A DNA stretch of 64,000 nucleotides from Armatimonadota bacterium (GTDB lineage: Bacteria > Armatimonadota > Fimbriimonadia > Fimbriimonadales > Fimbriimonadaceae): assembly GCA_020438215.1 (NCBI GenBank), contig JAGQUX010000001.1:124001-188000 (forward strand). The letters are read 5' to 3'. Positions 1-64,000 of this stretch are shown one piece after another. A model generated the notes under the pieces. The model searched no databases. It had not been told where the DNA came from and worked only from the letters and a program-made list of their open reading frames with translations. The first letter of the stretch is position 1, and each line of letters starts with the position of its first letter. The position numbers were made by a program, and so were the translations under genes.

Positions 1-206
1 ATTTGCGAGCGCAGCAGTATCGTATCTGATTCGAGTTCTGAGACTTGAAATGCTTGTTCAAGCGCATTTCCGCCCGTTTGCTTCCCTTTCTCAGTATGAG
101 AAAGAGACCAAACCGCGGCGACGACAACGAAAAGCACGATGACGCCAAAAGCCCATCCTGCATTTCTAGCCGACCGCTTAGCCTCCGCTAACCGATTTCC
201 AATCAT
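1..206 (-). CDS. Partial membrane-anchored protein, N-terminus only
   Basis: An open frame runs from an ATG at 206 to the window edge without a stop (68 codons visible). The protein starts MIGNRLAEAKRSARNAGW, followed by one strongly hydrophobic stretch (residues about 18-34, FGVIVLFVVVAAVW) and then a polar region. This is a classic N-in signal anchor with a periplasmic remainder. It is divergent from trxB, with 117 bases between them. Nothing in the visible part identifies a family. The missing C-terminal part lies outside the window. Confidence 0.55.
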   Translation of the reverse strand, partial: MIGNRLAEAKRSARNAGWAFGVIVLFVVVAAVWSLSHTEKGKQTGGNALEQAFQVSELESDTILLRSQ

Positions 207-323
207 TACCCACTACCTTTTTGTCTCCCCCACATTTCTTCTTCCACAAATCTCGTAAAAAATCACAGGGTAGTTATGCGGGGCATTGGAACTCAGCACA
301 GGTAAATTCCTTTAGGTAGAACC

Positions 324-1259
324 ATGAGCGAAAAAGTTGTGATTATTGGATCAGGTCCGGCGGGATATACCGCCGCCCTTTATGCCGCGCGAGCCGACCT
401 TTCCCCCCTTGTTTTTGCGGGGCCAGAACCTGGTGGTCAGCTGATGATTACAACGGACGTGGAGAACTATCCCGGCTTCCCCGATGGCGTGATGGGGCCA
501 GACATGATGGATCTTTTCAAGAACCAATGCGTTCGATTTGGTGCGCGCGTTGAACACGCTACCGTCACAGAAGTTGATCTCTCCCAACGCCCCTACAAAG
601 TCACTGCCGATGGAAAGACCGTCGAAGCGGAAACAATCATCATCTCCACTGGGGCGAGCGCGAAATGGCTCGGACTGGAAAGTGAGAAAACTTTCGGAGG
701 TTTTGGCGTCAGCGCATGCGCTACCTGTGACGGCTTCTTCTTCCGTGATAAGGAAGTGATTGTTGTGGGCGGAGGCGATACTGCCATGGAAGAAGCGAAC
801 TACCTCACCCGCCACTGCTCAAAAGTTCATTTGCTTCACCGCCGCGACGAATTCCGCGCCAGCAAAGTCATGCAGGCTCGCGTACTAGAGAATCCGAAAA
901 TTCAAGTTCATTGGAACTCAGGGATTGAAGAAATCTTAGGTGACACCGACCCGGTCAAAAAAGTGACTGGCGTTCGTATCAAAGATACGGTCACCGGCGA
1001 AGAGCGTCATATGAACATTGACGGGGTCTTCATTGCGATCGGCCACAAACCGAATAGCGACCTCTTCAAAGGCGTTTTGGATATGGATGATGTTGGCTAC
1101 CTGCTCGTGCAACCGCACTCCACCAAAACCAAAGTGCCGGGAGTGTTCGCTTGCGGCGATGTCGCCGATAGCGTTTATCGTCAAGCGGTCACCGCGGCGG
1201 GAACGGGTTGTATGGCCGCTATTGATGCCGAACGTTTCTTAGAGGCTGAAGGCGTCTAA
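324..1259 (+). CDS. trxB: Thioredoxin-disulfide reductase
   Basis: Cytoplasmic FAD/NADPH flavoenzyme that reduces thioredoxin. The 311-residue length is normal for the low-molecular-weight bacterial type. Visible motifs are the N-terminal FAD-binding GSGPAGYTAALYAARA (residues 9-24), the redox centre CATC at about residue 132, the NADPH-binding GGGDTAMEEANYL (about 149-161) and the C-terminal FAD motif FACGDVAD. The likely partner trxA lies in the same window at 16983. Start ATG at 324. The next gene follows 12 bases downstream and may be cotranscribed. Confidence 0.96.
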   Translation: MSEKVVIIGSGPAGYTAALYAARADLSPLVFAGPEPGGQLMITTDVENYPGFPDGVMGPDMMDLFKNQCVRFGARVEHATVTEVDLSQRPYKVTADGKTVEAETIIISTGASAKWLGLESEKTFGGFGVSACATCDGFFFRDKEVIVVGGGDTAMEEANYLTRHCSKVHLLHRRDEFRASKVMQARVLENPKIQVHWNSGIEEILGDTDPVKKVTGVRIKDTVTGEERHMNIDGVFIAIGHKPNSDLFKGVLDMDDVGYLLVQPHSTKTKVPGVFACGDVADSVYRQAVTAAGTGCMAAIDAERFLEAEGV

Positions 1260-1271
1260 AGGATTGGAACC

Positions 1272-2396
1272 ATGGCTTTCACTGCATTAATCGCCGCTAC
1301 GCTCATCGCTCAGAATCAAGTTCCGGGACTTGGACAACAAGTTCCTGACATCATTCAAGCGGAATGGCCCTCGGTTGATAATCCTGCATTGAAGGTCATG
1401 GTGTATCACCAGCTTCTGCCTCTACCAGAAGCAAAAGTTTGCCCCACTCACGATTGGAAATATCCCTTCGCCACAATTGGTCTTGGTGCAACTCCTTCAA
1501 ACCCCAGCTTCGTCCAACGTTTCCGAGTGTTTGCGCAAGCTCGCGGCGAAAACCACGATGACATCGCCCAGTGGTCTACGCGGATGTTCCTCCGTCTTTG
1601 GAGCAACAACTATAACCGCTTCGATATCGACCACGCCATCCAATATCGCCGCCTTGTTGATGTCTATCTCGCGTTTGGTGGTGAAGCCGGTGGCGAACAC
1701 AAGTTCGAAGTCGATGGTCAGGATGTTGATAACGACAATCGTCCCCAGCCCGCTAGCTCGATCTATCTTTATCAAGCCTGGCAGATTGAGAACCCCATCC
1801 AGCTTGCCCGTGAGATTGCGCATGAATACGGGCACGCCTCCATCCCGCCGGTCGGCCCGTTTGATGGCCCAGAGGATTGGGCGAACGGCGACGCCGGCGA
1901 GCGAATCTACATGCGATGGCTTTCTAAAGATCTGAAAGCTGGGAAGATCTCAACTGCTGATGTTGTCAATGCCGACCCTGCCCTGATTGAAAAGCAGGTT
2001 CAGGAAAAGTTCGTCCCGCTAGCGACCAAGATTGGGATCAATGCACCTAACGCATCGCTCACAAGTAGCAAATCGGAGCAAGCGTACTGGGAATATGTTG
2101 CAACTGCTTGCCACGCTTCCGAGGTTCTGCCCCCGAAACGCTTGATGCGAGCCATGATGCTGGGTGGTCAGAGTGCAGCAACATTCTATAAAGAACTCAG
2201 CACCATCGCTGAGGAAACCGCTGAATTTTCCTTCCCTACTCCAGACTACATGAAAGGGGAAGCATTCTATATTCCCGGCAAGTTCAAGTCGGGGCAGGTG
2301 AAGGGAGCTAAGGTTCTGACCACCAAAAACGGTTGGACGAAGCTCCAACCGACGGCGAAAACTATATCCGTTAAAGGCACACCGCCGAAGGAATAA
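1272..2396 (+). CDS. Putative exported HExxH zinc metalloprotease-like protein
   Basis: 374 residues with a short hydrophobic N-terminus (MAFTALIAATLIAQ) that looks like a minimal signal peptide. Near residue 185 is AREIAHEYGHAS, a textbook zincin HExxH motif (HEYGH) within a helical context. It is followed by an acidic stretch (GPEDWANGDAGERIYMRWL) whose Glu could be the third zinc ligand. I do not recognise the family. Metalloprotease is inferred from the motif only. It lies 12 bases after trxB and 6 bases before the next gene, so it is probably in one transcript with both. Confidence 0.6.
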   Translation: MAFTALIAATLIAQNQVPGLGQQVPDIIQAEWPSVDNPALKVMVYHQLLPLPEAKVCPTHDWKYPFATIGLGATPSNPSFVQRFRVFAQARGENHDDIAQWSTRMFLRLWSNNYNRFDIDHAIQYRRLVDVYLAFGGEAGGEHKFEVDGQDVDNDNRPQPASSIYLYQAWQIENPIQLAREIAHEYGHASIPPVGPFDGPEDWANGDAGERIYMRWLSKDLKAGKISTADVVNADPALIEKQVQEKFVPLATKIGINAPNASLTSSKSEQAYWEYVATACHASEVLPPKRLMRAMMLGGQSAATFYKELSTIAEETAEFSFPTPDYMKGEAFYIPGKFKSGQVKGAKVLTTKNGWTKLQPTAKTISVKGTPPKE

Positions 2397-2402
2397 TCAA
2401 GC

Positions 2403-3017
2403 ATGACAGGGAGAGCTAGGCTTGTTGCTATTTGGGTGGTAGTTGTCGCGGTTTTGGCCGCGAACACTTGGTTTTTTGGAAGATACTTGATTCCGACCGA
2501 GCCCAATCAAAGCCCATTTGTCGAGATAGAGGAGTTTGCCGAGCCAACTAACCTCGAAGAATTCTTTGCTCTTGAGCCGGCCCAACGCATGACGCTCTTT
2601 TATCGAAAGGAACCTTGGATGGAATCCGTTGAAACAGATGAACTTATTGATGGGCTGAATCGCTTCTCCGGCCCCGGTAAGCCCGAAATGTTCTCTGCTC
2701 TCAGGGGCCGTTGTACGGACTCCACATATTCTAATAACATGACTTTCAAAGCGTGCTTGAGCGAAACCAAGCCGGAAGCCATCGTAGCATTCCACAGCGT
2801 GTTGAATGAGGAATCGGATGACTTCCCCAAGCAAACCCTCGCAATCATCCATAAGCACGACGCCATTCTTACGGAATCGCACTTACAAACCATGTACTCT
2901 CGCTTCCTCAACTTTGAAGTCCAGGATTGGCTGATTGTTCAACAATCCAAACACCGCAAAGGATCAAAGCATTGGAACGCGATCAGTGAAATTCTGGAAG
3001 CAAAACCGGCTGGATAG
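2403..3017 (+). CDS. Membrane-anchored protein of unknown function
   Basis: 204 residues. One N-terminal hydrophobic segment (residues about 7-26, VAIWVVVVAVLAANTWFF) acts as a signal anchor. The remaining part is soluble and mostly acidic/helical, with no catalytic motif that I can recognise. The ATG lies 6 bases after the stop of the metalloprotease-like gene, suggesting translational coupling. It ends the trxB-led cluster. The following 153 bases precede fliM and contain no ORF or clear hairpin. Confidence 0.55.
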   Translation: MTGRARLVAIWVVVVAVLAANTWFFGRYLIPTEPNQSPFVEIEEFAEPTNLEEFFALEPAQRMTLFYRKEPWMESVETDELIDGLNRFSGPGKPEMFSALRGRCTDSTYSNNMTFKACLSETKPEAIVAFHSVLNEESDDFPKQTLAIIHKHDAILTESHLQTMYSRFLNFEVQDWLIVQQSKHRKGSKHWNAISEILEAKPAG

Positions 3018-3170
3018 ACCCACTTCCACCTGCTTTCAATTCCAGAACTTGAGAATTTTCTTTAGGTTTTTTTCCTAATGACCTGAAGTCCAGCGCAAAT
3101 CCGCCAATAACCGAACTGAGAGCCCGGAAAAGCCCTGCAGATTTACCAGGGTGGGCCATCGGAGAAGAAC

Positions 3171-4196
3171 GTGTCGGATATTTTGTCTCAGGATGAGATC
3201 GAATCGCTGTTGAGCTCCCTCAATGATGGGGGGAGTGATGACGGTGGTAGTGCCTCGCCCGCCACAGAAGCCGCATCCGCGAGCCAAAAACCCGCCAAAA
3301 AAGGCGCACGTTCTGCTGTTGCTTACGAAGTCTACGACTTCCGCCGCCCAGATAAGTTTAGTAAGGAGCAGCTTCGCACTCTGCAAATGCTCCACGAAAC
3401 ATTTGGACGACTTGCCGCAACAACTCTCTCCGCAACACTCCGCTGTAACGTCGCTATCGACCTGATCTCGCTAGAGCAAGTGCCTTACGAAGAGTATCTG
3501 CGAAGCATCAGCCAGTCGGTATTTACCGTGTTCTCCATTCCGCCGCTTTCTGGACAAGCAGTCATGGAAATGGAGTTTGGTTTGGTCTACAGCATGATGG
3601 ACAAACTCTTGGGTGGCCCTGGTAAGGCGATCGACCGGAATCTGCTGACAGATATCGAATCGCACCTGTTCCAGCAAGTTGCTGGAAAGATGTTTAGTGC
3701 ACTCAAATCAGCATGGGAAGGCGTTGTTATCGTCAACCCCAGCATCGAAGATATTGAGACTAGCGCACAGTTTGTACAAATCGCGCCACCGTCTGACATT
3801 GTTGTCAGCATCCTATTTGAAGTGCGCGTCGGCGACGCTCACGGCGCAATGAGCCTTTGTGTTCCGTACATGGTGCTCAAGCCAATCACCGCAAAGCTCA
3901 GTGCACAAAAATGGTTTGCCGCCACTAGCAGCCGCAAACAAACCTCAACCCACCGGAAAGCCATCGTTGGTCAGTTGCAAGGAACCAACGTCGAAGTAGC
4001 TGTCCAAATGGGTCGATCACGAATTTCTGTTCAAGACTTCTTGAGTCTGCAGCGAGGCGATGTCATTCGCCTTGATCAAAAGACCAAGAACGACATGAAG
4101 CTGCTTGTTTCTGACAAGGAGAAATTCCTTGGACGACCATCTTTGAACGGAAAGAAAATCGCTTTTCACATTACGAACCACATAGAGGAAGCATAG
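3171..4196 (+). CDS. fliM: Flagellar motor switch protein FliM
   Basis: 341 residues, GTG start, first gene of the flagellar export/switch run. The N-terminus MSDILSQDEIESLLSSL is the conserved CheY-P-binding peptide. An Ala/Ser/Gly-rich linker (about 18-47) leads into the CheC-like middle domain (about residues 50-250, containing VYDFRRPDKFSKEQLRTLQMLHE). The C-terminal SpoA domain (about 265-341) includes VAVQMGRSRISVQDFLSLQRGDVIRLD. FliM forms the C-ring with FliG and FliN and sets rotation direction. The next gene starts 9 bases downstream. Confidence 0.95.
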   Translation: MSDILSQDEIESLLSSLNDGGSDDGGSASPATEAASASQKPAKKGARSAVAYEVYDFRRPDKFSKEQLRTLQMLHETFGRLAATTLSATLRCNVAIDLISLEQVPYEEYLRSISQSVFTVFSIPPLSGQAVMEMEFGLVYSMMDKLLGGPGKAIDRNLLTDIESHLFQQVAGKMFSALKSAWEGVVIVNPSIEDIETSAQFVQIAPPSDIVVSILFEVRVGDAHGAMSLCVPYMVLKPITAKLSAQKWFAATSSRKQTSTHRKAIVGQLQGTNVEVAVQMGRSRISVQDFLSLQRGDVIRLDQKTKNDMKLLVSDKEKFLGRPSLNGKKIAFHITNHIEEA

Positions 4197-4205
4197 GAAA
4201 CTCAC

Positions 4206-5132
4206 ATGCCGGATATTGCCCCCGAAATCATTAGTAAGTTCAGTGCGTATCAGCCACAGATTTGGCAGAACGTCGCTGTTGCGGTGTCAGAAGCCGCTGC
4301 GATGCAAGTCAATTTCGACGACGCACTCACCGTCAGCGCGGCCGTTTCGGATCTCTATTCCGAAATGAACAGCCCTAAGCTGATCATACAGTTTGCATTC
4401 GCCAGTCACCCGGATAACACGCAAGTCATTCTCATCGGACAAGAAACCCTGTCTGATATGTACGAAGCGTTTACCGGAAAGCAAAAAGAGACGATTGATG
4501 AAAGCGCGGTCAGCGAAATCCGACCGGCATTCGAAGCAATCGTGCAAGGCATGTGTCTCGGAGCGGGCAATCTCCGAAACGAAGCGATGGTAGCCAGTGG
4601 TCTCACCATCCGAATGCAGATTTTTAGCTTCCCACAAAACATGCAGCATGTCCAAAACTTGGTGCGAACCAACGTCCGGATTTCTGCGGAAGGTTTGAAC
4701 GGCTCATTCATTTGGCTCGTTGATGAGCCTGTCGCCTCAATGCTCGTCGGGATGGGAGAAGATGATGAGCAGCCCGAAGAAGATGAATCTCCATTCGGCG
4801 CAATGGAGAACGCAGGCGCAACGGCTCATGCAGGCGGAAGCTCCGGCTCCAAGATTCTCGAAGACAACGGTCTGGAAATGCTTATGGATATCCCGCTGGA
4901 AGTCAGCGTGGAACTTGGGCGCGTCAAGATGGTTGTCAAAGATGTTGTCGAACTTGGTTCTGGCTCGATTGTCGAAATTGACAAAGCAGCCGGTGAACCA
5001 GTCGATGTCATGGTCAACGGACGCCTGGTCGCCCGCGGCGAAGTTGTGGTCATCGAAGATAACTTCGGTGTCCGGATAACCGAAATTTTGAGCCCGGCAG
5101 AACGGCTCGCCAAGCTCAACGAGGTGGCGTAG
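4206..5132 (+). CDS. fliY: Flagellar motor switch protein, FliY-type (CheC-like domain plus FliN domain)
   Basis: 308 residues, far longer than a plain FliN (about 100-140). The C-terminal 80-90 residues are a standard FliN/SpoA domain ([20 protein letters not shown], then [20 protein letters not shown]). An acidic Gly-rich linker (about 180-220) separates this from an N-terminal domain of about 170 residues. That domain resembles CheC/CheX-type phosphatase domains and the long FliY of Firmicutes. The phosphatase activity is inferred. I did not see an unambiguous pair of E-x2-N catalytic motifs. Position directly after fliM fits a C-ring role. Confidence 0.85.
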
Positions 5133-5137
5133 AAGCC

Positions 5138-5743
5138 ATGAGACGATTCAGCATCTTTACCCTCGGCTGGATCCTCTCCGCTTCGGCATTCGCTCAAGAA
5201 GCAACAACCGAAGCAATCGGAAAGGCTGATCTGGTTCTCCCAAAAACAAATACGAATTCATCCGTCTTTAGTGGATGGCAATTCCTGCAAATGCTTCTAG
5301 CATTGGCAATCGTCTTCGGCTTGCTCAAGTTCATGTTGCCGAAAGTTGTAGCAAAGATGGGCAAGAGCCTGACCAGCGCAGGAGGAAGCGGAATTCGCAT
5401 TCTGGAAACCGCGAACTTCGGTGCCGGCACTCTGCAAGTCGTTGAAGTCCACGGCAAAACACTTTTACTCGGTGTCAGTCAGAACGGCGTAAACCTCATC
5501 ACTGATCTAACCGAAGCCAACCCCCAAAAGGATTCAGAGCCTGCTTTCTTCGAGCTGGTGGATCAAGCGGAAACGCAAGAAGAAACAGAACTCGAAAAAG
5601 TCGCTGTCAAACGTCAGCAGCCTACTGCCAAAGCAAAGCAAACCGCCAAAGCTTACGGAGCGGCAACGCCCTCCCAACCCACGCCTGAATCCGGTGATGA
5701 TCGCCGCGAACGACTCAAGAGGTTGAACCAACTCTCCTCATGA
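5138..5743 (+). CDS. fliO: Flagellar biosynthetic protein FliO
   Basis: 201 residues. An N-terminal signal peptide-like segment (MRRFSIFTLGWILSASAFAQ) is followed by one membrane segment (about residues 46-66, FLQMLLALAIVFGLLKFML). A short FliO domain (about 80-125, GGSGIRILETANFGAGTLQVVEVHGKTLLLGVS) and a Gln/Lys-rich cytoplasmic tail follow. FliO helps assemble the FliP ring of the type III export gate. It is poorly conserved, so gene order fliY-fliO-fliP is the strongest support. It overlaps fliP by 4 bases. Confidence 0.85.
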   Translation: MRRFSIFTLGWILSASAFAQEATTEAIGKADLVLPKTNTNSSVFSGWQFLQMLLALAIVFGLLKFMLPKVVAKMGKSLTSAGGSGIRILETANFGAGTLQVVEVHGKTLLLGVSQNGVNLITDLTEANPQKDSEPAFFELVDQAETQEETELEKVAVKRQQPTAKAKQTAKAYGAATPSQPTPESGDDRRERLKRLNQLSS

Positions 5744-6540
5744 CAATACTTCGCAATCTCGGTGCTTGGATCGGGCAACTGGTTCAGAACAAGAACTTCA
5801 TCAGATTTTCAGTGATCTCGCTTCTGCTGATGATTGCAGTTGCGGCGTTTGCCCAAGCAACCAGCGTCCCGAGCATCAACATCGACCTCGGCGCGAACTC
5901 GGACAAAGAGCAACTCAGCTCCTCGCTCAAGATTCTTGCGTTGCTCACAGTGCTCAGCATTGCACCCGCTTTGCTGATCTTGACCACGGCTTTTACGCGG
6001 ATTGTTATCATCCTCTCGCTGACCCGAACAGCAATGGGTACGCAGAACATTCCGCCTAACCAAGTCATCATTGGGCTATCACTGTTCCTGACCATGTTCA
6101 TCATGGCCCCGACATATCAAAAGATCAATAACGATGCGATCAAGCCGTATATGTCGGAAACCAACCCGATTTCCATGGAAGAAGCGATTGATCGCGCTGA
6201 GGCTCCTCTCCGCGAGTTCATGCTGAAGAACACCTACGAAAGCGATTTGATGATGTTCCAAGATTTTCGTGGTGTGAAAGCAAAAAGCCGCGATGATGTT
6301 GAGATCATGTCGCTGGTTCCTGCGTTCGTGATTAGCGAACTCAAAACCGCATTCATCATCGGCTTCTACATTTTCGTTCCGTTCATCATCATTGACCTGA
6401 TCGTTGCCAGTCTTCTGATGGGTATGGGGATGATGATGATGCCTCCGGTAGTTGTCTCTCTCCCTGCGAAGATTCTTGTCTTCATTCTTGCTGATGGTTG
6501 GAGCGTACTGATCAAAGCGATCTTGGCGGGTTACGCATGA
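5740..6540 (+). CDS. fliP: Flagellar export gate protein FliP
   Basis: 266 residues with an N-terminal signal peptide (about 1-39, ending AFAQA) and about four membrane segments. Diagnostic FliP stretches are present: TAFTRIVIILSLTRTAMGTQ and the C-terminal FIPFVIIDLIVAS-like segment (here FVPFIIIDLIVASLLMGMGMMMM) followed by PPVVVSLPAKILVF. It forms the core of the export gate with FliQ and FliR. The ATG lies within the fliO stop region (ATGA overlap), and fliQ overlaps its end in the same way. Confidence 0.96.
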   Translation: MTILRNLGAWIGQLVQNKNFIRFSVISLLLMIAVAAFAQATSVPSINIDLGANSDKEQLSSSLKILALLTVLSIAPALLILTTAFTRIVIILSLTRTAMGTQNIPPNQVIIGLSLFLTMFIMAPTYQKINNDAIKPYMSETNPISMEEAIDRAEAPLREFMLKNTYESDLMMFQDFRGVKAKSRDDVEIMSLVPAFVISELKTAFIIGFYIFVPFIIIDLIVASLLMGMGMMMMPPVVVSLPAKILVFILADGWSVLIKAILAGYA

Positions 6541-6806
6541 ACTCCGATGCGGTAATGGAACTCGCCCGTCAGGGCATCATGGTCGGAATCATGGTGAGTC
6601 TGCCGGTACTCGCCGTTGCCCTCTTCACCGGTTTGATCGTCTCCGTTTTTCAAGCCGTCACTCAGGTTCAAGAAATGACCCTGACCTACGTTCCCAAGCT
6701 CGTCGGTGTGGGAATCGTCATCGCGACTATGGGCGGCTGGATGTTGATGACGCTGGTCAAGTTCACCGTGACCTGCCTTGACTTCGCATCAAGAGTGGGA
6801 ACATGA
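6537..6806 (+). CDS. fliQ: Flagellar export gate protein FliQ
   Basis: 89 residues, exactly the usual FliQ length, with two membrane helices (about 14-38 and 48-76). The core LPVLAVALFTGLIVSVFQAV followed by TQVQEMTLTYVPKL is characteristic. I chose the ATG at 6537, which overlaps the fliP stop as ATGA, rather than an upstream in-frame ATG at 6498 inside fliP. FliQ stacks around FliP/FliR in the export gate. Its own stop overlaps the fliR start by 4 bases. Confidence 0.95.
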   Translation: MNSDAVMELARQGIMVGIMVSLPVLAVALFTGLIVSVFQAVTQVQEMTLTYVPKLVGVGIVIATMGGWMLMTLVKFTVTCLDFASRVGT

Positions 6807-7561
6807 GCATCGACGCAACGTTCATTATCGCGTTCAGCTTTGTATTCATCCGCTGTACCGCGATGATTCTTTCCAGCCCGCTTTACGGTGCGATTGTCCC
6901 CGTAATGATCCGCATCATGACCGGCGCAGTGATCTCTCTCGCATTGACTCCCGTGCTCAAGCCTTACATCGGCGAGATGCCGACGAACCTCATGGAGCTT
7001 GCAATGATGGCAGGTCGAGAAGTTCTTGTCGGATTGACTATTGGCTTCTGCCTCCAGTTTTTGCTCGGCACCTTCCAAATGGCTGGTTCACTCCTTGACC
7101 TCCAGATGGGTATCGGTTCGGCACAACTCTTCAACCCGCAGTCAGGAGGGAGCAGTACGCCGGTCGGACAGTTCAAGTTTTGGCTCGCATTGGTTCTCAT
7201 TTTCCTGGTCAACGGACACCAGATGATGTTCCAGGCTTTCATGCAGAGCTATCACATGACCACCAGCTTAGGCGTGATCGAAGCTGGATTTGTGGACGCC
7301 GGAGTACGGATGTTCGGGAGCCTTCTCCTTATCGCATTGCAAATTGGAGCGCCAGTTCTCGCCGTCACAATGATCATCGACGTCGCCGCCGGGATCATTA
7401 ACAAAGCCGTTCCGCAAGCGCAGCCGTTTTTGCTTTCTCTCCCCGCCAAAACCGCTCTCGGTATGGTGGCACTCAGCATCGGGCTCCCAGTGATGGTCGT
7501 TGCTGTCAGTCGGGGCCTCGACATCACATTTATCGGAATCGGAAAGATTCTAGGAGGCTGA
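6803..7561 (+). CDS. fliR: Flagellar export gate protein FliR
   Basis: 252 residues and about six membrane helices. Family stretches include SSPLYGAIVPVMIRI near residue 26, GREVLVGLTIGFCLQFLLG (about 73-91), AGSLLDLQMGIGSAQLFNP (about 95-113) and PFLLSLPAKTALGMVALSIGLPVM near the C-terminus. FliR completes the FliPQR gate. It starts as an ATGA overlap with fliQ and ends 4 bases before flhB. Confidence 0.95.
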   Translation: MSIDATFIIAFSFVFIRCTAMILSSPLYGAIVPVMIRIMTGAVISLALTPVLKPYIGEMPTNLMELAMMAGREVLVGLTIGFCLQFLLGTFQMAGSLLDLQMGIGSAQLFNPQSGGSSTPVGQFKFWLALVLIFLVNGHQMMFQAFMQSYHMTTSLGVIEAGFVDAGVRMFGSLLLIALQIGAPVLAVTMIIDVAAGIINKAVPQAQPFLLSLPAKTALGMVALSIGLPVMVVAVSRGLDITFIGIGKILGG

Positions 7562-7565
7562 CCCG

Positions 7566-8660
7566 ATGGCAGAAAATCAGGCAGGCGAAAAAACAGAAGA
7601 GGCCACGCCCAGGCGTAAGCAGGAAGCACGCAAAAAGGGCACAGTCACAAAATCACAGGAAGTCAATGGAGCAATCGCAATGCTCGTTTTGGCATTCGTT
7701 CTGCCGCCGATGGTCAAGAACTTCGGAGCGAGCCTGATTGGCATCTTCCGCAGTTCCTTCGCTTCGCTCCCCCGCGACGTTTCGCCGGAAACCATGGGCG
7801 GATTTGTCATGAGCATTGGTAAACCACTTCTGATTGCTGCGATTCCGGTCTTCTTGATTATTATGGCATTCGGCGTAGCGACGAACTTCGCTCAGGTTGG
7901 GTTTGTTCTCAGCGCGGAATCCATGAAGCCCACCGCCGAGAAGATCAACCCGATCGCCGGATTCAAACGCATTTTCAGCAAACGATCGGCGATGGAAGGG
8001 TTCAAGGCAATGGCCAAGCTCACCTTGTTCGGGTGGATCGCATATGCCGCGGTCAAAGAACAATGGGGATCGCTCGGTGGACTATCCGCCATGCACCCGT
8101 CCGGAGCCGCCGCCTTTATAGGTCTTCTCATCCATAAGATCCTCATCCGAGTGGCAATCACTTGGGCTGTTATCGCCATCATGGACTACATGTTCCAACG
8201 TCACCAGACGAACGAACAGATCAAAATGACCAAGGACGAGCTCAAACGGGAAATGAAAGAGCAAGAAGGTTCGCCGGAAGTCAAAGGGGCGATGATGCAA
8301 AAGCGTCGCCAGCTCCTGAAAGGCGGAATGGCCAAAGCCGTCCGTGATGCTGACGTACTCATCACCAACCCGACCCACTTTGCAATTGCCATCAAGTACC
8401 AACGAAACTCGATGCACGCCCCTATGGTGCTGGCAAAAGGTCAGGATCACCTCGCACTCAAAATGCGAGAGATCGCCAATGAAGCAGGCATCCCGCGCGT
8501 CGAGAACGTACCCCTTGCCCGAGCGTTGTACAAGCAGTGCGAGCCAGGCGATTTCGTTCCGCGCGAACTCTTCGGAGCCGTTGCGGAAGTGCTCGCTTAC
8601 GTCTACAAATCCACTAAACGCGCCAAGAGTTCTGGCAACTCCCGAAGACAACCGGCATAA
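7566..8660 (+). CDS. flhB: Flagellar export switch protein FlhB
   Basis: 364 residues. The conserved opening (GEKTEEATPRRKQEARKKG) is followed by four membrane helices (about 30-210). The cytoplasmic autoprotease domain carries NPTH in DVLITNPTHFAIAIKYQ (about residue 263), the self-cleaving site that switches export from rod/hook to filament substrates. The downstream LARALYKQCEPGDFVPRELF is also typical. The gene begins 4 bases after fliR and closes the flagellar part of the operon. flhA is not in this window. Confidence 0.96.
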   Translation: MAENQAGEKTEEATPRRKQEARKKGTVTKSQEVNGAIAMLVLAFVLPPMVKNFGASLIGIFRSSFASLPRDVSPETMGGFVMSIGKPLLIAAIPVFLIIMAFGVATNFAQVGFVLSAESMKPTAEKINPIAGFKRIFSKRSAMEGFKAMAKLTLFGWIAYAAVKEQWGSLGGLSAMHPSGAAAFIGLLIHKILIRVAITWAVIAIMDYMFQRHQTNEQIKMTKDELKREMKEQEGSPEVKGAMMQKRRQLLKGGMAKAVRDADVLITNPTHFAIAIKYQRNSMHAPMVLAKGQDHLALKMREIANEAGIPRVENVPLARALYKQCEPGDFVPRELFGAVAEVLAYVYKSTKRAKSSGNSRRQPA

Positions 8661-8672
8661 TAGATCTGCCGC

Positions 8673-9698
8673 ATGTCGACAGAGCCATCCTCAGAAGCCT
8701 GGAAAAAAATGGTGCTTCGCTCCATGCCGCCTCCGGCATGGCTAGAGGTGGATGCCCCCGATGGTGATGTTGTCATCAGTAGCCGCTTTCGCGCGGCGCG
8801 AAATTTGTGTGGACTTCCCTTCCCGCATTTGGCTAACCCTGAGCAACTTCGGGCGGTGCAGTCTGCAGTAAAGAAATCGGTCGAGACTTGCCCGATTCAG
8901 CTGGAATCGATGAATAACCTCAGCGAAGCAGAGCGTGATTACCTGCTTTCCAGCCGGCTTCTGTCACCAGACTTCGATCACCGCGAGATCGGCAGATCGG
9001 TATTGATTGATCGAGATCGCGTTGTTTCCGTCATGGTAAACGAGGAAGATCACATTCGCCTCCAAGTTCTGACCGGTGGTTGGTCAGCTTGGTCAGCAGA
9101 GGAAACCGGGCGGCAGCTTTTGAACCATCTTGAGAATGGGCTCAATACGATGTATCACCCCGACCTCGGGCCACTCACCGCATCTCCCAGTAACCTCCAC
9201 GGCGGTGAACGCCGTTCTGCCCTTTTCCATCTAATCGGTCTAGCCCAAACCAAGCGCCTGAAACGGATGATCCAATCACTCACTGTGATAGGGCTCACTG
9301 CCCGCGGCCTCTACGGAGAATCGAGCCGCGCCGTTGGCGCATTTATCCAGGTCAGCGCAACGCGGTCGAGTGACGCAGATTTCCGTGGGGCGTGCAACCA
9401 GGTCATCCGTGAAGAACGTATGGCAAGGAGAGAGGTGCGACGCGACGAACTCGCGGATCGAGCCGGCCAAGCGGTGGAGTACGCCATCACATCAAAGGAG
9501 ATATCACTCCGTGATGCGCTGCTCGTGCTGGGTTGGGTGCGATGGGCAAGTTCAGCGGACATCGAAGGGTTCCGAACCCCTCCGCGTGCCGTCGATTCAT
9601 GGACGGCGATGATGGAGTTTTACGGAACGCAAGATCCAAAGATCGCAAGTCAGCACCGCGCGATCTACCTCCGGCAACGTCTGGAGAGCATGAACTAG
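8673..9698 (+). CDS. mcsB: McsB-like protein arginine kinase, divergent ATP:guanido phosphotransferase
   Basis: 341 residues, 12 bases after flhB. Phosphagen-kinase-family features are clear: VVISSRFRAARNL near residue 30, VNEEDHIRLQ near 124 (very close to the McsB/creatine-kinase NEEDH-R motif), and GLYGESSRAVGAFIQVSATRS near 210. McsB phosphorylates arginines to mark proteins for ClpCP. Two oddities stand out. The usual CP-[ST]-N-[IL]-G-T signature is SPSNLHGG, lacking the Cys and the GT. The C-terminal region aligning with the allosteric RDxxRA motif reads ASQHRA. No ctsR, mcsA or clpC is nearby. The kinase assignment is solid at family level, but activity is uncertain. Confidence 0.82.
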   Translation: MSTEPSSEAWKKMVLRSMPPPAWLEVDAPDGDVVISSRFRAARNLCGLPFPHLANPEQLRAVQSAVKKSVETCPIQLESMNNLSEAERDYLLSSRLLSPDFDHREIGRSVLIDRDRVVSVMVNEEDHIRLQVLTGGWSAWSAEETGRQLLNHLENGLNTMYHPDLGPLTASPSNLHGGERRSALFHLIGLAQTKRLKRMIQSLTVIGLTARGLYGESSRAVGAFIQVSATRSSDADFRGACNQVIREERMARREVRRDELADRAGQAVEYAITSKEISLRDALLVLGWVRWASSADIEGFRTPPRAVDSWTAMMEFYGTQDPKIASQHRAIYLRQRLESMN

Positions 9699-9702
9699 AG
9701 AA

Positions 9703-10194
9703 ATGGCAACGATCACCTATCAACCGGCTGAAGTTCTACATTGGTTTGAAATCGATGCAAAAAAATCAGCGCAAGAAGCCCGCGAGCGAGGCTCTTCCAT
9801 TGCTGATCGCACGAGTAAAGAAGGGCTCGTTGTTGGGTTGAAGGATGCGGCTTCAGCCGCCTACTCTTTCGGGAAAGGAGCGCTAGGAGGCATTGTCCAA
9901 CGTTCTGCTGAAGAAACCAAATACGAACTCCATGAAGATGGCATCTCTGCAATCGGGATCGCATTCACCAATAAGATTGACTACAAACAAATCCGGCAGA
10001 TCATCGCCCAATCAAGCGATAAGTTTCAGGTGCTTTACAACGGCGGTCATATCACGATCAAGCCAGTCGCTCACCTTGTTTCGGGGAGATACAAAGTCCC
10101 CGTTGGCTGGCTTCGCAACGGAATCGAGGTTCCATATGCCATGCTGATTGAAGAGATCTCGGCCCGAAGCGGCATCGAGATTGAGCCAGCATGA
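9703..10194 (+). CDS. Conserved-context protein of unknown function, possible PH-like domain
   Basis: 163 residues starting 4 bases after the McsB-like gene and overlapping nadC by 4 bases, so it is firmly embedded in the operon. There is no signal peptide or membrane helix. A weakly amphipathic Gly/Ala segment (about 55-70) is followed by about 85 residues of alternating beta-type sequence (YELHEDGISAIG, KFQVLYNGGHITIKPVAH) and a final helix. That pattern resembles bacterial pleckstrin-homology-like folds. This is a shape argument only, and no catalytic residues stand out. Confidence 0.6.
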   Translation: MATITYQPAEVLHWFEIDAKKSAQEARERGSSIADRTSKEGLVVGLKDAASAAYSFGKGALGGIVQRSAEETKYELHEDGISAIGIAFTNKIDYKQIRQIIAQSSDKFQVLYNGGHITIKPVAHLVSGRYKVPVGWLRNGIEVPYAMLIEEISARSGIEIEPA

Positions 10195-11036
10195 GTCGAG
10201 GTTGGAAGTCTCCCGCACCGTTTGATTGGCAAGCCCATGTCCACCGGGCTCTCGCCGAAGATATTGTCACTGGCGACCTTTCCGCCGCTGTTTTAGAAGG
10301 AAAAACCTTTCACTGGTATATCGAAGCGGAAGCGGAAGGGGTTGCTTGCGGGCTGGGAATTGCCTACGAACTCTTGATTAGCTCCATCCCCGGTGCGAAC
10401 GGCGAACTTGCCAGCGAAGATGGCGATGCAGTTTCTCCTGGCAAAACTGTGATTTCTGGTTCTGGCCCTGCCGAGCACCTACTCAGCCGGGAGCGCGTGG
10501 CCCTGAACTACATCATCCATCTCAGCGGAATTGCGACCGTCACAAGTCGCTATGCCGAGGCCATTGCCGATCTCCCGTGTGAAGTCGTAGATACTCGCAA
10601 GACTTTGCCCGGACTCCGCGCTCTTCAAAAATATGCCGTTCGGTGTGGCGGCGGACGCAATCATCGCATGGGGCTGTACGACGGGATCATGCTCAAGGAC
10701 AACCATATTCAGGCTTACGGTTCCATCACCAAAGCGGTCGAGAAAGCACGCTCCCTCGCCACTCACATGATGATGATCGAAGTGGAATGCACCAACGAAT
10801 CTATGGTGGATGAAGCCGTTGAAGCGGGAGCCGATATCGTGATGCTCGATAACATGTCCCCCGATCGGATGAGTGAAATCGTCGCCAAACACCAGGGCCG
10901 TACAAAGTTTGAAGCGAGCGGCGGAATCACACTTGATACAATCCGTGCCGCTGCTGAATCTGGGGTGGACGCTGTTTCGGTCGGCGCACTCACGCACTCC
11001 GCGCCGGGGCTCAGCTTCCACATGGAAATGAAATGA
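10191..11036 (+). CDS. nadC: Nicotinate-nucleotide pyrophosphorylase (carboxylating)
   Basis: 281 residues, the normal QAPRTase length. It converts quinolinate and PRPP to nicotinate mononucleotide in de novo NAD synthesis. Diagnostic active-site stretches are VVDTRKTLPGLRALQKYAV, CGGGRNHRMGLYDGIMLKDN and the TIM-barrel ends EVECTNESMVDEA, IVMLDNMSPD and FEASGGITLDTI. nadA and nadB are not in this window. It overlaps the preceding orphan and the following birA by 4 bases each, implying translational coupling. Confidence 0.96.
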   Translation: MSRGWKSPAPFDWQAHVHRALAEDIVTGDLSAAVLEGKTFHWYIEAEAEGVACGLGIAYELLISSIPGANGELASEDGDAVSPGKTVISGSGPAEHLLSRERVALNYIIHLSGIATVTSRYAEAIADLPCEVVDTRKTLPGLRALQKYAVRCGGGRNHRMGLYDGIMLKDNHIQAYGSITKAVEKARSLATHMMMIEVECTNESMVDEAVEAGADIVMLDNMSPDRMSEIVAKHQGRTKFEASGGITLDTIRAAAESGVDAVSVGALTHSAPGLSFHMEMK

Positions 11037-11737
11037 AAGCTCCCAGCGGGCCATTTCTGACTTACAACGAACTTGGCTCAACCCAGGATGAAGCTAAGAA
11101 ACTAATTGCGTCTAGCGCAGAAGTAGGAGTCGTATTTGCCCGTCACCAATCCCAAGGGCGAGGTAGGTTTGATCGCATTTGGGTGAGCCAGGAAGGAGAA
11201 AGCCTGACTTTCTCGCTCGCGTTGCACGATTATGCCAACCATCCCAAACCGTATCTTGTCGGGATGGCGATTTCGCTGGGCGTATGCTTGTGTCTTGATG
11301 CCAGGATTCAATGGCCGAACGATGTCACGGTCGGTGGGCGGAAACTAGGAGGAATCCTGACCGAGTTGGTCACCGATCCAAATGGAAATCAGATTCCTGT
11401 CGTTGGCGCTGGGATCAATCTGAACCAGACTTCCTTCCCTGATGAGATCGCTCACCGAGCAACGAGCTTGTATATAGAGTGCGGACTTGCTTCTGATGCT
11501 TTGACGGTTGCCGAGGGGATTCTTTCTGCTTTAGCAAATGTGCCCGAACCAACGAATTGGGAAGCCATTGCCCCCCTCTGGCATCAATTGGATGACACTC
11601 CCGGCAAGCAGTTTCGATTGCCGACAGGGGAAGAGGCCACCGCCCTGGGAGTTGGCCCGGGTGGTGAACTCCGGTGTTTGGTGGGCGAAGAAGAACGGCT
11701 GGTCTACGCTGCTGAAGCACTCAATCTTCATGCATGA
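11033..11737 (+). CDS. birA: Biotin--[acetyl-CoA-carboxylase] ligase, catalytic type without DNA-binding domain
   Basis: 234 residues. It opens with the catalytic domain (ELGSTQDEAKKLI), so the N-terminal HTH of the bifunctional repressor form is absent. Biotinyl-AMP-binding motifs are RHQSQGRGRFDRIWVSQEGE, IQWPNDVTVGGRKLGGIL and VVGAGINLNQ. A short C-terminal SH3-like domain carries the last 45 residues. It biotinylates carboxylase BCCP. It is the last gene of the flagellar-nadC-birA run, and a strong hairpin follows directly after its stop. Confidence 0.93.
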   Translation: MKAPSGPFLTYNELGSTQDEAKKLIASSAEVGVVFARHQSQGRGRFDRIWVSQEGESLTFSLALHDYANHPKPYLVGMAISLGVCLCLDARIQWPNDVTVGGRKLGGILTELVTDPNGNQIPVVGAGINLNQTSFPDEIAHRATSLYIECGLASDALTVAEGILSALANVPEPTNWEAIAPLWHQLDDTPGKQFRLPTGEEATALGVGPGGELRCLVGEEERLVYAAEALNLHA

Positions 11738-11739
11738 AA

Positions 11740-11775
11740 AAACCCTCCTTCAACGCAAACGCTGAAGGAGGGTTT
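11740..11775 (+). terminator. Bidirectional-looking hairpin terminator after birA
   Basis: A 13-bp perfect stem (11740-11752 with 11763-11775, AAACCCTCCTTCA / TGAAGGAGGGTTT) encloses a 10-base loop. It lies 2 bases after the birA stop. A-rich and T-rich arms mean it can work in either direction. The last base is also the first base, on the + strand, of the CCA end of the oppositely oriented tRNA-Gly, so the tRNA 3' end abuts it directly. Confidence 0.85.
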
Positions 11776-11849
11776 GGAGCGGGAAAAGAGATTCGAACTC
11801 TCGACCCTCTCGTTGGCAACGAGATGCTCTACCACTGAGCTATTCCCGC
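11775..11849 (-). tRNA. tRNA-Gly (anticodon GCC), CCA encoded
   Basis: Read on the minus strand it folds fully. Acceptor GCGGGAA pairs with TTCCCGC, followed by discriminator T and genomically encoded CCA. D-arm is GCTC-AGTGGTA-GAGC, anticodon arm TCTCG-TTGCCAA-CGAGA (GCC, glycine) and T-arm GAGAG-TTCGAAT-CTCTT. It totals 72 nt plus CCA. The 3' end merges with the birA terminator hairpin. Confidence 0.97.
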
Positions 11850-11921
11850 TCTCGGGAATAAGAAAGATACCCCAAAATCCGCGGCTATGCCAACCGACCG
11901 GTCCAGAGTCCCGCACCGATC

Positions 11922-11927
11922 TATAAT
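11922..11927 (+). promoter_or_regulatory. Candidate -10 box (TATAAT) for a leaderless transcript
   Basis: A perfect TATAAT ends 6 bases before the GTG start of the downstream phosphatase gene. Transcription would therefore begin at or within a base or two of the start codon. There is no Shine-Dalgarno sequence and no good -35 box. Inference from spacing. Confidence 0.5.
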
Positions 11928-11933
11928 TCTCCT

Positions 11934-12686
11934 GTGCGCGAATTCGCCCAGCTAAGGGAAGCCGTCCTGCCAATCTTCGAGCAGGCATCGCTCATGGCAC
12001 TTGGCGAACGCGCCAACAAGACCGTTGAAGTCAAGTCCGATCGGAGCCTCGTGACCAGCGTAGATCGCATGGTCGAGGACTTTCTTTTGAAAGAACTCAG
12101 CAAACTCACTCCAGGAGTAGGATTTTGGGGTGAGGAAACGGGGCGCCATGGAGATCGCGAGAACGGTCTCTGGGTTCTTGATCCAATTGATGGCACCACA
12201 AACTATGTTTACGATCAGCCAATCTGGGGGATCACCGCTGGATTGGTCGTGGACAATCAGATCCGACTCGGCGTGACCGCAATGCCCGATCTCGGCAGCC
12301 TACTTTCCGCAAGCTTAGGTGGAGGATGCTTCTGCAACGGAGAGCGCCTGCCTCAGGTTGAATCCGGCGAGATCAAGCCTTACCATTTGGTTGGACACGG
12401 GGATAGCTATATGGCTCTCGCACCACGGAGCCCTGGCAAAATGCGGCACATCGGATCATTTTCAGTCGAATCTGCGTTTGTTGCCATGCAAAAACTCCGA
12501 GCTTTGACGACTGCCCGAGTTCGATTGTATGATGCGGCGGGAGGCGTCTTGCTCTGCCGTGAAGTCGGATGCGTCGTGAAGGATATGGACGGATCAGATT
12601 GGTCGGAATCCGAATGGTTGGGCGATGATCGTGTCGAGCCGTTCTTCATCGGCCCAGCAGATTCTAACTTCCCGTTCGGGAACTAA
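11934..12686 (+). CDS. Inositol monophosphatase family protein (IMPase/CysQ-like sugar phosphatase)
   Basis: 250 residues, GTG start. Metal-binding motifs of the family are WGEETG (about residue 62-67), LDPIDGTTNYVY (about 80-91, motif A) and LYDAAGGVLLCREVG (motif B, with Leu-Tyr in place of the usual Trp). It is a Mg-dependent phosphomonoesterase. The substrate (inositol phosphate, PAP, histidinol phosphate or fructose bisphosphate) cannot be told from sequence. No ribosome-binding site precedes the GTG, and a TATAAT sits 6 bases upstream. Its last 23 bases overlap the convergent peroxiredoxin-like gene. Confidence 0.87.
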   Translation: MREFAQLREAVLPIFEQASLMALGERANKTVEVKSDRSLVTSVDRMVEDFLLKELSKLTPGVGFWGEETGRHGDRENGLWVLDPIDGTTNYVYDQPIWGITAGLVVDNQIRLGVTAMPDLGSLLSASLGGGCFCNGERLPQVESGEIKPYHLVGHGDSYMALAPRSPGKMRHIGSFSVESAFVAMQKLRALTTARVRLYDAAGGVLLCREVGCVVKDMDGSDWSESEWLGDDRVEPFFIGPADSNFPFGN

Positions 12687-13218
12687 GAATTCTTTTCGCT
12701 TGTTCGACTGCAGTTTGGATCTGCCCCAGCGTTGGATGATCCCCAGCGAACTTGCTCATATACCTCCACATGATTTCACCATTAGGTTGAATGACTAGCG
12801 TCCCCCCGAGCTGACGAGGGTCCGTTTGGGGGCGATGAAATCGATTCCCTTTACTGAGGGCTCGTAAACCACTTTTGACCGTAGGCAGTCCTCCAAGTTG
12901 AGATAGCTTCCCTTGAGCGCACCCCGCTTCTTCAAATAGTCGCCCTTGGATATCACAGATCATCGGTCGTATGAACCCTATCTCTCCTCGAAGTTTCCTT
13001 GCATCATCGGGAGTTCCGCGCCCGACAAAAGTAATCGGAGAATCTGTTTTGCCAAGTTCAGTCAGTTGCTCTCGGCAGAATACACATCCAAAATGCCGAA
13101 GAAAAACGAGTGCACCAACTGCACTATTGAGGATTTCAGCAAGCCTTAGCTCATCACTCGAATCAAGGGTAACCAATTGGTTAGTATCTAATGCGAACGG
13201 TAAGTCTGAGTCGAACAT
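12664..13218 (-). CDS. Peroxiredoxin-like AhpC/TSA-family protein (PRXL2/AAED1-like)
   Basis: 184 residues from the ATG at 13218, which lies 4 bases after the stop of the sigma factor gene. A longer upstream frame would run into that gene. The thioredoxin-fold start is LVFLRHFGCVFCREQLTEL, with a CxxC active site, as in the SelL/AAED1 thiol-oxidoreductase group rather than a classical one-Cys peroxiredoxin. A Pro in GGTLVIQP and the C-terminal helix fit the fold. It probably reduces peroxides or disulfides. It is translationally linked to the sigma factor. Confidence 0.72.
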   Translation of the reverse strand: MFDSDLPFALDTNQLVTLDSSDELRLAEILNSAVGALVFLRHFGCVFCREQLTELGKTDSPITFVGRGTPDDARKLRGEIGFIRPMICDIQGRLFEEAGCAQGKLSQLGGLPTVKSGLRALSKGNRFHRPQTDPRQLGGTLVIQPNGEIMWRYMSKFAGDHPTLGQIQTAVEQAKRILSSRTGS

Positions 13219-13222
13219 TTTT

Positions 13223-14080
13223 TCAAGCAAGAAGCGCACCGAGCGACTCTCGCACTTGGCCCTGACCAAGCTTCCGCATTGCAACACGCTCAATTTGCCG
13301 CACTCGCTCTCGAGTGATACCGTATTCTTCCGCAACTTCGTTCAGAGTCAATGGCGAACGTCCGCCGATACCAAAACGTTTGACTATGACATCCCGCTCC
13401 CGCTCTTCAAGCTGATTGAGTGCCTCGCGAACTCCCTGGCACATGTGAGTATCGGCAAGCCATGCATCGCTGCTTTGTTCGGATTCCGAAGCAACTAAGT
13501 CCATCAAACTGGAGTCTTCTGCCTTGAGCATGGGTGCATCCAGGCTGAGCGACTCTGGAATCTCGCTGAGCACTTGAGTGACTTTTTCCACCGATTGGTT
13601 GAGGGAGTCAGCGATTTCTGCGGAGCTAGGCTCTCGCCCAAGGTCATGGGTTAACATCGTGCGCACTTTCAAGACCTGCGCCTGTAATTCCGCAACATGG
13701 ATCGGAATCCGAATCATTCTGCTTTGATCACACACTGCCCGGCAAATTGCCTGACGAATCCACCAGGTGGCGTACGTGCTAAAGCGGAATCCTTTTCGGT
13801 GATCAAACTTATGCACCGCTTTGATCAACCCAATATTGCCTTCTTGGATCAAATCACCAAGGGGCACGCCGCGCGTCGCGTGCTTCTTTGCAATAGAAAC
13901 CACAAGTCGCAGATTCGACTCAATAAGTTTATTTTGAGCATCAATGGAACCGGCCTCTGCCGCCCGGGCCAGTTCCACTTCTTGCTCCTTAGTTAAAAGG
14001 TGGGCTTTGCCTGCGTGTTGAAGCCACGCGTGCGTAATTTCTACCACCCCACTCTGCATCGCTCTCCCGGCAAGGTTCAT
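13223..14080 (-). CDS. RNA polymerase sigma-70 factor, group 1/2 (RpoD/SigA-like)
   Basis: About 285 residues from the ATG at 14080 (14059 is also possible, with GGGAG 5 bases upstream). An in-frame ATG at 14308 would put 74 bases inside dnaG. Regions 2.1-2.4 are intact ([52 protein letters not shown]). Region 3 and region 4.2 helix-turn-helix ([21 protein letters not shown]) are also complete. Region 1.1 is missing, and region 1.2 lacks the usual DPVRMYL motif. It follows dnaG as in the Bacillus/E. coli dnaG-rpoD operon, supporting a housekeeping role, but a group 2 factor is possible. Confidence 0.88.
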
Positions 14081-14234
14081 AATTTCACTCGGCAAATCAT
14101 TTGGTGCTGTAATAACATACAACAAATCCCCCAATTCACCAAATTTTGTGTGGGATACTACTCGCCTTTCAGCCGTTGCAGTTGTTCTTGAAGCCGCTTG
14201 TGGTCTTCGCAATTTCAGGCTCTGTTCGCGTAAA

Positions 14235-15980
14235 TTAGCTCCGCTCTCGCTCAATGATCTTCTTATTTTTTTTGAATTCACTCCAGAAATCAGACAGATT
14301 TGAGTCATCCTTTTCTAGCCTTTCTTTCTGACGTCTTGCTCTTATTCCTTCGAGCTTGTTTTCAAGAGCAACCATAACATGAGTGTTTATTATCTCAAAT
14401 GAGTTAAAAGCCAGGTCACTCAATGCCCGTCGGAGTGGTTCGCTTTCAATATCGGGGAGCCAAATGTTGCTCTCTGTGAAAGGAAACTCCTCGCCCATTT
14501 CCTCACGCAATGCCTTTGCCATCTTCAGTCCAACTGTTGTTGAGAAATTATCGTCATCTTGGATGAGCTTCCACGCCTGTTGAGCAAAGGCTTGGTCAAA
14601 GAGCGCCATGAAAAGCACTTTCTCGGTTCCGGCCAGCTTCGGGATACGCGGTCTAGAAGCATTGATAGCTTTATTATTGTCTTGACCTGTTGATAAGGCT
14701 TGCTTCCCAGATTGGTAGTCCTTGATTAGCTGTCTGATCGCGATTGCTGCCTTTTCTTTGTCACGGCTATGAGGATATTTCTGAGCAATCTTGAGTATCT
14801 GCGGCTCGATATCTAATGGATTAGCATTGGCAAGTACGGGGATGATTTCTTGCCAGAATTGATCAGATTCAAGGCTCAGTTTGTCCGCAAGCATCGTCAC
14901 CCGAAACTCAATAGGAGTCATCGCCTGCTCAATCCCACGCTGAACTCCTGCCGGGCCGCTCTTTTGCAAAACCGTGTCGGGGTCTTCGCCATCAGGAAGT
15001 ACAGCAATCCGAACCTGAATCCCCGCTTCTTCCAAGAGTGCCGCTGATCGGTCAGCTGCCTTTTGCCCGGCAGCATCACTATCGTAGAGAATCGTCACAC
15101 GATCACACCATCGCCGAAGAAGCTGGATTTGCTCTTCCGCCAGGGCTGTCCCCAGATTCGCCACGGCGACTCCCACCCCGGCGCGATGGCAAGCGATTGT
15201 GTCCATGTAGCCTTCGGTCAGAACGGCATGGCGATCCTTGCTAATCGCATCGCGAGATTGATAAAAGCCGTACAGAACCCGGCTCTTGCGATAAAGCGGT
15301 GTATCGGAGCTATTGATGTATTTCGGGATGCCATCACCGATGATCCGCCCCCCGAAGGCAACCAGTCGACCGCGCTCATCTCGAATTGGAAAAATGAGGC
15401 GAGATCGAAAACGATCATAAAATCCACCACCAGCATCTTGATCGACAAGGAAGAGATCTTTGCACTCAGCAAGTGAGAATTTTTGCTTTTGCAAAACGCG
15501 CGCTAGTGCATCGCCAAGATCCGGGCCATAGCCGATTTCCCAAGTTTGGAGCACTTCCTGATCCATGCTCCGGTTGGCGGCGTAATCTTTAGCAATCGGA
15601 GAGGAAGCAAACTGCTCCTTGAAGAATGCGAGCGCGGAGTCCATGGCATTTCGCTGGCGATCGGCAAGGTCGTTTTGTTCTTTGCTCGGCGCCCCGCGAC
15701 TGCTCAGCATGACTCCGGCTTCCTTCGCAAGAATTTCCAGTGCTTCGCGGAAGTCGACCTTTTGGGTTTCCATCACCCAGTTGAAGATGTCGCCTGATGC
15801 CCCGCAAGACCAGCACTTATAAAGCCCAATGTCTGGGTTGACGGTGAAAGATGGTCGTTTGTCGTTGTGGAATGGGCAGAGGCCGGTGTAGCTCTTCCCT
15901 GTTCGCTTCAAGTTAACAAACTGGCCGACGAGTTCGACAATGTCGACCCTTCTTCGGATCTCGTCGCGCTCGTCGGCCAC
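14235..15980 (-). CDS. dnaG: DNA primase
   Basis: 581 residues. The N-terminal CHC2 zinc-binding domain shows [20 protein letters not shown] then CWSCGASGD (zinc ligands C-H-C-C). The Toprim catalytic core has [17 protein letters not shown] and [15 protein letters not shown]. The C-terminal 150 residues form the helicase-interaction region. It makes RNA primers for replication. It is the first gene of the dnaG-sigma-peroxiredoxin group. The start ATG at 15980 gives the standard [18 protein letters not shown] opening. Confidence 0.97.
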
Positions 15981-16007
15981 TTAGGGATGTTACTTGATTT
16001 CTTGTTC

Positions 16008-16835
16008 TTAGGTCTTGCCAGCTGCGACCACGACGCCGGTTACGACGTGCGGCTTCTTCGCATCAAGGCGAGACAGTCGGAAAGCAACCCGGTCGTTGAC
16101 CAAGAATCGAACAACAATGTTGTCACCAGAGATTTCATAACCATCTGGAGCGTTGTAAGCTTTGATCACGGAGCCGAAGCTAGAACCAAAAGTGATACCG
16201 CGTCGGGTTCGAACAGAGCTGTTCTTCATACCGATGGCTTCGATTTGGATCACGCGGTTGAACTTGTCGAAAACGAAAGCGTACTTCGAGTTGTTGCGCT
16301 TGTAAACCCAGCGAGTGTAGATGACCTTTTGGTTGTTACCTTGTGTAACCGAACCACCGCCGCCGCCGCCGGCGTTTCCACCGCCACCGCCGCCACCTGG
16401 GCCGGAAGCAGGTCGTGCAGCACCGCCGCCGCCGCCACCAGCACGTTCTCCACCTTCTTGGACGCGCCAAGCGTTGGTGTTATCATTAAACGGGTCACCA
16501 ATCCAGTTGGGAGGAACTTGGCCCATACCTGCATCTGGGTTGACTGATGGCAAACCGCCACCACCACCGCCAGGTCGACCGCCACCGGGAGCTCCACCAG
16601 GAGCACCTGCTCCTCCGCCGCCGCCGGCATTTGCGCCGCCAACATTCAAGGCTTGGATTTCATCCGGTGAGCCAAATTTCGAGATCACTTTAGTACCAGG
16701 ATCGAAAAGTGCGATCCCTACCAAAGCTGTTTCTGCTGACCCGCGTCGAGCTTGTGGAGCAGATTGTGCGGTTGCCGCAACACTGCCAAAAGCATAAACG
16801 CCAGCCAGAGCGAACAAGAACATGGATTTCTTCAA
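16008..16835 (-). CDS. Exported glycine-rich two-lobed protein of unknown function
   Basis: I favour a TTG start at 16835. GAGGG lies 8 bases upstream, and it gives an ideal signal peptide ([16 protein letters not shown], cut after ATAQ). The ATG at 16856 would prepend seven odd residues. Two short similar modules, [20 protein letters not shown] near the N-terminus and [18 protein letters not shown] near the C-terminus, flank about 110 residues of Gly runs. A short conserved insert ([13 protein letters not shown]) interrupts the Gly region. The modules look like the BamE/SmpA-type half-motif, which is inference. The C-terminal 100 residues are beta-rich. Envelope location is likely. Confidence 0.7.
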
Positions 16836-16982
16836 AACAATATCCCTCATGTGCATTTCTGCTGGTCTGAAGTATCAGACGCAACAGAGTTCCCGAATGG
16901 TTACACGCCCGAAAGACCTGTTTTCACCAATCGTGGGGTATACAAACCTCGCAACCCGAGTTACGGATTCGTAGGAATGATT

Positions 16983-17306
16983 ATGGCAGGCAATCTCGAA
17001 GTCACCTCCGCAAATTTTGATTCAGAAGTTCTTCAATCGGATGTTCCGGTTCTCGTCGATTTTTGGGCGACCTGGTGCCGACCCTGTGTCTCTATCGCAC
17101 CAGTGATCGAAGAGATCGCTACAGAAATGGAAGGCAAAGGGAAAGTCCGCAAGCTTGACGTCGATGAAAATCGCGACCTCGCCACCAAATACGGCATCAT
17201 GAGCATCCCTGCTCTGCTCGTGTTCAAAGATGGTCAAGTGGTTGATCAAATGGTCGGAGCTGGTAGCAAAGATTCCATCAAGTCGTTTTTCGAAAAGAAC
17301 ATCTGA
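16983..17306 (+). CDS. trxA: Thioredoxin
   Basis: 107 residues, the standard thioredoxin length. ATG at 16983 is chosen because AGGA sits 6 bases upstream. In-frame upstream sequence has no thioredoxin similarity. The fold is complete: [15 protein letters not shown], then [29 protein letters not shown] with the cis-Pro in SIPAL. The active site is WCRPC instead of WCGPC, which is uncommon. It is probably reduced by the TrxB at 324. A strong terminator follows at 17330. Confidence 0.95.
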
Positions 17307-17329
17307 TTCGTTTCTATTTGAAGCAAACG

Positions 17330-17368
17330 TCGCCCTTAGGCAATCCAGCCTAAGGGCGATTTTCTTTA
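17330..17368 (+). terminator. Rho-independent terminator of trxA
   Basis: An 11-bp stem TCGCCCTTAGG / CCTAAGGGCGA (17330-17340 with 17349-17359) with an 8-base loop, followed by TTTTCTTTATC. It begins 24 bases after the trxA stop. Confidence 0.9.
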
Positions 17369-17415
17369 TCCCCGCCTGAGTTCTACCCATTCCATCCCAG
17401 AGGTAACCTCAGCTC

Positions 17416-18600
17416 ATGTCGGACAACGCCGTCTATATCATTTCGGGTAAGCGAACTCCCATCGGTTCTTTCCAAGGTGCCCTCGGTTCCCTCACCGCCC
17501 CTCAACTGGGTGCCCACGCAATCCAAGCTGCTCTTGCTACGGGCAACGTATCGCCAGACGTCATTGATGAAGTTCTAATGGGCAACGTCCTCAGCGCGAC
17601 GCTAGGGCAAGCCCCCGCTCGACAGGCATCCAAAGCCGCCGGAATCCCGAACGGCACTCCGTGCACCACTGTGAATAAAGTCTGCGGTTCTGGGATGAAG
17701 ACTTTGATGATGGGAGCTCAGGCGATCAAATGCGGTGATGCTGATATCGTTGTTGCTGGCGGCATGGAGTCAATGACGAACTCGCCTTACGCACTTCCTC
17801 AAGCGCGTGCTGGATATCGAATGGGCAACGGGCAAATCATCGACACGATGATCCACGATGGCCTCTGGGATCCGTACAACGATATGCACATGGGCAACTG
17901 CGGCGATATGTGCGCTCGTGAAGAAAACTTCTCCCGCGAAGAACTGGATGAATTCTCTGCAGAAAGTTACCGACGCTCCCAAGCCGCGGTTGCAAACGGC
18001 ACTTTCTCCGACGAAATCTCCCCGATTTCCATCCCTCAGCGCAAAGGCGACCCGATCACCGTGGAATCCGATGAAGAGCCAGGTCGTGGACGCATTGAAA
18101 AGCTTCCCGAACTCCGCGGCGCTTTCGCAAAAGATGGTGTCACCACTGCCGGCAACGCTTCCAGCATCAACGATGGTGGCGCGGCAATGATTCTGGCTAG
18201 CCAAGCAGCGGTCGAAAAGCACGGGCTCAAACCAATTGGGAAAATCGTTGCTTATGGTCAGCACGCTCAAGACCCGGAATGGTTCACTACTGCTCCAGCG
18301 GCGGCGGTCAGCAAACTCCTTGCAAAGACAGGCTTGAGTGTTGGTGATGTTGACCTCTTCGAAATCAACGAAGCTTTTGCGGTTGTCGCTTTGCACACGG
18401 CCCGCGAAGTTGGTATTCCACATGACAAACTGAATGTCAACGGTGGGGCCGTTTCCATCGGTCACCCGATTGGAATGACAGGCACTCGCTTGGTTTTGAC
18501 TGCCCTCATGGAACTCCGACGTCGTGGCGGCGGCAAAGCGATTGCCAGCCCCTGCATCGGTGGCGGCGAAGCGACCGCCATCCTGATCGAAACCATCTGA
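17416..18600 (+). CDS. Acetyl-CoA C-acetyltransferase (thiolase)
   Basis: 394 residues, typical of thiolase II. The nucleophilic Cys lies in TTVNKVCGSGMKTLMMGAQA (about residue 89). The family signature NVNGGAVSIGHPIGMTGTR (about 345) supplies the catalytic His, and GGGEATAI near the C-terminus carries the region of the second Cys (CIGGG). It condenses or cleaves acetoacetyl-CoA. The short-chain biosynthetic type is more likely than beta-oxidation FadA, but it stands alone here. An acyl-CoA dehydrogenase at 34.5 kb could belong to the same fatty acid metabolism. Confidence 0.93.
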   Translation: MSDNAVYIISGKRTPIGSFQGALGSLTAPQLGAHAIQAALATGNVSPDVIDEVLMGNVLSATLGQAPARQASKAAGIPNGTPCTTVNKVCGSGMKTLMMGAQAIKCGDADIVVAGGMESMTNSPYALPQARAGYRMGNGQIIDTMIHDGLWDPYNDMHMGNCGDMCAREENFSREELDEFSAESYRRSQAAVANGTFSDEISPISIPQRKGDPITVESDEEPGRGRIEKLPELRGAFAKDGVTTAGNASSINDGGAAMILASQAAVEKHGLKPIGKIVAYGQHAQDPEWFTTAPAAAVSKLLAKTGLSVGDVDLFEINEAFAVVALHTAREVGIPHDKLNVNGGAVSIGHPIGMTGTRLVLTALMELRRRGGGKAIASPCIGGGEATAILIETI

Positions 18601-18612
18601 GGTTCGATCCAC

Positions 18613-19596
18613 TCACTCCCTTGACTTCTGGTCAGGGGAGTTTTTGTTTGTCAAATTGATGCGAGCGTTTCGCTTCAGCCCATCAAATCCCGCACGCCGA
18701 ACAGGCGAGCCTTGAGTCGTAGTGTCCCACTCTTCTTCTGATTGCTCCAACAAATTCTCCAAACTTCCGAAATCCCGTCGCGCAAGAAAATCTGCATTCT
18801 GAGTCGGCTGGGCGCGGAGCGGCTGAGATTCCCGCGCCTGGTTGAACGGGCAAACTTCTTGGCAGACATCGCACCCGAATGTCCAATCTCCGATAAGAGA
18901 CTGAAGCTCAGGGTCAATTTCGCCCTTGTGTTCGATTGACAGATAGCTGATGCACCGGCGTGCGTCCACTTGCCAGCGGTTTTGATCAAAGATGATCGCC
19001 CCAGTAGGACAAGCCTCAATGCAGGCCCTGCATGTCCCGCACCCCCCGATAGCAGGCTCATCCGGTTCAATCCTGGCAGTGGTCAGCAGCTCAGCAAGCA
19101 GAAAATAGCTCCCCCGCTGCGAGTTGATGAGCATCGTGTTCTTACCAAACCACCCAAGCCCGGCACGATGAGCCAGATCGCGCTCCATAATCGGCGCCGA
19201 ATCCACGCCGACACGCCAATCGAAGCCGTAATACTCCTGTTCTAGCTCTTTCTGCACCCGCTTGAGCATTTGCCGCAGAACTTTGTGATAATCCCGCCCG
19301 AGGGCATACTGAGCCACTTTCGCTTGTCCGGATTCCCGCTCGACAGGTTGATGATAGTTCACCCCAATGCAGATTACGCTCTGCGTTCCTGGGAGCACCG
19401 ACTCGAGCGAACGACGAAGCTCCAAAGCATCTGCCATATAGCGCATCGAACCGTGACGCCCTGCCTCCACCCATTCTCGCAAATGGGGCCAGCTTGCCGG
19501 AGGAGAACCATCTGTAATGCCGACCAAATCCGCCCCGTGCTGTCGGCAGAGCTCCTTGACCTGTTCAGCCGGAATATCGAATGACAAGGGCGACAA
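18613..19596 (-). CDS. queG: Epoxyqueuosine reductase
   Basis: 327 residues. It catalyses the last step of queuosine tRNA modification using cobalamin and two 4Fe-4S clusters. The ferredoxin-type motifs CGTCRACIEACPTGAI (about residue 183) and CDVCQEVCPFNQ (about 240) are complete. The N-terminal catalytic region has DSAPIMERDLAHRAGLGWFG, including the catalytic Asp. The HEAT-repeat C-terminus of longer versions is missing. The start at 19596 overlaps the end of rsmA by 32 bases. Confidence 0.94.
   Translation of the reverse strand: MSPLSFDIPAEQVKELCRQHGADLVGITDGSPPASWPHLREWVEAGRHGSMRYMADALELRRSLESVLPGTQSVICIGVNYHQPVERESGQAKVAQYALGRDYHKVLRQMLKRVQKELEQEYYGFDWRVGVDSAPIMERDLAHRAGLGWFGKNTMLINSQRGSYFLLAELLTTARIEPDEPAIGGCGTCRACIEACPTGAIIFDQNRWQVDARRCISYLSIEHKGEIDPELQSLIGDWTFGCDVCQEVCPFNQARESQPLRAQPTQNADFLARRDFGSLENLLEQSEEEWDTTTQGSPVRRAGFDGLKRNARINLTNKNSPDQKSRE
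18615..18649 (+). terminator. Terminator of the thiolase gene, embedded in the queG 3' end
   Basis: An 11-bp stem (18615-18625 with 18631-18641, ACTCCCTTGAC / GTCAGGGGAGT, one G-T pair) and 5-base loop are followed by TTTTTGTTTG. It lies 14 bases after the thiolase stop. It also encodes the last ten or so residues of the convergent queG. Confidence 0.88.
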
Positions 19597-20350
19597 AGTC
19601 CTCCTCGGAGAGTTCGTGCGGGCGCAAAGTGGGGGACAAGCCGCGCTCAGTCAACCAATCGGCAATCCCCAGCAAAGAGAGGTTATTCGTCAGAGTCTTG
19701 CGAGGTTGCTGGAACATCATCTGCGCGATCTCTTCAGCTCGCCCCGCATCAATAGTCAGTAAAGGGGAATCATGTCGAGGTTGGAAGCGCAAGACTCGGC
19801 TATCCACTTTCGGTGGGGGGAGAAATGCACCGGGCGGGGCATCGACAACGTGCTTCACAGAGAATCGAAGTTGAATGAATAAACTCAGCGAGCCACGATC
19901 TCGATCACCTGGTTTCGCAAGAATGCGTTGGGCGACCTCTTTCTGCATCATCAAAATGCAGCGATCCCACTCTTGCCACATCGCTCCAAACTGAGTCAAA
20001 AGCGGCCCGGTGATGTTGTACGGCATGTTGGAGACCAGTCCAACCGGCTTCGGCATATCAGCGATCAGTGTATGCAAATCCACCTTGAGTGCATCAGCAT
20101 TAAGAACCTCCGCTTCCGGGGCCATCTCCCTCAGAACAGGAAGGATTCGCTCATCCACTTCCACCGCTCGCAAGGGGAGCTTCTCCGACATTGGAGCAGT
20201 GAGAACACCCGGGCCAGGGCCGACCTCCAAAACGGAACCAAGGCCATCAAGCTGATTGGTAATCCGCTCAATGACCTTGTTTGAGATCAAATAATGTTGT
20301 CCGAATGACTTGGACGGCCGGAACCCATGGGCTTCCAACCTTTGCTTCAA
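19565..20350 (-). CDS. rsmA: 16S rRNA (adenine1518-N6/adenine1519-N6)-dimethyltransferase
   Basis: About 261 residues from a TTG at 20350, two bases after the stop of the upstream 3D-domain gene. The ATG at 20422 lies inside that gene and adds 24 atypical residues, so it is less likely. Motifs of the KsgA family are SKSFGQHYLISNKVIERI, VLEVGPGPGVLT (SAM site) and LVSNMPYNITGPLL, with the catalytic N-M-P-Y replacing the usual NLPY. The neighbouring G5/3D gene mirrors yabE next to ksgA in Bacillus. Confidence 0.93.
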   Translation of the reverse strand: MKQRLEAHGFRPSKSFGQHYLISNKVIERITNQLDGLGSVLEVGPGPGVLTAPMSEKLPLRAVEVDERILPVLREMAPEAEVLNADALKVDLHTLIADMPKPVGLVSNMPYNITGPLLTQFGAMWQEWDRCILMMQKEVAQRILAKPGDRDRGSLSLFIQLRFSVKHVVDAPPGAFLPPPKVDSRVLRFQPRHDSPLLTIDAGRAEEIAQMMFQQPRKTLTNNLSLLGIADWLTERGLSPTLRPHELSEEDFVALVIRYSG

Positions 20351-20352
20351 TG

Positions 20353-21006
20353 TCAGCGTCGTCGTTTGATCCGATCGTCGCGATCTTTGAATATGTGTAC
20401 TGTCACTTTGCGTCGACCCCATTGCATTGCCTCACTGCGGTTGTGCATGCACACATCAATTATGTTCCCTTTGATCGCGCCGCCCGTGTCTGCAGCCACG
20501 GCAAAGCCGTAACCTTCGACAAAAACGGTCGATCCAAGCGGAATCACGCGGGGATCAACAGCAACAACACCGTACTTCGCTTTCAATCCAGATGCGGTCA
20601 AACCTTGACCGGAGCCATCGGTTGGGAGGTACGCGGTTGACTCCATCACCAGCACGCGATCGCGGGTGTAGCCGCTTCGGCTGGCGTATTGATCAGACCG
20701 CCCCATGTGGAACACGGCATTCTTGGGATCAACGGTTTCGGTTTCGGTCTTTTCATCAACCAGTTCGCCGTCAGTATAAGTGCGGATGATGCGGGTGATC
20801 TTCTTTCCGTGCTCGCCGTTAGTGACTTTCTTAACAGCACCAGCGCGAAGATCGCGATTGAAAATGTATTGAACTTCGTACGGAATCTTTTCCTCGGTCG
20901 TCTCGACGCGAGTTTCCGTCTTATTCTCTTGTTGGGCTCCTGCTCGCATTGCGGGTGCAATCAGCACCGCGGAACAGGCCACCGCCAGTATAAAAATATT
21001 TCGCAT
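20353..21006 (-). CDS. Secreted G5 and 3D-domain protein (YabE-like cell wall hydrolase)
   Basis: 217 residues with a signal peptide (RNIFILAVACSAVLIAPAMRAGAQ). A G5-like region (about 30-105, RVETTEEKIPYEVQYIFNRD then KKVTNGEHGKKITRIIRTYT) is followed by a 3D domain named for three Asp residues. All three are visible in GVVAVDPRVIPLGSTVFVEG, AVAADTGGAIKG and NIIDVCMHN. These domains occur in peptidoglycan-remodelling lytic transglycosylases of the YabE/Rpf/MltA type. SD AGAGGA lies 8 bases before the ATG. The 146-base leader has a small hairpin (CAGGGTGCCCTG) but no riboswitch I recognise. Confidence 0.85.
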   Translation of the reverse strand: MRNIFILAVACSAVLIAPAMRAGAQQENKTETRVETTEEKIPYEVQYIFNRDLRAGAVKKVTNGEHGKKITRIIRTYTDGELVDEKTETETVDPKNAVFHMGRSDQYASRSGYTRDRVLVMESTAYLPTDGSGQGLTASGLKAKYGVVAVDPRVIPLGSTVFVEGYGFAVAADTGGAIKGNIIDVCMHNRSEAMQWGRRKVTVHIFKDRDDRIKRRR

Positions 21007-21152
21007 TTGGTAATCCTCTTGCGCGCCCTCTCCACGAGAGCAAAGGGTTTATACCCCTAGCCAATATCGGTAGGTTCAATCTGTTTGCTTCAGGGCACCC
21101 TGATGACCCGGGGCAAAAACCCTATTTTTCCACTCGATTTGAGCTTGGAGTA

Positions 21153-21995
21153 CTAGTTTTTGCGCGGAATCCTTGACACTTCGCATGGGTTGCCTTCTGA
21201 AGTCGTCAAGAAGGACATTCCGTCGCCTGTATAGCAGATGGCTTCCCCCTGCTTTTCCGCCCGGAGTTTCACTTGTCGTTGAGGCGTCTTCCACCAATTT
21301 ACAAAGTCGTTTTTGGGGACGGTGTACTCAACTGCTCCTGAATAAGTGCGAACCACAACGTACTTCCCGTTCGGGCTGATGTCGCTGGCTGTCACCCAGT
21401 TCTGCGGCCCGATTCCGCCGGTGTTGATATCAATCGTGCCGAGTTTTTCTAAAGTGAAGTTGCCCGATGCTTTGGGAGCCGGCAACCGGTACACAACCGT
21501 TTCGTTGTCCCGCGCCTTGGTGACCAGGTAGATGTCGCCCGTCTTGGGATGAACCATCAACGCCTCGCAGTCCCGTGCTTTATCCGGATACTTAACGACA
21601 TAAGTGTCGAACTTCGTTAGCACCGTGCTGTCCTGATCTGGCTCCGGCTCAGCAACACGGTGAATGAAAATCTCTTTGCGAACCCGCGCGTTGTCGCCAA
21701 TATCTCCCAGATATAGATATGGCTTTCCGTCAACTTTCGCACTGGCCATGTCCTCCCAATCCAGAGCTTGTACTCCGTTCAAACGAAAGATTCCCGTGAT
21801 CTCACCCTTCTTATCAAACCGGAAGAACCGCGCCACATCCCCTGAATCGTTGTGGGTGTAAAAGACCCCGCCGGTCCCATTGCTCGCCGCAATCCCACTA
21901 CTTTCATCAATCGCCTTGTCTTTGATATGGCAAAACACTTCCGGATTGCCGTAGGTTTGCATCCCAAGGGCAAGGGTGAAAATGAGGGAGGTCAT
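21153..21995 (-). CDS. Exported beta-propeller-like protein of unknown function
   Basis: 280 residues with a short signal-like N-terminus (TSLIFTLALGMQTYG). Sequence blocks repeat at blade-like spacing: DESSGIAAS, GGVFYTHNDSGDVARFF, ALDWEDMASAKVDGKPYLYLGDIGDN, and VYRLPAPKASGNFTLEKLGTI. The DWED-(x)n-YLYLGDIGDN block is typical of secreted six-bladed propellers annotated as esterase-like or WD40-like. No catalytic site is evident. It lies 10 bases downstream of the ogg gene and may be cotranscribed with it. Confidence 0.65.
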   Translation of the reverse strand: MTSLIFTLALGMQTYGNPEVFCHIKDKAIDESSGIAASNGTGGVFYTHNDSGDVARFFRFDKKGEITGIFRLNGVQALDWEDMASAKVDGKPYLYLGDIGDNARVRKEIFIHRVAEPEPDQDSTVLTKFDTYVVKYPDKARDCEALMVHPKTGDIYLVTKARDNETVVYRLPAPKASGNFTLEKLGTIDINTGGIGPQNWVTASDISPNGKYVVVRTYSGAVEYTVPKNDFVNWWKTPQRQVKLRAEKQGEAICYTGDGMSFLTTSEGNPCEVSRIPRKN

Positions 21996-22005
21996 GGCGG
22001 CGATT

Positions 22006-22779
22006 TTACCGCTTCGAGGTGAGATTCCAGTAGAACAGCATCTGCTGAGCGAGCCCGGCTTTATTGCCGAACCGCTCAGTGATCCAATCCCGCGTTTTCG
22101 GATTTGTTATAGTTGATGATGTTTTTTCTATTCTTTTCACCGCTTGGGCGACATGAGTGTCGACGGGAACAGCATCCGTTTTATCCAATCCGATGAGAGC
22201 GATACACTCGGCAACTTTTCGCCCTACACCTGGGAGAGTCATCAGCTCTTGGATTGCCATTTCGGTCGGTTGATTTCTCAAAGATTGGAGCCAATCTTCC
22301 CCGCCCAGTTCCAAAGCAAGACGGCTCGCTCCGCAGACATATTTCGCTCGATAACCAAATCCCGCCTCTCGTAATCCTTGCTCTTGCAGCATGGCAATCT
22401 GCTCAAGCCGCGGGAAGAGTTCCCCACCCGCAAGGTGATTCATCATATTCGTAATCCGGGGGATGTTGTTCAAGCTGCTGCAGATAAATGCGAGGAGAAC
22501 TTCAACGGGATCGGAGCAACGCATGGATCGGAGCCCCTTGGTCGCATCGGCGACCTCCCGGAAGCGAGGCTCGCGCTCGCAAAATTCCTCACGAAGCAAG
22601 GCGTAGTTTTCGTCCAAACGAAACAAGCTCTCAAACGCTTTCTTGTCTGCATTCGACACTATATTTAAGTGACCCGAGCAGACCTGCACTTGATACCAAT
22701 TGGCTCCATCTGCCCCGCGCCAGTTGTCCGGCTCAACCTCCTGCCAGCGGAATACCTGTCCCGCCGTCACACACTTCAC
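22006..22779 (-). CDS. ogg: Ogg1-type 8-oxoguanine DNA glycosylase/AP lyase
   Basis: 257 residues. The N-terminal OGG_N-type motif AGQVFRWQEVEPDNWRGAD and the HhH-GPD core LPGVGRKVAECIALIGLDK then AVPVDTHVAQ match the eukaryotic Ogg1 arrangement. The catalytic Lys is the K of GRKVAEC and the catalytic Asp the D of PVDTH. It excises 8-oxoG opposite C. This type is less common in bacteria than MutM. Assignment to the Ogg1 family is strong, but the exact substrate is inferred. Confidence 0.9.
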   Translation of the reverse strand: MKCVTAGQVFRWQEVEPDNWRGADGANWYQVQVCSGHLNIVSNADKKAFESLFRLDENYALLREEFCEREPRFREVADATKGLRSMRCSDPVEVLLAFICSSLNNIPRITNMMNHLAGGELFPRLEQIAMLQEQGLREAGFGYRAKYVCGASRLALELGGEDWLQSLRNQPTEMAIQELMTLPGVGRKVAECIALIGLDKTDAVPVDTHVAQAVKRIEKTSSTITNPKTRDWITERFGNKAGLAQQMLFYWNLTSKR

Positions 22780-22825
22780 AAAGTCAAATTCATCCGGGTC
22801 AGCAGGGATTTCGTACTCAAAAACG

Positions 22826-23782
22826 CTAATACCCTGCCTCCAAATCCACTCGGCTTGATGGCTCTTGTCCCGCTTTCAAAGTACAAAGTAAATCGAACAA
22901 AGCGTCATAGCGGAGTTGCTCCGTTTCAACACTCGATCCGCCCATGTGCGGACTCATCACAACATTCGGGAGTTCATGCCAAGGCAAAGTACCGGGAGAA
23001 CATTGCTTCTGGTCTCCCTCTGATTCCGGATAGTTCCACCAGACATCTAGCCCCGCCGAATGCAAATGCCCCGAATTCAGAAGATCGAACAACGCCTGCT
23101 CCTCAATGATCGGGCCACGAGCGACATTGACAACAACCGCGCCCTTGGGCATCAAGCCGAGCTTCTGAGCATCCAGTAACCCCTTTGTTTCCTCCGTCAT
23201 GGGGAGGGCAATCATTAGGACATCTGCTTTGGGGAGCAAATGCTCGAAATCACCCAAGCCATAGAATCCAGTTTGCGAACTGCGCCGAACAATGTCAACT
23301 TCCATCCCCATTGCCGTTGCCACTGTCGCAATGTGTTGCCCAATCGCCCCGTATCCGAGCAAAAGCATCCTCCGGCCCGATAAACGGGGTGCCGTGCTAT
23401 CGGCATACCTTCTTGACCAATCGCCTTGTCGCAGTTCACGATCCGCAAACGTCACCTCACGAGCGCAAGAAAACAACAAAGCCAGTGCCGTTTCTGCAGT
23501 AGAAATTCCATTGTGGTGCAGGTTGTAGACCGGCAGACCGGGGCGATGTTCAAGACACAAATCTCTAGTGACGTTAGGGAGTCCTGCCCAAGGAATCACA
23601 ACTGCCTTGAGGTTTGGAAGCTTGAGATCCTCTTCCGAAATTCGCCCTTTCACCACAACATTTGTAGAGGGATGTGAGACTTCCCCCTCACTCAGCCCAT
23701 CCCCGAACTCCGCCGCGAAACGAGCCCGCTTCGTTTCCGGAATCAGGCTGGAGAAGTGAACATGAAATGACGTTTTCAGCAT
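22826..23782 (-). CDS. D-isomer-specific 2-hydroxyacid dehydrogenase family protein
   Basis: 318 residues. The NAD-binding Rossmann motif is MLLLGYGAIGQHIA (about residue 140). Family signatures VVNVARGPIIEEQALFDLLN (with the substrate-binding Arg), the E-containing AGLDVWWNYPES, and the catalytic His in NVVMSPHMGG are present. It reduces a 2-keto acid or oxidises a D-2-hydroxy acid. The substrate (glycerate, phosphoglycerate, lactate, formate-like) is undetermined. It is upstream of, and on the same strand as, ogg. Confidence 0.9.
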   Translation of the reverse strand: MLKTSFHVHFSSLIPETKRARFAAEFGDGLSEGEVSHPSTNVVVKGRISEEDLKLPNLKAVVIPWAGLPNVTRDLCLEHRPGLPVYNLHHNGISTAETALALLFSCAREVTFADRELRQGDWSRRYADSTAPRLSGRRMLLLGYGAIGQHIATVATAMGMEVDIVRRSSQTGFYGLGDFEHLLPKADVLMIALPMTEETKGLLDAQKLGLMPKGAVVVNVARGPIIEEQALFDLLNSGHLHSAGLDVWWNYPESEGDQKQCSPGTLPWHELPNVVMSPHMGGSSVETEQLRYDALFDLLCTLKAGQEPSSRVDLEAGY

Positions 23783-23870
23783 GAACTCACTCCATTTTGA
23801 CTTGATTTTTCAGGCCCTCACAGATTCCTCATAACTCTTGCCCAGAATTCAAAACAACAAGGAGCAAGAC

Positions 23871-24854
23871 ATGAAAAAGCAATGGCTCAATAATGGATGC
23901 TACTCACTCACCGGACTACTCGTTCTCGCAACGGTGAGTACCGAGATCCCGTTCGCCCAAGAACTGCGTTACAAAAACGAAGTCTCCATCAAGATTGAAG
24001 GCGATAAACGCGTGATCCGCGCAAACGGGATTCCAGATCACCAACCAGGGCAATTCCCCAATCGTGGCAACCCCAACTCTGTTCTGCCACAGCAGTACAC
24101 CTTTACCGTTCCTGCTAAACCGGTTTATCGCGAGGAAACTACTTCCGTTGATCGACTGATCTTTGGTGTGGCCCTCAATGGGGTTGTCTTCGATCCCGCG
24201 ACCGCCGAATTCTGGAGAAACGACCGGAGTTCTGGTTGGAATATCGAAGCCCTCACCAAGGGTCCATCGCTCGGGATTGACTGGAGCAATGCCCACGTTC
24301 AACCGACAGGCGCGTACCACTATCACGGAATCCCGCAAGGTTTGATCAATACGCTCAAGAAGGATGGCCAGCCCACTCTTGTCGGGTTTGCCGCCGATGG
24401 CTTCCCCATCTATAACCAAGAAGGCTATACCGATGCCGCCGACATGAACAGCCCACTTAGGACTCTCAAATCGAGTTGGCGACTCAAATCAGGGACGCGA
24501 CCGACTGGCCCGCGGGGAACCTACGACGGCACCTACACCGCTGACTGGGAGTATGTGCGTGGACTGGGTGATCTGGATGAATCAAACGGTCGATTCGGAA
24601 AGACTCCTGAGTATCCCGACGGCATTTACTATTACGTTATCACCAAGGAATTTCCGATGATCGGGCGTACCTTCCACGGCACCCCGGATCAAAGCTTCCG
24701 TCATGGCCCGCCGAGCTTCGGTGGCCCCGGCGGACGCCCCGGATTCCCACCACCTCCGCCACCAATCCGACGTGGAGGCGGAGGAGAGGAATCTCGCTCC
24801 AGCAACCAAGACATCCCCCATTCTCATGGGGGATCCCAAACCCATTCGCACTAG
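23871..24854 (+). CDS. Exported YHYH-domain protein
   Basis: 327 residues from the ATG at 23871, preceded by AAGGAG at good spacing. An upstream in-frame ATG at 23838 lacks such a site. Signal peptide: CYSLTGLLVLATVS up to PFAQ. The namesake motif TGAYHYHGIPQGLI is near residue 155. It is followed by GFAADGFPIYNQEGY and the paired block DLDESNGRFGKTPEYPDGIYYY. The tail is rich in Pro, Gly and His (PPPPPPIRRGGGG, HSHGGSQTHSH) and could bind metal. YHYH proteins are extracellular and of unsettled function. Confidence 0.85.
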   Translation: MKKQWLNNGCYSLTGLLVLATVSTEIPFAQELRYKNEVSIKIEGDKRVIRANGIPDHQPGQFPNRGNPNSVLPQQYTFTVPAKPVYREETTSVDRLIFGVALNGVVFDPATAEFWRNDRSSGWNIEALTKGPSLGIDWSNAHVQPTGAYHYHGIPQGLINTLKKDGQPTLVGFAADGFPIYNQEGYTDAADMNSPLRTLKSSWRLKSGTRPTGPRGTYDGTYTADWEYVRGLGDLDESNGRFGKTPEYPDGIYYYVITKEFPMIGRTFHGTPDQSFRHGPPSFGGPGGRPGFPPPPPPIRRGGGGEESRSSNQDIPHSHGGSQTHSH

Positions 24855-24871
24855 CGAGATGGTTCAGACTC

Positions 24872-24906
24872 GCCGGAGGGATTTATTTCCTTCCGGCATT
24901 TTTTAG
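24872..24906 (+). terminator. Shared terminator between the YHYH gene and the convergent EEP gene
   Basis: A 10-bp stem GCCGGAGGGA / TCCTTCCGGC (24872-24881 with 24888-24897, one G-T) is followed by ATTTTTTA on the + strand. It overlaps the stop codon region of the convergent gene ending at 24883. Confidence 0.85.
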
Positions 24907-25908
24907 CGTTGTCATCAACGCGTGATGGTCGCTCCCTTCCACAGGGATCGTACGGCAATCGGTGGGGATCAACTCGTCCGTGTGCCAGAGATAGTCAATG
25001 CGAGTGATCGGCTTGTCCGCGCGGAAGGTTTGCCCGAATCCCGAGCCCGCCCTGATCCATGCATCGTTCATGACTCCCGACATGCGGCGATAAAAGCCGT
25101 GCATTGGCGGAGTATTGAAGTCTCCTCCAATAATCGTTGGGCCAGCGAATTGGCTCACTTGTTCGAGGGTGATTGTGCACTGCTCGTTGCGATTCTTGTC
25201 CTCCTCTGCAACTCGCTCAAAGACTTTTTTATAATCACCAAGGAATTGTGGGATCGTCCAGTGAACCCCCACAACCTGCACCCGTCCAATCGGGGTTTCC
25301 AATTTCGTCACCACGAGTTGACGGTCGTAGCGGCTCGGGATATTCACTAGGTTCACATCTTGAAGCGGAAAACGAGAAATGATCGAAACTTCTGCTCCTT
25401 GAGCGCGATGCTTGAGATCAATATTCTCCTTCATCATCCGCTCGGCGACATCAATGCCGGACTTGTATTTCGACTCGGCGAAGATCACAACATCAATATC
25501 GTGATCACGGATGAGTTGGGCAATCCGATCCGTTCGTGCTTTACCCTGCAAAACATTGATGCTGAGAACGCGCAGCTGATCACTTTCCTTTGCCGGAACT
25601 TCGTGAGGGAGACGGGGCTCGACGATGTAAGCACTGAAAACCAATCCCAGCAAAACATGCCACCACCACCGTTTGTGCTTAGCCAGCAGCGCAATCAATG
25701 TAAAAACTACAACCGACCCGAACGCATAGATTACGGGAGGTTGATACATCAATACGGCCGCCCAGCTTTGAGTGATGGAGAGCCCTGGCAACACAATCAC
25801 AAAAACGAGGATTAGCAAAAAGTGTGCGACGACAAACCAAGTTCCCGGTGTCCACTTTCTGGTTCGAGGAATTTTGCGGGTGGGTTTCGCTCCCCGAGTT
25901 GCCATCAC
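24883..25908 (-). CDS. Membrane-anchored endonuclease/exonuclease/phosphatase family protein
   Basis: 341 residues. Three N-terminal hydrophobic segments (about 28-105) precede an EEP (DNase I-like) domain: LRVLSINVLQGKARTD, DVVIFAESK (catalytic Glu), VVGVHWTIPQ, IIGGDFNTPPMHGFYRRM (GDFN) and the terminal catalytic pair VEGSDHHALMT. Membrane-anchored EEP proteins of this layout are common in bacteria with unknown substrate (nucleic acid, phosphoinositide or polyphosphate). It faces the YHYH gene and shares its terminator. Confidence 0.83.
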   Translation of the reverse strand: MMATRGAKPTRKIPRTRKWTPGTWFVVAHFLLILVFVIVLPGLSITQSWAAVLMYQPPVIYAFGSVVVFTLIALLAKHKRWWWHVLLGLVFSAYIVEPRLPHEVPAKESDQLRVLSINVLQGKARTDRIAQLIRDHDIDVVIFAESKYKSGIDVAERMMKENIDLKHRAQGAEVSIISRFPLQDVNLVNIPSRYDRQLVVTKLETPIGRVQVVGVHWTIPQFLGDYKKVFERVAEEDKNRNEQCTITLEQVSQFAGPTIIGGDFNTPPMHGFYRRMSGVMNDAWIRAGSGFGQTFRADKPITRIDYLWHTDELIPTDCRTIPVEGSDHHALMTTLKNAGRK

Positions 25909-26098
25909 AGAAATTTTACCGGCGTCAATCTTCGGTCTCCAGGATTAAGAAACAGTGAAACCTGAGCAACTGATCCCAGTATTTCTGCTGGTTCCGTCAA
26001 CCTTTTGCCCTGATCTGCAAATTTTCAGAATTGAATTGAGTAAGAATCATTCAAGCAATAGTTGTATTGCTACATTCCAATTTTGGAGAGGACAACAA

Positions 26099-26902
26099 AT
26101 GAATAAATTCCTGTTGGTTGCTTTGGCGGCAACCGTTTCGTCTGCGTCTTTCGCGCAGTTCTTCGACACTTTTGATACGATCGATTCTGCGTGGACAACC
26201 GACCGTTACGAGCCAAACGGTTTTGCGGTTGAAAACTTCATGGGCGACAATCGCCTAAAGATCACCATCGATCCTGCGGATTCATCCCAAAACCGAACTG
26301 GCGGTTTGTCTGGAGCGTTCTACAACACCCAGGGCCGACAACGATCTGGCGGCAACATCGGTTCTCCTTGGTATGTCGGCGGCAGTGTCTACATCAGTTC
26401 TGATATGGTGAGTGGCGACTACAACTGGCGGACCGACCTCTGGACTCGCAACGACGAGCCAGACGAAAACAGCTCTTGGTATGGCATCTTTGGTGCGAAA
26501 CGATTCGATGATGCAGACGCATTCAATCCGAACTCCACCAACAAGACCAATGCTTGGCGAGTTTGGGATGCCGACGCTGGCGGTTGGGCTATCCTTGGCG
26601 CGGCGGTCACCGAAGGTTGGCACGACCTGATGATCGAATCACTCGGTTCCACGGCAAACTACTACCTCGACGGTAGCCTGGTTTACACCGACGTTTCCGC
26701 ATCGCTCACAATAGAAGATGACCTCCGCACTGTGTTCGTGCAGGGTTATAACTTCGGCGACGCCACCTATAATCCCGCCGCGGCCTATAGCGTGTACTGG
26801 GACAACATCTATGCGTCCACCAGCCCGGTTCCGGAACCAGCAACAATGGCGGTTCTTGGTCTTGGTGCGCTTGCAGCATTCCGCCGCCGCAATAAGAAGT
26901 AA
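26099..26902 (+). CDS. PEP-CTERM sorting-domain protein
   Basis: 267 residues from the ATG at 26099, with GGAGAGG upstream at good spacing. The longer frame from 25955 is not supported. Signal peptide NKFLLVALAATVSSASFAQ. The body is Asp/Ser/Tyr-rich and beta-type, like a laminin-G/concanavalin-like carbohydrate-binding fold (inference). The C-terminus is a canonical PEP-CTERM tag: SPVPEPATMAVLGLGALAAF followed by RRRNKK. Such proteins are processed by exosortase and linked to exopolysaccharide. No exosortase gene is in this window. Its stop abuts the stop of the convergent gene with no gap. Confidence 0.88.
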   Translation: MNKFLLVALAATVSSASFAQFFDTFDTIDSAWTTDRYEPNGFAVENFMGDNRLKITIDPADSSQNRTGGLSGAFYNTQGRQRSGGNIGSPWYVGGSVYISSDMVSGDYNWRTDLWTRNDEPDENSSWYGIFGAKRFDDADAFNPNSTNKTNAWRVWDADAGGWAILGAAVTEGWHDLMIESLGSTANYYLDGSLVYTDVSASLTIEDDLRTVFVQGYNFGDATYNPAAAYSVYWDNIYASTSPVPEPATMAVLGLGALAAFRRRNKK

Positions 26903-27598
26903 CTAAATCCAGAAATGGGGTGCACCCGCATCCATTGACTGGGCGTTATTAATCTCGATGCTCTGGGTGAACATCAGCCTCATCAGTAAGCTGATACAAA
27001 GAAAACCACCCAGGGCATTTTTGTGTTTGGCAAGGTTCGCCTGACTCACTTCCCCAACGAAGTTCGCATTCAAAGCCCGCTCCGAATCTTTCCAAGGGGC
27101 TCTGATTTTCAGTAACACGCCATCCTTATTGTTCTGCCAAAGCTGTTCCCCACTCACAGGCACAAGATATTGATGGTTCGTGATTTGGCAATCCACGGCG
27201 ACAGTCTTCGGGAACTTAGGCGACCACGATTTCGACTCATTCCATGGCGAGATCTTCATGATTTCTTTGTTGTTCAGCCCGGCGGTCATGCACTGGGCTC
27301 GCTGTTCAAAAGCATCCAAGTTTTTTGGTTGCACGCTTCCTAAAATCACATCCCACCGATCCAATTCCCCTCGCAGTTGGATGGATTGAATGAGTTGAAG
27401 CTTCGGAAGAAGGAGATAGCAGCGGTTCTTTTCAAATCCGGAAACTTCGTAGATTTTTCGAATTTGGGTGCGGTCAAGAGCTAGCTCCTTCGGGATGCTC
27501 TCGATCTCCCGCACAACTATTTGCCTTTCCCCATGCGTGTCGCCAGAAAACCCATTGTCCTCCGGCATATCACCACCGAACGACTGCATCAACCTCAT
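26903..27598 (-). CDS. Unrecognised protein with C-terminal membrane segment
   Basis: 231 residues. The ATG directly follows the TAG of the upstream gene (TAGATG), so the two are almost certainly cotranslated. There is no signal peptide. The body is soluble, with beta-type sequence (YLVPVSGEQLWQNNKDGVLLKI). It has one hydrophobic stretch near the C-terminus (about 193-209, ALGGFLCISLLMRLMF), suggesting a tail anchor. No family recognised. It could form a complex with the upstream product. Confidence 0.55.
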   Translation of the reverse strand: MRLMQSFGGDMPEDNGFSGDTHGERQIVVREIESIPKELALDRTQIRKIYEVSGFEKNRCYLLLPKLQLIQSIQLRGELDRWDVILGSVQPKNLDAFEQRAQCMTAGLNNKEIMKISPWNESKSWSPKFPKTVAVDCQITNHQYLVPVSGEQLWQNNKDGVLLKIRAPWKDSERALNANFVGEVSQANLAKHKNALGGFLCISLLMRLMFTQSIEINNAQSMDAGAPHFWI

Positions 27599-28243
27599 CT
27601 ATTCCCTGCCCTCCACCATCTTTTGCCAATTCCCCGCCGGCTGAGAATACTTCGCCACATCGGAATAGTACGCGCAGATCAATGTCCAAGCGTCCAATGC
27701 TTCTCGCGGGATGCTACTCTCCGGCTCGTAGGCAAACTCAATATAACTGATCGGCTGTTGCTGCACGGTCAGGAAGCGCGTGGAAAACGGAGCCCAAAGC
27801 GTCTTCCGTCGCGGATAGAACACGATCTTCCGAGCACTGGTTCGCCACGGGGCAAACGCATTGTCCACCAGATCAAACACCTCCGCGGTGACCAGGCATT
27901 CCACCCGAATGTCTTTCCCGGCAAGAAAATTCCGCTTCACAATTACAGCCTTTGCCAGAACCCGCTCCCCAATCTTCACGACCGCATCGTTCTTGGTTGC
28001 CGTTAAGATGGTCGGCTCCGGCTCGGTATCCAAAGTCAGCGTCCGCCGAGAGCCGCGTTTCAGTAGGCGATTCCGCACGACGCGCTTACCCTCAATATCC
28101 ATAATCTGCAACCCTCCAACAAATGGAAACGACAGATAAGGATTCTCTGCATGCACCGCCCGCCGCCCCGTCAAGTGCGGATGCTTCTGCAAAAAAGTCG
28201 GGTCATTCTGAGTCTGATCCGTGAAATCTTGATACTTCGGCAA
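27599..28243 (-). CDS. Unrecognised soluble protein, paired with the downstream gene
   Basis: 214 residues without signal peptide or membrane segment. Hydrophobic and charged residues alternate in a beta-rich pattern (VVKIGERVLAKAVIVKRNFL, RKIVFYPRRKTLWAPFS), with an acidic C-terminus. The ATG at 28243 is the first of the frame and diverges from tlpA at 28317. I do not recognise a domain. Tight spacing with the next gene suggests a two-gene operon. Confidence 0.55.
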   Translation of the reverse strand: MPKYQDFTDQTQNDPTFLQKHPHLTGRRAVHAENPYLSFPFVGGLQIMDIEGKRVVRNRLLKRGSRRTLTLDTEPEPTILTATKNDAVVKIGERVLAKAVIVKRNFLAGKDIRVECLVTAEVFDLVDNAFAPWRTSARKIVFYPRRKTLWAPFSTRFLTVQQQPISYIEFAYEPESSIPREALDAWTLICAYYSDVAKYSQPAGNWQKMVEGRE

Positions 28244-28316
28244 AGCGGGCTCCCCTTCTCCTTGAGATTACTACGAAACACTCCGCCCAGTTTCAGCGTT
28301 ACAATAGGCAGTAACT

Positions 28317-28844
28317 ATGGTTTCTGCAATTTTCGCCGCCGCCCTGCTGACCTCGCCACAAGACGCCAGCTACCCCGCCTACATCACCGAGAAAACGCTT
28401 TACGCCGATAATGACTTCCGCGGGAAAGAAGCTCCCAAGATGGAAATCGAAACTTGGATGCACAAAAAAGCCCCGGATATGAAGGGCAAAGTCGTCATGG
28501 TGGATTTCTGGGCGACCTGGTGTGGCCCATGCCGAGCCTCCATCCCAGAACTCAACGAATGGCAAAAGCACTTTGAGAAAGATCTCGTGATTGTTGGGCT
28601 TTCCGATGAACCGAAGGACACCATCACCAAGTTCATGGAAGGCACGGCAATGAACTACCACGTCGCCAACGACACCCAGGGCCGACTCAAAAAGATTGTG
28701 GGCGTCAAGGGCATCCCCCACGCAATGATTATCACCCCCGATAATATTGTCCGCTGGCAAGGCTTCCCCGGCTCCGCCGAAGATAAGCTCACCACCGCCA
28801 AGATCGAACAGATCATCTCCGCATGGAAGGCCAGCCAGAAGTAA
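28317..28844 (+). CDS. TlpA/ResA-like thiol-disulfide oxidoreductase
   Basis: 175 residues. The N-terminal hydrophobic stretch (VSAIFAAALLTSP) looks like a signal peptide, so the protein probably acts outside the cytoplasm. A thioredoxin fold with [20 protein letters not shown] carries the WCGPC active site at about residue 68. VKGIPHAMII supplies the cis-Pro. The family reduces disulfides, for example in cytochrome c maturation. A TACAAT 11 bases before the ATG and no Shine-Dalgarno suggest a very short leader. An RT gene converges from downstream. Confidence 0.85.
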   Translation: MVSAIFAAALLTSPQDASYPAYITEKTLYADNDFRGKEAPKMEIETWMHKKAPDMKGKVVMVDFWATWCGPCRASIPELNEWQKHFEKDLVIVGLSDEPKDTITKFMEGTAMNYHVANDTQGRLKKIVGVKGIPHAMIITPDNIVRWQGFPGSAEDKLTTAKIEQIISAWKASQK

Positions 28845-28855
28845 TTTCTGGCTGG
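28831..28855. repeat. Perfect 10-bp inverted repeat across the tlpA stop codon
   Basis: CCAGCCAGAA / TTCTGGCTGG (28831-28840 with 28846-28855) with a 5-base loop that contains the TAA stop of tlpA. No T-run follows on either strand, so it is a hairpin between two convergent genes but not a textbook intrinsic terminator. Confidence 0.7.
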
Positions 28856-28866
28856 AATCATTATAT

Positions 28867-30615
28867 TCAGTAGATATCCTCACCCTCGATGAACAACTCA
28901 GATGCTTCCTCGAAGGAAATTTTGTTTGCCTGAATATCACTGATAATTTCACCTAACTCCTCCACTTTGATCTCAAGTTTTCCTAATCGAGTTTCTAGTT
29001 CACTGGATCCAGATTGTGGAATCAAAATAGAAAACCCTTCAATTTTTTCACCACTACTATAAGTATCGACTAATGCCTTTACCTTCTCTTGAATCCAAGC
29101 AGGCATACCTTGCGGGTGAAAAATAATTTTATATTCAGGTTGTTCAACATCATAAAAGAAAACTTTCTCAGAAAGAAGTTTTCCAAAATACTTATCATTG
29201 CCTACGACTCCTTTTGGATCTTGTAACCATCCGTGATACACCCCCTCATAAATGGCTATCCAGTCTTTTCCATATAGCTCATCCAACTGAATTTTCTTCT
29301 CCCAGTATCTCAATGTATATCCTGGAAGCAAACCGAGACTGTTCGCATGCATCACTTGCACGCCTAAGATTGGATTCGTAATCTTCTGAAGTTTCTTTGC
29401 GATTTCTTTTCCTAAAACTTGCTTTGTTGCTATAACAAGACACAACACCCAAGAGAGATCTTGAAGTTCATTTGTCAATATTGCCCTATCAACCAGCTTA
29501 TCCACTAACACTTTTGAATCAAAACTTGAGACATCAAGCCCGTTTGCCTTCCAGTGCATTATTAGTGAGCAAGCTTTTGGCGCACAACCTCTCTCTGACA
29601 GGACACACTGAGTTAAGTTGGAGAGAACTAAAGAGAGGGCTCTGTCATCAAGCTTGATTACAAATAGTCTCGCAATTGCATATTGAAGTACATTTGATTC
29701 GGGCTCATCTTTTGAATATTGAAACGCAATATCAAAGTATCTCTGCAGGTTCTTTACATTAGCATCCAAATAGTATCCCCCGATTACTCTGGCCCATTCC
29801 CTTTCAACTGCATGTGGCAAACGTATAATTTCGGTTTTCAAAGGGTTTATAGTCAAATGATATTCAGAGAGTGCTGATTCTAAAACAGATAATCCTCGCT
29901 CTGCCTCTTCATAACTGCTAAATACCATTTCATAATCATCATACCAACGAAGAAACTCAACTTTGCCCTGAACAATCTGATCAACTTTTACCAACAGTAA
30001 TTCAGCCAATATAAACGAAGTGTCTGGCCCGATTGGAACACCGTTACTCCTACTCTTTTGACCAAGTCGAACAAGCTTATCCAATTTATTGCCTAAAAGC
30101 CTTTCATTACGCCACTCTTTTTTTGCTCTTGGACTAACGGACCAAGCTAAGGCATGCGTATAGATACTTGAGTAAAATTCCTTGACATCACACCTTACTA
30201 AATACGTTTTATGTGATCTCAAATGCGATAGCTTATAGGGCTTGTTCGAAATCTTTACTCTTGGCACTATATATCTAGCACCAGTTTTAGAATATTTGGG
30301 GGCACTTAGTGAAGACTTGGTTCTCCTCCCTAGCTTAAAAAGGTGATTCCAGTTACCTGTAATAGCCTGTGCGAGCAATCCATGTGTGATTGGGTTAGGA
30401 ACATGCACAGTACGCTTCAGAAGGCCCGGCCGATTGATAGTGAACAAAGCGTGATCGGATGCGACGCACTTATAATCTTTCGCTTTCGGAGTAAGCAAGT
30501 CTCTTTTGCTTTTCTGAGCATATATTTTCGCGAATTCAGAAGTAGTAAACCACGGAGGTAGCTCTTTGGGGAACATACCCTTTGTCACTAATTGTTCAAG
30601 ATGTGATTTGCCCAT
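28867..30615 (-). CDS. Reverse transcriptase, UG/abortive-infection (DRT-like) type
   Basis: 582 residues from the ATG at 30615. An ATG at 30669 would place the start inside the groEL terminator. RT motifs: A, LVRCDVKEFYSSIYTHALAW (Asp143); B, NGVPIGPDTSFILAEL (191-206); C, FLRWYDDYEMVF (Asp226, Asp227). The palm is thus catalytically intact. A region of about 290 residues follows, mostly helical, with DWIAIYEGVYHGWL and VFFYDV near its end, then a coiled-coil tail. No maturase, HNH, HEPN or nitrilase domain is seen, so it is not a group II intron protein. Local GC is about 35-40% against 52-55% around it, a sign of transfer. The IYTH and IPIGPDTS signatures resemble UG defence RTs (AbiA/AbiK/DRT class). 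The subgroup is not assigned. Confidence 0.85.
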   Translation of the reverse strand: MGKSHLEQLVTKGMFPKELPPWFTTSEFAKIYAQKSKRDLLTPKAKDYKCVASDHALFTINRPGLLKRTVHVPNPITHGLLAQAITGNWNHLFKLGRRTKSSLSAPKYSKTGARYIVPRVKISNKPYKLSHLRSHKTYLVRCDVKEFYSSIYTHALAWSVSPRAKKEWRNERLLGNKLDKLVRLGQKSRSNGVPIGPDTSFILAELLLVKVDQIVQGKVEFLRWYDDYEMVFSSYEEAERGLSVLESALSEYHLTINPLKTEIIRLPHAVEREWARVIGGYYLDANVKNLQRYFDIAFQYSKDEPESNVLQYAIARLFVIKLDDRALSLVLSNLTQCVLSERGCAPKACSLIMHWKANGLDVSSFDSKVLVDKLVDRAILTNELQDLSWVLCLVIATKQVLGKEIAKKLQKITNPILGVQVMHANSLGLLPGYTLRYWEKKIQLDELYGKDWIAIYEGVYHGWLQDPKGVVGNDKYFGKLLSEKVFFYDVEQPEYKIIFHPQGMPAWIQEKVKALVDTYSSGEKIEGFSILIPQSGSSELETRLGKLEIKVEELGEIISDIQANKISFEEASELFIEGEDIY

Positions 30616-30620
30616 TATCT

Positions 30621-30660
30621 TATAACAATACCCCTCCCTCAGCAACGGCCGGGGGAGGGG
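30621..30660 (-). terminator. Probable groEL terminator
   Basis: Read on the minus strand: CCCCTCCC, 14-base loop, GGGAGGGG (30660-30653 with 30638-30631), then TATTGTTATA. It begins 32 bases after the groEL stop. The T-run is imperfect. The AT-rich tail may also supply the promoter of the RT gene (TATAAG about 10 bases before its ATG). Confidence 0.65.
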
Positions 30661-30691
30661 CGCAATCAACTAACGGAAGAATCAGCCGGGC

Positions 30692-32649
<1,958 letters not shown>

Positions 32650-32739
32650 AGCTTTCGTTTATTCTCCAGAATTTGAGGAACGACGGCTCGCGGTTTCCCG
32701 TTAGCAGTCGTCGCCTGTTTCTGCTAATTATTGTAGTAC

Positions 32740-32792
32740 GCCAGGGAGGTGGAATTGGCAGAGTTGGGTCCTGAGTGCTAAACCCTTCGGCC
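32740..32792 (+). pseudogene. tRNA-Leu-like 5' half, truncated and decayed
   Basis: GCCAGGG (an acceptor arm) followed by AGGTGGAATTGGCAGA matches the 5' end and D-loop of bacterial tRNA-Leu almost base for base. CTGAG at the anticodon position and CCCTTCGG at the variable arm also fit. The D-stem 3' strand, a proper anticodon stem, the T-arm and the 3' acceptor (CCCTGGC) are missing. The sequence then runs straight into the end of the membrane-protein gene at 32792. Judged a pseudogene fragment rather than a working tRNA. Confidence 0.5.
32755..32781 (-). promoter_or_regulatory. CIRCE-like HrcA operator upstream of groES
   Basis: On the minus strand the layout is TTAGCACTC, 9 bases, CTCTGCCAA. 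The first arm matches the CIRCE consensus 9/9. The second matches 5/9 of GAGTGCTAA. The 9-9-9 spacing is exact. It lies 105-132 bases upstream of the groES ATG, with AT-rich TACAATAAT between. HrcA itself is not in the window. The degenerate arm coincides with the D-loop of a tRNA-Leu-like sequence. Confidence 0.5.
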
Positions 32793-33187
32793 TATGCTTC
32801 GACGGTTTCTTTCGAGTTGAACTCGGCTTTGACCGATGGACGCAAGAGCAAGACATAGGTGAACGCGGCCAGTGCCGCATGAAAGATGCTGAAGAAGAAT
32901 GTGATGAACGCGACGATTTGAATGAAGAGATGCCCTTTACGCTTCTGGATGCAATGTCCAACGATCCAGTGGGTTGACCAGCAAAAGACAACCATGGCTG
33001 CCAGCAAAATCGTCTTGACCGTCAGAATATCTTCGCCCCAAATGAATGGCGGATAAGCCATGAAGAAGTAGCCGAAATAGGTCAAAAAGAAAGAGCGGGC
33101 AACGATCTCAATGGGAGTAAATATAACAGAGAGCTTCCACATCGCTTGCAGAGTCTTCAATTGGTCTTGATCCTCTCTGTTCATCAC
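32792..33187 (-). CDS. Small membrane protein, tandem paralogue 4
   Basis: 131 residues, about four hydrophobic segments. It opens DQDQLKTLQAMWKLSVIF and ends with FITFFFSIFHAALAAFTYVL then RPSVKAEF. The start motif (L-x-TL-x-x-x-W/Y-K) and last helix align with the next three genes upstream, so it is one of four tandem relatives. Function unknown. It lies 6 bases after the previous copy. Its stop touches the tRNA-Leu-like fragment. Confidence 0.65.
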   Translation of the reverse strand: MMNREDQDQLKTLQAMWKLSVIFTPIEIVARSFFLTYFGYFFMAYPPFIWGEDILTVKTILLAAMVVFCWSTHWIVGHCIQKRKGHLFIQIVAFITFFFSIFHAALAAFTYVLLLRPSVKAEFNSKETVEA

Positions 33188-33193
33188 CTTATT

Positions 33194-33577
33194 CTACGAT
33201 GATTGGTCGAATGCAGTCTTAATATTCTCGCGACGGAGAATCGTGTAGCACCATATTGCCAGGGCAGAGTGAATTGGGGTCAGACAGATCATTGTCAGAA
33301 AGTTGACCGTGGAAACATAGGAGCGGCTCTTCAGTTTCTGAATGGTTTTGTAGCCTTTGGCATGGAGAACTGACCACATCACTCCGTAAAGGAACGCAAT
33401 AACAAGAATGAGAATTGGTTTACGCGCTTCGGGGCCGCCACCCGCATTCACAATTTGCGCCGCCTGAACTAAGGGCACTCCTAAAACAAAGACAAGAATG
33501 TCGCCCAGCACAAACATCTTGTACAGCGCTTGGAGCGTGTTTAAGTCCTCTTTGTCTTGCTTACTGAGTTCGGTCAT
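33194..33577 (-). CDS. Small membrane protein, tandem paralogue 3
   Basis: 127 residues with four likely membrane segments. It opens KQDKEDLNTLQALYKMFVLG and ends FLTMICLTPIHSALAIWCYTIL then RRENIKTAFD. This is the same architecture as its neighbours, with a polar N-terminus, paired helices, a basic loop (KGYKTIQKLKSRS) and a final helix followed by a short cytoplasmic tail. It overlaps the preceding copy by 17 bases. Confidence 0.65.
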   Translation of the reverse strand: MTELSKQDKEDLNTLQALYKMFVLGDILVFVLGVPLVQAAQIVNAGGGPEARKPILILVIAFLYGVMWSVLHAKGYKTIQKLKSRSYVSTVNFLTMICLTPIHSALAIWCYTILRRENIKTAFDQSS

Positions 33578-34037
33578 CGGTGCCTTGCTCTGATGCTACC
33601 GGGTTTGAGTCTGCTGCGGGTGGAGCCGCTGGCTTCCCTTCCAGCCAATCCCGGATGTTCGGGCGGTTGATCGTGACCAACGAATACACCCCGAGTGCCG
33701 CCCCGAACGGCATATTCAGACAGAGAAGCGCACTCGTCACGGTGATAAAAGTGAATCCGGTTCCCTGTTCGAGCTTGCCAAGCACTTGCCAGCAACCCCA
33801 AGAGAACGCCGCCATCGCCGCCATCACAAAAATCCCCGCAACCGCGAAAATCCCTCCGAATAACTGTGCGCCCGGATCATTTGGGCTCATTGATTCCGGC
33901 GAGGTAACGAATCCGAGTCCAATGAGGGTGTGGGGCAATCCGCAACAGATCCCCACCGCAAACAGAATCGCCGCGATCTTGAAGAAAAGCTTCAGCAGAT
34001 CAAGTTGGCGGATGTCGTCGGGGGTCAGGCGTTCCAT
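33561..34037 (-). CDS. Small membrane protein, tandem paralogue 2
   Basis: 158 residues, four likely membrane segments. It opens PDDIRQLDLLKLFFKIAAIL. The last helix is ALLCLNMPFGAALGVYSLVT followed by INRPNIRDWLEG. That end is nearly superposable on paralogue 1 (CLN-P-G-x-x-LGV-x-x-LV-x-IN-P-I). The C-terminal tail is longer and rich in Pro/Ala. It is directly adjacent to paralogue 1 (one stop, then ATG). Confidence 0.65.
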   Translation of the reverse strand: MERLTPDDIRQLDLLKLFFKIAAILFAVGICCGLPHTLIGLGFVTSPESMSPNDPGAQLFGGIFAVAGIFVMAAMAAFSWGCWQVLGKLEQGTGFTFITVTSALLCLNMPFGAALGVYSLVTINRPNIRDWLEGKPAAPPAADSNPVASEQGTDDRTQ

Positions 34038-34496
34038 TTACTTGCTCAGCATCTGGGATTTGATTTCTGGCTTATTGATTTCCACCAAAGTCAGCACTCC
34101 CAGAATTGTCCCGAGCGGGATGTTCAGGCAAGATATACCGCTCATAATTGTGATCAAAATATAGCCAGATCTCTTACGGAGGCAATAACCTGTCGCGCCA
34201 CATAACACGCCACCCAAAAGCGTAACTATTAAGGCCGGCAGAACTGATATAAAACTGAGAGAGAGAAAGGGGCCAAACAAGTCTTGCATTTCTGGTTGCT
34301 GAGGCACAGATTGACTCGCACTTGCAACCTCTCCACCTATAAAAAGCAGGGTAGCAATGCCAACAAGCGAACCAAGAACAAACAGGCCCGCAACGATGTA
34401 CCAAAAGATACTCAGGGTGTTGAGGTTTCCAGAATCTACTCGCGCTACCTGAAAATCCGTCACTAGCGGCGGTTTTTGTTCTTCATTCATCCGCAT
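34038..34496 (-). CDS. Small membrane protein, tandem paralogue 1
   Basis: 152 residues, four likely membrane segments. After a polar N-terminus (about 30 residues) comes GNLNTLSIFWYIVAGLFVLG. The last helix is GISCLNIPLGTILGVLTLVE followed by INKPEIKSQML. It is the first of four tandem relatives reading away from the acyl-CoA dehydrogenase, whose stop lies 5 bases before this frame in the shared strand direction. No known domain recognised. Confidence 0.65.
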   Translation of the reverse strand: MRMNEEQKPPLVTDFQVARVDSGNLNTLSIFWYIVAGLFVLGSLVGIATLLFIGGEVASASQSVPQQPEMQDLFGPFLSLSFISVLPALIVTLLGGVLCGATGYCLRKRSGYILITIMSGISCLNIPLGTILGVLTLVEINKPEIKSQMLSK

Positions 34497-34501
34497 CTCC
34501 C

Positions 34502-36085
34502 TTATCCACCAACCGGGCCGCGCTTCTCCAGAACCGCCGCCGCCAACTCATCCACATGACCAGCGTTCGGAGCCGGAACCGACACCGATTCACCGGTTAC
34601 CACTTGATAATGATGCGCGGCCTTGACGTTCGCCCAATTCGCAAACCGCTCATAAGCCGCCTGAGTGATGCCACCCACCTGCTTAGCCCGGAGCCGTGCG
34701 GATTGCTCCATGTAGTTCAGGATAATCAGATCGCTCACTGCCCCCTGGATCACTTGATCGCCACTCAGCTTTGCAAACGCTTTCCCCGCCAGTTCACTGA
34801 TGAACGAATCCCCGCTCGCTACCGAAGAAACACCGTTTTCGTCGCACTTCTTCTTCAAACGACCAGAAAGGAAAATTCGATTGATCTCGTTGGTGCCCTC
34901 GTAGATGCGAGAGATCCGTGCGTCGCGGTAGATGCGAGCCACCGGAAACTCCTCGGTGAATCCATAGCCACCGTAGCATTGCAAAGCCTCATCTACGATG
35001 ATCGCTTCTGCTTCGGTCGCAAACACTTTCACCGCTGAACATTCCACCGAATACTCTTCAGCCGCCGCTTGGTTGCCTGCTACCGAGCCATCGGAGGCAG
35101 CAAAGGCAGCGTCCATATTCGCGCCTGTGCGGTAGATAGCCGATTCGATGGCGAAGAACTGAGCCGCCATATCTGCGAACTTCTGACGGATCAAACCAAA
35201 CTCGGAAATTGAGCGACCGAACTGCTTACGATCCAAGGCATATTCTGCGGCGACGCGCATTGCTTGGCGAGCTGGCCCAATAGACATGGATGCCAACTTA
35301 AACCGCCCGATGTTGAGCGCGTTGAGAGCAACATGATGCCCCTTCCCAGGAAGGTAAAGCAGATTCTCTTTCGGAACCTTGGCATTCTCCAGCACCACAC
35401 GAGCTGTAGAAGACCCTTTCAAGCCCATTTTGTGTTCTTCGCGTGCAATGCTCACACCAGGGAAATCCTTCTCGACAATAAATGCACTGATCTGCTCGCC
35501 CCCAATCTTGGCGATCACCAGGAAGAAATCCGCCCATTTCGCATTGGAAATCCACATCTTTGTGCCGTTCAGAACATAGTGGTCGCCCATGTCATCGGCG
35601 CGGGTGGAGAGCGAAAGCGCATCCGATCCGGAGTTCGGTTCGCTGAGGCAGTAAGCCCCCATCCACTGACCGCTTGCCAGATTCGGCAAATACTGAGCGC
35701 GTTGCTCGTCGGTACCAAAACCGATCAAGCCAAACTGGCTGATCCCGCTGGAAACTCCAATTGTGACGGAGAAGCTGGCATCCAAGCTCAAATGTTCAAG
35801 AATCCGTGCAGAAAGGTTTTTGCTCAGGCCAAGGCCACCAAACTGCTCGGGGGTATCCACTCCGCAGAAACCCAGCTCACCTGCTTTCTTGAGCAAGCCC
35901 GGCATCAGGCCATCTTCCTGCTTTTCTAATCGCTCGGCGATGGGCAGAACTTCGTTACGGCTGAACTGCTCCGCCATCTCGATCATCAGCTTTTCATCGC
36001 TAGAGAAATCTTCGACCGTGAAGATGCGGTCGGGAGTTGCAGAAAAGAAAGAGCTACCGTGCACGTTGGCGTCACCGGAATTCAT
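34502..36085 (-). CDS. Acyl-CoA dehydrogenase (long type)
   Basis: 527 residues from the ATG at 36085, 10 bases after the stop of the upstream gene. The frame can extend to 36127, but that overlaps it. The FAD/acyl-CoA dehydrogenase core is clear: QWMGAYCLSEPNSGSDALSL, TKMWISNAKWADFFLVIAK, YALDRKQFGRSISEFGLIRQ, LQCYGGYGFTEEFPVARIYRDARI and the catalytic-region YEGTNEINRIFL. A C-terminal extension of about 130 residues makes it longer than the 380-residue short-chain enzymes, as in long-chain FadE/VLCAD-like forms. It performs the first step of beta-oxidation. Confidence 0.93.
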   Translation of the reverse strand: MNSGDANVHGSSFFSATPDRIFTVEDFSSDEKLMIEMAEQFSRNEVLPIAERLEKQEDGLMPGLLKKAGELGFCGVDTPEQFGGLGLSKNLSARILEHLSLDASFSVTIGVSSGISQFGLIGFGTDEQRAQYLPNLASGQWMGAYCLSEPNSGSDALSLSTRADDMGDHYVLNGTKMWISNAKWADFFLVIAKIGGEQISAFIVEKDFPGVSIAREEHKMGLKGSSTARVVLENAKVPKENLLYLPGKGHHVALNALNIGRFKLASMSIGPARQAMRVAAEYALDRKQFGRSISEFGLIRQKFADMAAQFFAIESAIYRTGANMDAAFAASDGSVAGNQAAAEEYSVECSAVKVFATEAEAIIVDEALQCYGGYGFTEEFPVARIYRDARISRIYEGTNEINRIFLSGRLKKKCDENGVSSVASGDSFISELAGKAFAKLSGDQVIQGAVSDLIILNYMEQSARLRAKQVGGITQAAYERFANWANVKAAHHYQVVTGESVSVPAPNAGHVDELAAAVLEKRGPVGG

Positions 36086-36095
36086 ACTCGGGAGT

Positions 36096-36479
36096 TTACC
36101 GATTGGGTTCGATTGGCTGAGGTGCAACTAGGTGCCGCTCGCTTTGGGCGTACAGGAGTGCGCCTGCAGTTGAAACTCCGGCAACTAGACCAAACCACTT
36201 GAGCAAGTAGTTATTCCGGATACCTACGTAGACGCTTCGATCAAACGGCTGCATGAAATCGAGGTTCCAGGAACCATCACCCTCGAAGTTCTGACTTGAT
36301 TCAGTTTCTTTCTGAACTTTCGCCAACTCTTTCGCTTTATCATCAATCTCTCTAATATGATTGTTGTATTCAACAAATTCTGGAAATCCGACGATTAGCA
36401 CCCCTAATGCGAGTATCCAAGCAAAATACGCATGGAAGCGAACGATCTTCCCTCCCCTACTCAGTTTAAAACTTTTCAT
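36096..36479 (-). CDS. Small membrane protein with two helices, unknown
   Basis: About 127 residues from the ATG at 36479. The longer frame reaching 36593 overlaps the divergent GNAT gene and is rejected. It has two hydrophobic segments (about 18-35, FAWILALGVLIVGF, and about 92-110, LKWFGLVAGVSTAGALLYA) with a charged Lys/Glu-rich coiled region between (HIREIDDKAKELAKVQKE). It has no recognisable family. It precedes the acyl-CoA dehydrogenase by 10 bases. Confidence 0.5.
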   Translation of the reverse strand: MKSFKLSRGGKIVRFHAYFAWILALGVLIVGFPEFVEYNNHIREIDDKAKELAKVQKETESSQNFEGDGSWNLDFMQPFDRSVYVGIRNNYLLKWFGLVAGVSTAGALLYAQSERHLVAPQPIEPNR

Positions 36480-36531
36480 CTCAACCGATGATACGCAAAC
36501 CCGCCGGTTTTCGGTGCAAAATGTTCTGCGC

Positions 36532-37503
36532 ATGATTTCCCGGAACCCAAACATCCAATACACCCCCGCTGACGAGGGAGACGGACTTTGCATCTACGCG
36601 GAGCACGCAAGCCGAACATGGCCGCACTTTGCCATGACGGCGGAAGACTATGCCTTCCACAATGCCCTTTTTCCAAAAGACAAAGTCCATACGCGGCAAC
36701 TGGTGATGGATGGAGATGAACTTCTTCTCACTACGAGACACTTTTATGTCCACTGGATCGAGGAAAAGAACTATTACGAATTCGCCGTGATTCCCGCGAA
36801 AGAACTCCCAAAGGAATTCCTCACCGATGTTGTCACCGATATCCTGACTGAGGTTCGCAGACTAGGTGCAGTCAAAGTTATCGCGATGATCGACGAAAGG
36901 TTCGGAACCCTAACAGATATTCTCCAAGAACAAGGGATGACTTTCACACAATCAAACCCGATGACGCGGGTGGATTTGGATGAATTCAAACCAGGCGATT
37001 GGGCTAATTTCATCCAAACGGTTAAAGATTCAGGAATTCAAATCATGAGCCTGGCAGAGTACTTCTCAGAAGATACTGCCGCACGCCAAAAGCAATACTG
37101 GGAGGCAGACTGCGCCTGGTCGAAGGATATCCCTCTGCCATATGTCATCGAGGGTGACCCGTTTGAAAAGTATCAGCAAAGACTCGAACATGATAAGGAT
37201 GGAATGGACTGCTGGTTTGTTGCGCTAGATGGGAACAAACTGGTCGGGATAACAGAGCTCCCCAAGAACAAAGTGTTTCCCGAATGGAGGCAGACCGGGT
37301 TTACCGGCGTACACCGCGAGTATCGAAAACGAGGGATCGCTCGGGCTCTCAAGGCAAGTGCCCTCACACAAGCCAAGCTCCAGGGCGCGAAATACGTCGG
37401 CACTGATAACGAGGAAAACAACCCCATGCTTGCCCTGAACATCGAACTTGGGTTCAAAAAGTTTGGCGCAATGAAATTCTTCGAAATGAAGATCGAGGAG
37501 TAA
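36532..37503 (+). CDS. GNAT-family N-acetyltransferase
   Basis: 323 residues from the ATG at 36532. The frame upstream of it runs antisense through the divergent gene. The C-terminal half carries the acetyl-CoA-binding motif A FTGVHREYRKRGIARALK (about residue 262) and motif B-type YVGTDNEENNPMLALNIELG then FKKFG. The N-terminal half is a second, degenerate GNAT-like domain, so it may be a tandem-GNAT protein. Substrate unknown. The end contains CACCAATTGGTG, a short palindrome after the stop. Confidence 0.82.
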   Translation: MISRNPNIQYTPADEGDGLCIYAEHASRTWPHFAMTAEDYAFHNALFPKDKVHTRQLVMDGDELLLTTRHFYVHWIEEKNYYEFAVIPAKELPKEFLTDVVTDILTEVRRLGAVKVIAMIDERFGTLTDILQEQGMTFTQSNPMTRVDLDEFKPGDWANFIQTVKDSGIQIMSLAEYFSEDTAARQKQYWEADCAWSKDIPLPYVIEGDPFEKYQQRLEHDKDGMDCWFVALDGNKLVGITELPKNKVFPEWRQTGFTGVHREYRKRGIARALKASALTQAKLQGAKYVGTDNEENNPMLALNIELGFKKFGAMKFFEMKIEE

Positions 37504-37521
37504 TTCCACCAATTGGTGAAA

Positions 37522-38217
37522 TTACTCTGTCACTTGATCAGAGCGAACCAGGAACACAAACAGAAGGCTCCACGCAGCCTGACATCCTGCCGAAACAACA
37601 ATCTGCAAGTTCTCTGGCAAAATATAAATCGCGGTCACTACGGGCCCCCAAAACGACCAACACATCACTAGGGCGGGGGCAACTTTTCCGCGATAAAACT
37701 TCCACGTAAAGAAGTCTTTCCAATAGCTCGATTTGTAGCCAGCATCGCGGAATCCGAACGCCGCAACCCCTACTGGCATAGAAATCAGCGGAGAGAAAAC
37801 CAACTGGTCAAACACAACTTTCTCACCCAAAACTAACCAATTGGTTGTTGGCCCCAACCAGCGATCCAAAAATGTATAGAGCCCAAATACCATCAGGGTG
37901 ATAACGCCATAAAAGAAGCCCGTGTACGCCGTGTCCGCCAACCACTTGCGATCGAATACTTTGACCCTGCCTAGTACGAATTTTGCAATTTCGGGCAAGA
38001 TGCCCCCGGCGATAAATCCGCTCGCGAATGGAAAGAGAAGTCCCAGCCCGTTCTTCCACTCAGCAACCCCGTCCATCCACGACTTGAACCCGGGATTCAC
38101 GAAGTAAAGAAGTACGGTGAGCCCAACCAGGAACTGGATCAGGAGCATCGGCGCGCAGCCATGCTTCACCGATCTGATTCCAGGAGCAAATACCGATTCT
38201 TGTTGTGCGTTTTCCAA
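37522..38217 (-). CDS. Mpv17/PMP22-like integral membrane protein
   Basis: 231 residues with about five or six hydrophobic segments. The C-terminal half reads in the order known from the eukaryotic Mpv17/PMP22 family. It has a first helix with a Gly-rich turn (TGFFYGVITLMVFGLYTF), then EKVVFDQLVFSPLISMPVGV (compare LLDQLVFAP), then KVAPALVMCWSFWGPVVTAIY and a last helix with AAWSLLFVFL. The match is from memory of the family pattern and is therefore moderate. If right, it is a bacterial relative of a mostly organellar channel family. Confidence 0.5.
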   Translation of the reverse strand: MENAQQESVFAPGIRSVKHGCAPMLLIQFLVGLTVLLYFVNPGFKSWMDGVAEWKNGLGLLFPFASGFIAGGILPEIAKFVLGRVKVFDRKWLADTAYTGFFYGVITLMVFGLYTFLDRWLGPTTNWLVLGEKVVFDQLVFSPLISMPVGVAAFGFRDAGYKSSYWKDFFTWKFYRGKVAPALVMCWSFWGPVVTAIYILPENLQIVVSAGCQAAWSLLFVFLVRSDQVTE

Positions 38218-38251
38218 GGCCCGGCGAAATATACCGATTCTCGACCAACCG

Positions 38252-38287
38252 CCCCAGGGACAGAATCACCGGGATTTGAACCTGCGT
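38252..38287 (-). other. T-arm-like tRNA remnant (speculative)
   Basis: On the minus strand GCAGGTTCAAATCC has a consensus T-loop (GGTTCRANNCC). CCCTGG follows 12 bases later, which could pair with CCAGGG of the tRNA-Leu-like 5' half at 32740. A T-stem cannot be fully formed and there is an apparent 9-base insertion. It lies just upstream of mqnE. Suggestive only. Confidence 0.25.
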
Positions 38288-38310
38288 AAGGTATATGTAG
38301 AGCGTACGCC

Positions 38311-39477
38311 ATGAGCATCTCCCCCGAACGAATCGTCGGCCAAGATTTGATGGACATCTATCAAAAGGTCGAATCTGGTGAGCGACTAACCCGAGAAGAC
38401 GGGATTCGTCTCTATGAAACCAAGAATTTGACTGGCGTTGGCTACATGGCAAACCTGGTTAGAGAGCGGCTCCACGGCAAGAAAACGTATTACGTCCGCA
38501 ACCAACACATCAACTACACGAACATATGCAACAAGTTCTGTAAGTTTTGTAGCTTCTATGCCAAAAAGGGCGGGCCAGATCCATACGAATACTCCATCGA
38601 GGAAGTCAAACGCCGGCTCCAGTGGCATAAGGATGTCCTCCTGACCGAAATTCACATGGTGGGCGGCATCAATCCGCGGCTTCCCTATCAGTATTATCTC
38701 GACCTTATTGGCGTGGTGAAAGAGACTCTTCCCGGCGTACACGTCAAGGCATTCACCGCAGTTGAAATTGAGCAAATTGCGAATAAGGGCGGCGTCAGCC
38801 ACGAGCAAGCCCTTCGCGACCTGATCGAAGCAGGGCTAGACTCACTTCCCGGCGGTGGGATTGAAATCCTCTCAGACCGTGTTCACCGCGAACTGTTCGG
38901 GCGCAAACTGGATGGCGAAGGCTGGAAGTCAGTCTCCCGCGCGGCATCGAAACTCGGCTTGACTCAGTACGCGACGATGCTCTACGGGCATATCGAGACA
39001 ACCGAAGAGCGCGTGGATCACTTTGTCCAACTCCGCGAATTGCAAGACGAAACCAAAAACTTCGTCTGCTTCACTCCGCTCTCCTTCCACCCCGAAGGAA
39101 CCGAGCTTGCTGATGTCAAGCCGCTCACTGGCGATCAAGATCTCCGCAATATCGCGGTTAGCCGCTTGATGCTAGATAACTTCGCACACATCAAGAGCTT
39201 CTGGATCATGAACACCCCCGAAGTGACTCAGGCTTCCCTTTGGTATGGTGCCGACGACACTGATGGTCTTGTGCACGAGTACGAAATCACCTATAAAGAA
39301 GGCGATTTCGGTAACAAAAAGCAAGCTCTCACCTATTCTAATATGGTGCACATGATCCGCGAGGTCGGGCGCGAGCCGATTGAACGTGACTCGCTCTATC
39401 AAGAGATCAAGCGGACGGAAGAAGAGCTTGCATCACCGCAAAAGCGCGGGCTCACCCCGATATCGGTCACGAACTAA
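38311..39477 (+). CDS. mqnE: Aminofutalosine synthase (radical SAM)
   Basis: 388 residues. Radical-SAM cluster motif: INYTNICNKFCKFCSFYAKK (C-x3-C-x2-C, about residue 72-79). EIHMVGGINPRLPYQYYLDL and VHVKAFTAVEIEQIA are the MqnE-type signatures. MqnC instead has an HIQGG-type motif and F-S-A-P-E-I. It joins chorismate-derived enolpyruvyl benzoate and SAM/adenosine chemistry in the futalosine pathway to menaquinone. A probable deaminase of the same pathway is at 47658. The end overlaps the convergent S51 peptidase gene by 11 bases. Confidence 0.93.
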   Translation: MSISPERIVGQDLMDIYQKVESGERLTREDGIRLYETKNLTGVGYMANLVRERLHGKKTYYVRNQHINYTNICNKFCKFCSFYAKKGGPDPYEYSIEEVKRRLQWHKDVLLTEIHMVGGINPRLPYQYYLDLIGVVKETLPGVHVKAFTAVEIEQIANKGGVSHEQALRDLIEAGLDSLPGGGIEILSDRVHRELFGRKLDGEGWKSVSRAASKLGLTQYATMLYGHIETTEERVDHFVQLRELQDETKNFVCFTPLSFHPEGTELADVKPLTGDQDLRNIAVSRLMLDNFAHIKSFWIMNTPEVTQASLWYGADDTDGLVHEYEITYKEGDFGNKKQALTYSNMVHMIREVGREPIERDSLYQEIKRTEEELASPQKRGLTPISVTN

Positions 39478-40252
39478 GGGCAGGTATCCTCCGCCCGAGA
39501 CGGGCCCGTAGCTCAGTGGTCAGAGCAGGCGACTCATAATCGCTTGGTCGTGGGTTCAATCCCCACCGGGCCCACCATATTTGGTTCTTGATCTTCTCAA
39601 TCACAACAGGATCACCGTGAATCTCAATGATCTTGTCGCCTTGAACGATCACCCACTCCCCTTCGCTCAGGCCGAGCATCCGCTGGACGCCCGCCTTCTC
39701 CATCGTGTATTTCATCCGCGGGAGCCGCTCCCGATCCCGCACATGAGTATCAATCGTGAACTGAGTCAAGCCTGCGCCCTGCTGCCAACGAGTTGAGTTT
39801 TCTTCCTCGCCCGGACCGAGAACCATTGTTTCGGACATCAGCATAGCCCCCGCGCTTGTGCCATAAAAGCAAACTCCTCTCTTTAGTGCCGCTTGGAATT
39901 GCTTACGAATCCAAGGGGTTCCCCATCGCCGCATGAAGAGTTCTTGGTCGCCGCCAGGCATCCAAATCCCGCGCGCTTGTTTGAGAATCTCTTCCGCCGC
40001 CTTACGATCCTCATCGGTAGGGTCTGCCGCACCGAGAAGAACCACGCGCTGAGCCCCGTTTTCGGTCAGCCATTCCACGCTAGAAGTTCCGTTCTTGGGT
40101 TCTTCTCGCATCTGCGGCATCACGACAATCAAGGAGTTCGGCCCGCCGATCTCCATGATAAATCGCTTCGGGATCTCATCGGGGGCATCACCGCCCCCAA
40201 CCAAAAACAGCTTGCCAACCGCCACAGTTGCGACAATCGCGGAGACAATCAT
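39467..40252 (-). CDS. Peptidase S51 family protein (cyanophycinase-like)
   Basis: 261 residues as an open frame. The N-terminus (VSAIVATVAVGKLFLVGGG) may be a short signal or simply the first strand. The nucleophile elbow is GVCFYGTSAGAMLMSE (GxSAG, Ser about 139). DTHVRDRERLPR supplies the His/Asp region. It is a serine peptidase of the cyanophycinase/dipeptidase E group. About the last 35 residues (WARWGLNPRPSDYESPAL onward) are encoded antisense to tRNA-Ile, so the authentic protein probably ended near ENIKNQ-like residues before it lost its stop. It overlaps the upstream esterase gene by 4 bases. Confidence 0.82.
   Translation of the reverse strand: MIVSAIVATVAVGKLFLVGGGDAPDEIPKRFIMEIGGPNSLIVVMPQMREEPKNGTSSVEWLTENGAQRVVLLGAADPTDEDRKAAEEILKQARGIWMPGGDQELFMRRWGTPWIRKQFQAALKRGVCFYGTSAGAMLMSETMVLGPGEEENSTRWQQGAGLTQFTIDTHVRDRERLPRMKYTMEKAGVQRMLGLSEGEWVIVQGDKIIEIHGDPVVIEKIKNQIWWARWGLNPRPSDYESPALTTELRARLGRRIPALSS
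39502..39577 (+). tRNA. tRNA-Ile2 (CAU anticodon, lysidine type), CCA encoded
   Basis: Acceptor GGGCCCG pairs with CGGGCCC, discriminator A and CCA encoded (76 nt). D-arm GCTC-AGTGGTCA-GAGC, anticodon arm GCGAC-TCATAAT-CGC with the CAU anticodon, and T-arm GTGGG-TTCAATC-CCCAC. The anticodon arm and flanks (AGGCGACTCATAATCGCTTGG) match the ileX-type tRNA-Ile2 rather than tRNA-Met, so C34 is expected to be converted to lysidine by TilS. The convergent CDS runs antisense through the whole tRNA. Confidence 0.93.
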
Positions 40253-41109
40253 CGCCCGATCGGCTTGCGCTCACCCACACCGAGTTGATTGGCAAGCCAG
40301 CGCACACCTTCTTCCAGAGCCTTTTCACACTCCGGAATCTTGCGATCTACGCCATGCGCCATACCGGGGATGATACGAAGCTCATGGCTAATTCCGACAG
40401 CTTTCAATGCTTCATCAAGCCGCTGAGCTTGCTTCATTGGCACGAGTTTGTCAGCGTCGCCGTGCATCGTAAAGACCGGAGCATCACCCTTATCAATGTA
40501 GATGATCGGGCTCATTTTCTTGGCATCTTCGGTGGCTTCCGCCGCTTTCTTTCCAATTACGTTTTGGCTCACCACGCTCTGAGTGAGAGGGTCAAAATCT
40601 TGAGTCAAATCTGTTGGCCCAAAGATATTGAACACCGCCGAAACCTTACTAGAGACACCCGGGAACAGTTCAGATTTCTCATCACGTGTATCAGTAAAGC
40701 CGAGGAGCAATGCTAAGTGTCCTCCCGCGCTGCCACCGCTCGCAGCAAACCGTTTGGGGTCTACGTTGTACTTCTCCGCATTGGTGCGGAAGTAGCGCAC
40801 CGCCACTTGCACATCATCAATCATTGCCGGCCACTTATCTTTAGGGCCAAGACGATACGAAACGGACGCCGCCGACATGCCCCGCTTCTGCAGTTCTACG
40901 CAAAGCTCGGACATATCTTCCTTCTTCCCACTGATCCACGCACCACCATGAATGACAATAACAAGCGGATCCGGCTTTCGAGCGCTCGGTGTCGCGGGAT
41001 AGAAATCCGCTTTCAAAGTTGTGCCGTTCACGGTGGCGATCTCAATGTCCTTGGTGACATTGGCGGTCATGCCTTGCAGGGCAATGAGAAGAGATAAGGT
41101 CCCGAACAT
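40249..41109 (-). CDS. Alpha/beta-hydrolase, BD-FAE/esterase-lipase type
   Basis: 286 residues with an N-terminal signal-like segment (FGTLSLLIALQGMTANV). HGGAWISGKKEDM is the oxyanion HGG motif. FAASGGSAGGHLALLLG holds the nucleophile Ser in GGSAGG. DAPVFTMHGDADKLVPMKQ gives the Asp and PGMAHGVDRK the His. It is an exported or periplasmic carboxylesterase with unknown substrate. It overlaps the downstream S51 gene by 4 bases (ATGA), so the two are likely one operon. Confidence 0.88.
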   Translation of the reverse strand: MFGTLSLLIALQGMTANVTKDIEIATVNGTTLKADFYPATPSARKPDPLVIVIHGGAWISGKKEDMSELCVELQKRGMSAASVSYRLGPKDKWPAMIDDVQVAVRYFRTNAEKYNVDPKRFAASGGSAGGHLALLLGFTDTRDEKSELFPGVSSKVSAVFNIFGPTDLTQDFDPLTQSVVSQNVIGKKAAEATEDAKKMSPIIYIDKGDAPVFTMHGDADKLVPMKQAQRLDEALKAVGISHELRIIPGMAHGVDRKIPECEKALEEGVRWLANQLGVGERKPIGR

Positions 41110-41228
41110 GATTACTATTTTAACGCTTTGGGAACGCTCATGTATTCATGCTGGTTTCTTTGAACATGGGAACGCTCTTCGGAGGTGCATCGTTGAATTG
41201 GTCGCAAGGTACAATCGCGTCCAATCTC

Positions 41229-41798
41229 ATGCTCTTCAAACGGAGCAATTCCCAGCGCGAGCGGTTCCAAAGACATGCCGAGGAGGTCTACCCTTCTCTC
41301 TATGGAACCGCTCTTCGCTTGACTCGAGATCGGGAGGAAGCGAACGATCTTGCTCAAGAAGCGTTGGTTCGTGCCTACGAAGCGTTTGACCGTTTTGATG
41401 GCGCGAATTTCAAAGCATGGATTCTCAGAATCCTCACGAACCTTTATATCAATAAATATCGCCGCAATCGCCGGACTGGCCACATCGCCTCGCTAGATGA
41501 TGAAGACAACACCTACGAGCCAATGGCCGCCGCGGAAGAGGCACCAGATCGAGCTTTGCTCGATAACATGATGGGCGCAGAAGTGGAGAATGCGCTTTCT
41601 CAGGTGCCAGATATTTTCCGTTCGGCAGTGATCCTTTCTGACATCGAAGGGATGACATACGACGAGATTGCGGAAGCATTAGAAATCCCGGTAGGAACCG
41701 TCCGAAGCCGAATTGCTCGCGGACGATCAGTTCTTCGCCGAGAATTGGAACGATATGCCATTGAAGAGGGTTACCTAAAAACAGGAATTGAAGAATGA
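41229..41798 (+). CDS. RNA polymerase ECF sigma factor
   Basis: About 189 residues from the ATG at 41229. A TTG at 41193 with a strong GGAGGT 6 bases upstream is a real alternative (201 residues). Region 2 is YPSLYGTALRLTRDREEAND then LAQEALVRAYEAFDRFDG and FKAWILRILTNLYINKYR. Region 4 is VILSDIEGMTYDEIAEALEI then PVGTVRSRIARGRSVLRREL. The stop overlaps the ATG of the anti-sigma-like gene, the usual arrangement for an ECF pair. Confidence 0.92.
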   Translation: MLFKRSNSQRERFQRHAEEVYPSLYGTALRLTRDREEANDLAQEALVRAYEAFDRFDGANFKAWILRILTNLYINKYRRNRRTGHIASLDDEDNTYEPMAAAEEAPDRALLDNMMGAEVENALSQVPDIFRSAVILSDIEGMTYDEIAEALEIPVGTVRSRIARGRSVLRRELERYAIEEGYLKTGIEE

Positions 41799-42508
41799 AC
41801 GAGAAGTTTGAATTGATGCACGGCTTGGCCGATGGCGAGCTTTCTGGAGAAGAGAAAGCTCGGGCCGAGGAATTGCGTCAGTCTGATCCGGATTGCCAAA
41901 AAGAATGGCTCTGGGCTCAATCCATCCGCGAGACTGTCCGAAACAAGGCGGTCAAAGTGGAATGCGAAGAGTCTTGGAAGTCATCGGTAGCCCGGTTGGA
42001 TGCCATTGACAAAAGCAAAACTGCTGAGCGCATTGTTACTAAATATGCGTGGGCGTTCTGCACAATCTTGCTCGTCGGCATCATGACCGCTGGTTTCAAA
42101 AACCGATTCGACAACAATTCCACGATCTCCTCTTCTCAAGTCGCTTCGATTTTTGACCCAATCACTTCCCGCTCAAACCGATCAAATTCGGTTGACCTTG
42201 AAGCAGCCAAGAAAGTTTCCCTTGCAAACTTTGAAATCCGCGCTAATCACGCGGGCATCTTGGACAATCGAGAGTACGTGTACTTCTCGCTCCACGATGG
42301 GCTCGGTGGACTTGGTCTTGCCGTAGTTGCAGGTGCGTATTCATTCGAGAATGTCGATGAGTCAACCGGCGTTCGCGGCTTCCGTGCGGGCAAGGTGAAT
42401 GATGCCAACTGCATCTCTTGGACCCTCCAAGGTGATACTTTTCTCCTTGCCGGGAACCGTTCCCACAAAGAACTTGTTGAAATTGCTCAGCACATGATCA
42501 CAAAGTAA
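41795..42508 (+). CDS. Anti-sigma factor-like membrane protein
   Basis: 237 residues, overlapping the ECF sigma gene by 4 bases. The N-terminus (MHGLADGELSGEEKARAEEL) is the typical helical opening of anti-sigma proteins. One membrane segment (about 81-98, YAWAFCTILLVGIMTAGF) separates it from a periplasmic domain of about 140 residues. The zinc-binding HxxxCxxC of ZAS-type anti-sigmas is not present. A sequestering and signal-sensing role is inferred from context and layout. Confidence 0.78.
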   Translation: MNEKFELMHGLADGELSGEEKARAEELRQSDPDCQKEWLWAQSIRETVRNKAVKVECEESWKSSVARLDAIDKSKTAERIVTKYAWAFCTILLVGIMTAGFKNRFDNNSTISSSQVASIFDPITSRSNRSNSVDLEAAKKVSLANFEIRANHAGILDNREYVYFSLHDGLGGLGLAVVAGAYSFENVDESTGVRGFRAGKVNDANCISWTLQGDTFLLAGNRSHKELVEIAQHMITK

Positions 42509-42542
42509 AAGCTTTTCATTAACACACTCTCCAAAAGGAATT

Positions 42543-42582
42543 AGCGGTTCGATCCCCACACCAGGTCGAGCCGCTTTTTCTC
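42543..42582 (+). terminator. Terminator between the anti-sigma gene and the convergent AlkA-like gene
   Basis: A 10-bp stem AGCGGTTCGA / TCGAGCCGCT (42543-42552 with 42566-42575, one G-T) with a 13-base loop, followed by TTTTC. The AlkA-like stop begins immediately at 42583. Confidence 0.85.
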
Positions 42583-43203
42583 TTAGTCAGGTGTCTCGAT
42601 CTCCAGTGATCGCCAGATGTAATGCGAAGCCACTGTTCGATAAGGCTCCCAGCGTTCTGCCAGCTCTGTCATTTCGTCTTCTTTCGGGCGCGCGGCTAGC
42701 CCAAAAAGAGTTACCAACCCATTCTTAATTCCCTGATCACCCGTCGGCCATACATCTGGGCGGCACAGCCCAAACATCAAGAACATATCCACGCTCCAGT
42801 TTCCAATCCCTTTGATCGGCAGAAGAGTCTTGCGGACTTCCACATCACTCATATCCTTGAGATCATGGATCGGGAGCCCACCCAGCACCGCATCGGCGAT
42901 GCACTGAACATAGTTCGCCTTCCCATAGCTCAATCCAACTGCTCGGAGTTCCTCCACCGACTTCCTCAGAATGCTCTCTGGAGTCACCTTTTTCCCTGGT
43001 AGTGACTCTTCTAATCGCCCCCAGATCGTGCCTGCCGCCTTCCCCGAAAGTTGCTGATAAACAATCGCCCGCGTCAAATACAGATAAGGGTCGTCGGTGA
43101 TTGCGTACTCGGGCGCACGACTGGAGAGAGTAACTGGGCCAAGTACATCACATTTCTGAATGTGAGCAATAGCTTTCGCCAGTTCCTCGGATTGATGAAG
43201 CAT
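42583..43203 (-). CDS. AlkA-like DNA-3-methyladenine glycosylase
   Basis: 206 residues. HhH-GPD fold: YLTRAIVYQQLSGKAAGTIW, the helix-hairpin-helix LLPIKGIGNWSVDMFLMFGL and the catalytic Asp in VWPTGDQGIKNG. It removes alkylated bases in base excision repair. It lacks the N-terminal TBP-like domain of E. coli AlkA, as in many short bacterial forms. The start ATG at 43203 diverges from pckA. Confidence 0.88.
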   Translation of the reverse strand: MLHQSEELAKAIAHIQKCDVLGPVTLSSRAPEYAITDDPYLYLTRAIVYQQLSGKAAGTIWGRLEESLPGKKVTPESILRKSVEELRAVGLSYGKANYVQCIADAVLGGLPIHDLKDMSDVEVRKTLLPIKGIGNWSVDMFLMFGLCRPDVWPTGDQGIKNGLVTLFGLAARPKEDEMTELAERWEPYRTVASHYIWRSLEIETPD

Positions 43204-43319
43204 GGACCCATTCTATCCGGCACAGGTTTCCCAAGGACAGATCGGGAGGCTCGGTACACTAACACTACGTGATTTTGGCCTCAATCTTGCGGCCGAAAAT
43301 TTATCAACGAGGATAAAAA

Positions 43320-44858
43320 ATGGGCTCTACTATGGCCGAAACGCAACTCCCAGACTTTTCGCAATTCACCACTGTTCACAAGAACCTCCCCACGCCGAAA
43401 CTCATCGAAATGGCTCTCAGCCGCGGCGAAGGCGTCCTCACCGAGCGCGGCGCACTCGTTGCTCGCACTGGCAAGTACACCGGACGAACCCCCAAAGATA
43501 AGTTTGTTGTTCGCACCCCAGAAGTTGAAAATGACATCTGGTGGGAAAACAACCAAGAAATGACTCCTGAGCTTTTCAACACTCTTTGGAATAAAGCGGT
43601 TGAAGAAGCAAAGAAACGCGAACTGTTCCAAGTGGACACTTATGGCGGGGCCGATCCGAAATATCGAATCTGTGCCCGCTTTTTTGTTGAAAAAGCTTGG
43701 CACGCGCAATTCATCAAAACCCTTTTGATTCGCCCATCTCGCGAAGAATTGAAATCCTACACCCCGGATTGGACGATCCTCGATATGTCCACCGTCGTGA
43801 TGGATCCGGAAGTTGATAACACTCGCAGCGATGCGGTCATCGCCCTCAACTTTGTCGAAAAGAAAGTTGTGATCATGGGCACCCAGTACGCAGGTGAGAT
43901 GAAGAAGAGCGTCTTCACGATTCTCAACTACCTTCTTCCGCTCCAAGGCGTGATGAGCATGCACTGCTCCGCCAACATCGGCAAAGATGGCGATGTTTCC
44001 CTGTTCTTCGGTCTTTCTGGAACTGGGAAAACCACTCTCTCCGCTGATGAAGAGCGAAGCCTGATTGGTGACGATGAACACGGCTGGAGCGACAACGGCG
44101 TCTTCAACTTCGAAGGCGGTTGCTACGCAAAATGTATCAATCTCAGTCCCGAAGGCGAGCCGCAAATTTACAAAGCGATCCGCTACGGTTCCATCCTTGA
44201 GAACATTCCGCTTGACGAAGAAACCCGAGTGCCGATCTATGACGATCCAATCTACACTGAAAACACTCGATGTGCATACCCGGTCGAATACATCGATGGA
44301 GCGGTCATCCCGAGCGTTGGCGGTCACCCAAAGAATATCGTCTTCTTGACAGCAGACGCGTTCGGCGTTCTCCCTCCGATCGCTAAGCTCACTCCAGAAC
44401 AAACAATGGAGTACTTCCTTAACGGCTACACCGCAAAGGTCGCCGGGACGGAAGCCGGTGTGACCGAACCGCAAGCCACATTCAGCACCTGTTTTGGTGC
44501 GCCGTTCATGCCGCTGAAGCCAAAGGTTTACGCAGAACTCCTCCGCGAAAAGATCGAAGCTCATGGCGCAAATGTCTGGTTGATCAATACCGGCTGGACA
44601 GGCGGCCCTTACGGTGTTGGCTCTCGCATGAAGCTCTCTCACACCCGGGCAATGATCAAAGCGGCATTCAATGGCGAACTGGAAAGCGTTGAGTTCATCA
44701 CTGATCCGAACTTTGGACTTGCAATCCCCACCAGTTGCCCGGATGTTCCGAGCCAAGTCCTCAATCCACGCGAAACATGGAGCGACAAGGGTGCATACGA
44801 TAAGGAAGCGGCTCGAGTCAAAACGATGTTCGATGAGAACATCAAGAAGTTCCAGTAA
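43320..44858 (+). CDS. pckA: Phosphoenolpyruvate carboxykinase (ATP)
   Basis: 512 residues. Kinase-1a motif FFGLSGTGKTTLSADEERSL, kinase-2 motif GDDEHGWSDNGVFNFEGGCY and the adenine-binding TGWTGGPYGVG identify the ATP-dependent type rather than the GTP type. It converts oxaloacetate to PEP, the entry to gluconeogenesis. GAGGATAAAA precedes the ATG at 43320. Slightly shorter than the E. coli enzyme (about 540). A strong hairpin at 44879 follows. Confidence 0.97.
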   Translation: MGSTMAETQLPDFSQFTTVHKNLPTPKLIEMALSRGEGVLTERGALVARTGKYTGRTPKDKFVVRTPEVENDIWWENNQEMTPELFNTLWNKAVEEAKKRELFQVDTYGGADPKYRICARFFVEKAWHAQFIKTLLIRPSREELKSYTPDWTILDMSTVVMDPEVDNTRSDAVIALNFVEKKVVIMGTQYAGEMKKSVFTILNYLLPLQGVMSMHCSANIGKDGDVSLFFGLSGTGKTTLSADEERSLIGDDEHGWSDNGVFNFEGGCYAKCINLSPEGEPQIYKAIRYGSILENIPLDEETRVPIYDDPIYTENTRCAYPVEYIDGAVIPSVGGHPKNIVFLTADAFGVLPPIAKLTPEQTMEYFLNGYTAKVAGTEAGVTEPQATFSTCFGAPFMPLKPKVYAELLREKIEAHGANVWLINTGWTGGPYGVGSRMKLSHTRAMIKAAFNGELESVEFITDPNFGLAIPTSCPDVPSQVLNPRETWSDKGAYDKEAARVKTMFDENIKKFQ

Positions 44859-44878
44859 GAACTGAACTGCGAAAAGTC

Positions 44879-44930
44879 GGAAACCGGATTAGTCAACCCG
44901 CCAGGGTTCGGTAATCCGGTTTCCTTGTTT
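44879..44930 (+). terminator. Terminator of pckA, embedded in the 3' end of the convergent gene
   Basis: A perfect 13-bp outer stem GGAAACCGGATTA / TAATCCGGTTTCC (44879-44891 with 44912-44924) encloses a second small stem AACCC / GGGTT. TTGTTT follows on the + strand. The region also encodes the C-terminus (NRITEPWRVD) and stop of the opposite gene. Confidence 0.85.
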
Positions 44931-45806
44931 AAGAACCTTTGCTTTACTCGCTGAGATGTTGCGCAAGTGACCATCAGCGTAGATCACGTGGATGAACTCT
45001 TTGTGCCGCGCTTTTGCTCCGCCATCGAAGTTGCCATCTTGGGTTTCGTAGAACGCCAATCTCGTTACCGAAACCGGGTTTTGAGCCATGAGTTCTTCAA
45101 CAAAAGTCTTCTTCTTTTTGCCGTCTGACGAACCAGATTCGATGATAGCGCGTTCGAAATTGAAACTGTCCCAACCAATGTTAAAAGCATCGAAAGGAAT
45201 TTTCACACCTGACCTATCCATGAATGGCATTGGATTGAAAGTATTCCGTGCCCCAAAATTGGTCGTTTCACCAATCAAGATCGTCTCGTCCGGAGCTGAA
45301 AGCTGTTCGGTAATGCGGAGAGCCATCGGGGCATACATCCCGTAGCTCAACTCCATCTTATTCTCCTTTACACCCTTCTGATCAAACATCGTGGTTTTGT
45401 AGGAGACCCCGTTCCCTTTCATAGCCTCGCCCTCCATGCAAGCGGGACATTTGAAGGATGCACCATGATCTAAGTGCTCGGAGACAACCGTCGCCCAAGT
45501 GACGGGTAGGCCGCCAATGTCCAAGTTCGGCGTGCCATCAAAATTCGTTTGATAAAGCGGCGGGTAACGACCATCATTGGTTTCTGCATAAACCTGGATC
45601 GCACCGTAAATCGCTTTGATGTTCTTTTTACAGGTGGTCTTGTGTCCGTTCCCTTCCATGATGCGGTAGAGCGGAATACTGGCCACGCCCAGCACAGCCA
45701 AGATCAAAACAATCCAGACAACATCTTTCTTTTGTAGGTGTTGGGCGCCTCTTGGTTTGGCTCCCTCAGGCGTATCGGGATCGTACGCCTGACTTGTCAG
45801 GATCAT
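44889..45806 (-). CDS. Pseudopilin-like protein with DUF1559-type C-terminus
   Basis: 305 residues. A single N-terminal helix (about 30-48, VVWIVLILAVLGVASIPLYR) is followed by CKKNIKAIYGAIQVYAETND, the alpha1-type region. The C-terminal block HVIYADGHLRNISASK is the H-x-x-x-x-DGH element seen in Armatimonadota/Planctomycete pseudopilins. The usual cleavage motif is weak, so it may be an anchored relative rather than a processed pilin. It overlaps the LCP gene by 4 bases. Confidence 0.68.
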   Translation of the reverse strand: MILTSQAYDPDTPEGAKPRGAQHLQKKDVVWIVLILAVLGVASIPLYRIMEGNGHKTTCKKNIKAIYGAIQVYAETNDGRYPPLYQTNFDGTPNLDIGGLPVTWATVVSEHLDHGASFKCPACMEGEAMKGNGVSYKTTMFDQKGVKENKMELSYGMYAPMALRITEQLSAPDETILIGETTNFGARNTFNPMPFMDRSGVKIPFDAFNIGWDSFNFERAIIESGSSDGKKKKTFVEELMAQNPVSVTRLAFYETQDGNFDGGAKARHKEFIHVIYADGHLRNISASKAKVLKQGNRITEPWRVD

Positions 45807-46810
45807 TCGGAGGCCCTCACATAGCGGCCATCATCGACCACAACGCGGAATTCCTTGAGCGTATCTTCCAGGCGAAGTTGATCAACACGCAGATCATATG
45901 AACCCTCAATTTCCACAACTGGGATTTGACCCATCTTCACATTATCGCCATTCAATGAACGCGACATCAGCATGAGTGCGGCAATCTGCTGCGAAGAAAA
46001 TGCTCCGCCGGCAATATCAACCGTTTTGTCCAAAACCCGATTCGCCATCGACATGTTTTTGACGATCTGATCTTTCAGGGCCATCATCAGATCTTTCTGG
46101 CGTTTCTGCCGCTCGAAGTCGCTATCTCCGCCGCGACCGTTGTTGTTCTTTCGCCAGCGAACAAACCCCATCGCCTCGTATCCATTCAAGTGTTGACGAC
46201 CAACCTGAAGATCAATATGCAAGTTCGCCCAGTTGTCATCGTATTTCATGCGTTTGGGGACATAGATATCCACACCACCCACCATATCGATAAGTTCTTC
46301 AAAAGCTTTAAAATTGAGAACGACTACTCGGTCAATGGCTACATTGGGAAGTACCTGTTCGACAGCTCGTTGCGCTAACTCGGGACCACCTAGTGCGTGA
46401 TAGGCATTGATCTTTTGGCGCCTGTATCCAGCCACTTGGACAAGGGTATCGCGGGGAATACTCACCGCCCCCACGGAATTCGTTTCGAAATCAAGCCGCG
46501 CGACCATCATAAGATCACTTCGAGCAGTAGATTTAACGATTTGCGAATTTTTGACTGTAACGTCGTCATCGCAGCCAAGGATCAAAACCGTCAGTGAATT
46601 GGACTGAAAGACATCTTTCGGCTCTTGATTAGTGATTCTATTAATAATCACATTCTTCAAAACCTCAGATTGATTGATCCAACCCATGAGCGAACCGAAA
46701 GCCAATGTCACACCCAAAACAAGGACATAGAACGCCATACCAAGTGCTTTCAGAAAGACACTTGACTTCTTTCTGCTTTGAACTTTTTTCTTCTTAGTCG
46801 GCTTAGACAT
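45803..46810 (-). CDS. LytR-CpsA-Psr (LCP) family protein
   Basis: About 335 residues from the ATG at 46810 (MSKPTKKKKVQSRKKSS). The frame runs further up but has no support. One signal-anchor helix (about 20-43). The LCP domain holds SVGAVSIPRDTLVQVAGYRR, KINAYHALGGPE and LNGYEAMGFVRWRKNNNGRG, with the Arg residues that bind polyprenyl pyrophosphate. LCP enzymes attach glycopolymers to peptidoglycan. In diderm-like lineages the acceptor is uncertain. Cotranscribed with the pseudopilin-like gene downstream. Confidence 0.87.
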   Translation of the reverse strand: MSKPTKKKKVQSRKKSSVFLKALGMAFYVLVLGVTLAFGSLMGWINQSEVLKNVIINRITNQEPKDVFQSNSLTVLILGCDDDVTVKNSQIVKSTARSDLMMVARLDFETNSVGAVSIPRDTLVQVAGYRRQKINAYHALGGPELAQRAVEQVLPNVAIDRVVVLNFKAFEELIDMVGGVDIYVPKRMKYDDNWANLHIDLQVGRQHLNGYEAMGFVRWRKNNNGRGGDSDFERQKRQKDLMMALKDQIVKNMSMANRVLDKTVDIAGGAFSSQQIAALMLMSRSLNGDNVKMGQIPVVEIEGSYDLRVDQLRLEDTLKEFRVVVDDGRYVRASE

Positions 46811-46958
46811 GGGTGCGGTGGGAAGGTACAAGCGTACCAGGCAGACTCGACTTGATTTCGGGCAACCTGAACTTACAAACGTTTGAGATAGGACAAGTGT
46901 TCCGGCAAATGCAAGAAAATCCGGCACGCTTTGGCGCAACATACACGTAAACTAAGAT

Positions 46959-47636
46959 ATGCCTGGGTTGAAACGTGCCTTCACCCTTATTGAACTCCTC
47001 GTTGTGATCGCAATTATTGTGATCCTTGCGGCGATTCTCTTCCCTGTTTTCGCCAAAGCCAAGGCGGCAGCAAAAAAAACACACTGCATCTCCAATCTCA
47101 GTCAAATCGGGAAAGGGATGGCTCTCTACATGGCCGACTACGACGACATCTTCCCCTATGCTGTCGATCCAATTGATAAGGCCCAGCCCGGCATATGGTC
47201 AGCATTCCCCGATTTTCAGGCTCAAATCCCGAACATGCCGTACCTGCATGATGCTCTTGATCCGTATATCAAGAGCCAAGAGCTCTTCCACTGCCCTTCC
47301 GATACCGGCACCAATGTCTTGGATGATCGCCCGTTCATTCCATTCACAAATTCACCTTCTGTATATTCGAATTACAAAACGAGTTATTTCTTCCGCACAG
47401 AGATTGCCTTCCGAATCTATAGCCAGACCGGATTCCAACTTCCTTCGGAAATCAATGTTCTCTTTGATGCCGCGGGGGATTGGCATGGATCCTCCAAAAA
47501 AATGACCGACGATGTTGATACTGAAGAGCTTCTGAAGAGGTTGAAGGAATACAGATACAACACGCTCTTCGGCGATCTCCATGTGAAGAGCCTTCACTAC
47601 GACGCTCTCGAAGCGGCCTGGAGCATTCAGCTTTGA
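46959..47636 (+). CDS. Type II secretion/pseudopilin-type protein with prepilin N-terminus
   Basis: 225 residues. The N-terminus MPGLKRAFTLIELLVVIAI then IVILAAILFPVFAKAKAAA is a textbook prepilin signal (cleavage before FTLIE) plus alpha1 helix. CISNLSQIGKGMALYMADYD follows. The end reads YNTLFGDLHVKSLHYDA, the GDxHV element of the DUF1559-like group. Probably exported and anchored via a prepilin peptidase. Minor pilin or surface protein. Confidence 0.88.
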   Translation: MPGLKRAFTLIELLVVIAIIVILAAILFPVFAKAKAAAKKTHCISNLSQIGKGMALYMADYDDIFPYAVDPIDKAQPGIWSAFPDFQAQIPNMPYLHDALDPYIKSQELFHCPSDTGTNVLDDRPFIPFTNSPSVYSNYKTSYFFRTEIAFRIYSQTGFQLPSEINVLFDAAGDWHGSSKKMTDDVDTEELLKRLKEYRYNTLFGDLHVKSLHYDALEAAWSIQL

Positions 47637-47657
47637 ATTGGTAATCTGCCCCCCGAT

Positions 47658-48842
47658 ATGGGGAATGGCAAGCTACTCCGACCCTTTGGAGTGATGATCG
47701 ATGGGCGCGTCGAGCGCGGGTTAGAAATCCAGCTTGATGAAGCGGGGCGCATCACACATATCGGCCCTCAATCGGGGATGCCGAATCTCAATATCCTGAG
47801 CCCTGCATTTGTCAACGCCCACTCTCACCTGGAATATCGAGGAATGCTCGGGCAAATCACCGGCGGAGACTTCTTCTCATTTCTCCGTCAAATCACCGCG
47901 CTCAAGCCGGAAGAATCACCTGACTACATCGAGGCGATGTGTCTCCGTGCCGCCCAAGAAAACTTCAATACCGGCGTGGCCATGATCGGCGAGCATACAG
48001 ACCGCCCTGGATCAGCGAAAGCGATGAAACAGGTTGGCCTGCTTGGAATGCTGTTTCAAGAGGCAATCACTAGCAACGCGCGTGGAGAGGAACAGGAAAA
48101 GCTTGAATTTGTGGCAGAAAAGGCGCGTGGCGCCTATGCCGAAAGCCACTTGCCAACTCACGTCAATCCCCACGCTGCATACACAGTTGATCCTAACTCC
48201 CTGCGTTTTCTCGCCGAACAAAACACACCCGCAAGTATCCATTGCGCTGAACACACAATCGAAAACGACTTCATCGCTCGGGGTGAGGGTGCAATCGCAG
48301 ACTTCCGGCGGGAGCAAGGCGTCGACGTCAAACCCCTCGGCCGCTCGGTGGTTGCTTTTCTGAACGAGCTTGGATTTCTACGGCCAACTACCCAATTGGT
48401 TCACTGCTGTGATTTAGATGACGAAGACATTTCCTTGATCGCAAAAAGTGGTTCAAGCATCGCGCACTGCCCGCGATCTAATACATTTTTACACTGCAAA
48501 CCTGCACGTATTCGAGAATTTTTGACTGCAGGCATCACCGTCGGACTGGGCATGGATTCGCCCGCAACTGGCGATCACATCGACTTCTTCGCCGAGATGC
48601 GCGCCGCTCTCCAAACCTCCCGAGAGCGCGGAAAACCAGTCACCGCGGAGGAAATCTGGCAGATGGCAACAACTTGGGGAGCAAAATCTCTTGGCACTCC
48701 CAATTGGGAAATCAAAGTTGGCAATCGCATCCCACTCATAGAAATAGATGTCGAGCTTGCCCTAGAAACCGAGGATATTCTGGAAAGAGGCACACCAGAA
48801 GCGGTCAATTGGATTCTCACCTCAAGCGAAGCAGTATCCTAG
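47658..48842 (+). CDS. Amidohydrolase, probable aminofutalosine deaminase
   Basis: 394 residues of the TRZ/ATZ (cytosine deaminase-like) metal-dependent family. Metal ligands are in SPAFVNAHSHLEYRGML, ASIHCAEHTIENDF, QLVHCCDLDDED and LGMDSPATGD. In genomes using the futalosine pathway a related deaminase converts aminodeoxyfutalosine to futalosine. mqnE lies 8 kb away in this window, which favours that role. The specific substrate remains inferred. Followed 5 bases later by a pterin dehydratase gene. Confidence 0.8.
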   Translation: MGNGKLLRPFGVMIDGRVERGLEIQLDEAGRITHIGPQSGMPNLNILSPAFVNAHSHLEYRGMLGQITGGDFFSFLRQITALKPEESPDYIEAMCLRAAQENFNTGVAMIGEHTDRPGSAKAMKQVGLLGMLFQEAITSNARGEEQEKLEFVAEKARGAYAESHLPTHVNPHAAYTVDPNSLRFLAEQNTPASIHCAEHTIENDFIARGEGAIADFRREQGVDVKPLGRSVVAFLNELGFLRPTTQLVHCCDLDDEDISLIAKSGSSIAHCPRSNTFLHCKPARIREFLTAGITVGLGMDSPATGDHIDFFAEMRAALQTSRERGKPVTAEEIWQMATTWGAKSLGTPNWEIKVGNRIPLIEIDVELALETEDILERGTPEAVNWILTSSEAVS

Positions 48843-48847
48843 CAATC

Positions 48848-49150
48848 ATGGAACTCAGCTACACCAAACTGACCGCCGAGCAGATTGCCCAGCAAATCAC
48901 CACCACAAACGGCTGGCAAGTCAATGAAGGTGCCCTCACCAAGACATTCTCCTTTGAGAACTACGCAAACGGCGTGCTATTTGGCAATGCAGTGGCGCAT
49001 ATCGCAGATGATTTAAACCATCACCCCGACCTTCTGATTGGCTATGGCAAAGTCACCGTCAGCATGGTCACCCACGATGCGGATGGCGGATTGACTGCGT
49101 TTGATTTTGAGCTCGCACGCCGCATCGATCAGATTCCACTCAAAGGATAA
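48848..49150 (+). CDS. phhB: Pterin-4a-carbinolamine dehydratase
   Basis: 100 residues from the ATG at 48848. A longer frame beginning at 48674 lies in the preceding gene. The signature HIADDLNHHPDLLIGYGKVT then VSMVTHDADGGLTAFDFELA is the PCD active site (two His plus acidic residues). It recycles or scavenges tetrahydrobiopterin-type cofactors. No phenylalanine hydroxylase is in view, so the partner is unknown. Confidence 0.92.
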   Translation: MELSYTKLTAEQIAQQITTTNGWQVNEGALTKTFSFENYANGVLFGNAVAHIADDLNHHPDLLIGYGKVTVSMVTHDADGGLTAFDFELARRIDQIPLKG

Positions 49151-49273
49151 TCGCTCAAGACCTTTGTAACCTTCTCTGAACCCTGCGCGTATGTATGAGA
49201 GTCCTAGGGGTGGGAACCAAGTATTTTTGCCCCGTGTTTTGATGATTACCAGCCCTCTGAAGCAAGGCAAATT

Positions 49274-49855
49274 ATGAGCACATACACGCTGAAACCGCAA
49301 TCGGAGAGTTCTTTCCAAGAACTAATGGAGCGCACCTACAAAAAGGTGTTCAACCTCGCGTATCGCCTGTCTGGCGATCGTGCGGATGCGGAAGATCTGA
49401 CTCAAGAAGCGTTTTTCCGTGCTTATCGCGGATTCGATAGTTTTGAAGGGGATCGCCCGTTTGAGAATTGGATTTTCCGAATTGTCACTCGGCTATTCCT
49501 CGATATGAAACGTGCCCGCAAACGCCGGGTCAAAACGGTCAGCTCAGATGCCCCGCTCCGCTTCGATGGCGGCGATGATTCCGTTCAATTTGAAAGTGCC
49601 GATGATCGTCCCACGCCTGAGGACAATATGTTCAGCGAGGCACTTTCCGAAGAACTCGAATGTGGCTTGAAGCATCTTTCTCCGGAGCAACAAAAGCTGA
49701 TCTGGATGGCCGATGTCGAGCAGGTTTCCTACGCCGAAATTGCCGAACACTTTGGTGCACCGGTTGGCACAATCCGAAGCCGGCTCCACCGGGCGCACAA
49801 GCAACTCCGCAAGGTGCTGGATAAAGTCAAATCTGATCCTTGCATGTGTAGCTAA
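49274..49855 (+). CDS. RNA polymerase ECF sigma factor
   Basis: 193 residues. Region 2: FNLAYRLSGDRADAEDLTQE then AFFRAYRGFDSFEGDRPFEN and WIFRIVTRLFLDMKRAR. Region 4: LIWMADVEQVSYAEIAEHFG then APVGTIRSRLHRAHKQLRKV. An acidic linker (DGGDDSVQFESADDRPTPE) separates them. No anti-sigma gene follows. It ends 11 bases before the 44-bp palindrome. GGGAACC about 55-60 bases upstream of the ATG may be part of an ECF-type promoter. Confidence 0.93.
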   Translation: MSTYTLKPQSESSFQELMERTYKKVFNLAYRLSGDRADAEDLTQEAFFRAYRGFDSFEGDRPFENWIFRIVTRLFLDMKRARKRRVKTVSSDAPLRFDGGDDSVQFESADDRPTPEDNMFSEALSEELECGLKHLSPEQQKLIWMADVEQVSYAEIAEHFGAPVGTIRSRLHRAHKQLRKVLDKVKSDPCMCS

Positions 49856-49866
49856 TCAACAATTGA

Positions 49867-49915
49867 CAACAAAAGAAGGCACTCTCATATGAGAGTGCCT
49901 TCTTTTGTTGAAAAA
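49867..49915 (+). terminator. Perfect 44-bp palindrome, bidirectional terminator
   Basis: 49867-49910 is an uninterrupted perfect palindrome (22-bp stem, loopless), CAACAAAAGAAGGCACTCTC and its complement, followed by AAAAA. The A- and T-rich flanks give T-runs in both directions. It separates the ECF sigma gene (+) from atpG (-). Confidence 0.92.
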
Positions 49916-49922
49916 CGGAATC

Positions 49923-50792
49923 TTACGCCTTGAGCGCTTCCGCACCAGCAACGATTTCGAGGATTTCCGTCGTAATCGCGGCTTGGCGAGCACGGTTTGC
50001 GGTCAGTGTTAGTTCACTGATCATCTTGCCCGCGTTATCGGTTGCGTTGGCCATTGCCGTCATCCGCGCACCGTGTTCCGATGCACTCGATTCCAGCAAA
50101 GCTTGGTAAGTAATCGTCAAGAGATACTTCGGCAAAAGCAGACCGAGGAGTTCCTTCGGGCCGGGCTCAAAGAGATAATCCTTTCCACCCAGAGCGGCCG
50201 CATCTTCTTCATCGGATTGCGGTGGCTCAATCGGCAAGAGTTGCACAATCTGCGGCTCTTGTCGAATTGGTGAATAAAACTTGCTGTAGCAGAGGTGAAC
50301 AGAATCCACTTCCCCACTTTCAAACATCTCACGAAGTTTTTCGGTCAGGAGGATGGCGTCTTCCAGAGTTGCGCCTGCAGTCGGAACCGAATGCTCGAAC
50401 ACAACATCGTAATCGCGCTTGCGGAAGAACTGCGCTCCCTTCTTACCGACTGCCAGCATGACAACCGGCTCAGCTTGCTCGCGAATCCATGCTTGCCCAG
50501 CTTTGAGCAAGTTGGTGTTGTACGCACCAGCCAAACCACGATCAGCGGTCACAAGAACAATCGCTCGTCGGTTCACCGGGCGGCGATCCAACAGCGGGTG
50601 TGATGGCAATTCGCCCGCCGCACCAATGCTCAAGATGAATTCCCGCATCTTTTCGCTGAATGGACGAGCCTCCTCAACACGATTTTTTGCTTTCGTCAAA
50701 CGAGCCGCCGCAACCAGCTTCATCGCGCGAGTGATTTGCTGGATGTTCTTAGAGGTTCGAATCCTCTGGCGGATTTGCTTCAGCGTTGCCAT
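49923..50792 (-). CDS. atpG: ATP synthase F1 subunit gamma
   Basis: 289 residues. Conserved termini define it: ATLKQIRQRIRTSKNIQQIT then RAMKLVAAARLTKAK at the N-terminus, and ARMTAMANATDNAGKMISEL then NRARQAAITTEILEIV at the C-terminus. It is the central rotor shaft. It is the last gene of the operon here. atpD and atpC, normally next, are absent, and the sequence runs into a strong terminator. Confidence 0.96.
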   Translation of the reverse strand: MATLKQIRQRIRTSKNIQQITRAMKLVAAARLTKAKNRVEEARPFSEKMREFILSIGAAGELPSHPLLDRRPVNRRAIVLVTADRGLAGAYNTNLLKAGQAWIREQAEPVVMLAVGKKGAQFFRKRDYDVVFEHSVPTAGATLEDAILLTEKLREMFESGEVDSVHLCYSKFYSPIRQEPQIVQLLPIEPPQSDEEDAAALGGKDYLFEPGPKELLGLLLPKYLLTITYQALLESSASEHGARMTAMANATDNAGKMISELTLTANRARQAAITTEILEIVAGAEALKA

Positions 50793-50823
50793 CGTTCTTT
50801 ATTCTTGCCTTACCTGATAGACC

Positions 50824-52365
50824 TCAGACTTCCACCGTATTGAAGGATCCCAGTGCTTCTTCGCAAGCTTTCTTCAGGGTTTCAGCCACGCTGTCGTCCA
50901 GCGTCTTGGTCTTTCGGAGTGTCTCAACAACATCAGGATACTTTTCATGCACCAATGCCAGCAGAGCCTTTTCGTAGTTCAAAACGTCATCATTTTCCAC
51001 GCGATCAAGGAAGCCGTTGGTACCCGCATAGATTGCGATGACCTGATCAGCAACTTCCATCGGAGAAACGAGGTCTTGCTTGAGCAGTTCCACCAATCGG
51101 AGACCGCGGCGAAGCTGCATTTGGGTTGCTTTATCCAAGTCGGAAGCAAACTGAGCAAACGCTTGGACTTCGCGGAAGTTCGCCATTTCGAGCTTCAAGC
51201 GACCAGCAACGCTCTTCATCGCTTTGACCTGAGCATTACCACCAACGCGGCTAACCGAGATCCCAACGTTGATCGCCGGGCGGACGCCTGCAAAGAACAG
51301 ATCGGGTTCGAGGTAGATCTGACCGTCGGTAATCGAAATCACGTTGGTCGGGATGTACGCAGAAACGTCACCAGACTGGGTTTCGATAACCGGAAGTGCG
51401 GTCAAGGAGCCTGCGCCTCGCTCATCGGAGAGCTTAGCAGCTCGCTCCAGAAGGCGTGAGTGAAGGTAGAAAACGTCACCAGGATAAGCTTCGCGACCTG
51501 GCGGGCGGCGGAGCAGAAGCGAAACTGCGCGGTAAGCAACAGCGTGCTTACTGAGGTCATCGTACACGACTAGTGCGTGCATGCTGTTATCGCGGAAGTA
51601 TTCACCCATTGCCGCACCAGCGAACGGTGCAAGATATTGCATCGCGTTCGAGTCAGAAGCCGAAGCAACAACGATAATCGTGTACTTGAGTGCGTCAAAT
51701 TCGCGGAGAGTTTCTACAACGCGAGCGACGTTTGCCATCTTTTGGCCGATCGCGACATAGATGCTATAAACCCGATCTTTTTCATCACAAGTCTCGTTCA
51801 AGCGAGCCTGGTTGATGATCGCGTCGATACAAATTGCGGTCTTACCGGTTTGACGGTCGCCAATGATGAGTTCGCGCTGACCACGACCAATCGGAATCAT
51901 GGAGTCAACTGCTTTGATCCCGGTTTGCAGAGGTTCGGTAACCGGTTGTCGATCAACAACACCAGGAGCGTTGACTTCCAGGAGTTGGAAAGATTCTGCT
52001 GCGATTGCACCAGCATCGTCAATCGGCTGACCAAGTGCATTGACAACACGACCAAGAAGTGCCTTACCCACCGGAACTTCGATAATGCGTCCGGTTTCTT
52101 TGACCGGGTCACCTTCTTTGATGTCGGCGGAATCACCGATCAAAACGGCACCGATTGAATCTTCTTCCAAGTTAAGAGCGAGACCGATAACGCCGCCCGG
52201 GAATTCCAACATTTCCCCGACTTGGCAGTCCGGCAGGCCGTAGACGCGCGCAATGCCGTCACCGACTTGCAGAACCGTGCCAACGTGCTCGGTTTCTGCC
52301 TTCTTTTCGAAGGATTTCAGTTCTTGTTCTAGGATCGATGTGATCTCTTCTGGTTTGATGGCCAT
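50824..52365 (-). CDS. atpA: ATP synthase F1 subunit alpha
   Basis: 513 residues. Walker [21 protein letters not shown] (about residue 169-188), the catalytic-interface Arg in the [17 protein letters not shown] block (about 362-380), and the standard ends [16 protein letters not shown] and LGSFNTVEV. Non-catalytic nucleotide-binding subunit of F1. Follows atpH with 32 bases between. Confidence 0.98.
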
Positions 52366-52397
52366 GGTCGTTTTTGGGTTTTCCGAAATCTATGGGT

Positions 52398-52952
52398 TTA
52401 TGCTTGTTTCAGCAGGTCATAGAGCATACGCTCTCGAATTCGATTGAGGTCACCGCGGACGGTGCCGTCGAGGACGAAGTTGTCGTAAGCAACCTTGACT
52501 CCACCGAGCAAGCTCGGATCAACATGGAATTCCGATTCCACTTTTCGTCCGATTTTCTTTGCAACGACATCAACGATTTTCGTTTTTTGATCATCGCTGA
52601 GTTCTTCTGCGCTGGTGACAACGGCGCGGGTGACATTATCATGCTCCCGTCGCAGTTCCGCGAATTCCATACGAACGAGCGAAAGTTCGCTATCGCGGCG
52701 CTTCTTGATCAATAGTTTCAAGAAGTCCAGAGTCAATGGGCTGGATTTCCCGCCCAACGCTTTTTCTAGCAAAGAAAGTTTTTGTGCATCCGTTGTGGAA
52801 GGCTGACTAAAGAACGTGCGGATCGCATCGCTATTCCGAAATGCCTCGGCAATTGCCGCGAGATCAGAATCAACGTTCGCCATAGAACCATCTTTCAAGG
52901 AAGCCTGGAAGAGAGCTCGGGCGTAGCGCTTGGCAATGCGACTGTCAGTCAT
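52398..52952 (-). CDS. atpH: ATP synthase F1 subunit delta
   Basis: 184 residues. N-terminal RIAKRYARALFQASLKDGSM and a C-terminal domain with DPSLLGGVKVAYDNFVLDGT then VRGDLNRIRERM. It is the stator link between F1 and the b subunits. The ATG shares one base with the stop of atpF (TAATG), meaning direct coupling. Confidence 0.95.
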   Translation of the reverse strand: MTDSRIAKRYARALFQASLKDGSMANVDSDLAAIAEAFRNSDAIRTFFSQPSTTDAQKLSLLEKALGGKSSPLTLDFLKLLIKKRRDSELSLVRMEFAELRREHDNVTRAVVTSAEELSDDQKTKIVDVVAKKIGRKVESEFHVDPSLLGGVKVAYDNFVLDGTVRGDLNRIRERMLYDLLKQA

Positions 52953-53581
52953 TAGTTTTTAGCCTCTACGGAAGTCAAAAATTCGTCAATCAACTTGCGG
53001 TTGCGATCGCTATCAACGTTTGCACCAAGAATCTTCTCGGTGGCTTGCAGAGAGAGCTTAGTGACTTCGACGCGGAGTTCGGTCATCACCTTTTTCTTTT
53101 CTGCATCGATTTCTGCGATGGCAGTTTGCTTATAGTCGTCGGCTTGACGCTGCGCGTCGGCCATCAACGATTTCTTCAGATCTTGTGCTTCTTTGATTTG
53201 AGCTTGAATCTGAGCGCGAGCATCTGCCTCAGTGTCGGCGAGTCGCTTTTCGTACTCGCTCTTCATCTGAGTCATCTCTGCGCGCAGAGATTCTGCTTCA
53301 CCAAAGGTGCGTTCCAGATCATCGGTTCGCGTATCAATGGCAACGTGCAGTGGGTTGAAGAAGAAGAGGTCAAGAACCTTGAAGAGGATCAAGAATACGC
53401 CGATGACCGCAATCGTTTTGCCGAGATCCAGAAGAATTCCTTGTTCGTTCAAGGACTCCTGGAACCCGAGCGTCACGTTGCTCGACATATACATTCCCCC
53501 ATACATCAAGGCGGCACCAACGATGATCATTCCGATCGTCATCGGCGCGCTACTCTTCTTGGGATAGGATTTTTCGCTCAT
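52952..53581 (-). CDS. atpF: ATP synthase F0 subunit b
   Basis: 209 residues, longer than the usual 155-175. Two hydrophobic segments are seen (about 14-32, MTIGMIIVGAALMYGGMYM, and about 53-75, LGKTIAVIGVFLILFKVLDL), where b usually has one. A long, charged coiled coil (about 85-195) with RAEMTQMKSEYEKRLADTEA follows. The last residues resemble the delta-binding tail. It is placed between atpE and atpH, as expected. Confidence 0.92.
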   Translation of the reverse strand: MSEKSYPKKSSAPMTIGMIIVGAALMYGGMYMSSNVTLGFQESLNEQGILLDLGKTIAVIGVFLILFKVLDLFFFNPLHVAIDTRTDDLERTFGEAESLRAEMTQMKSEYEKRLADTEADARAQIQAQIKEAQDLKKSLMADAQRQADDYKQTAIAEIDAEKKKVMTELRVEVTKLSLQATEKILGANVDSDRNRKLIDEFLTSVEAKN

Positions 53582-53677
53582 GGGATATTACGGTTGATGA
53601 GGAGTCGAGAAAACGCCTGCTTTCGCAGAGTGCTTTCTCAACTCGCTCGACTATCGAACTGAAATCGGGTTACGATC

Positions 53678-53878
53678 TCAGGGCTTGAACGAGCCAGCAC
53701 CGACGAAGACGGTAAGCAAGAAGACAAGCTCGACAAACGCAAGTGCGATGAGCATTGGCGTTTGCAGCTTTCCGATTGCTTCCGGTTGTCGGGCCATTCC
53801 GTTCATGGCAGCGAATCCGATCAGTCCGAGACCGATACCGCATCCGATAGCAGCGAGTCCGAGTGCAAATGGCAGCAT
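53678..53878 (-). CDS. atpE: ATP synthase F0 subunit c
   Basis: 66 residues, a short form. Hairpin of two helices: LPFALGLAAIGCGIGLGLIG then FAAMNGMARQPEAIGKLQ (polar loop RQPE) and LIALAFVELVFLLTVFVG. The ion-binding Glu is in FVEL. The residue after it is Leu rather than Ser/Thr and the first helix lacks the Gln of Na-type rings, so H+ coupling is more likely. Confidence 0.96.
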   Translation of the reverse strand: MLPFALGLAAIGCGIGLGLIGFAAMNGMARQPEAIGKLQTPMLIALAFVELVFLLTVFVGAGSFKP

Positions 53879-53926
53879 TGTTTCTGTGTTTTCCTTTTGT
53901 TTTTGTTTCAGTTTCCTGAAAAATCG

Positions 53927-54769
53927 TTAAGTTGTGGCTGGGTGAGCGTTAGCTCCCCCCTCCTCGCCGTGTGCGTGATCGGCATGGTCGTCGTGATCGT
54001 GATGAGTCACGAGTGACAAGTACACGCAGAAGAGCAAGCAAAAGATCAATGCTTGCACTACGCACGTCAGCATCTTGATAGGCATCAGGAACGCACCGAA
54101 AGGCAGGTATTTGACCAGGAAGAGATTGCTTTCCTTTCCAAGTTCGTTCATGGCCGTGGCGGCTTGGTGACCACCGTCAATATTCCCGAACAGCCGCAGG
54201 CTAAGGGAAACGTTCTTCATGACTTCGGAAATGAGTTCAATCACGAAGATCATGAGAGTAATGGGGATCAAGGCAATCGGGAGTTTCGGTCCGGCGAAGT
54301 GTTTCCAGTGACCGAAGACCCCGTTGGCTTTCATCCCTTCCCACTGGACATATCCAATTGCGAGAAGGGCAATCCCGAGGTTGAAGCTGAGATCAGCAGT
54401 TGGTGATGAGGGGAATGCGAGGGCAACCAGGTTGCTCACGAAGATCATCAACCAGAGGGTGTAGATCATCGGCATGTACTTGCGTCCATGCCCGCCGATA
54501 ATCCCGACGCAGAGATTTTCTACAAAGCCGTGAAGCTGTTCAAAGTACTGAAGCAATCGACCTTTGAAGACTCGATCCTTCAAACCCTTCTTTGCAAATG
54601 CCATGAGAATCATGATCAATCCGGCAATTGCGAAGGTGTAAATCATCAGGCCCATGAAGCTGAGCGTGGCATGACCACCATGACCGCCCCCGTGCTCACC
54701 ACCTGCCTCAGCGGCATGTGTGGTGGCCTCGGCGAGAAACCATTGTGCGTTCAGTACCAGGTCTTGCAT
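53927..54769 (-). CDS. atpB: ATP synthase F0 subunit a
   Basis: 280 residues with five to six membrane helices. The essential Arg is in KNVSLSLRLFGNIDGGHQ (about residue 192). Membrane spans include LPIALIPITLMIFVIELISE and QALIFCLLFCVYLSLV. Both termini are His-rich (HAAEAGGEHGGGHGGH and HHDHDDHADHAHGEEG). Proton half-channel of F0. Order atpB-atpE-atpF is standard. Confidence 0.95.
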   Translation of the reverse strand: MQDLVLNAQWFLAEATTHAAEAGGEHGGGHGGHATLSFMGLMIYTFAIAGLIMILMAFAKKGLKDRVFKGRLLQYFEQLHGFVENLCVGIIGGHGRKYMPMIYTLWLMIFVSNLVALAFPSSPTADLSFNLGIALLAIGYVQWEGMKANGVFGHWKHFAGPKLPIALIPITLMIFVIELISEVMKNVSLSLRLFGNIDGGHQAATAMNELGKESNLFLVKYLPFGAFLMPIKMLTCVVQALIFCLLFCVYLSLVTHHDHDDHADHAHGEEGGANAHPATT

Positions 54770-54774
54770 GAGTC

Positions 54775-55149
54775 CTATTTATTGGCTAGTTGTGAAGCAG
54801 ATGCAACCCATCCAACCGCGGCGGAGTATACCAAGACCAACCCCATTCCGAAACAAGACGGGCCCGGGTCATTTAGGGACGTTCCTACCAGCGAGACGCC
54901 AATTAAAAGAGAAATTTTGAGGAAAACCAGGAAGATCATCATTCCTGTCCCCAGCCAACGCTGATCTCCCCCCAGTTTTGCCGCACCCGTCATCAGGCGG
55001 ACAATCGCCCACAATCCTGCAAAAGAGGCCGCTCCGGCAATCAACCCCATCGATGCGCCCAGGAGCCCCGTTCCTTGGCCCCAAACCCATCCAGAGACTA
55101 GTCCGATAAGCAAGACAACGACGACCCATATCGCGAGCTGCTTCTTCAT
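54775..55149 (-). CDS. AtpI-like ATP synthase-associated membrane protein
   Basis: 124 residues from the ATG at 55149, overlapping the upstream AtpZ-like stop by 4 bases. The frame continues further up to 55233, but out of support. Four hydrophobic segments (QLAIWVVVVLLIGLVSGWVW, ASFAGLWAIVRLM, MMIFLVFLKISLLIGVSLV, MGLVLVYSAAVGWVAS) match the size and layout of AtpI, a c-ring assembly factor. Assigned from gene order and topology rather than sequence signature. Confidence 0.7.
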   Translation of the reverse strand: MKKQLAIWVVVVLLIGLVSGWVWGQGTGLLGASMGLIAGAASFAGLWAIVRLMTGAAKLGGDQRWLGTGMMIFLVFLKISLLIGVSLVGTSLNDPGPSCFGMGLVLVYSAAVGWVASASQLANK

Positions 55150-55550
55150 GATTCGCGGTTCTGGCGTTGCAGAACAAACACAACAAAAATGATCCCGCCG
55201 ATCACGCCGAGCATCGCGAGCCAAGTCGACCAAACGTTTTCTTTTCCGAGCGAGTTATCAATCAATTTGCCGACGAAGTAGCCGACGATGGGTGGCCCCA
55301 TAAATCCATAGGCGGCGGTCAAGCCCATGCCGGCCCCTCGCGAGACGACACCCGTATCTGCTCTTTGCTCGCGGACTTCATCCTGCTTGGTTTGATATTT
55401 CTTGGTCGCTTCTGCCGCGCGGCCCTGCAAGTCGTTCATCCGTCGCTCAAAGTCAGCGTCAGCCGCATCCAACTCTTCTTTTGCGCGCTTTGAGATCGCG
55501 TCCAGGGCATCTCCTTCCGCATCCATCGGCTCTTTTTCTTCGTCCGCCAT
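55146..55550 (-). CDS. atpZ: AtpZ/AtpI-family protein
   Basis: 134 residues. An acidic, Lys/Glu-rich helical N-terminus (about 1-65) is followed by two membrane helices: GMGLTAAYGFMGPPIVGYFV then GKLIDNSLGK, and TWLAMLGVIGGIIFVVFVLQ. The second half is the AtpZ hairpin (Gly-rich first helix, G-K-x-I-D loop). It is the first gene of the atp operon, divergent from recG with 92 bases between. Confidence 0.82.
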   Translation of the reverse strand: MADEEKEPMDAEGDALDAISKRAKEELDAADADFERRMNDLQGRAAEATKKYQTKQDEVREQRADTGVVSRGAGMGLTAAYGFMGPPIVGYFVGKLIDNSLGKENVWSTWLAMLGVIGGIIFVVFVLQRQNRES

Positions 55551-55642
55551 ACGTAACCTACTTGTTCACCATGATACGAAATCTTTGCGGGATTGTCACG
55601 GGATGCGAACAAGGCTGGTAATATAGTAGACGCAAGTATACA

Positions 55643-57802
55643 ATGAGCGACACTCAAACGGAAACGCGGAAATCCGGGCAGGAAATGGAAGTGCAATTCC
55701 TAAAAGGAGTTGGGCCGAAACTCGCCATGATGCTCCGCAAGGTGGGGATTGAAACCGTGGGCGATGTGCTGTTCTACTTCCCGCGCCGCTACGAAGATCG
55801 CACCAAGCTTCCGCCGCTCTTCCAACTCAGCCCCGGCGAGGCCCAAACCGTCCGCGGAAGATTGCTCAATGTTTCTTCTCGCCCAACCAGAGGCGGCAAA
55901 GTTCTAATCCGCGCGATCCTTGATGATGGATCTGGGCAAGTGGGATTAATTTGGTTCAACCAACCTTGGGTGGGACGCGAACTTCAGAAGATTGAAGGCG
56001 AGATTATCGCCTACGGCACAGTCAAGCACGGGCAAAACCGGATGCTGGAAATCTCATCCCCAGAATGGGAGCCGGTCGAAGATGATGACGACGAAGAGCA
56101 GTTTGCCCGCCTGATGCCGGTCTATCCGCTCAAAGAAGGCGTCCCTCAGTGGCTGATTCGCAAAGCAGCGAAGTCAGCCATCGAATACTTCTCTCGCGAT
56201 ATCGAAGACCCCTTGCCGGTCCAAGTTCTGAAAGAAGAGCACCTGCGTGATCTGAAGTGGTGCCTCAGACAAATGCACCTACCAGATTCCGAGCGTGATC
56301 AATTTGAGGCAAGAAAGCGACTCGTTTTCGAGGAGTTTCTTTACCTTCAACTGGCCCAACAAATGCGCCGGCGAGAAGTCAAGCAGGAAGTGGGAATCTC
56401 TTTCCCTATTTCCGAAATCGGTTCGATTGAAGCCAGTGATGCTTCCCTATTCGTGGATTCCGAAGCGGCCAAGCGTGACGTCTGGGAGCAAATCCACGCC
56501 ATGCTTCCCTTCGATCTCACGGGCGCACAAAAACGGGTCATCGGAGAGATTTTTGAAGATATGGAACGCTCCGCCCCCATGAATCGCCTTGTTCAGGGTG
56601 ACGTCGGCTCAGGGAAAACCGCCGTCGCTGCATGCGCGATGCTAGCGTCCGTGCGATGCGGCTACCAGACCGCGCTCATGGCCCCCACGGAAATCCTGGC
56701 TGAACAGCACGCATACAACCTCAAAAAATTGTTTGAGCCGCTGGGAATCACGGTTACGCTTTTGGTGGGCAAGCAAACCGCGGCTCAAAAGAAGAAAGCG
56801 CTCCAAGCGACGGCATCTGGTGAGGCACAAATAGCTGTCGGCACCCACGCTCTCATTCAGGATGGAGTGGACTTCCACAAACTCGGGCTTGTGATCGTGG
56901 ACGAACAGCACAGGTTCGGCGTCATGCAAAGACTGGCACTCCGGCAAAAGGGTGTCGGGAACCCCGACGTCCTTGTCATGACCGCAACCCCGATTCCGCG
57001 CACCATGACGATGACACTCTACGGTGATCTGGATCTCAGCGTCATCGACGAACTCCCGCCTGGACGCAAGCCAATCAAAACTCACTGGAAGCGCACCCAG
57101 GATCGCGACAAGGTGTACGGAACCGTGCGCGAACTCATCGGGCAGGGGCGACAGGCTTACTTTGTTTGCCCACTCATCACCGAAAGCCCAAAGATGGAAG
57201 TCCAAGCCGCAGAGGATCTGCATTATCGCCTCTCTAACGAGCAATACCCCGACCTGAATGTTGGTTTGCTCCACGGGCAACTCAAGCCAGTTGAAAAGGA
57301 AGAGATCATGGAGGCGTTCCGTCGGAATGAACTCCACATACTCGTCAGTACCGTCGTGATTGAAGTCGGCGTTGATGTCCCCAATGCAACCGTAATGGTG
57401 ATCGAGGATGCCAACCGGTTCGGACTCTCCCAGCTCCACCAGTTGCGCGGGCGCGTTGGTCGTGGCGAACATCAGTCTTTCTGTATCCTCATCGCCGATG
57501 CGACAACGGAAGAAGCTCGCGAGCGGCTGGAGATCATGGTCGAGACCTCGAATGGATTCCGAATCGCCGAAAAAGACCTAGAAATTCGCGGCCCGGGCGA
57601 CTTCGCTGGGACGAAACAATCAGGCTTTTTGAACCTAAAACTGGCAAACCTTGTGGACGATGGCCCAATGCTGGAACAAGCCCGCGCCGCCGCCAATCGA
57701 ATCCTTGACCGCGATCCAGGGCTCCTACTTACTGAAAACGAAAAAATGCTCTCAGAAGTGCGTAAGCAACGATCGCAGGAAGCACTCGTAGTAGTAAGCT
57801 AA
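55643..57802 (+). CDS. recG: ATP-dependent DNA helicase RecG
   Basis: 719 residues. The wedge/OB region begins FLKGVGPKLAMMLRKVGIET (HhH-like) and VGDVLFYFPRRYEDRT. Helicase motifs: VQGDVGSGKTAVAACAM (I), VIVDEQHRFGVMQR (II, DEQH), VLVMTATPIPRTMTMTLYGD (III), the VISTVVIEVGVDVPNAT-type motif V (here VSTVVIEVG) and HQLRGRVGRGEHQSFCIL (VI). It reverses stalled forks and processes Holliday junctions. Followed 22 bases later by a rhodanese gene. Confidence 0.98.
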   Translation: MSDTQTETRKSGQEMEVQFLKGVGPKLAMMLRKVGIETVGDVLFYFPRRYEDRTKLPPLFQLSPGEAQTVRGRLLNVSSRPTRGGKVLIRAILDDGSGQVGLIWFNQPWVGRELQKIEGEIIAYGTVKHGQNRMLEISSPEWEPVEDDDDEEQFARLMPVYPLKEGVPQWLIRKAAKSAIEYFSRDIEDPLPVQVLKEEHLRDLKWCLRQMHLPDSERDQFEARKRLVFEEFLYLQLAQQMRRREVKQEVGISFPISEIGSIEASDASLFVDSEAAKRDVWEQIHAMLPFDLTGAQKRVIGEIFEDMERSAPMNRLVQGDVGSGKTAVAACAMLASVRCGYQTALMAPTEILAEQHAYNLKKLFEPLGITVTLLVGKQTAAQKKKALQATASGEAQIAVGTHALIQDGVDFHKLGLVIVDEQHRFGVMQRLALRQKGVGNPDVLVMTATPIPRTMTMTLYGDLDLSVIDELPPGRKPIKTHWKRTQDRDKVYGTVRELIGQGRQAYFVCPLITESPKMEVQAAEDLHYRLSNEQYPDLNVGLLHGQLKPVEKEEIMEAFRRNELHILVSTVVIEVGVDVPNATVMVIEDANRFGLSQLHQLRGRVGRGEHQSFCILIADATTEEARERLEIMVETSNGFRIAEKDLEIRGPGDFAGTKQSGFLNLKLANLVDDGPMLEQARAAANRILDRDPGLLLTENEKMLSEVRKQRSQEALVVVS

Positions 57803-57823
57803 ATTCATTCGCGAAAAGACACC

Positions 57824-58147
57824 ATGCAGACACCAGAAATCACCGTCCAAGACCTTGATACTGTCCTGAAAGCAGGCAAAAAACCTGTTCTCCTCGATGT
57901 CCGGGAGGCAAATGAGTTAGAGAATTCTCGACTCGAAGGGATTGTTCATATCCCGATGGGCGAAGTTCCAGGACGCCTCAGCGAACTCGACAAGAACGCC
58001 GAAATCGTCGTCGTTTGTCGAACAGGTGGACGATCTGGGCGCATCACCGATTTCTTGCTCTCCAGCGGGTTCACCAACGTCAAGAACATGGTTGGCGGCA
58101 TGAACGAATGGGCCTCCACCATCGACACGACCATGACGGTCTACTAA
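57824..58147 (+). CDS. Rhodanese-domain sulfurtransferase
   Basis: 107 residues, a single rhodanese domain. PVLLDVREANELENSRLEGI then VHIPMGEVPGRLSEL, and the active-site loop VVCRTGGRSGRI with the catalytic Cys at about 64 and the CRTGGRS loop typical of GlpE/YgaP-like single domains. It moves sulfane sulfur to an acceptor that cannot be named here. It ends 6 bases before the stop of the convergent topA. Confidence 0.93.
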   Translation: MQTPEITVQDLDTVLKAGKKPVLLDVREANELENSRLEGIVHIPMGEVPGRLSELDKNAEIVVVCRTGGRSGRITDFLLSSGFTNVKNMVGGMNEWASTIDTTMTVY

Positions 58148-58153
58148 ACCGAC

Positions 58154-60772
58154 TTACTTTTTCTTTCGCCGGAAGCTGCGCCGTTTACTCGGCCCAGCTT
58201 CTTTCTTTTTCTTAAGCAAGTCAATCGCCATTTCTGGTGTGACGGCATCCGGCTCCGTTCCACGAGGAAGCGTTGCGTTGGTTTCCCCATCGGTGACGTA
58301 AGGACCGTAGCGACCCGACATCACTTTGACTTCGCCTGCCATGCCTTCCAATTCGCCAAACGTCTTGAGGGCCTCTGGTGCCTTGCGAGCGTTCTTGGCT
58401 CCGCCACTCGCGAGCATTTCTGCAGCCTGTTCGACGGTCATGTTCGCGGAGGCGCGCCATTCTCCGGCATTAGCTCGTTTTTCTCCCGCTTGGAGATACG
58501 CTCCGTAACGCCCAATGGCAAGGACAATTTCATCTCCGCTTTCTGGGTGCTTGCCAACGGTAATCGGATACCGCAAGAGCGTCATCAAATCCGTCTCGGA
58601 AATCTGGTTCGGGCTCAGATCGGGCGGCAAAGTGATGCGACGAGGCTTTTCACCTGCCTCTTCTTCTGCTTCCGTCTGGGCAACTTCCAGATACGGCCCA
58701 AATCGCCCTGATTTTGCAAAGACGCATTGCCCTGACTGAGGATCAACCCCGACGGCCTCCGGCCCTCTTGCCTTTTCGTCGAGAAGTTCCTGGGCTTTTT
58801 CTAATGTCAAATCGGCAGGAGCCAGTTCTTCGGGAATCGATGCCGTATTGCCTGTGCCGCCTTCGCCACGTTGCAAGAACGGTCCGTTTCGCCCAATCCG
58901 AACAATGATGTCGTCGCCAATCGGCATGTTCGGGAAAGGAATTTCTGGGCCACGTGTTTCGACTTTCTTGGCGATGCCAAGATCCTCACCTGTCCCGTAA
59001 TAGAACTCTTTGAGGTGGGCAACCATATCGCGCTTATCATCGGCGATATCGTCAAGGCGGTTTTCCATTTCCGCGGTGAACTGGATATCCACCAAGTTCG
59101 GGAAGTGATCTTCTAGGAGCTCAGTAACCGCGAAGGCCGTCCATGTGGGGACAAGCTGGTTACCATTCTTGCGGACATATCCGCGATCTTGAATCGTGCC
59201 GATGATGCTGGCGTAGGTGCTCGGGCGACCAATGCCTTCTTCTTCCAATCGCCGGACAAGGCTGGCTTCGGTGTACCGCGCCGGAGGCGAAGTTTCGTGG
59301 TCTTCGCTGATGACGCCTTGGCAGTTCAATTCCTGCCCCTCTTTCATTTCCGGCAAAATGGACTCTTTATCACCGATCTCTGCCTCAGGATCATCGGAAC
59401 CCTCAACATATACACGGAGGAATCCAGGGAAGAGGATTGCTTTTCCGCTTGCCGTAAAGGTGCAAGGTCGCTTTTCCGCTTTGACATCAATTTCAACGCG
59501 TGTCCGCTCAACCCGGGCGCGCTCCATCTGGCTGGCGAGAGTGCGCTTCCAAATCAGATCGTACAGCTTGAACTGCTCATCGGTCAGCTTGCTTTTGATG
59601 GAATCCGGAGTGCGGCTGAGATCAGTCGGACGAATCGCTTCGTGAGCCTCTTGCGCATTCTTCGCTTTACTTTTGAAAACGGGGGGCTTGGCCGGCAGAT
59701 ATTCCTTTCCGTAACGACTACCAATCACTTCTCGAGCTTGATCAACGGCTCTCTTCGCCAGTGTCAGAGAGTCGGTACGCATGTAGGTGATCAAACCGAC
59801 AGCACCGCCGCCAATGTCGATCCCTTCGTACAGGTTCTGAGCGATCTGCATTGTCCGCCGGGCGGTGAACCCGAACTTGCGGTTAGCTTCTTGTTGCAGG
59901 GTCGAAGTCATGAACGGAACCGGAGGATTTTCAACGCCCGGCTTCTTTTCAATTTGGCTGACTACCCACGGCGCGCTTCCCTGCAAAACTTCTGCGAGAG
60001 CTTTCGCTTCCTCCGATTCCAGGTGATAGAGGTTTTTGCCCGTCAGTTCCCCTTGATCGTTGAAGTTGCTTCCAATCGCTACCGATTTGGTATCCAATAA
60101 TCGCAACTTGGACTTGAACTGACCATCTCCTGCTTTCAATTGAGCAGTGACCGAACTGTACTTCGCGGTGACAAAGTCGCGGCGATCTCGCTCCCGCATG
60201 ACAACGAGCCGCACGGCAATCGATTGAACGCGGCCCGCGCTCAATCCCTTACCGACTTTCTTCCAGAGAAGCGGCGAAAGAGTAAATCCGTAGAGCCGAT
60301 CGAGAATTCGGCGAGTTTCCTGCGCTCGAACCAGCGATTCATCAACATCACGCGGGTTAGCGAGAGCTTCATTGATTGCTTCCGGAGTGATTTCGTGGAA
60401 AACAATGCGCTGTATTTCGGTGCCTTTCTTTGGCTTCAGCACTTCCAAAATGTGCCAAGAAATGCTTTCCCCCTCGCGGTCTTCATCTGTTGCGAGCAGG
60501 AGCCGGGTCGCATCCTTTGCTTCTTTCTTCAGGTCAGCAACTCGAGATTTCTTGTCGCTCGTGACAACGTAAACCGCTTCAAAATCGCCCTCAATATTAA
60601 CGCCGAGCTTCGCCCAAGACTTCCCTTTCACATTTGCAGGGACATCCGCAGCTTTTTCGGGAAGATCGCGGATATGGCCGAAACTTGCCGTTACCTTGTA
60701 ATCTTTGCCCAAGAAACGACTTATCGTTTTGGCTTTAGCGGGCGATTCAACAATCACAAGGGTCTTCGACAT
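58154..60772 (-). CDS. topA: DNA topoisomerase I
   Basis: 872 residues. Toprim: LVIVESPAKAKTISRFLGKD and LLATDEDREGESISWHILE. The catalytic Tyr is in GLITYMRTDSLTLAK (about residue 330). The C-terminus lacks the Cys4 zinc fingers of E. coli TopA. Instead it has four Toprim_Crpt-type repeats marked by GRNGPFLQRG, GRFGPYLEVA, GRYGAYLQAG and GRYGPYVTDG, ending in a basic tail (KRRSFRRKKK). Relaxes negative supercoils. Confidence 0.98.
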   Translation of the reverse strand: MSKTLVIVESPAKAKTISRFLGKDYKVTASFGHIRDLPEKAADVPANVKGKSWAKLGVNIEGDFEAVYVVTSDKKSRVADLKKEAKDATRLLLATDEDREGESISWHILEVLKPKKGTEIQRIVFHEITPEAINEALANPRDVDESLVRAQETRRILDRLYGFTLSPLLWKKVGKGLSAGRVQSIAVRLVVMRERDRRDFVTAKYSSVTAQLKAGDGQFKSKLRLLDTKSVAIGSNFNDQGELTGKNLYHLESEEAKALAEVLQGSAPWVVSQIEKKPGVENPPVPFMTSTLQQEANRKFGFTARRTMQIAQNLYEGIDIGGGAVGLITYMRTDSLTLAKRAVDQAREVIGSRYGKEYLPAKPPVFKSKAKNAQEAHEAIRPTDLSRTPDSIKSKLTDEQFKLYDLIWKRTLASQMERARVERTRVEIDVKAEKRPCTFTASGKAILFPGFLRVYVEGSDDPEAEIGDKESILPEMKEGQELNCQGVISEDHETSPPARYTEASLVRRLEEEGIGRPSTYASIIGTIQDRGYVRKNGNQLVPTWTAFAVTELLEDHFPNLVDIQFTAEMENRLDDIADDKRDMVAHLKEFYYGTGEDLGIAKKVETRGPEIPFPNMPIGDDIIVRIGRNGPFLQRGEGGTGNTASIPEELAPADLTLEKAQELLDEKARGPEAVGVDPQSGQCVFAKSGRFGPYLEVAQTEAEEEAGEKPRRITLPPDLSPNQISETDLMTLLRYPITVGKHPESGDEIVLAIGRYGAYLQAGEKRANAGEWRASANMTVEQAAEMLASGGAKNARKAPEALKTFGELEGMAGEVKVMSGRYGPYVTDGETNATLPRGTEPDAVTPEMAIDLLKKKKEAGPSKRRSFRRKKK

Positions 60773-60860
60773 AGCGTTATCCGGCGGCGGCGTTTTACCA
60801 AGACAAAATCAAGAGAGTCAAGAGGGTGCCCATCCATGCCTAAGACCACCCCATTCCCAC

Positions 60861-60875
60861 AAAATGATTCATTTT
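60861..60875. promoter_or_regulatory. Small 7-1-7 palindrome in the topA/transglutaminase gap
   Basis: AAAATGATTCATTTT is a perfect 7-1-7 inverted repeat in the 157-base divergent intergenic region. The size and AT-rich form are like Fur/PerR-family operators, but the sequence is not a clear match. A regulator-binding site is possible. Confidence 0.25.
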
Positions 60876-60929
60876 TCGTAACATTCAGGACACTTGGGAA
60901 CGGTTTATCCGTCAAAATTGTAGGTTCAA

Positions 60930-62345
60930 ATGATGCTGAGGCGATTCCTTCCATTTTTATTGCTCATTGCCGGAGCGCTCCCTGCCCATGCCGAAAAAGA
61001 ATGGTTTGGGATTTATCTTCAAGGCAAGAAACTCGGCTATTCCTGGAGCGATAGCAAAAAGGACTCGACGCTTGGCAAGGAACTCGAACTCCGTGAATCC
61101 GCCACCATCATCCAATCGGAAATGATGGGCAACACCCTGCAAATTGATGTCTTGACTCAAACATGGGTCTCTCCCAGCGGCATTGTCCGAAGTGATTACA
61201 AATCAAACTCTGGCGGACGAATCTTCAATAGTCGCGCAGATTTTCAAGGCGAGAAAATCACTGTCGTCACCACAACCGGCTCAAGCGAGGAAAAGAAGAC
61301 TCTCAATATTCCTAAAGATGTCCGGCTAATCGACGACACCATGGCGATTTCAAATGACGACCTCAAAGACACCCGCAAAACAGTCGTTTTTGATCCCACA
61401 ACCGTCAGCCTTGTCGAGATCAAGATTTCTAGTGAAGGCAAACACAAGATCGAATCGCGAGGTGGTCAAGTGGAAGCCAATAAGATCGTTGTCGACGACC
61501 CACGCGCCAAGATGATCCTTTATGTCAATGATAAAGGGGAAATGATCCGCGCGGAAGGGCCGCTCGGCATGACGATCATTCCCGAACCAGAAAATGTCGC
61601 CAAAGACATGACAACGGGAAGTAATAATGTCCCTGATCTTGCCGCCGCATCTTCAATTCCTGTGGATGGGCGCATTGAATACGCCGCCGCAAAAACGGAA
61701 CTCGAAGTCACTGGCGTTGACCTCAGCAAGTCCCCGAGCGGTGGACACCAAAAAATCGAGAAATCGGGAGATGGTTGGAAAGTCACCATCACTCCCATCC
61801 GCAAAGCGAACACCAGTACAAAGATCGATGTCGCTGCCAAGCAACAACCCAATTGGACAGAGCCTGACACCCGTATCCCGAGCGATAAAGGCATCTTCCG
61901 CCTTCGAGCACAACAGATGATCGGGAGCGAAACGCGAGTTATCCCTGCGGCTCAAAAAATCCGCAAAGAAGTCTTGCAGAGAATGCGGGTCAATCTCGGA
62001 ATTGGAGTGATGCGCGATGCGAGTGAAATCTGGGATTCCAGCGAAGGAGTATGTCGAGATCATGCGATTTTGATGGCAACTCTGCTCAGGTCAGTCAATA
62101 TTCCAACGAAACTGGTAACAGGACTCGTGTATTACCAAGGCTCATTCCTGTACCATGCATGGGTAGAAGTTTGGGATGGTCAACAATGGGTCGGACTCGA
62201 CTCAACCAGACCAGATGATTTTTTGACTGCCGGTCACTTGAAAACTGCAGAAGGAACTGTCGGCCAAGCTATGGTCGGGTTCCTGCTTGATGGTGCCAAA
62301 GTCAAAGTCATCTCCCCTGATGTCCCCTTCTTGAAAGCTGGGTAG
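60930..62345 (+). CDS. Exported transglutaminase-like protein
   Basis: 471 residues with a signal peptide (LRRFLPFLLLIAGALPAHA). About 280 residues of beta-type sequence precede a C-terminal transglutaminase core. The Cys is in DSSEGVCRDHAILMATLLRS (about 372), the His in GSFLYHAWVEVWDGQQWVGL (about 410) and the Asp in GLDSTRPDDF, giving a complete Cys-His-Asp triad. Such proteins act as peptidases or cross-linkers outside the cytoplasm. The ATG at 60933 is an equal alternative start. Confidence 0.88.
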   Translation: MMLRRFLPFLLLIAGALPAHAEKEWFGIYLQGKKLGYSWSDSKKDSTLGKELELRESATIIQSEMMGNTLQIDVLTQTWVSPSGIVRSDYKSNSGGRIFNSRADFQGEKITVVTTTGSSEEKKTLNIPKDVRLIDDTMAISNDDLKDTRKTVVFDPTTVSLVEIKISSEGKHKIESRGGQVEANKIVVDDPRAKMILYVNDKGEMIRAEGPLGMTIIPEPENVAKDMTTGSNNVPDLAAASSIPVDGRIEYAAAKTELEVTGVDLSKSPSGGHQKIEKSGDGWKVTITPIRKANTSTKIDVAAKQQPNWTEPDTRIPSDKGIFRLRAQQMIGSETRVIPAAQKIRKEVLQRMRVNLGIGVMRDASEIWDSSEGVCRDHAILMATLLRSVNIPTKLVTGLVYYQGSFLYHAWVEVWDGQQWVGLDSTRPDDFLTAGHLKTAEGTVGQAMVGFLLDGAKVKVISPDVPFLKAG

Positions 62346-62358
62346 GAAAAGTAAGCTT

Positions 62359-63717
62359 GTGACGAATCGAGGAAAGTTCTTTGTCATCGCCGTCTTCGCT
62401 CTGATGGGAGCGTGGACGACTACGACTTTCCTCCCCCAACCGCTTCAGAATCTGTACGAACGTATGGCGGTTGCTCAAGAGGAAACACCGAATCCCCTTG
62501 ATGCCCCCAAAAGCCAGAAACCACCAAAGCCTGAAGTCGAAGAAGAATCCACTGGGAATGAGACTCCATCGGTTGGTGAAGAGTCGCCGGGTGACGAACA
62601 AGTCGATCCCGCTACTCCCGCAGTAGAGGGCGATGAAACAAACGCCAGCAATGAGCCCACCGACACTCAGGAAACAAAGCCACTGGTGGTTTCTCGCCAG
62701 ACCCATGATCAACTATCCATGGAAGCCAGAGGTGATGCGCCGATCAATCCAATGGCACTCGGCCTTCTTGGGGCGATGATCGGGGCAGGAATAGGAAGTT
62801 TCCTACTGCGACACATTGAAACCGGGCTCAAACATTGGGACAAGATGCCAGGCGGAGATCGCATTACGATCTTCATTGGTTCCTTCCTTGGTTTGATCAC
62901 CGGGATTATTGTTTCTCTCCCCTTCCAAACCGTATTCCAAGGCACACCCATGGGAAGCCTAGTCACGCTTGGACTTATCCTTGGGTGTTGCGCAGTTATC
63001 ATCTCGATCTTCCGTCAAACCTCGCAATACCTTCCATGGGAAACGAATCCGATCAGCCGCGTCAAGACGGGGATCAAGGTTCTTGATACAAATGTACTTA
63101 TTGATGGTCGTATTCTCGACCTGATCCGCACTGGCTTTGTGGAAGGCGAAATCTATGTTCCTAACTTCGTTCTTTTGGAACTCCAGCACATCGCCGATTC
63201 CAGCGATGATCTCCGGCGCGCAAGAGGTCGCCGCGGGCTTGATATCCTCAAACTGATTCAATCAGAAGTAGAGGTAACGGTCGGCACCCACGACCGAATG
63301 GCGGGAACTGAAAAGGACGAAGTTGATCTTCGCCTAGTGAAACTCGCCAAAGCACTTGGGGCAGATCTTGTCAGCAACGACTTCAACCTGAACCGAGTAG
63401 CCAGTATCCAAGAAGTTCGCGTCCTCAATATCAACGACCTCGCTCTTGCGATGCGCCCGAATCTGCTTCCTGGTGAATACCTGGAAGTCAAGCTCATTCG
63501 GGAAGGTAACCAGCCAGGTCAAGGTGTCGGCTATCTCGATGATGGAACGATGGTCGTTGTTGAAAATGGCCGCCACCTCATTGGATCAACTGCCTTTGTT
63601 CCGGTGACGCAGGTAATTCAAACGGAGCGCGGGAAAATGATTTTTGCTGACGCCGACAACGAACTTGACCCGAGCGAAACCCCGCCTATGCGTAAGCGTT
63701 CACGGACGTCAAAATAG
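62359..63717 (+). CDS. PIN/TRAM-domain membrane protein (YacL-like)
   Basis: 452 residues, GTG start. One N-terminal helix (about 8-27), a Pro/Glu/Thr-rich linker (about 40-120) and three more helices (about 130-215) anchor the protein. The PIN nuclease domain holds KVLDTNVLIDGRILDLIRTG, VPNFVLLELQHIADSSDDLR and LGADLVSNDFNLNRVASIQE (acidic triad region). A TRAM domain follows (LPGEYLEVKLIREGNQPGQG). YacL of Bacillus precedes ispD, and here ispD starts 5 bases downstream. Confidence 0.92.
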   Translation: MTNRGKFFVIAVFALMGAWTTTTFLPQPLQNLYERMAVAQEETPNPLDAPKSQKPPKPEVEEESTGNETPSVGEESPGDEQVDPATPAVEGDETNASNEPTDTQETKPLVVSRQTHDQLSMEARGDAPINPMALGLLGAMIGAGIGSFLLRHIETGLKHWDKMPGGDRITIFIGSFLGLITGIIVSLPFQTVFQGTPMGSLVTLGLILGCCAVIISIFRQTSQYLPWETNPISRVKTGIKVLDTNVLIDGRILDLIRTGFVEGEIYVPNFVLLELQHIADSSDDLRRARGRRGLDILKLIQSEVEVTVGTHDRMAGTEKDEVDLRLVKLAKALGADLVSNDFNLNRVASIQEVRVLNINDLALAMRPNLLPGEYLEVKLIREGNQPGQGVGYLDDGTMVVVENGRHLIGSTAFVPVTQVIQTERGKMIFADADNELDPSETPPMRKRSRTSK

Positions 63718-63722
63718 AACCT

Positions 63723-64000
63723 ATGGTTTTCGCAATTCTCCTTGCCGCTGGGTCATCGCAGCGCTACGGCGAAAACAAACTCGACCTTCTTCTTGGCAGC
63801 TCAACCGTTTGGTTGAAGTCTTTTCACGCGCTTCACTCCCACCCAGAGATTGATGCCGTTGGCGTCGTGACTTCCGCGGAATCCGTGGAACGATATCGGG
63901 CACTTGCGCCAGAGGCAGCTTGGGTGATTCCCGGCGGTAGCACTCGGGTGGAGTCTACACAGGCAGGGATTTCTCATTTGCCACCAGATGCAGACATCAT
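63723..64000 (+). CDS. ispD: 2-C-methyl-D-erythritol 4-phosphate cytidylyltransferase, partial
   Basis: The first 92 codons are visible. The start MVFAILLAAGSSQRYGENKL is the nucleotidyltransferase loop (LAAGSSxRYG) and Lys-containing motif of IspD. GGSTRVESTQAGIS matches the family's G-G-x-x-R-x-x-S motif. It makes CDP-methylerythritol in the MEP isoprenoid pathway. The rest lies beyond the window. Coupled to the YacL-like gene. Confidence 0.92.
   Translation, partial: MVFAILLAAGSSQRYGENKLDLLLGSSTVWLKSFHALHSHPEIDAVGVVTSAESVERYRALAPEAAWVIPGGSTRVESTQAGISHLPPDADI

Follow-up and report, generated by a model that had tools for sequence, protein, structure and literature searches.

The window analysed here is a stretch of 64,000 nucleotides from an Armatimonadota bacterium, in which a gene for a reverse transcriptase (RT) of 582 amino acids lies on the minus strand between tlpA and groEL (Table 1). 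The open reading frame starts with an ATG at position 30615, finishes with a TGA ending at 28867 and contains no internal stop codon. Three intact catalytic motifs had been described in an earlier note on this DNA, and these were found at exactly the residues claimed, namely Asp143, NGVPIGPDTS (191-200) and WYDD (224-227). On alignment with 65 homologues, Asp143 and Asp226 were invariant and Asp227 was nearly so. The same note held that an intron-protein domain is absent, and this was borne out, RVT_1 being the sole Pfam match and the group II RT model TIGR04416 giving 48 bits, where its cut-off is 300; for the transposases said to be missing nearby, the check covered some of the near neighbours only.

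Table 1. Features of the RT locus, numbered from the first base of the window
Feature	Position	Strand	Basis
RT gene, DRT6 family	28867..30615	-	Intact ORF; PADLOC Drt6 407 bits; fold match to 9wy8, Z 43.3
RT-like domain comprising fingers and palm (approximately residues 1-272, boundary approximate), which carries Asp143, Asp226 and Asp227	29800..30615	-	Motif positions; conservation; only part that aligns with group II and DGR RTs
Domain of alpha-helical repeats (approximately residues 273-490), as is typical for Class 1 UG/Abi RTs	29146..29799	-	Predicted helices, pLDDT mostly >90; can be aligned as far as approximately residue 492 with DRT6, DRT4 and AbiK
C-terminal tail of low confidence, residues 491-582, with ...EGEDIY at its end; priming is proposed to start from Tyr582	28870..29145	-	pLDDT <65; outside family profiles; Tyr enrichment at homologue C-termini
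Stem-loop just past groEL, probably the groEL terminator; clear U-run absent	30629..30662	-	Fold of 30600-30700 (minus strand) -40.6 kcal/mol, z -2.6; relatives also have stem-loops after groEL
Perfect 10-bp inverted repeat CCAGCCAGAA-GTAAT-TTCTGGCTGG over the tlpA stop codon	28831..28855	.	Read from the sequence

The start codon of the RT gene follows the groEL stem-loop by about 15 nt. This stem-loop has no T-run, whereas most same-genus relatives do have one there, and with the RT start codon so close behind it is conceivable that transcription of groESL reads through into the RT gene. At the other end, the inverted repeat lies 11 nt past the RT stop codon and is possibly a shared terminator. 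Further along the minus strand (32792-34496), between groES and an acyl-CoA dehydrogenase gene, four small consecutive genes encode similar-looking membrane proteins, which, in those tested, had no PADLOC match and no Pfam match above the cut-off.

The RT gene stands out in its composition. Its GC content is 0.397, as against 0.542 for tlpA, 0.571 for groEL and 0.520 for the whole window, which agrees with the lower GC claimed earlier, and every other 1749-nt stretch of the window not overlapping the gene has a GC content of at least 0.472. The GC and codon-usage comparison that had been proposed as a check showed that the gene has the most atypical codon usage in the window: among the 51 ORFs of at least 200 amino acids its codon-usage likelihood is the lowest (z = -4.19), and its GC3 is 0.37 where the ORF mean is 0.57 (sd 0.05). 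No full-length homologue was found in seven same-genus genomes or among the 290 further genomes searched from the phylum. Because of the odd composition and the missing homologues in these genomes, horizontal gain of the RT gene is supported, and the earlier suggestion of acquisition from outside is upheld.

That the gene had been inserted between tlpA and groEL could be checked only in part. The gene is foreign, but the insertion event itself is not demonstrable, since in the same-genus genomes examined tlpA and groEL do not lie side by side and neither an empty site nor a clean insertion junction could be reconstructed from them. The groEL 3' flank was considered as an insertion hotspot. Over 27 loci the 3' flank fell into 20 unrelated groups, but the 5' flank was variable too (12 groups), so that the pattern is suggestive only and the idea was not adopted. 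A separate observation was made in the same-genus genome G005, where a lone AT-rich gene for 478 amino acids (L038:3414-4850, minus strand) lies directly past groEL. It had no Pfam or PADLOC match, and a PD-(D/E)XK-like EIK motif was noticed by eye. Identity to the sister genome G004 is 95% as far as 13 nt beyond the groEL stop codon, after which the two diverge. The region 3' of groEL may thus be one in which foreign genes are acquired.

When the protein was used as a single query, no homologue was found in the genome or viral collections; a query with an alignment of three sequences retrieved 80 homologues from genomes and three from viral contigs. Identity to these is at most about 30-33% over the full length, with 38% over one fragment of 229 residues, and their hosts belong to the Pseudomonadota, Acidobacteriota, Cyanobacteriota, Chloroflexota, Bacteroidota, Bacillota, Planctomycetota and other phyla. 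A same-strand ORF lies within 60 nt of the homologue in 15 of 70 cases upstream and 10 of 62 downstream. No conserved partner gene was identified, as no family occurred in more than four of 132 homologue neighbours; the commonest were type I specificity subunits, along with some helicases, methylases and integrases. A search for Rfam RNA families in 28200-31200 returned none, even at E up to 1. As judged from these neighbourhoods, the homologues mostly stand alone, and the window RT is taken as a stand-alone gene without an RNA or protein partner.

The assignment to DRT6 is based on profiles, structure and phylogeny. The top PADLOC model was Drt6, with 407 bits over residues 5-493, followed by the Drt4-labelled models PDLC02177 (382 bits) and PDLC02179 (342 bits), with other classes far lower; the AbiK profile, for instance, gave 106 bits, as compared with 711 on a true AbiK. 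Other members of the clade reach higher Drt6 scores (510-593). The closest PDB entry by sequence was 9wy8 (E 6e-45, identity about 25%), a cryo-EM structure named hexameric DRT6 in the structure library. An AlphaFold2 model built from 66 sequences had a mean pLDDT of 88.7, mostly above 90 in the core up to about residue 490, and could be superposed on 9wy8 over 481 residues with an rmsd of 1.8 Å. What the two have in common is the core (residues 3-492), the catalytic residues, the fold and the stand-alone gene. Phylogenetic analysis placed the protein as sister to a multi-phylum DRT6 clade of 21 members, the resulting set of 22 rows having an SH-aLRT of 96 and the branch a length of 1.83; the DRT4, AbiK, Abi-P2 and Drt3b rows fell outside this clade, in a tree with few references of other classes and a single row for DRT4. 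It was concluded that the RT is a divergent member of the known DRT6 family and a stand-alone Class 1 UG/Abi RT. DRT6 is taken by us to be UG12, which fits with the fact that other UG numbers have PADLOC models of their own. The profile search and tree suggested in the earlier note thus agree with its placement of the protein among stand-alone UG/Abi-class RTs, apart from those of group II introns, retrons and DGRs. Its proposal of an undescribed system has to be given up, DRT6 already having a PADLOC HMM and a cryo-EM structure.

The alignment to 9wy8 stops short of residues 491-582, which form a tail of 92 residues, predicted at low confidence to have helical segments. Counted after residue 488, the Tyr-ended tail has 94 amino acids, as compared with a clade median of 47. 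In 73 complete homologues the tails range from 17 to 141 amino acids and cannot be aligned. A weak resemblance to the ExoVII small subunit XseB was noted in the tail (28870-28965, about residues 550-581), but it was below the cut-off (E 0.007 in NCBIfam and 0.06 in Pfam) and was taken as a coiled-coil resemblance.

The ends of these tails were examined in 44 representatives of less than 50% identity. Tyrosine was found in the last three residues 23 times, where 5.0 are expected from body composition and 4.3 from shuffles within the tail, none of 2000 shuffles being as high. Presence or absence of this tyrosine changes 17 times on the tree among 63 rows; therefore, tails turn over while the tyrosine recurs. 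The last position is enriched in phenylalanine as well (11 as against 2.1 expected). Tyrosine is missing from the last ten residues of about one third of the representatives, and from the entire tail of five. In the N-terminal loop, from which AbiK is primed at Tyr44 (PMC9508834), no excess of tyrosine was seen in the DRT6 clade (23 of 44, with 28.8 expected). Priming from the other end is known from DRT3b, a Class 1 enzyme that uses Tyr666 of its 667 residues (PMC13174585), and from DRT10, which uses a C-terminal Tyr or Ser (PMC12632851). On account of the terminal excess, its absence from the loop and these two precedents, a C-terminal tyrosine is predicted to be the primer of DRT6, which in the window protein would be Tyr582.

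The relatives differ in this respect. AbiK and Abi-P2 (7r06, 7r08) share the RT and helical domains with the window protein and are known as protein-primed, untemplated enzymes (PMC9508834), but their structural Z values are 26.6 and 23.4 and they prime from the N-terminal loop (Tyr44 and Tyr61). DRT3b (UG8) has its priming tyrosine beside the C-terminus, the Vibrio Drt3b ending in ...KRVYD; unlike the window RT, for which no such partner was seen, it works with Drt3a and an ncRNA.

The aromatic tip could instead be a tail for docking proteins, comparable to the SSB tip, and not a priming site. Such a function would fit the enrichment of terminal Phe alongside Tyr, as well as the five homologues (L068, L077, L089, L106 and L135) whose ends, DDIPF, DDLPF, DDIPL or DDIPI, are like that of E. 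coli SSB; the 44 representatives include three of these, with 0.02 expected in shuffles, and tips of this kind could recruit SSB-binding enzymes. However, many Tyr-ended tails lack surrounding acidic residues (GGGIY, SSSSY, GITQY), Tyr is in greater excess than Phe over the last three residues (23 vs 14), and the EGEDIY tip of the window protein has no proline. The host SSB ends in DEYDPFADE, to which the idea of an SSB-like tip is a poor fit. Docking in place of priming is regarded as rather unlikely, and the two roles are mutually compatible. A combined proposal is put forward tentatively, at somewhat less than even odds: DRT6 would use for priming a tyrosine that ends, or nearly ends, a fast-evolving tail (Tyr582 here), like DRT3b and unlike AbiK and Abi-P2, and the SSB-like tip of some members could recruit DNA-processing enzymes, exonucleases for example, by which the product would be kept harmless until infection.

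The long branch, and the lack of a close relative in any collection searched, would also be expected of a separate lineage, branching deeply near DRT6, with another mode of action, for example a different product or a function borne by the tail, whose helical segments extend beyond the family profiles. Against this, the core is structurally almost identical to DRT6, and the range of tail lengths in the clade makes a divergent tail usual; such a lineage is considered improbable. Still less probable is an enzyme of the DRT4 (UG15) type, for which the chemistry would be much alike. DRT4 (9vdo, 9l9s) has the same architecture and is likewise a single gene, and the two Drt4-labelled PADLOC models scored close behind Drt6; these models are non-discriminating, however, because the rest of the DRT6 clade also includes members that score 461-676 bits with them. 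The curated NCBI Drt4 model gave 200 bits, under its cut-off of 450 and as compared with 686 on a true DRT4, the structural Z was 34.4 for DRT4 as against 43.3 for DRT6, and the DRT4 row lies outside the DRT6 clade. The one DRT4 examined (L044) has no tail tyrosine. An RT of a group II intron, retron or DGR can be dismissed, since it would have only the RVT_1 core in common with the window protein, the TIGR04416 score is far under its cut-off, the only retron model matched was St85 (24 bits, cut-off 235), structural Z values to these classes were at most 15.4 and mostly over the RT core, and no associated intron, msr-msd or template-repeat RNA was found.

The preferred reading, to which a probability of about 0.75 is given, is that the gene is a horizontally acquired, single-gene anti-phage system of the DRT6 family, which would act as a hexamer in template-independent, Tyr-primed synthesis of ssDNA that is toxic in infection, the primer being Tyr582 at the end of the tail. 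According to two reviews (PMC13213688 and PMC13314766), DRT4 makes random, template-free ssDNA from a conserved tyrosine, and the phage protein ORF55, which shields the 3' ends of this DNA, is reported also to activate DRT6. By analogy with its characterised relatives, the window RT would assemble as a hexamer and add dNTPs, without a template, onto its own tyrosine to give protein-linked ssDNA, which nucleases would normally clear. Once a phage has infected the cell, one of its DNA-binding proteins (ORF55 in the case of DRT4) would protect the 3' ends, so that the DNA would accumulate and the infected cell would stop growing. That the primer is the tyrosine which closes the flexible C-terminal tail is our own inference.

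With this gene, DRT6 is recorded, as a single horizontally gained gene, in a phylum otherwise without it among the genomes searched. If the proposed priming site is correct, replacement of the C-terminal Tyr by Phe in DRT6 should abolish both the protein-linked DNA and defence, which would amount to a one-residue prediction for a family whose product chemistry is called unresolved in reviews of 2026.
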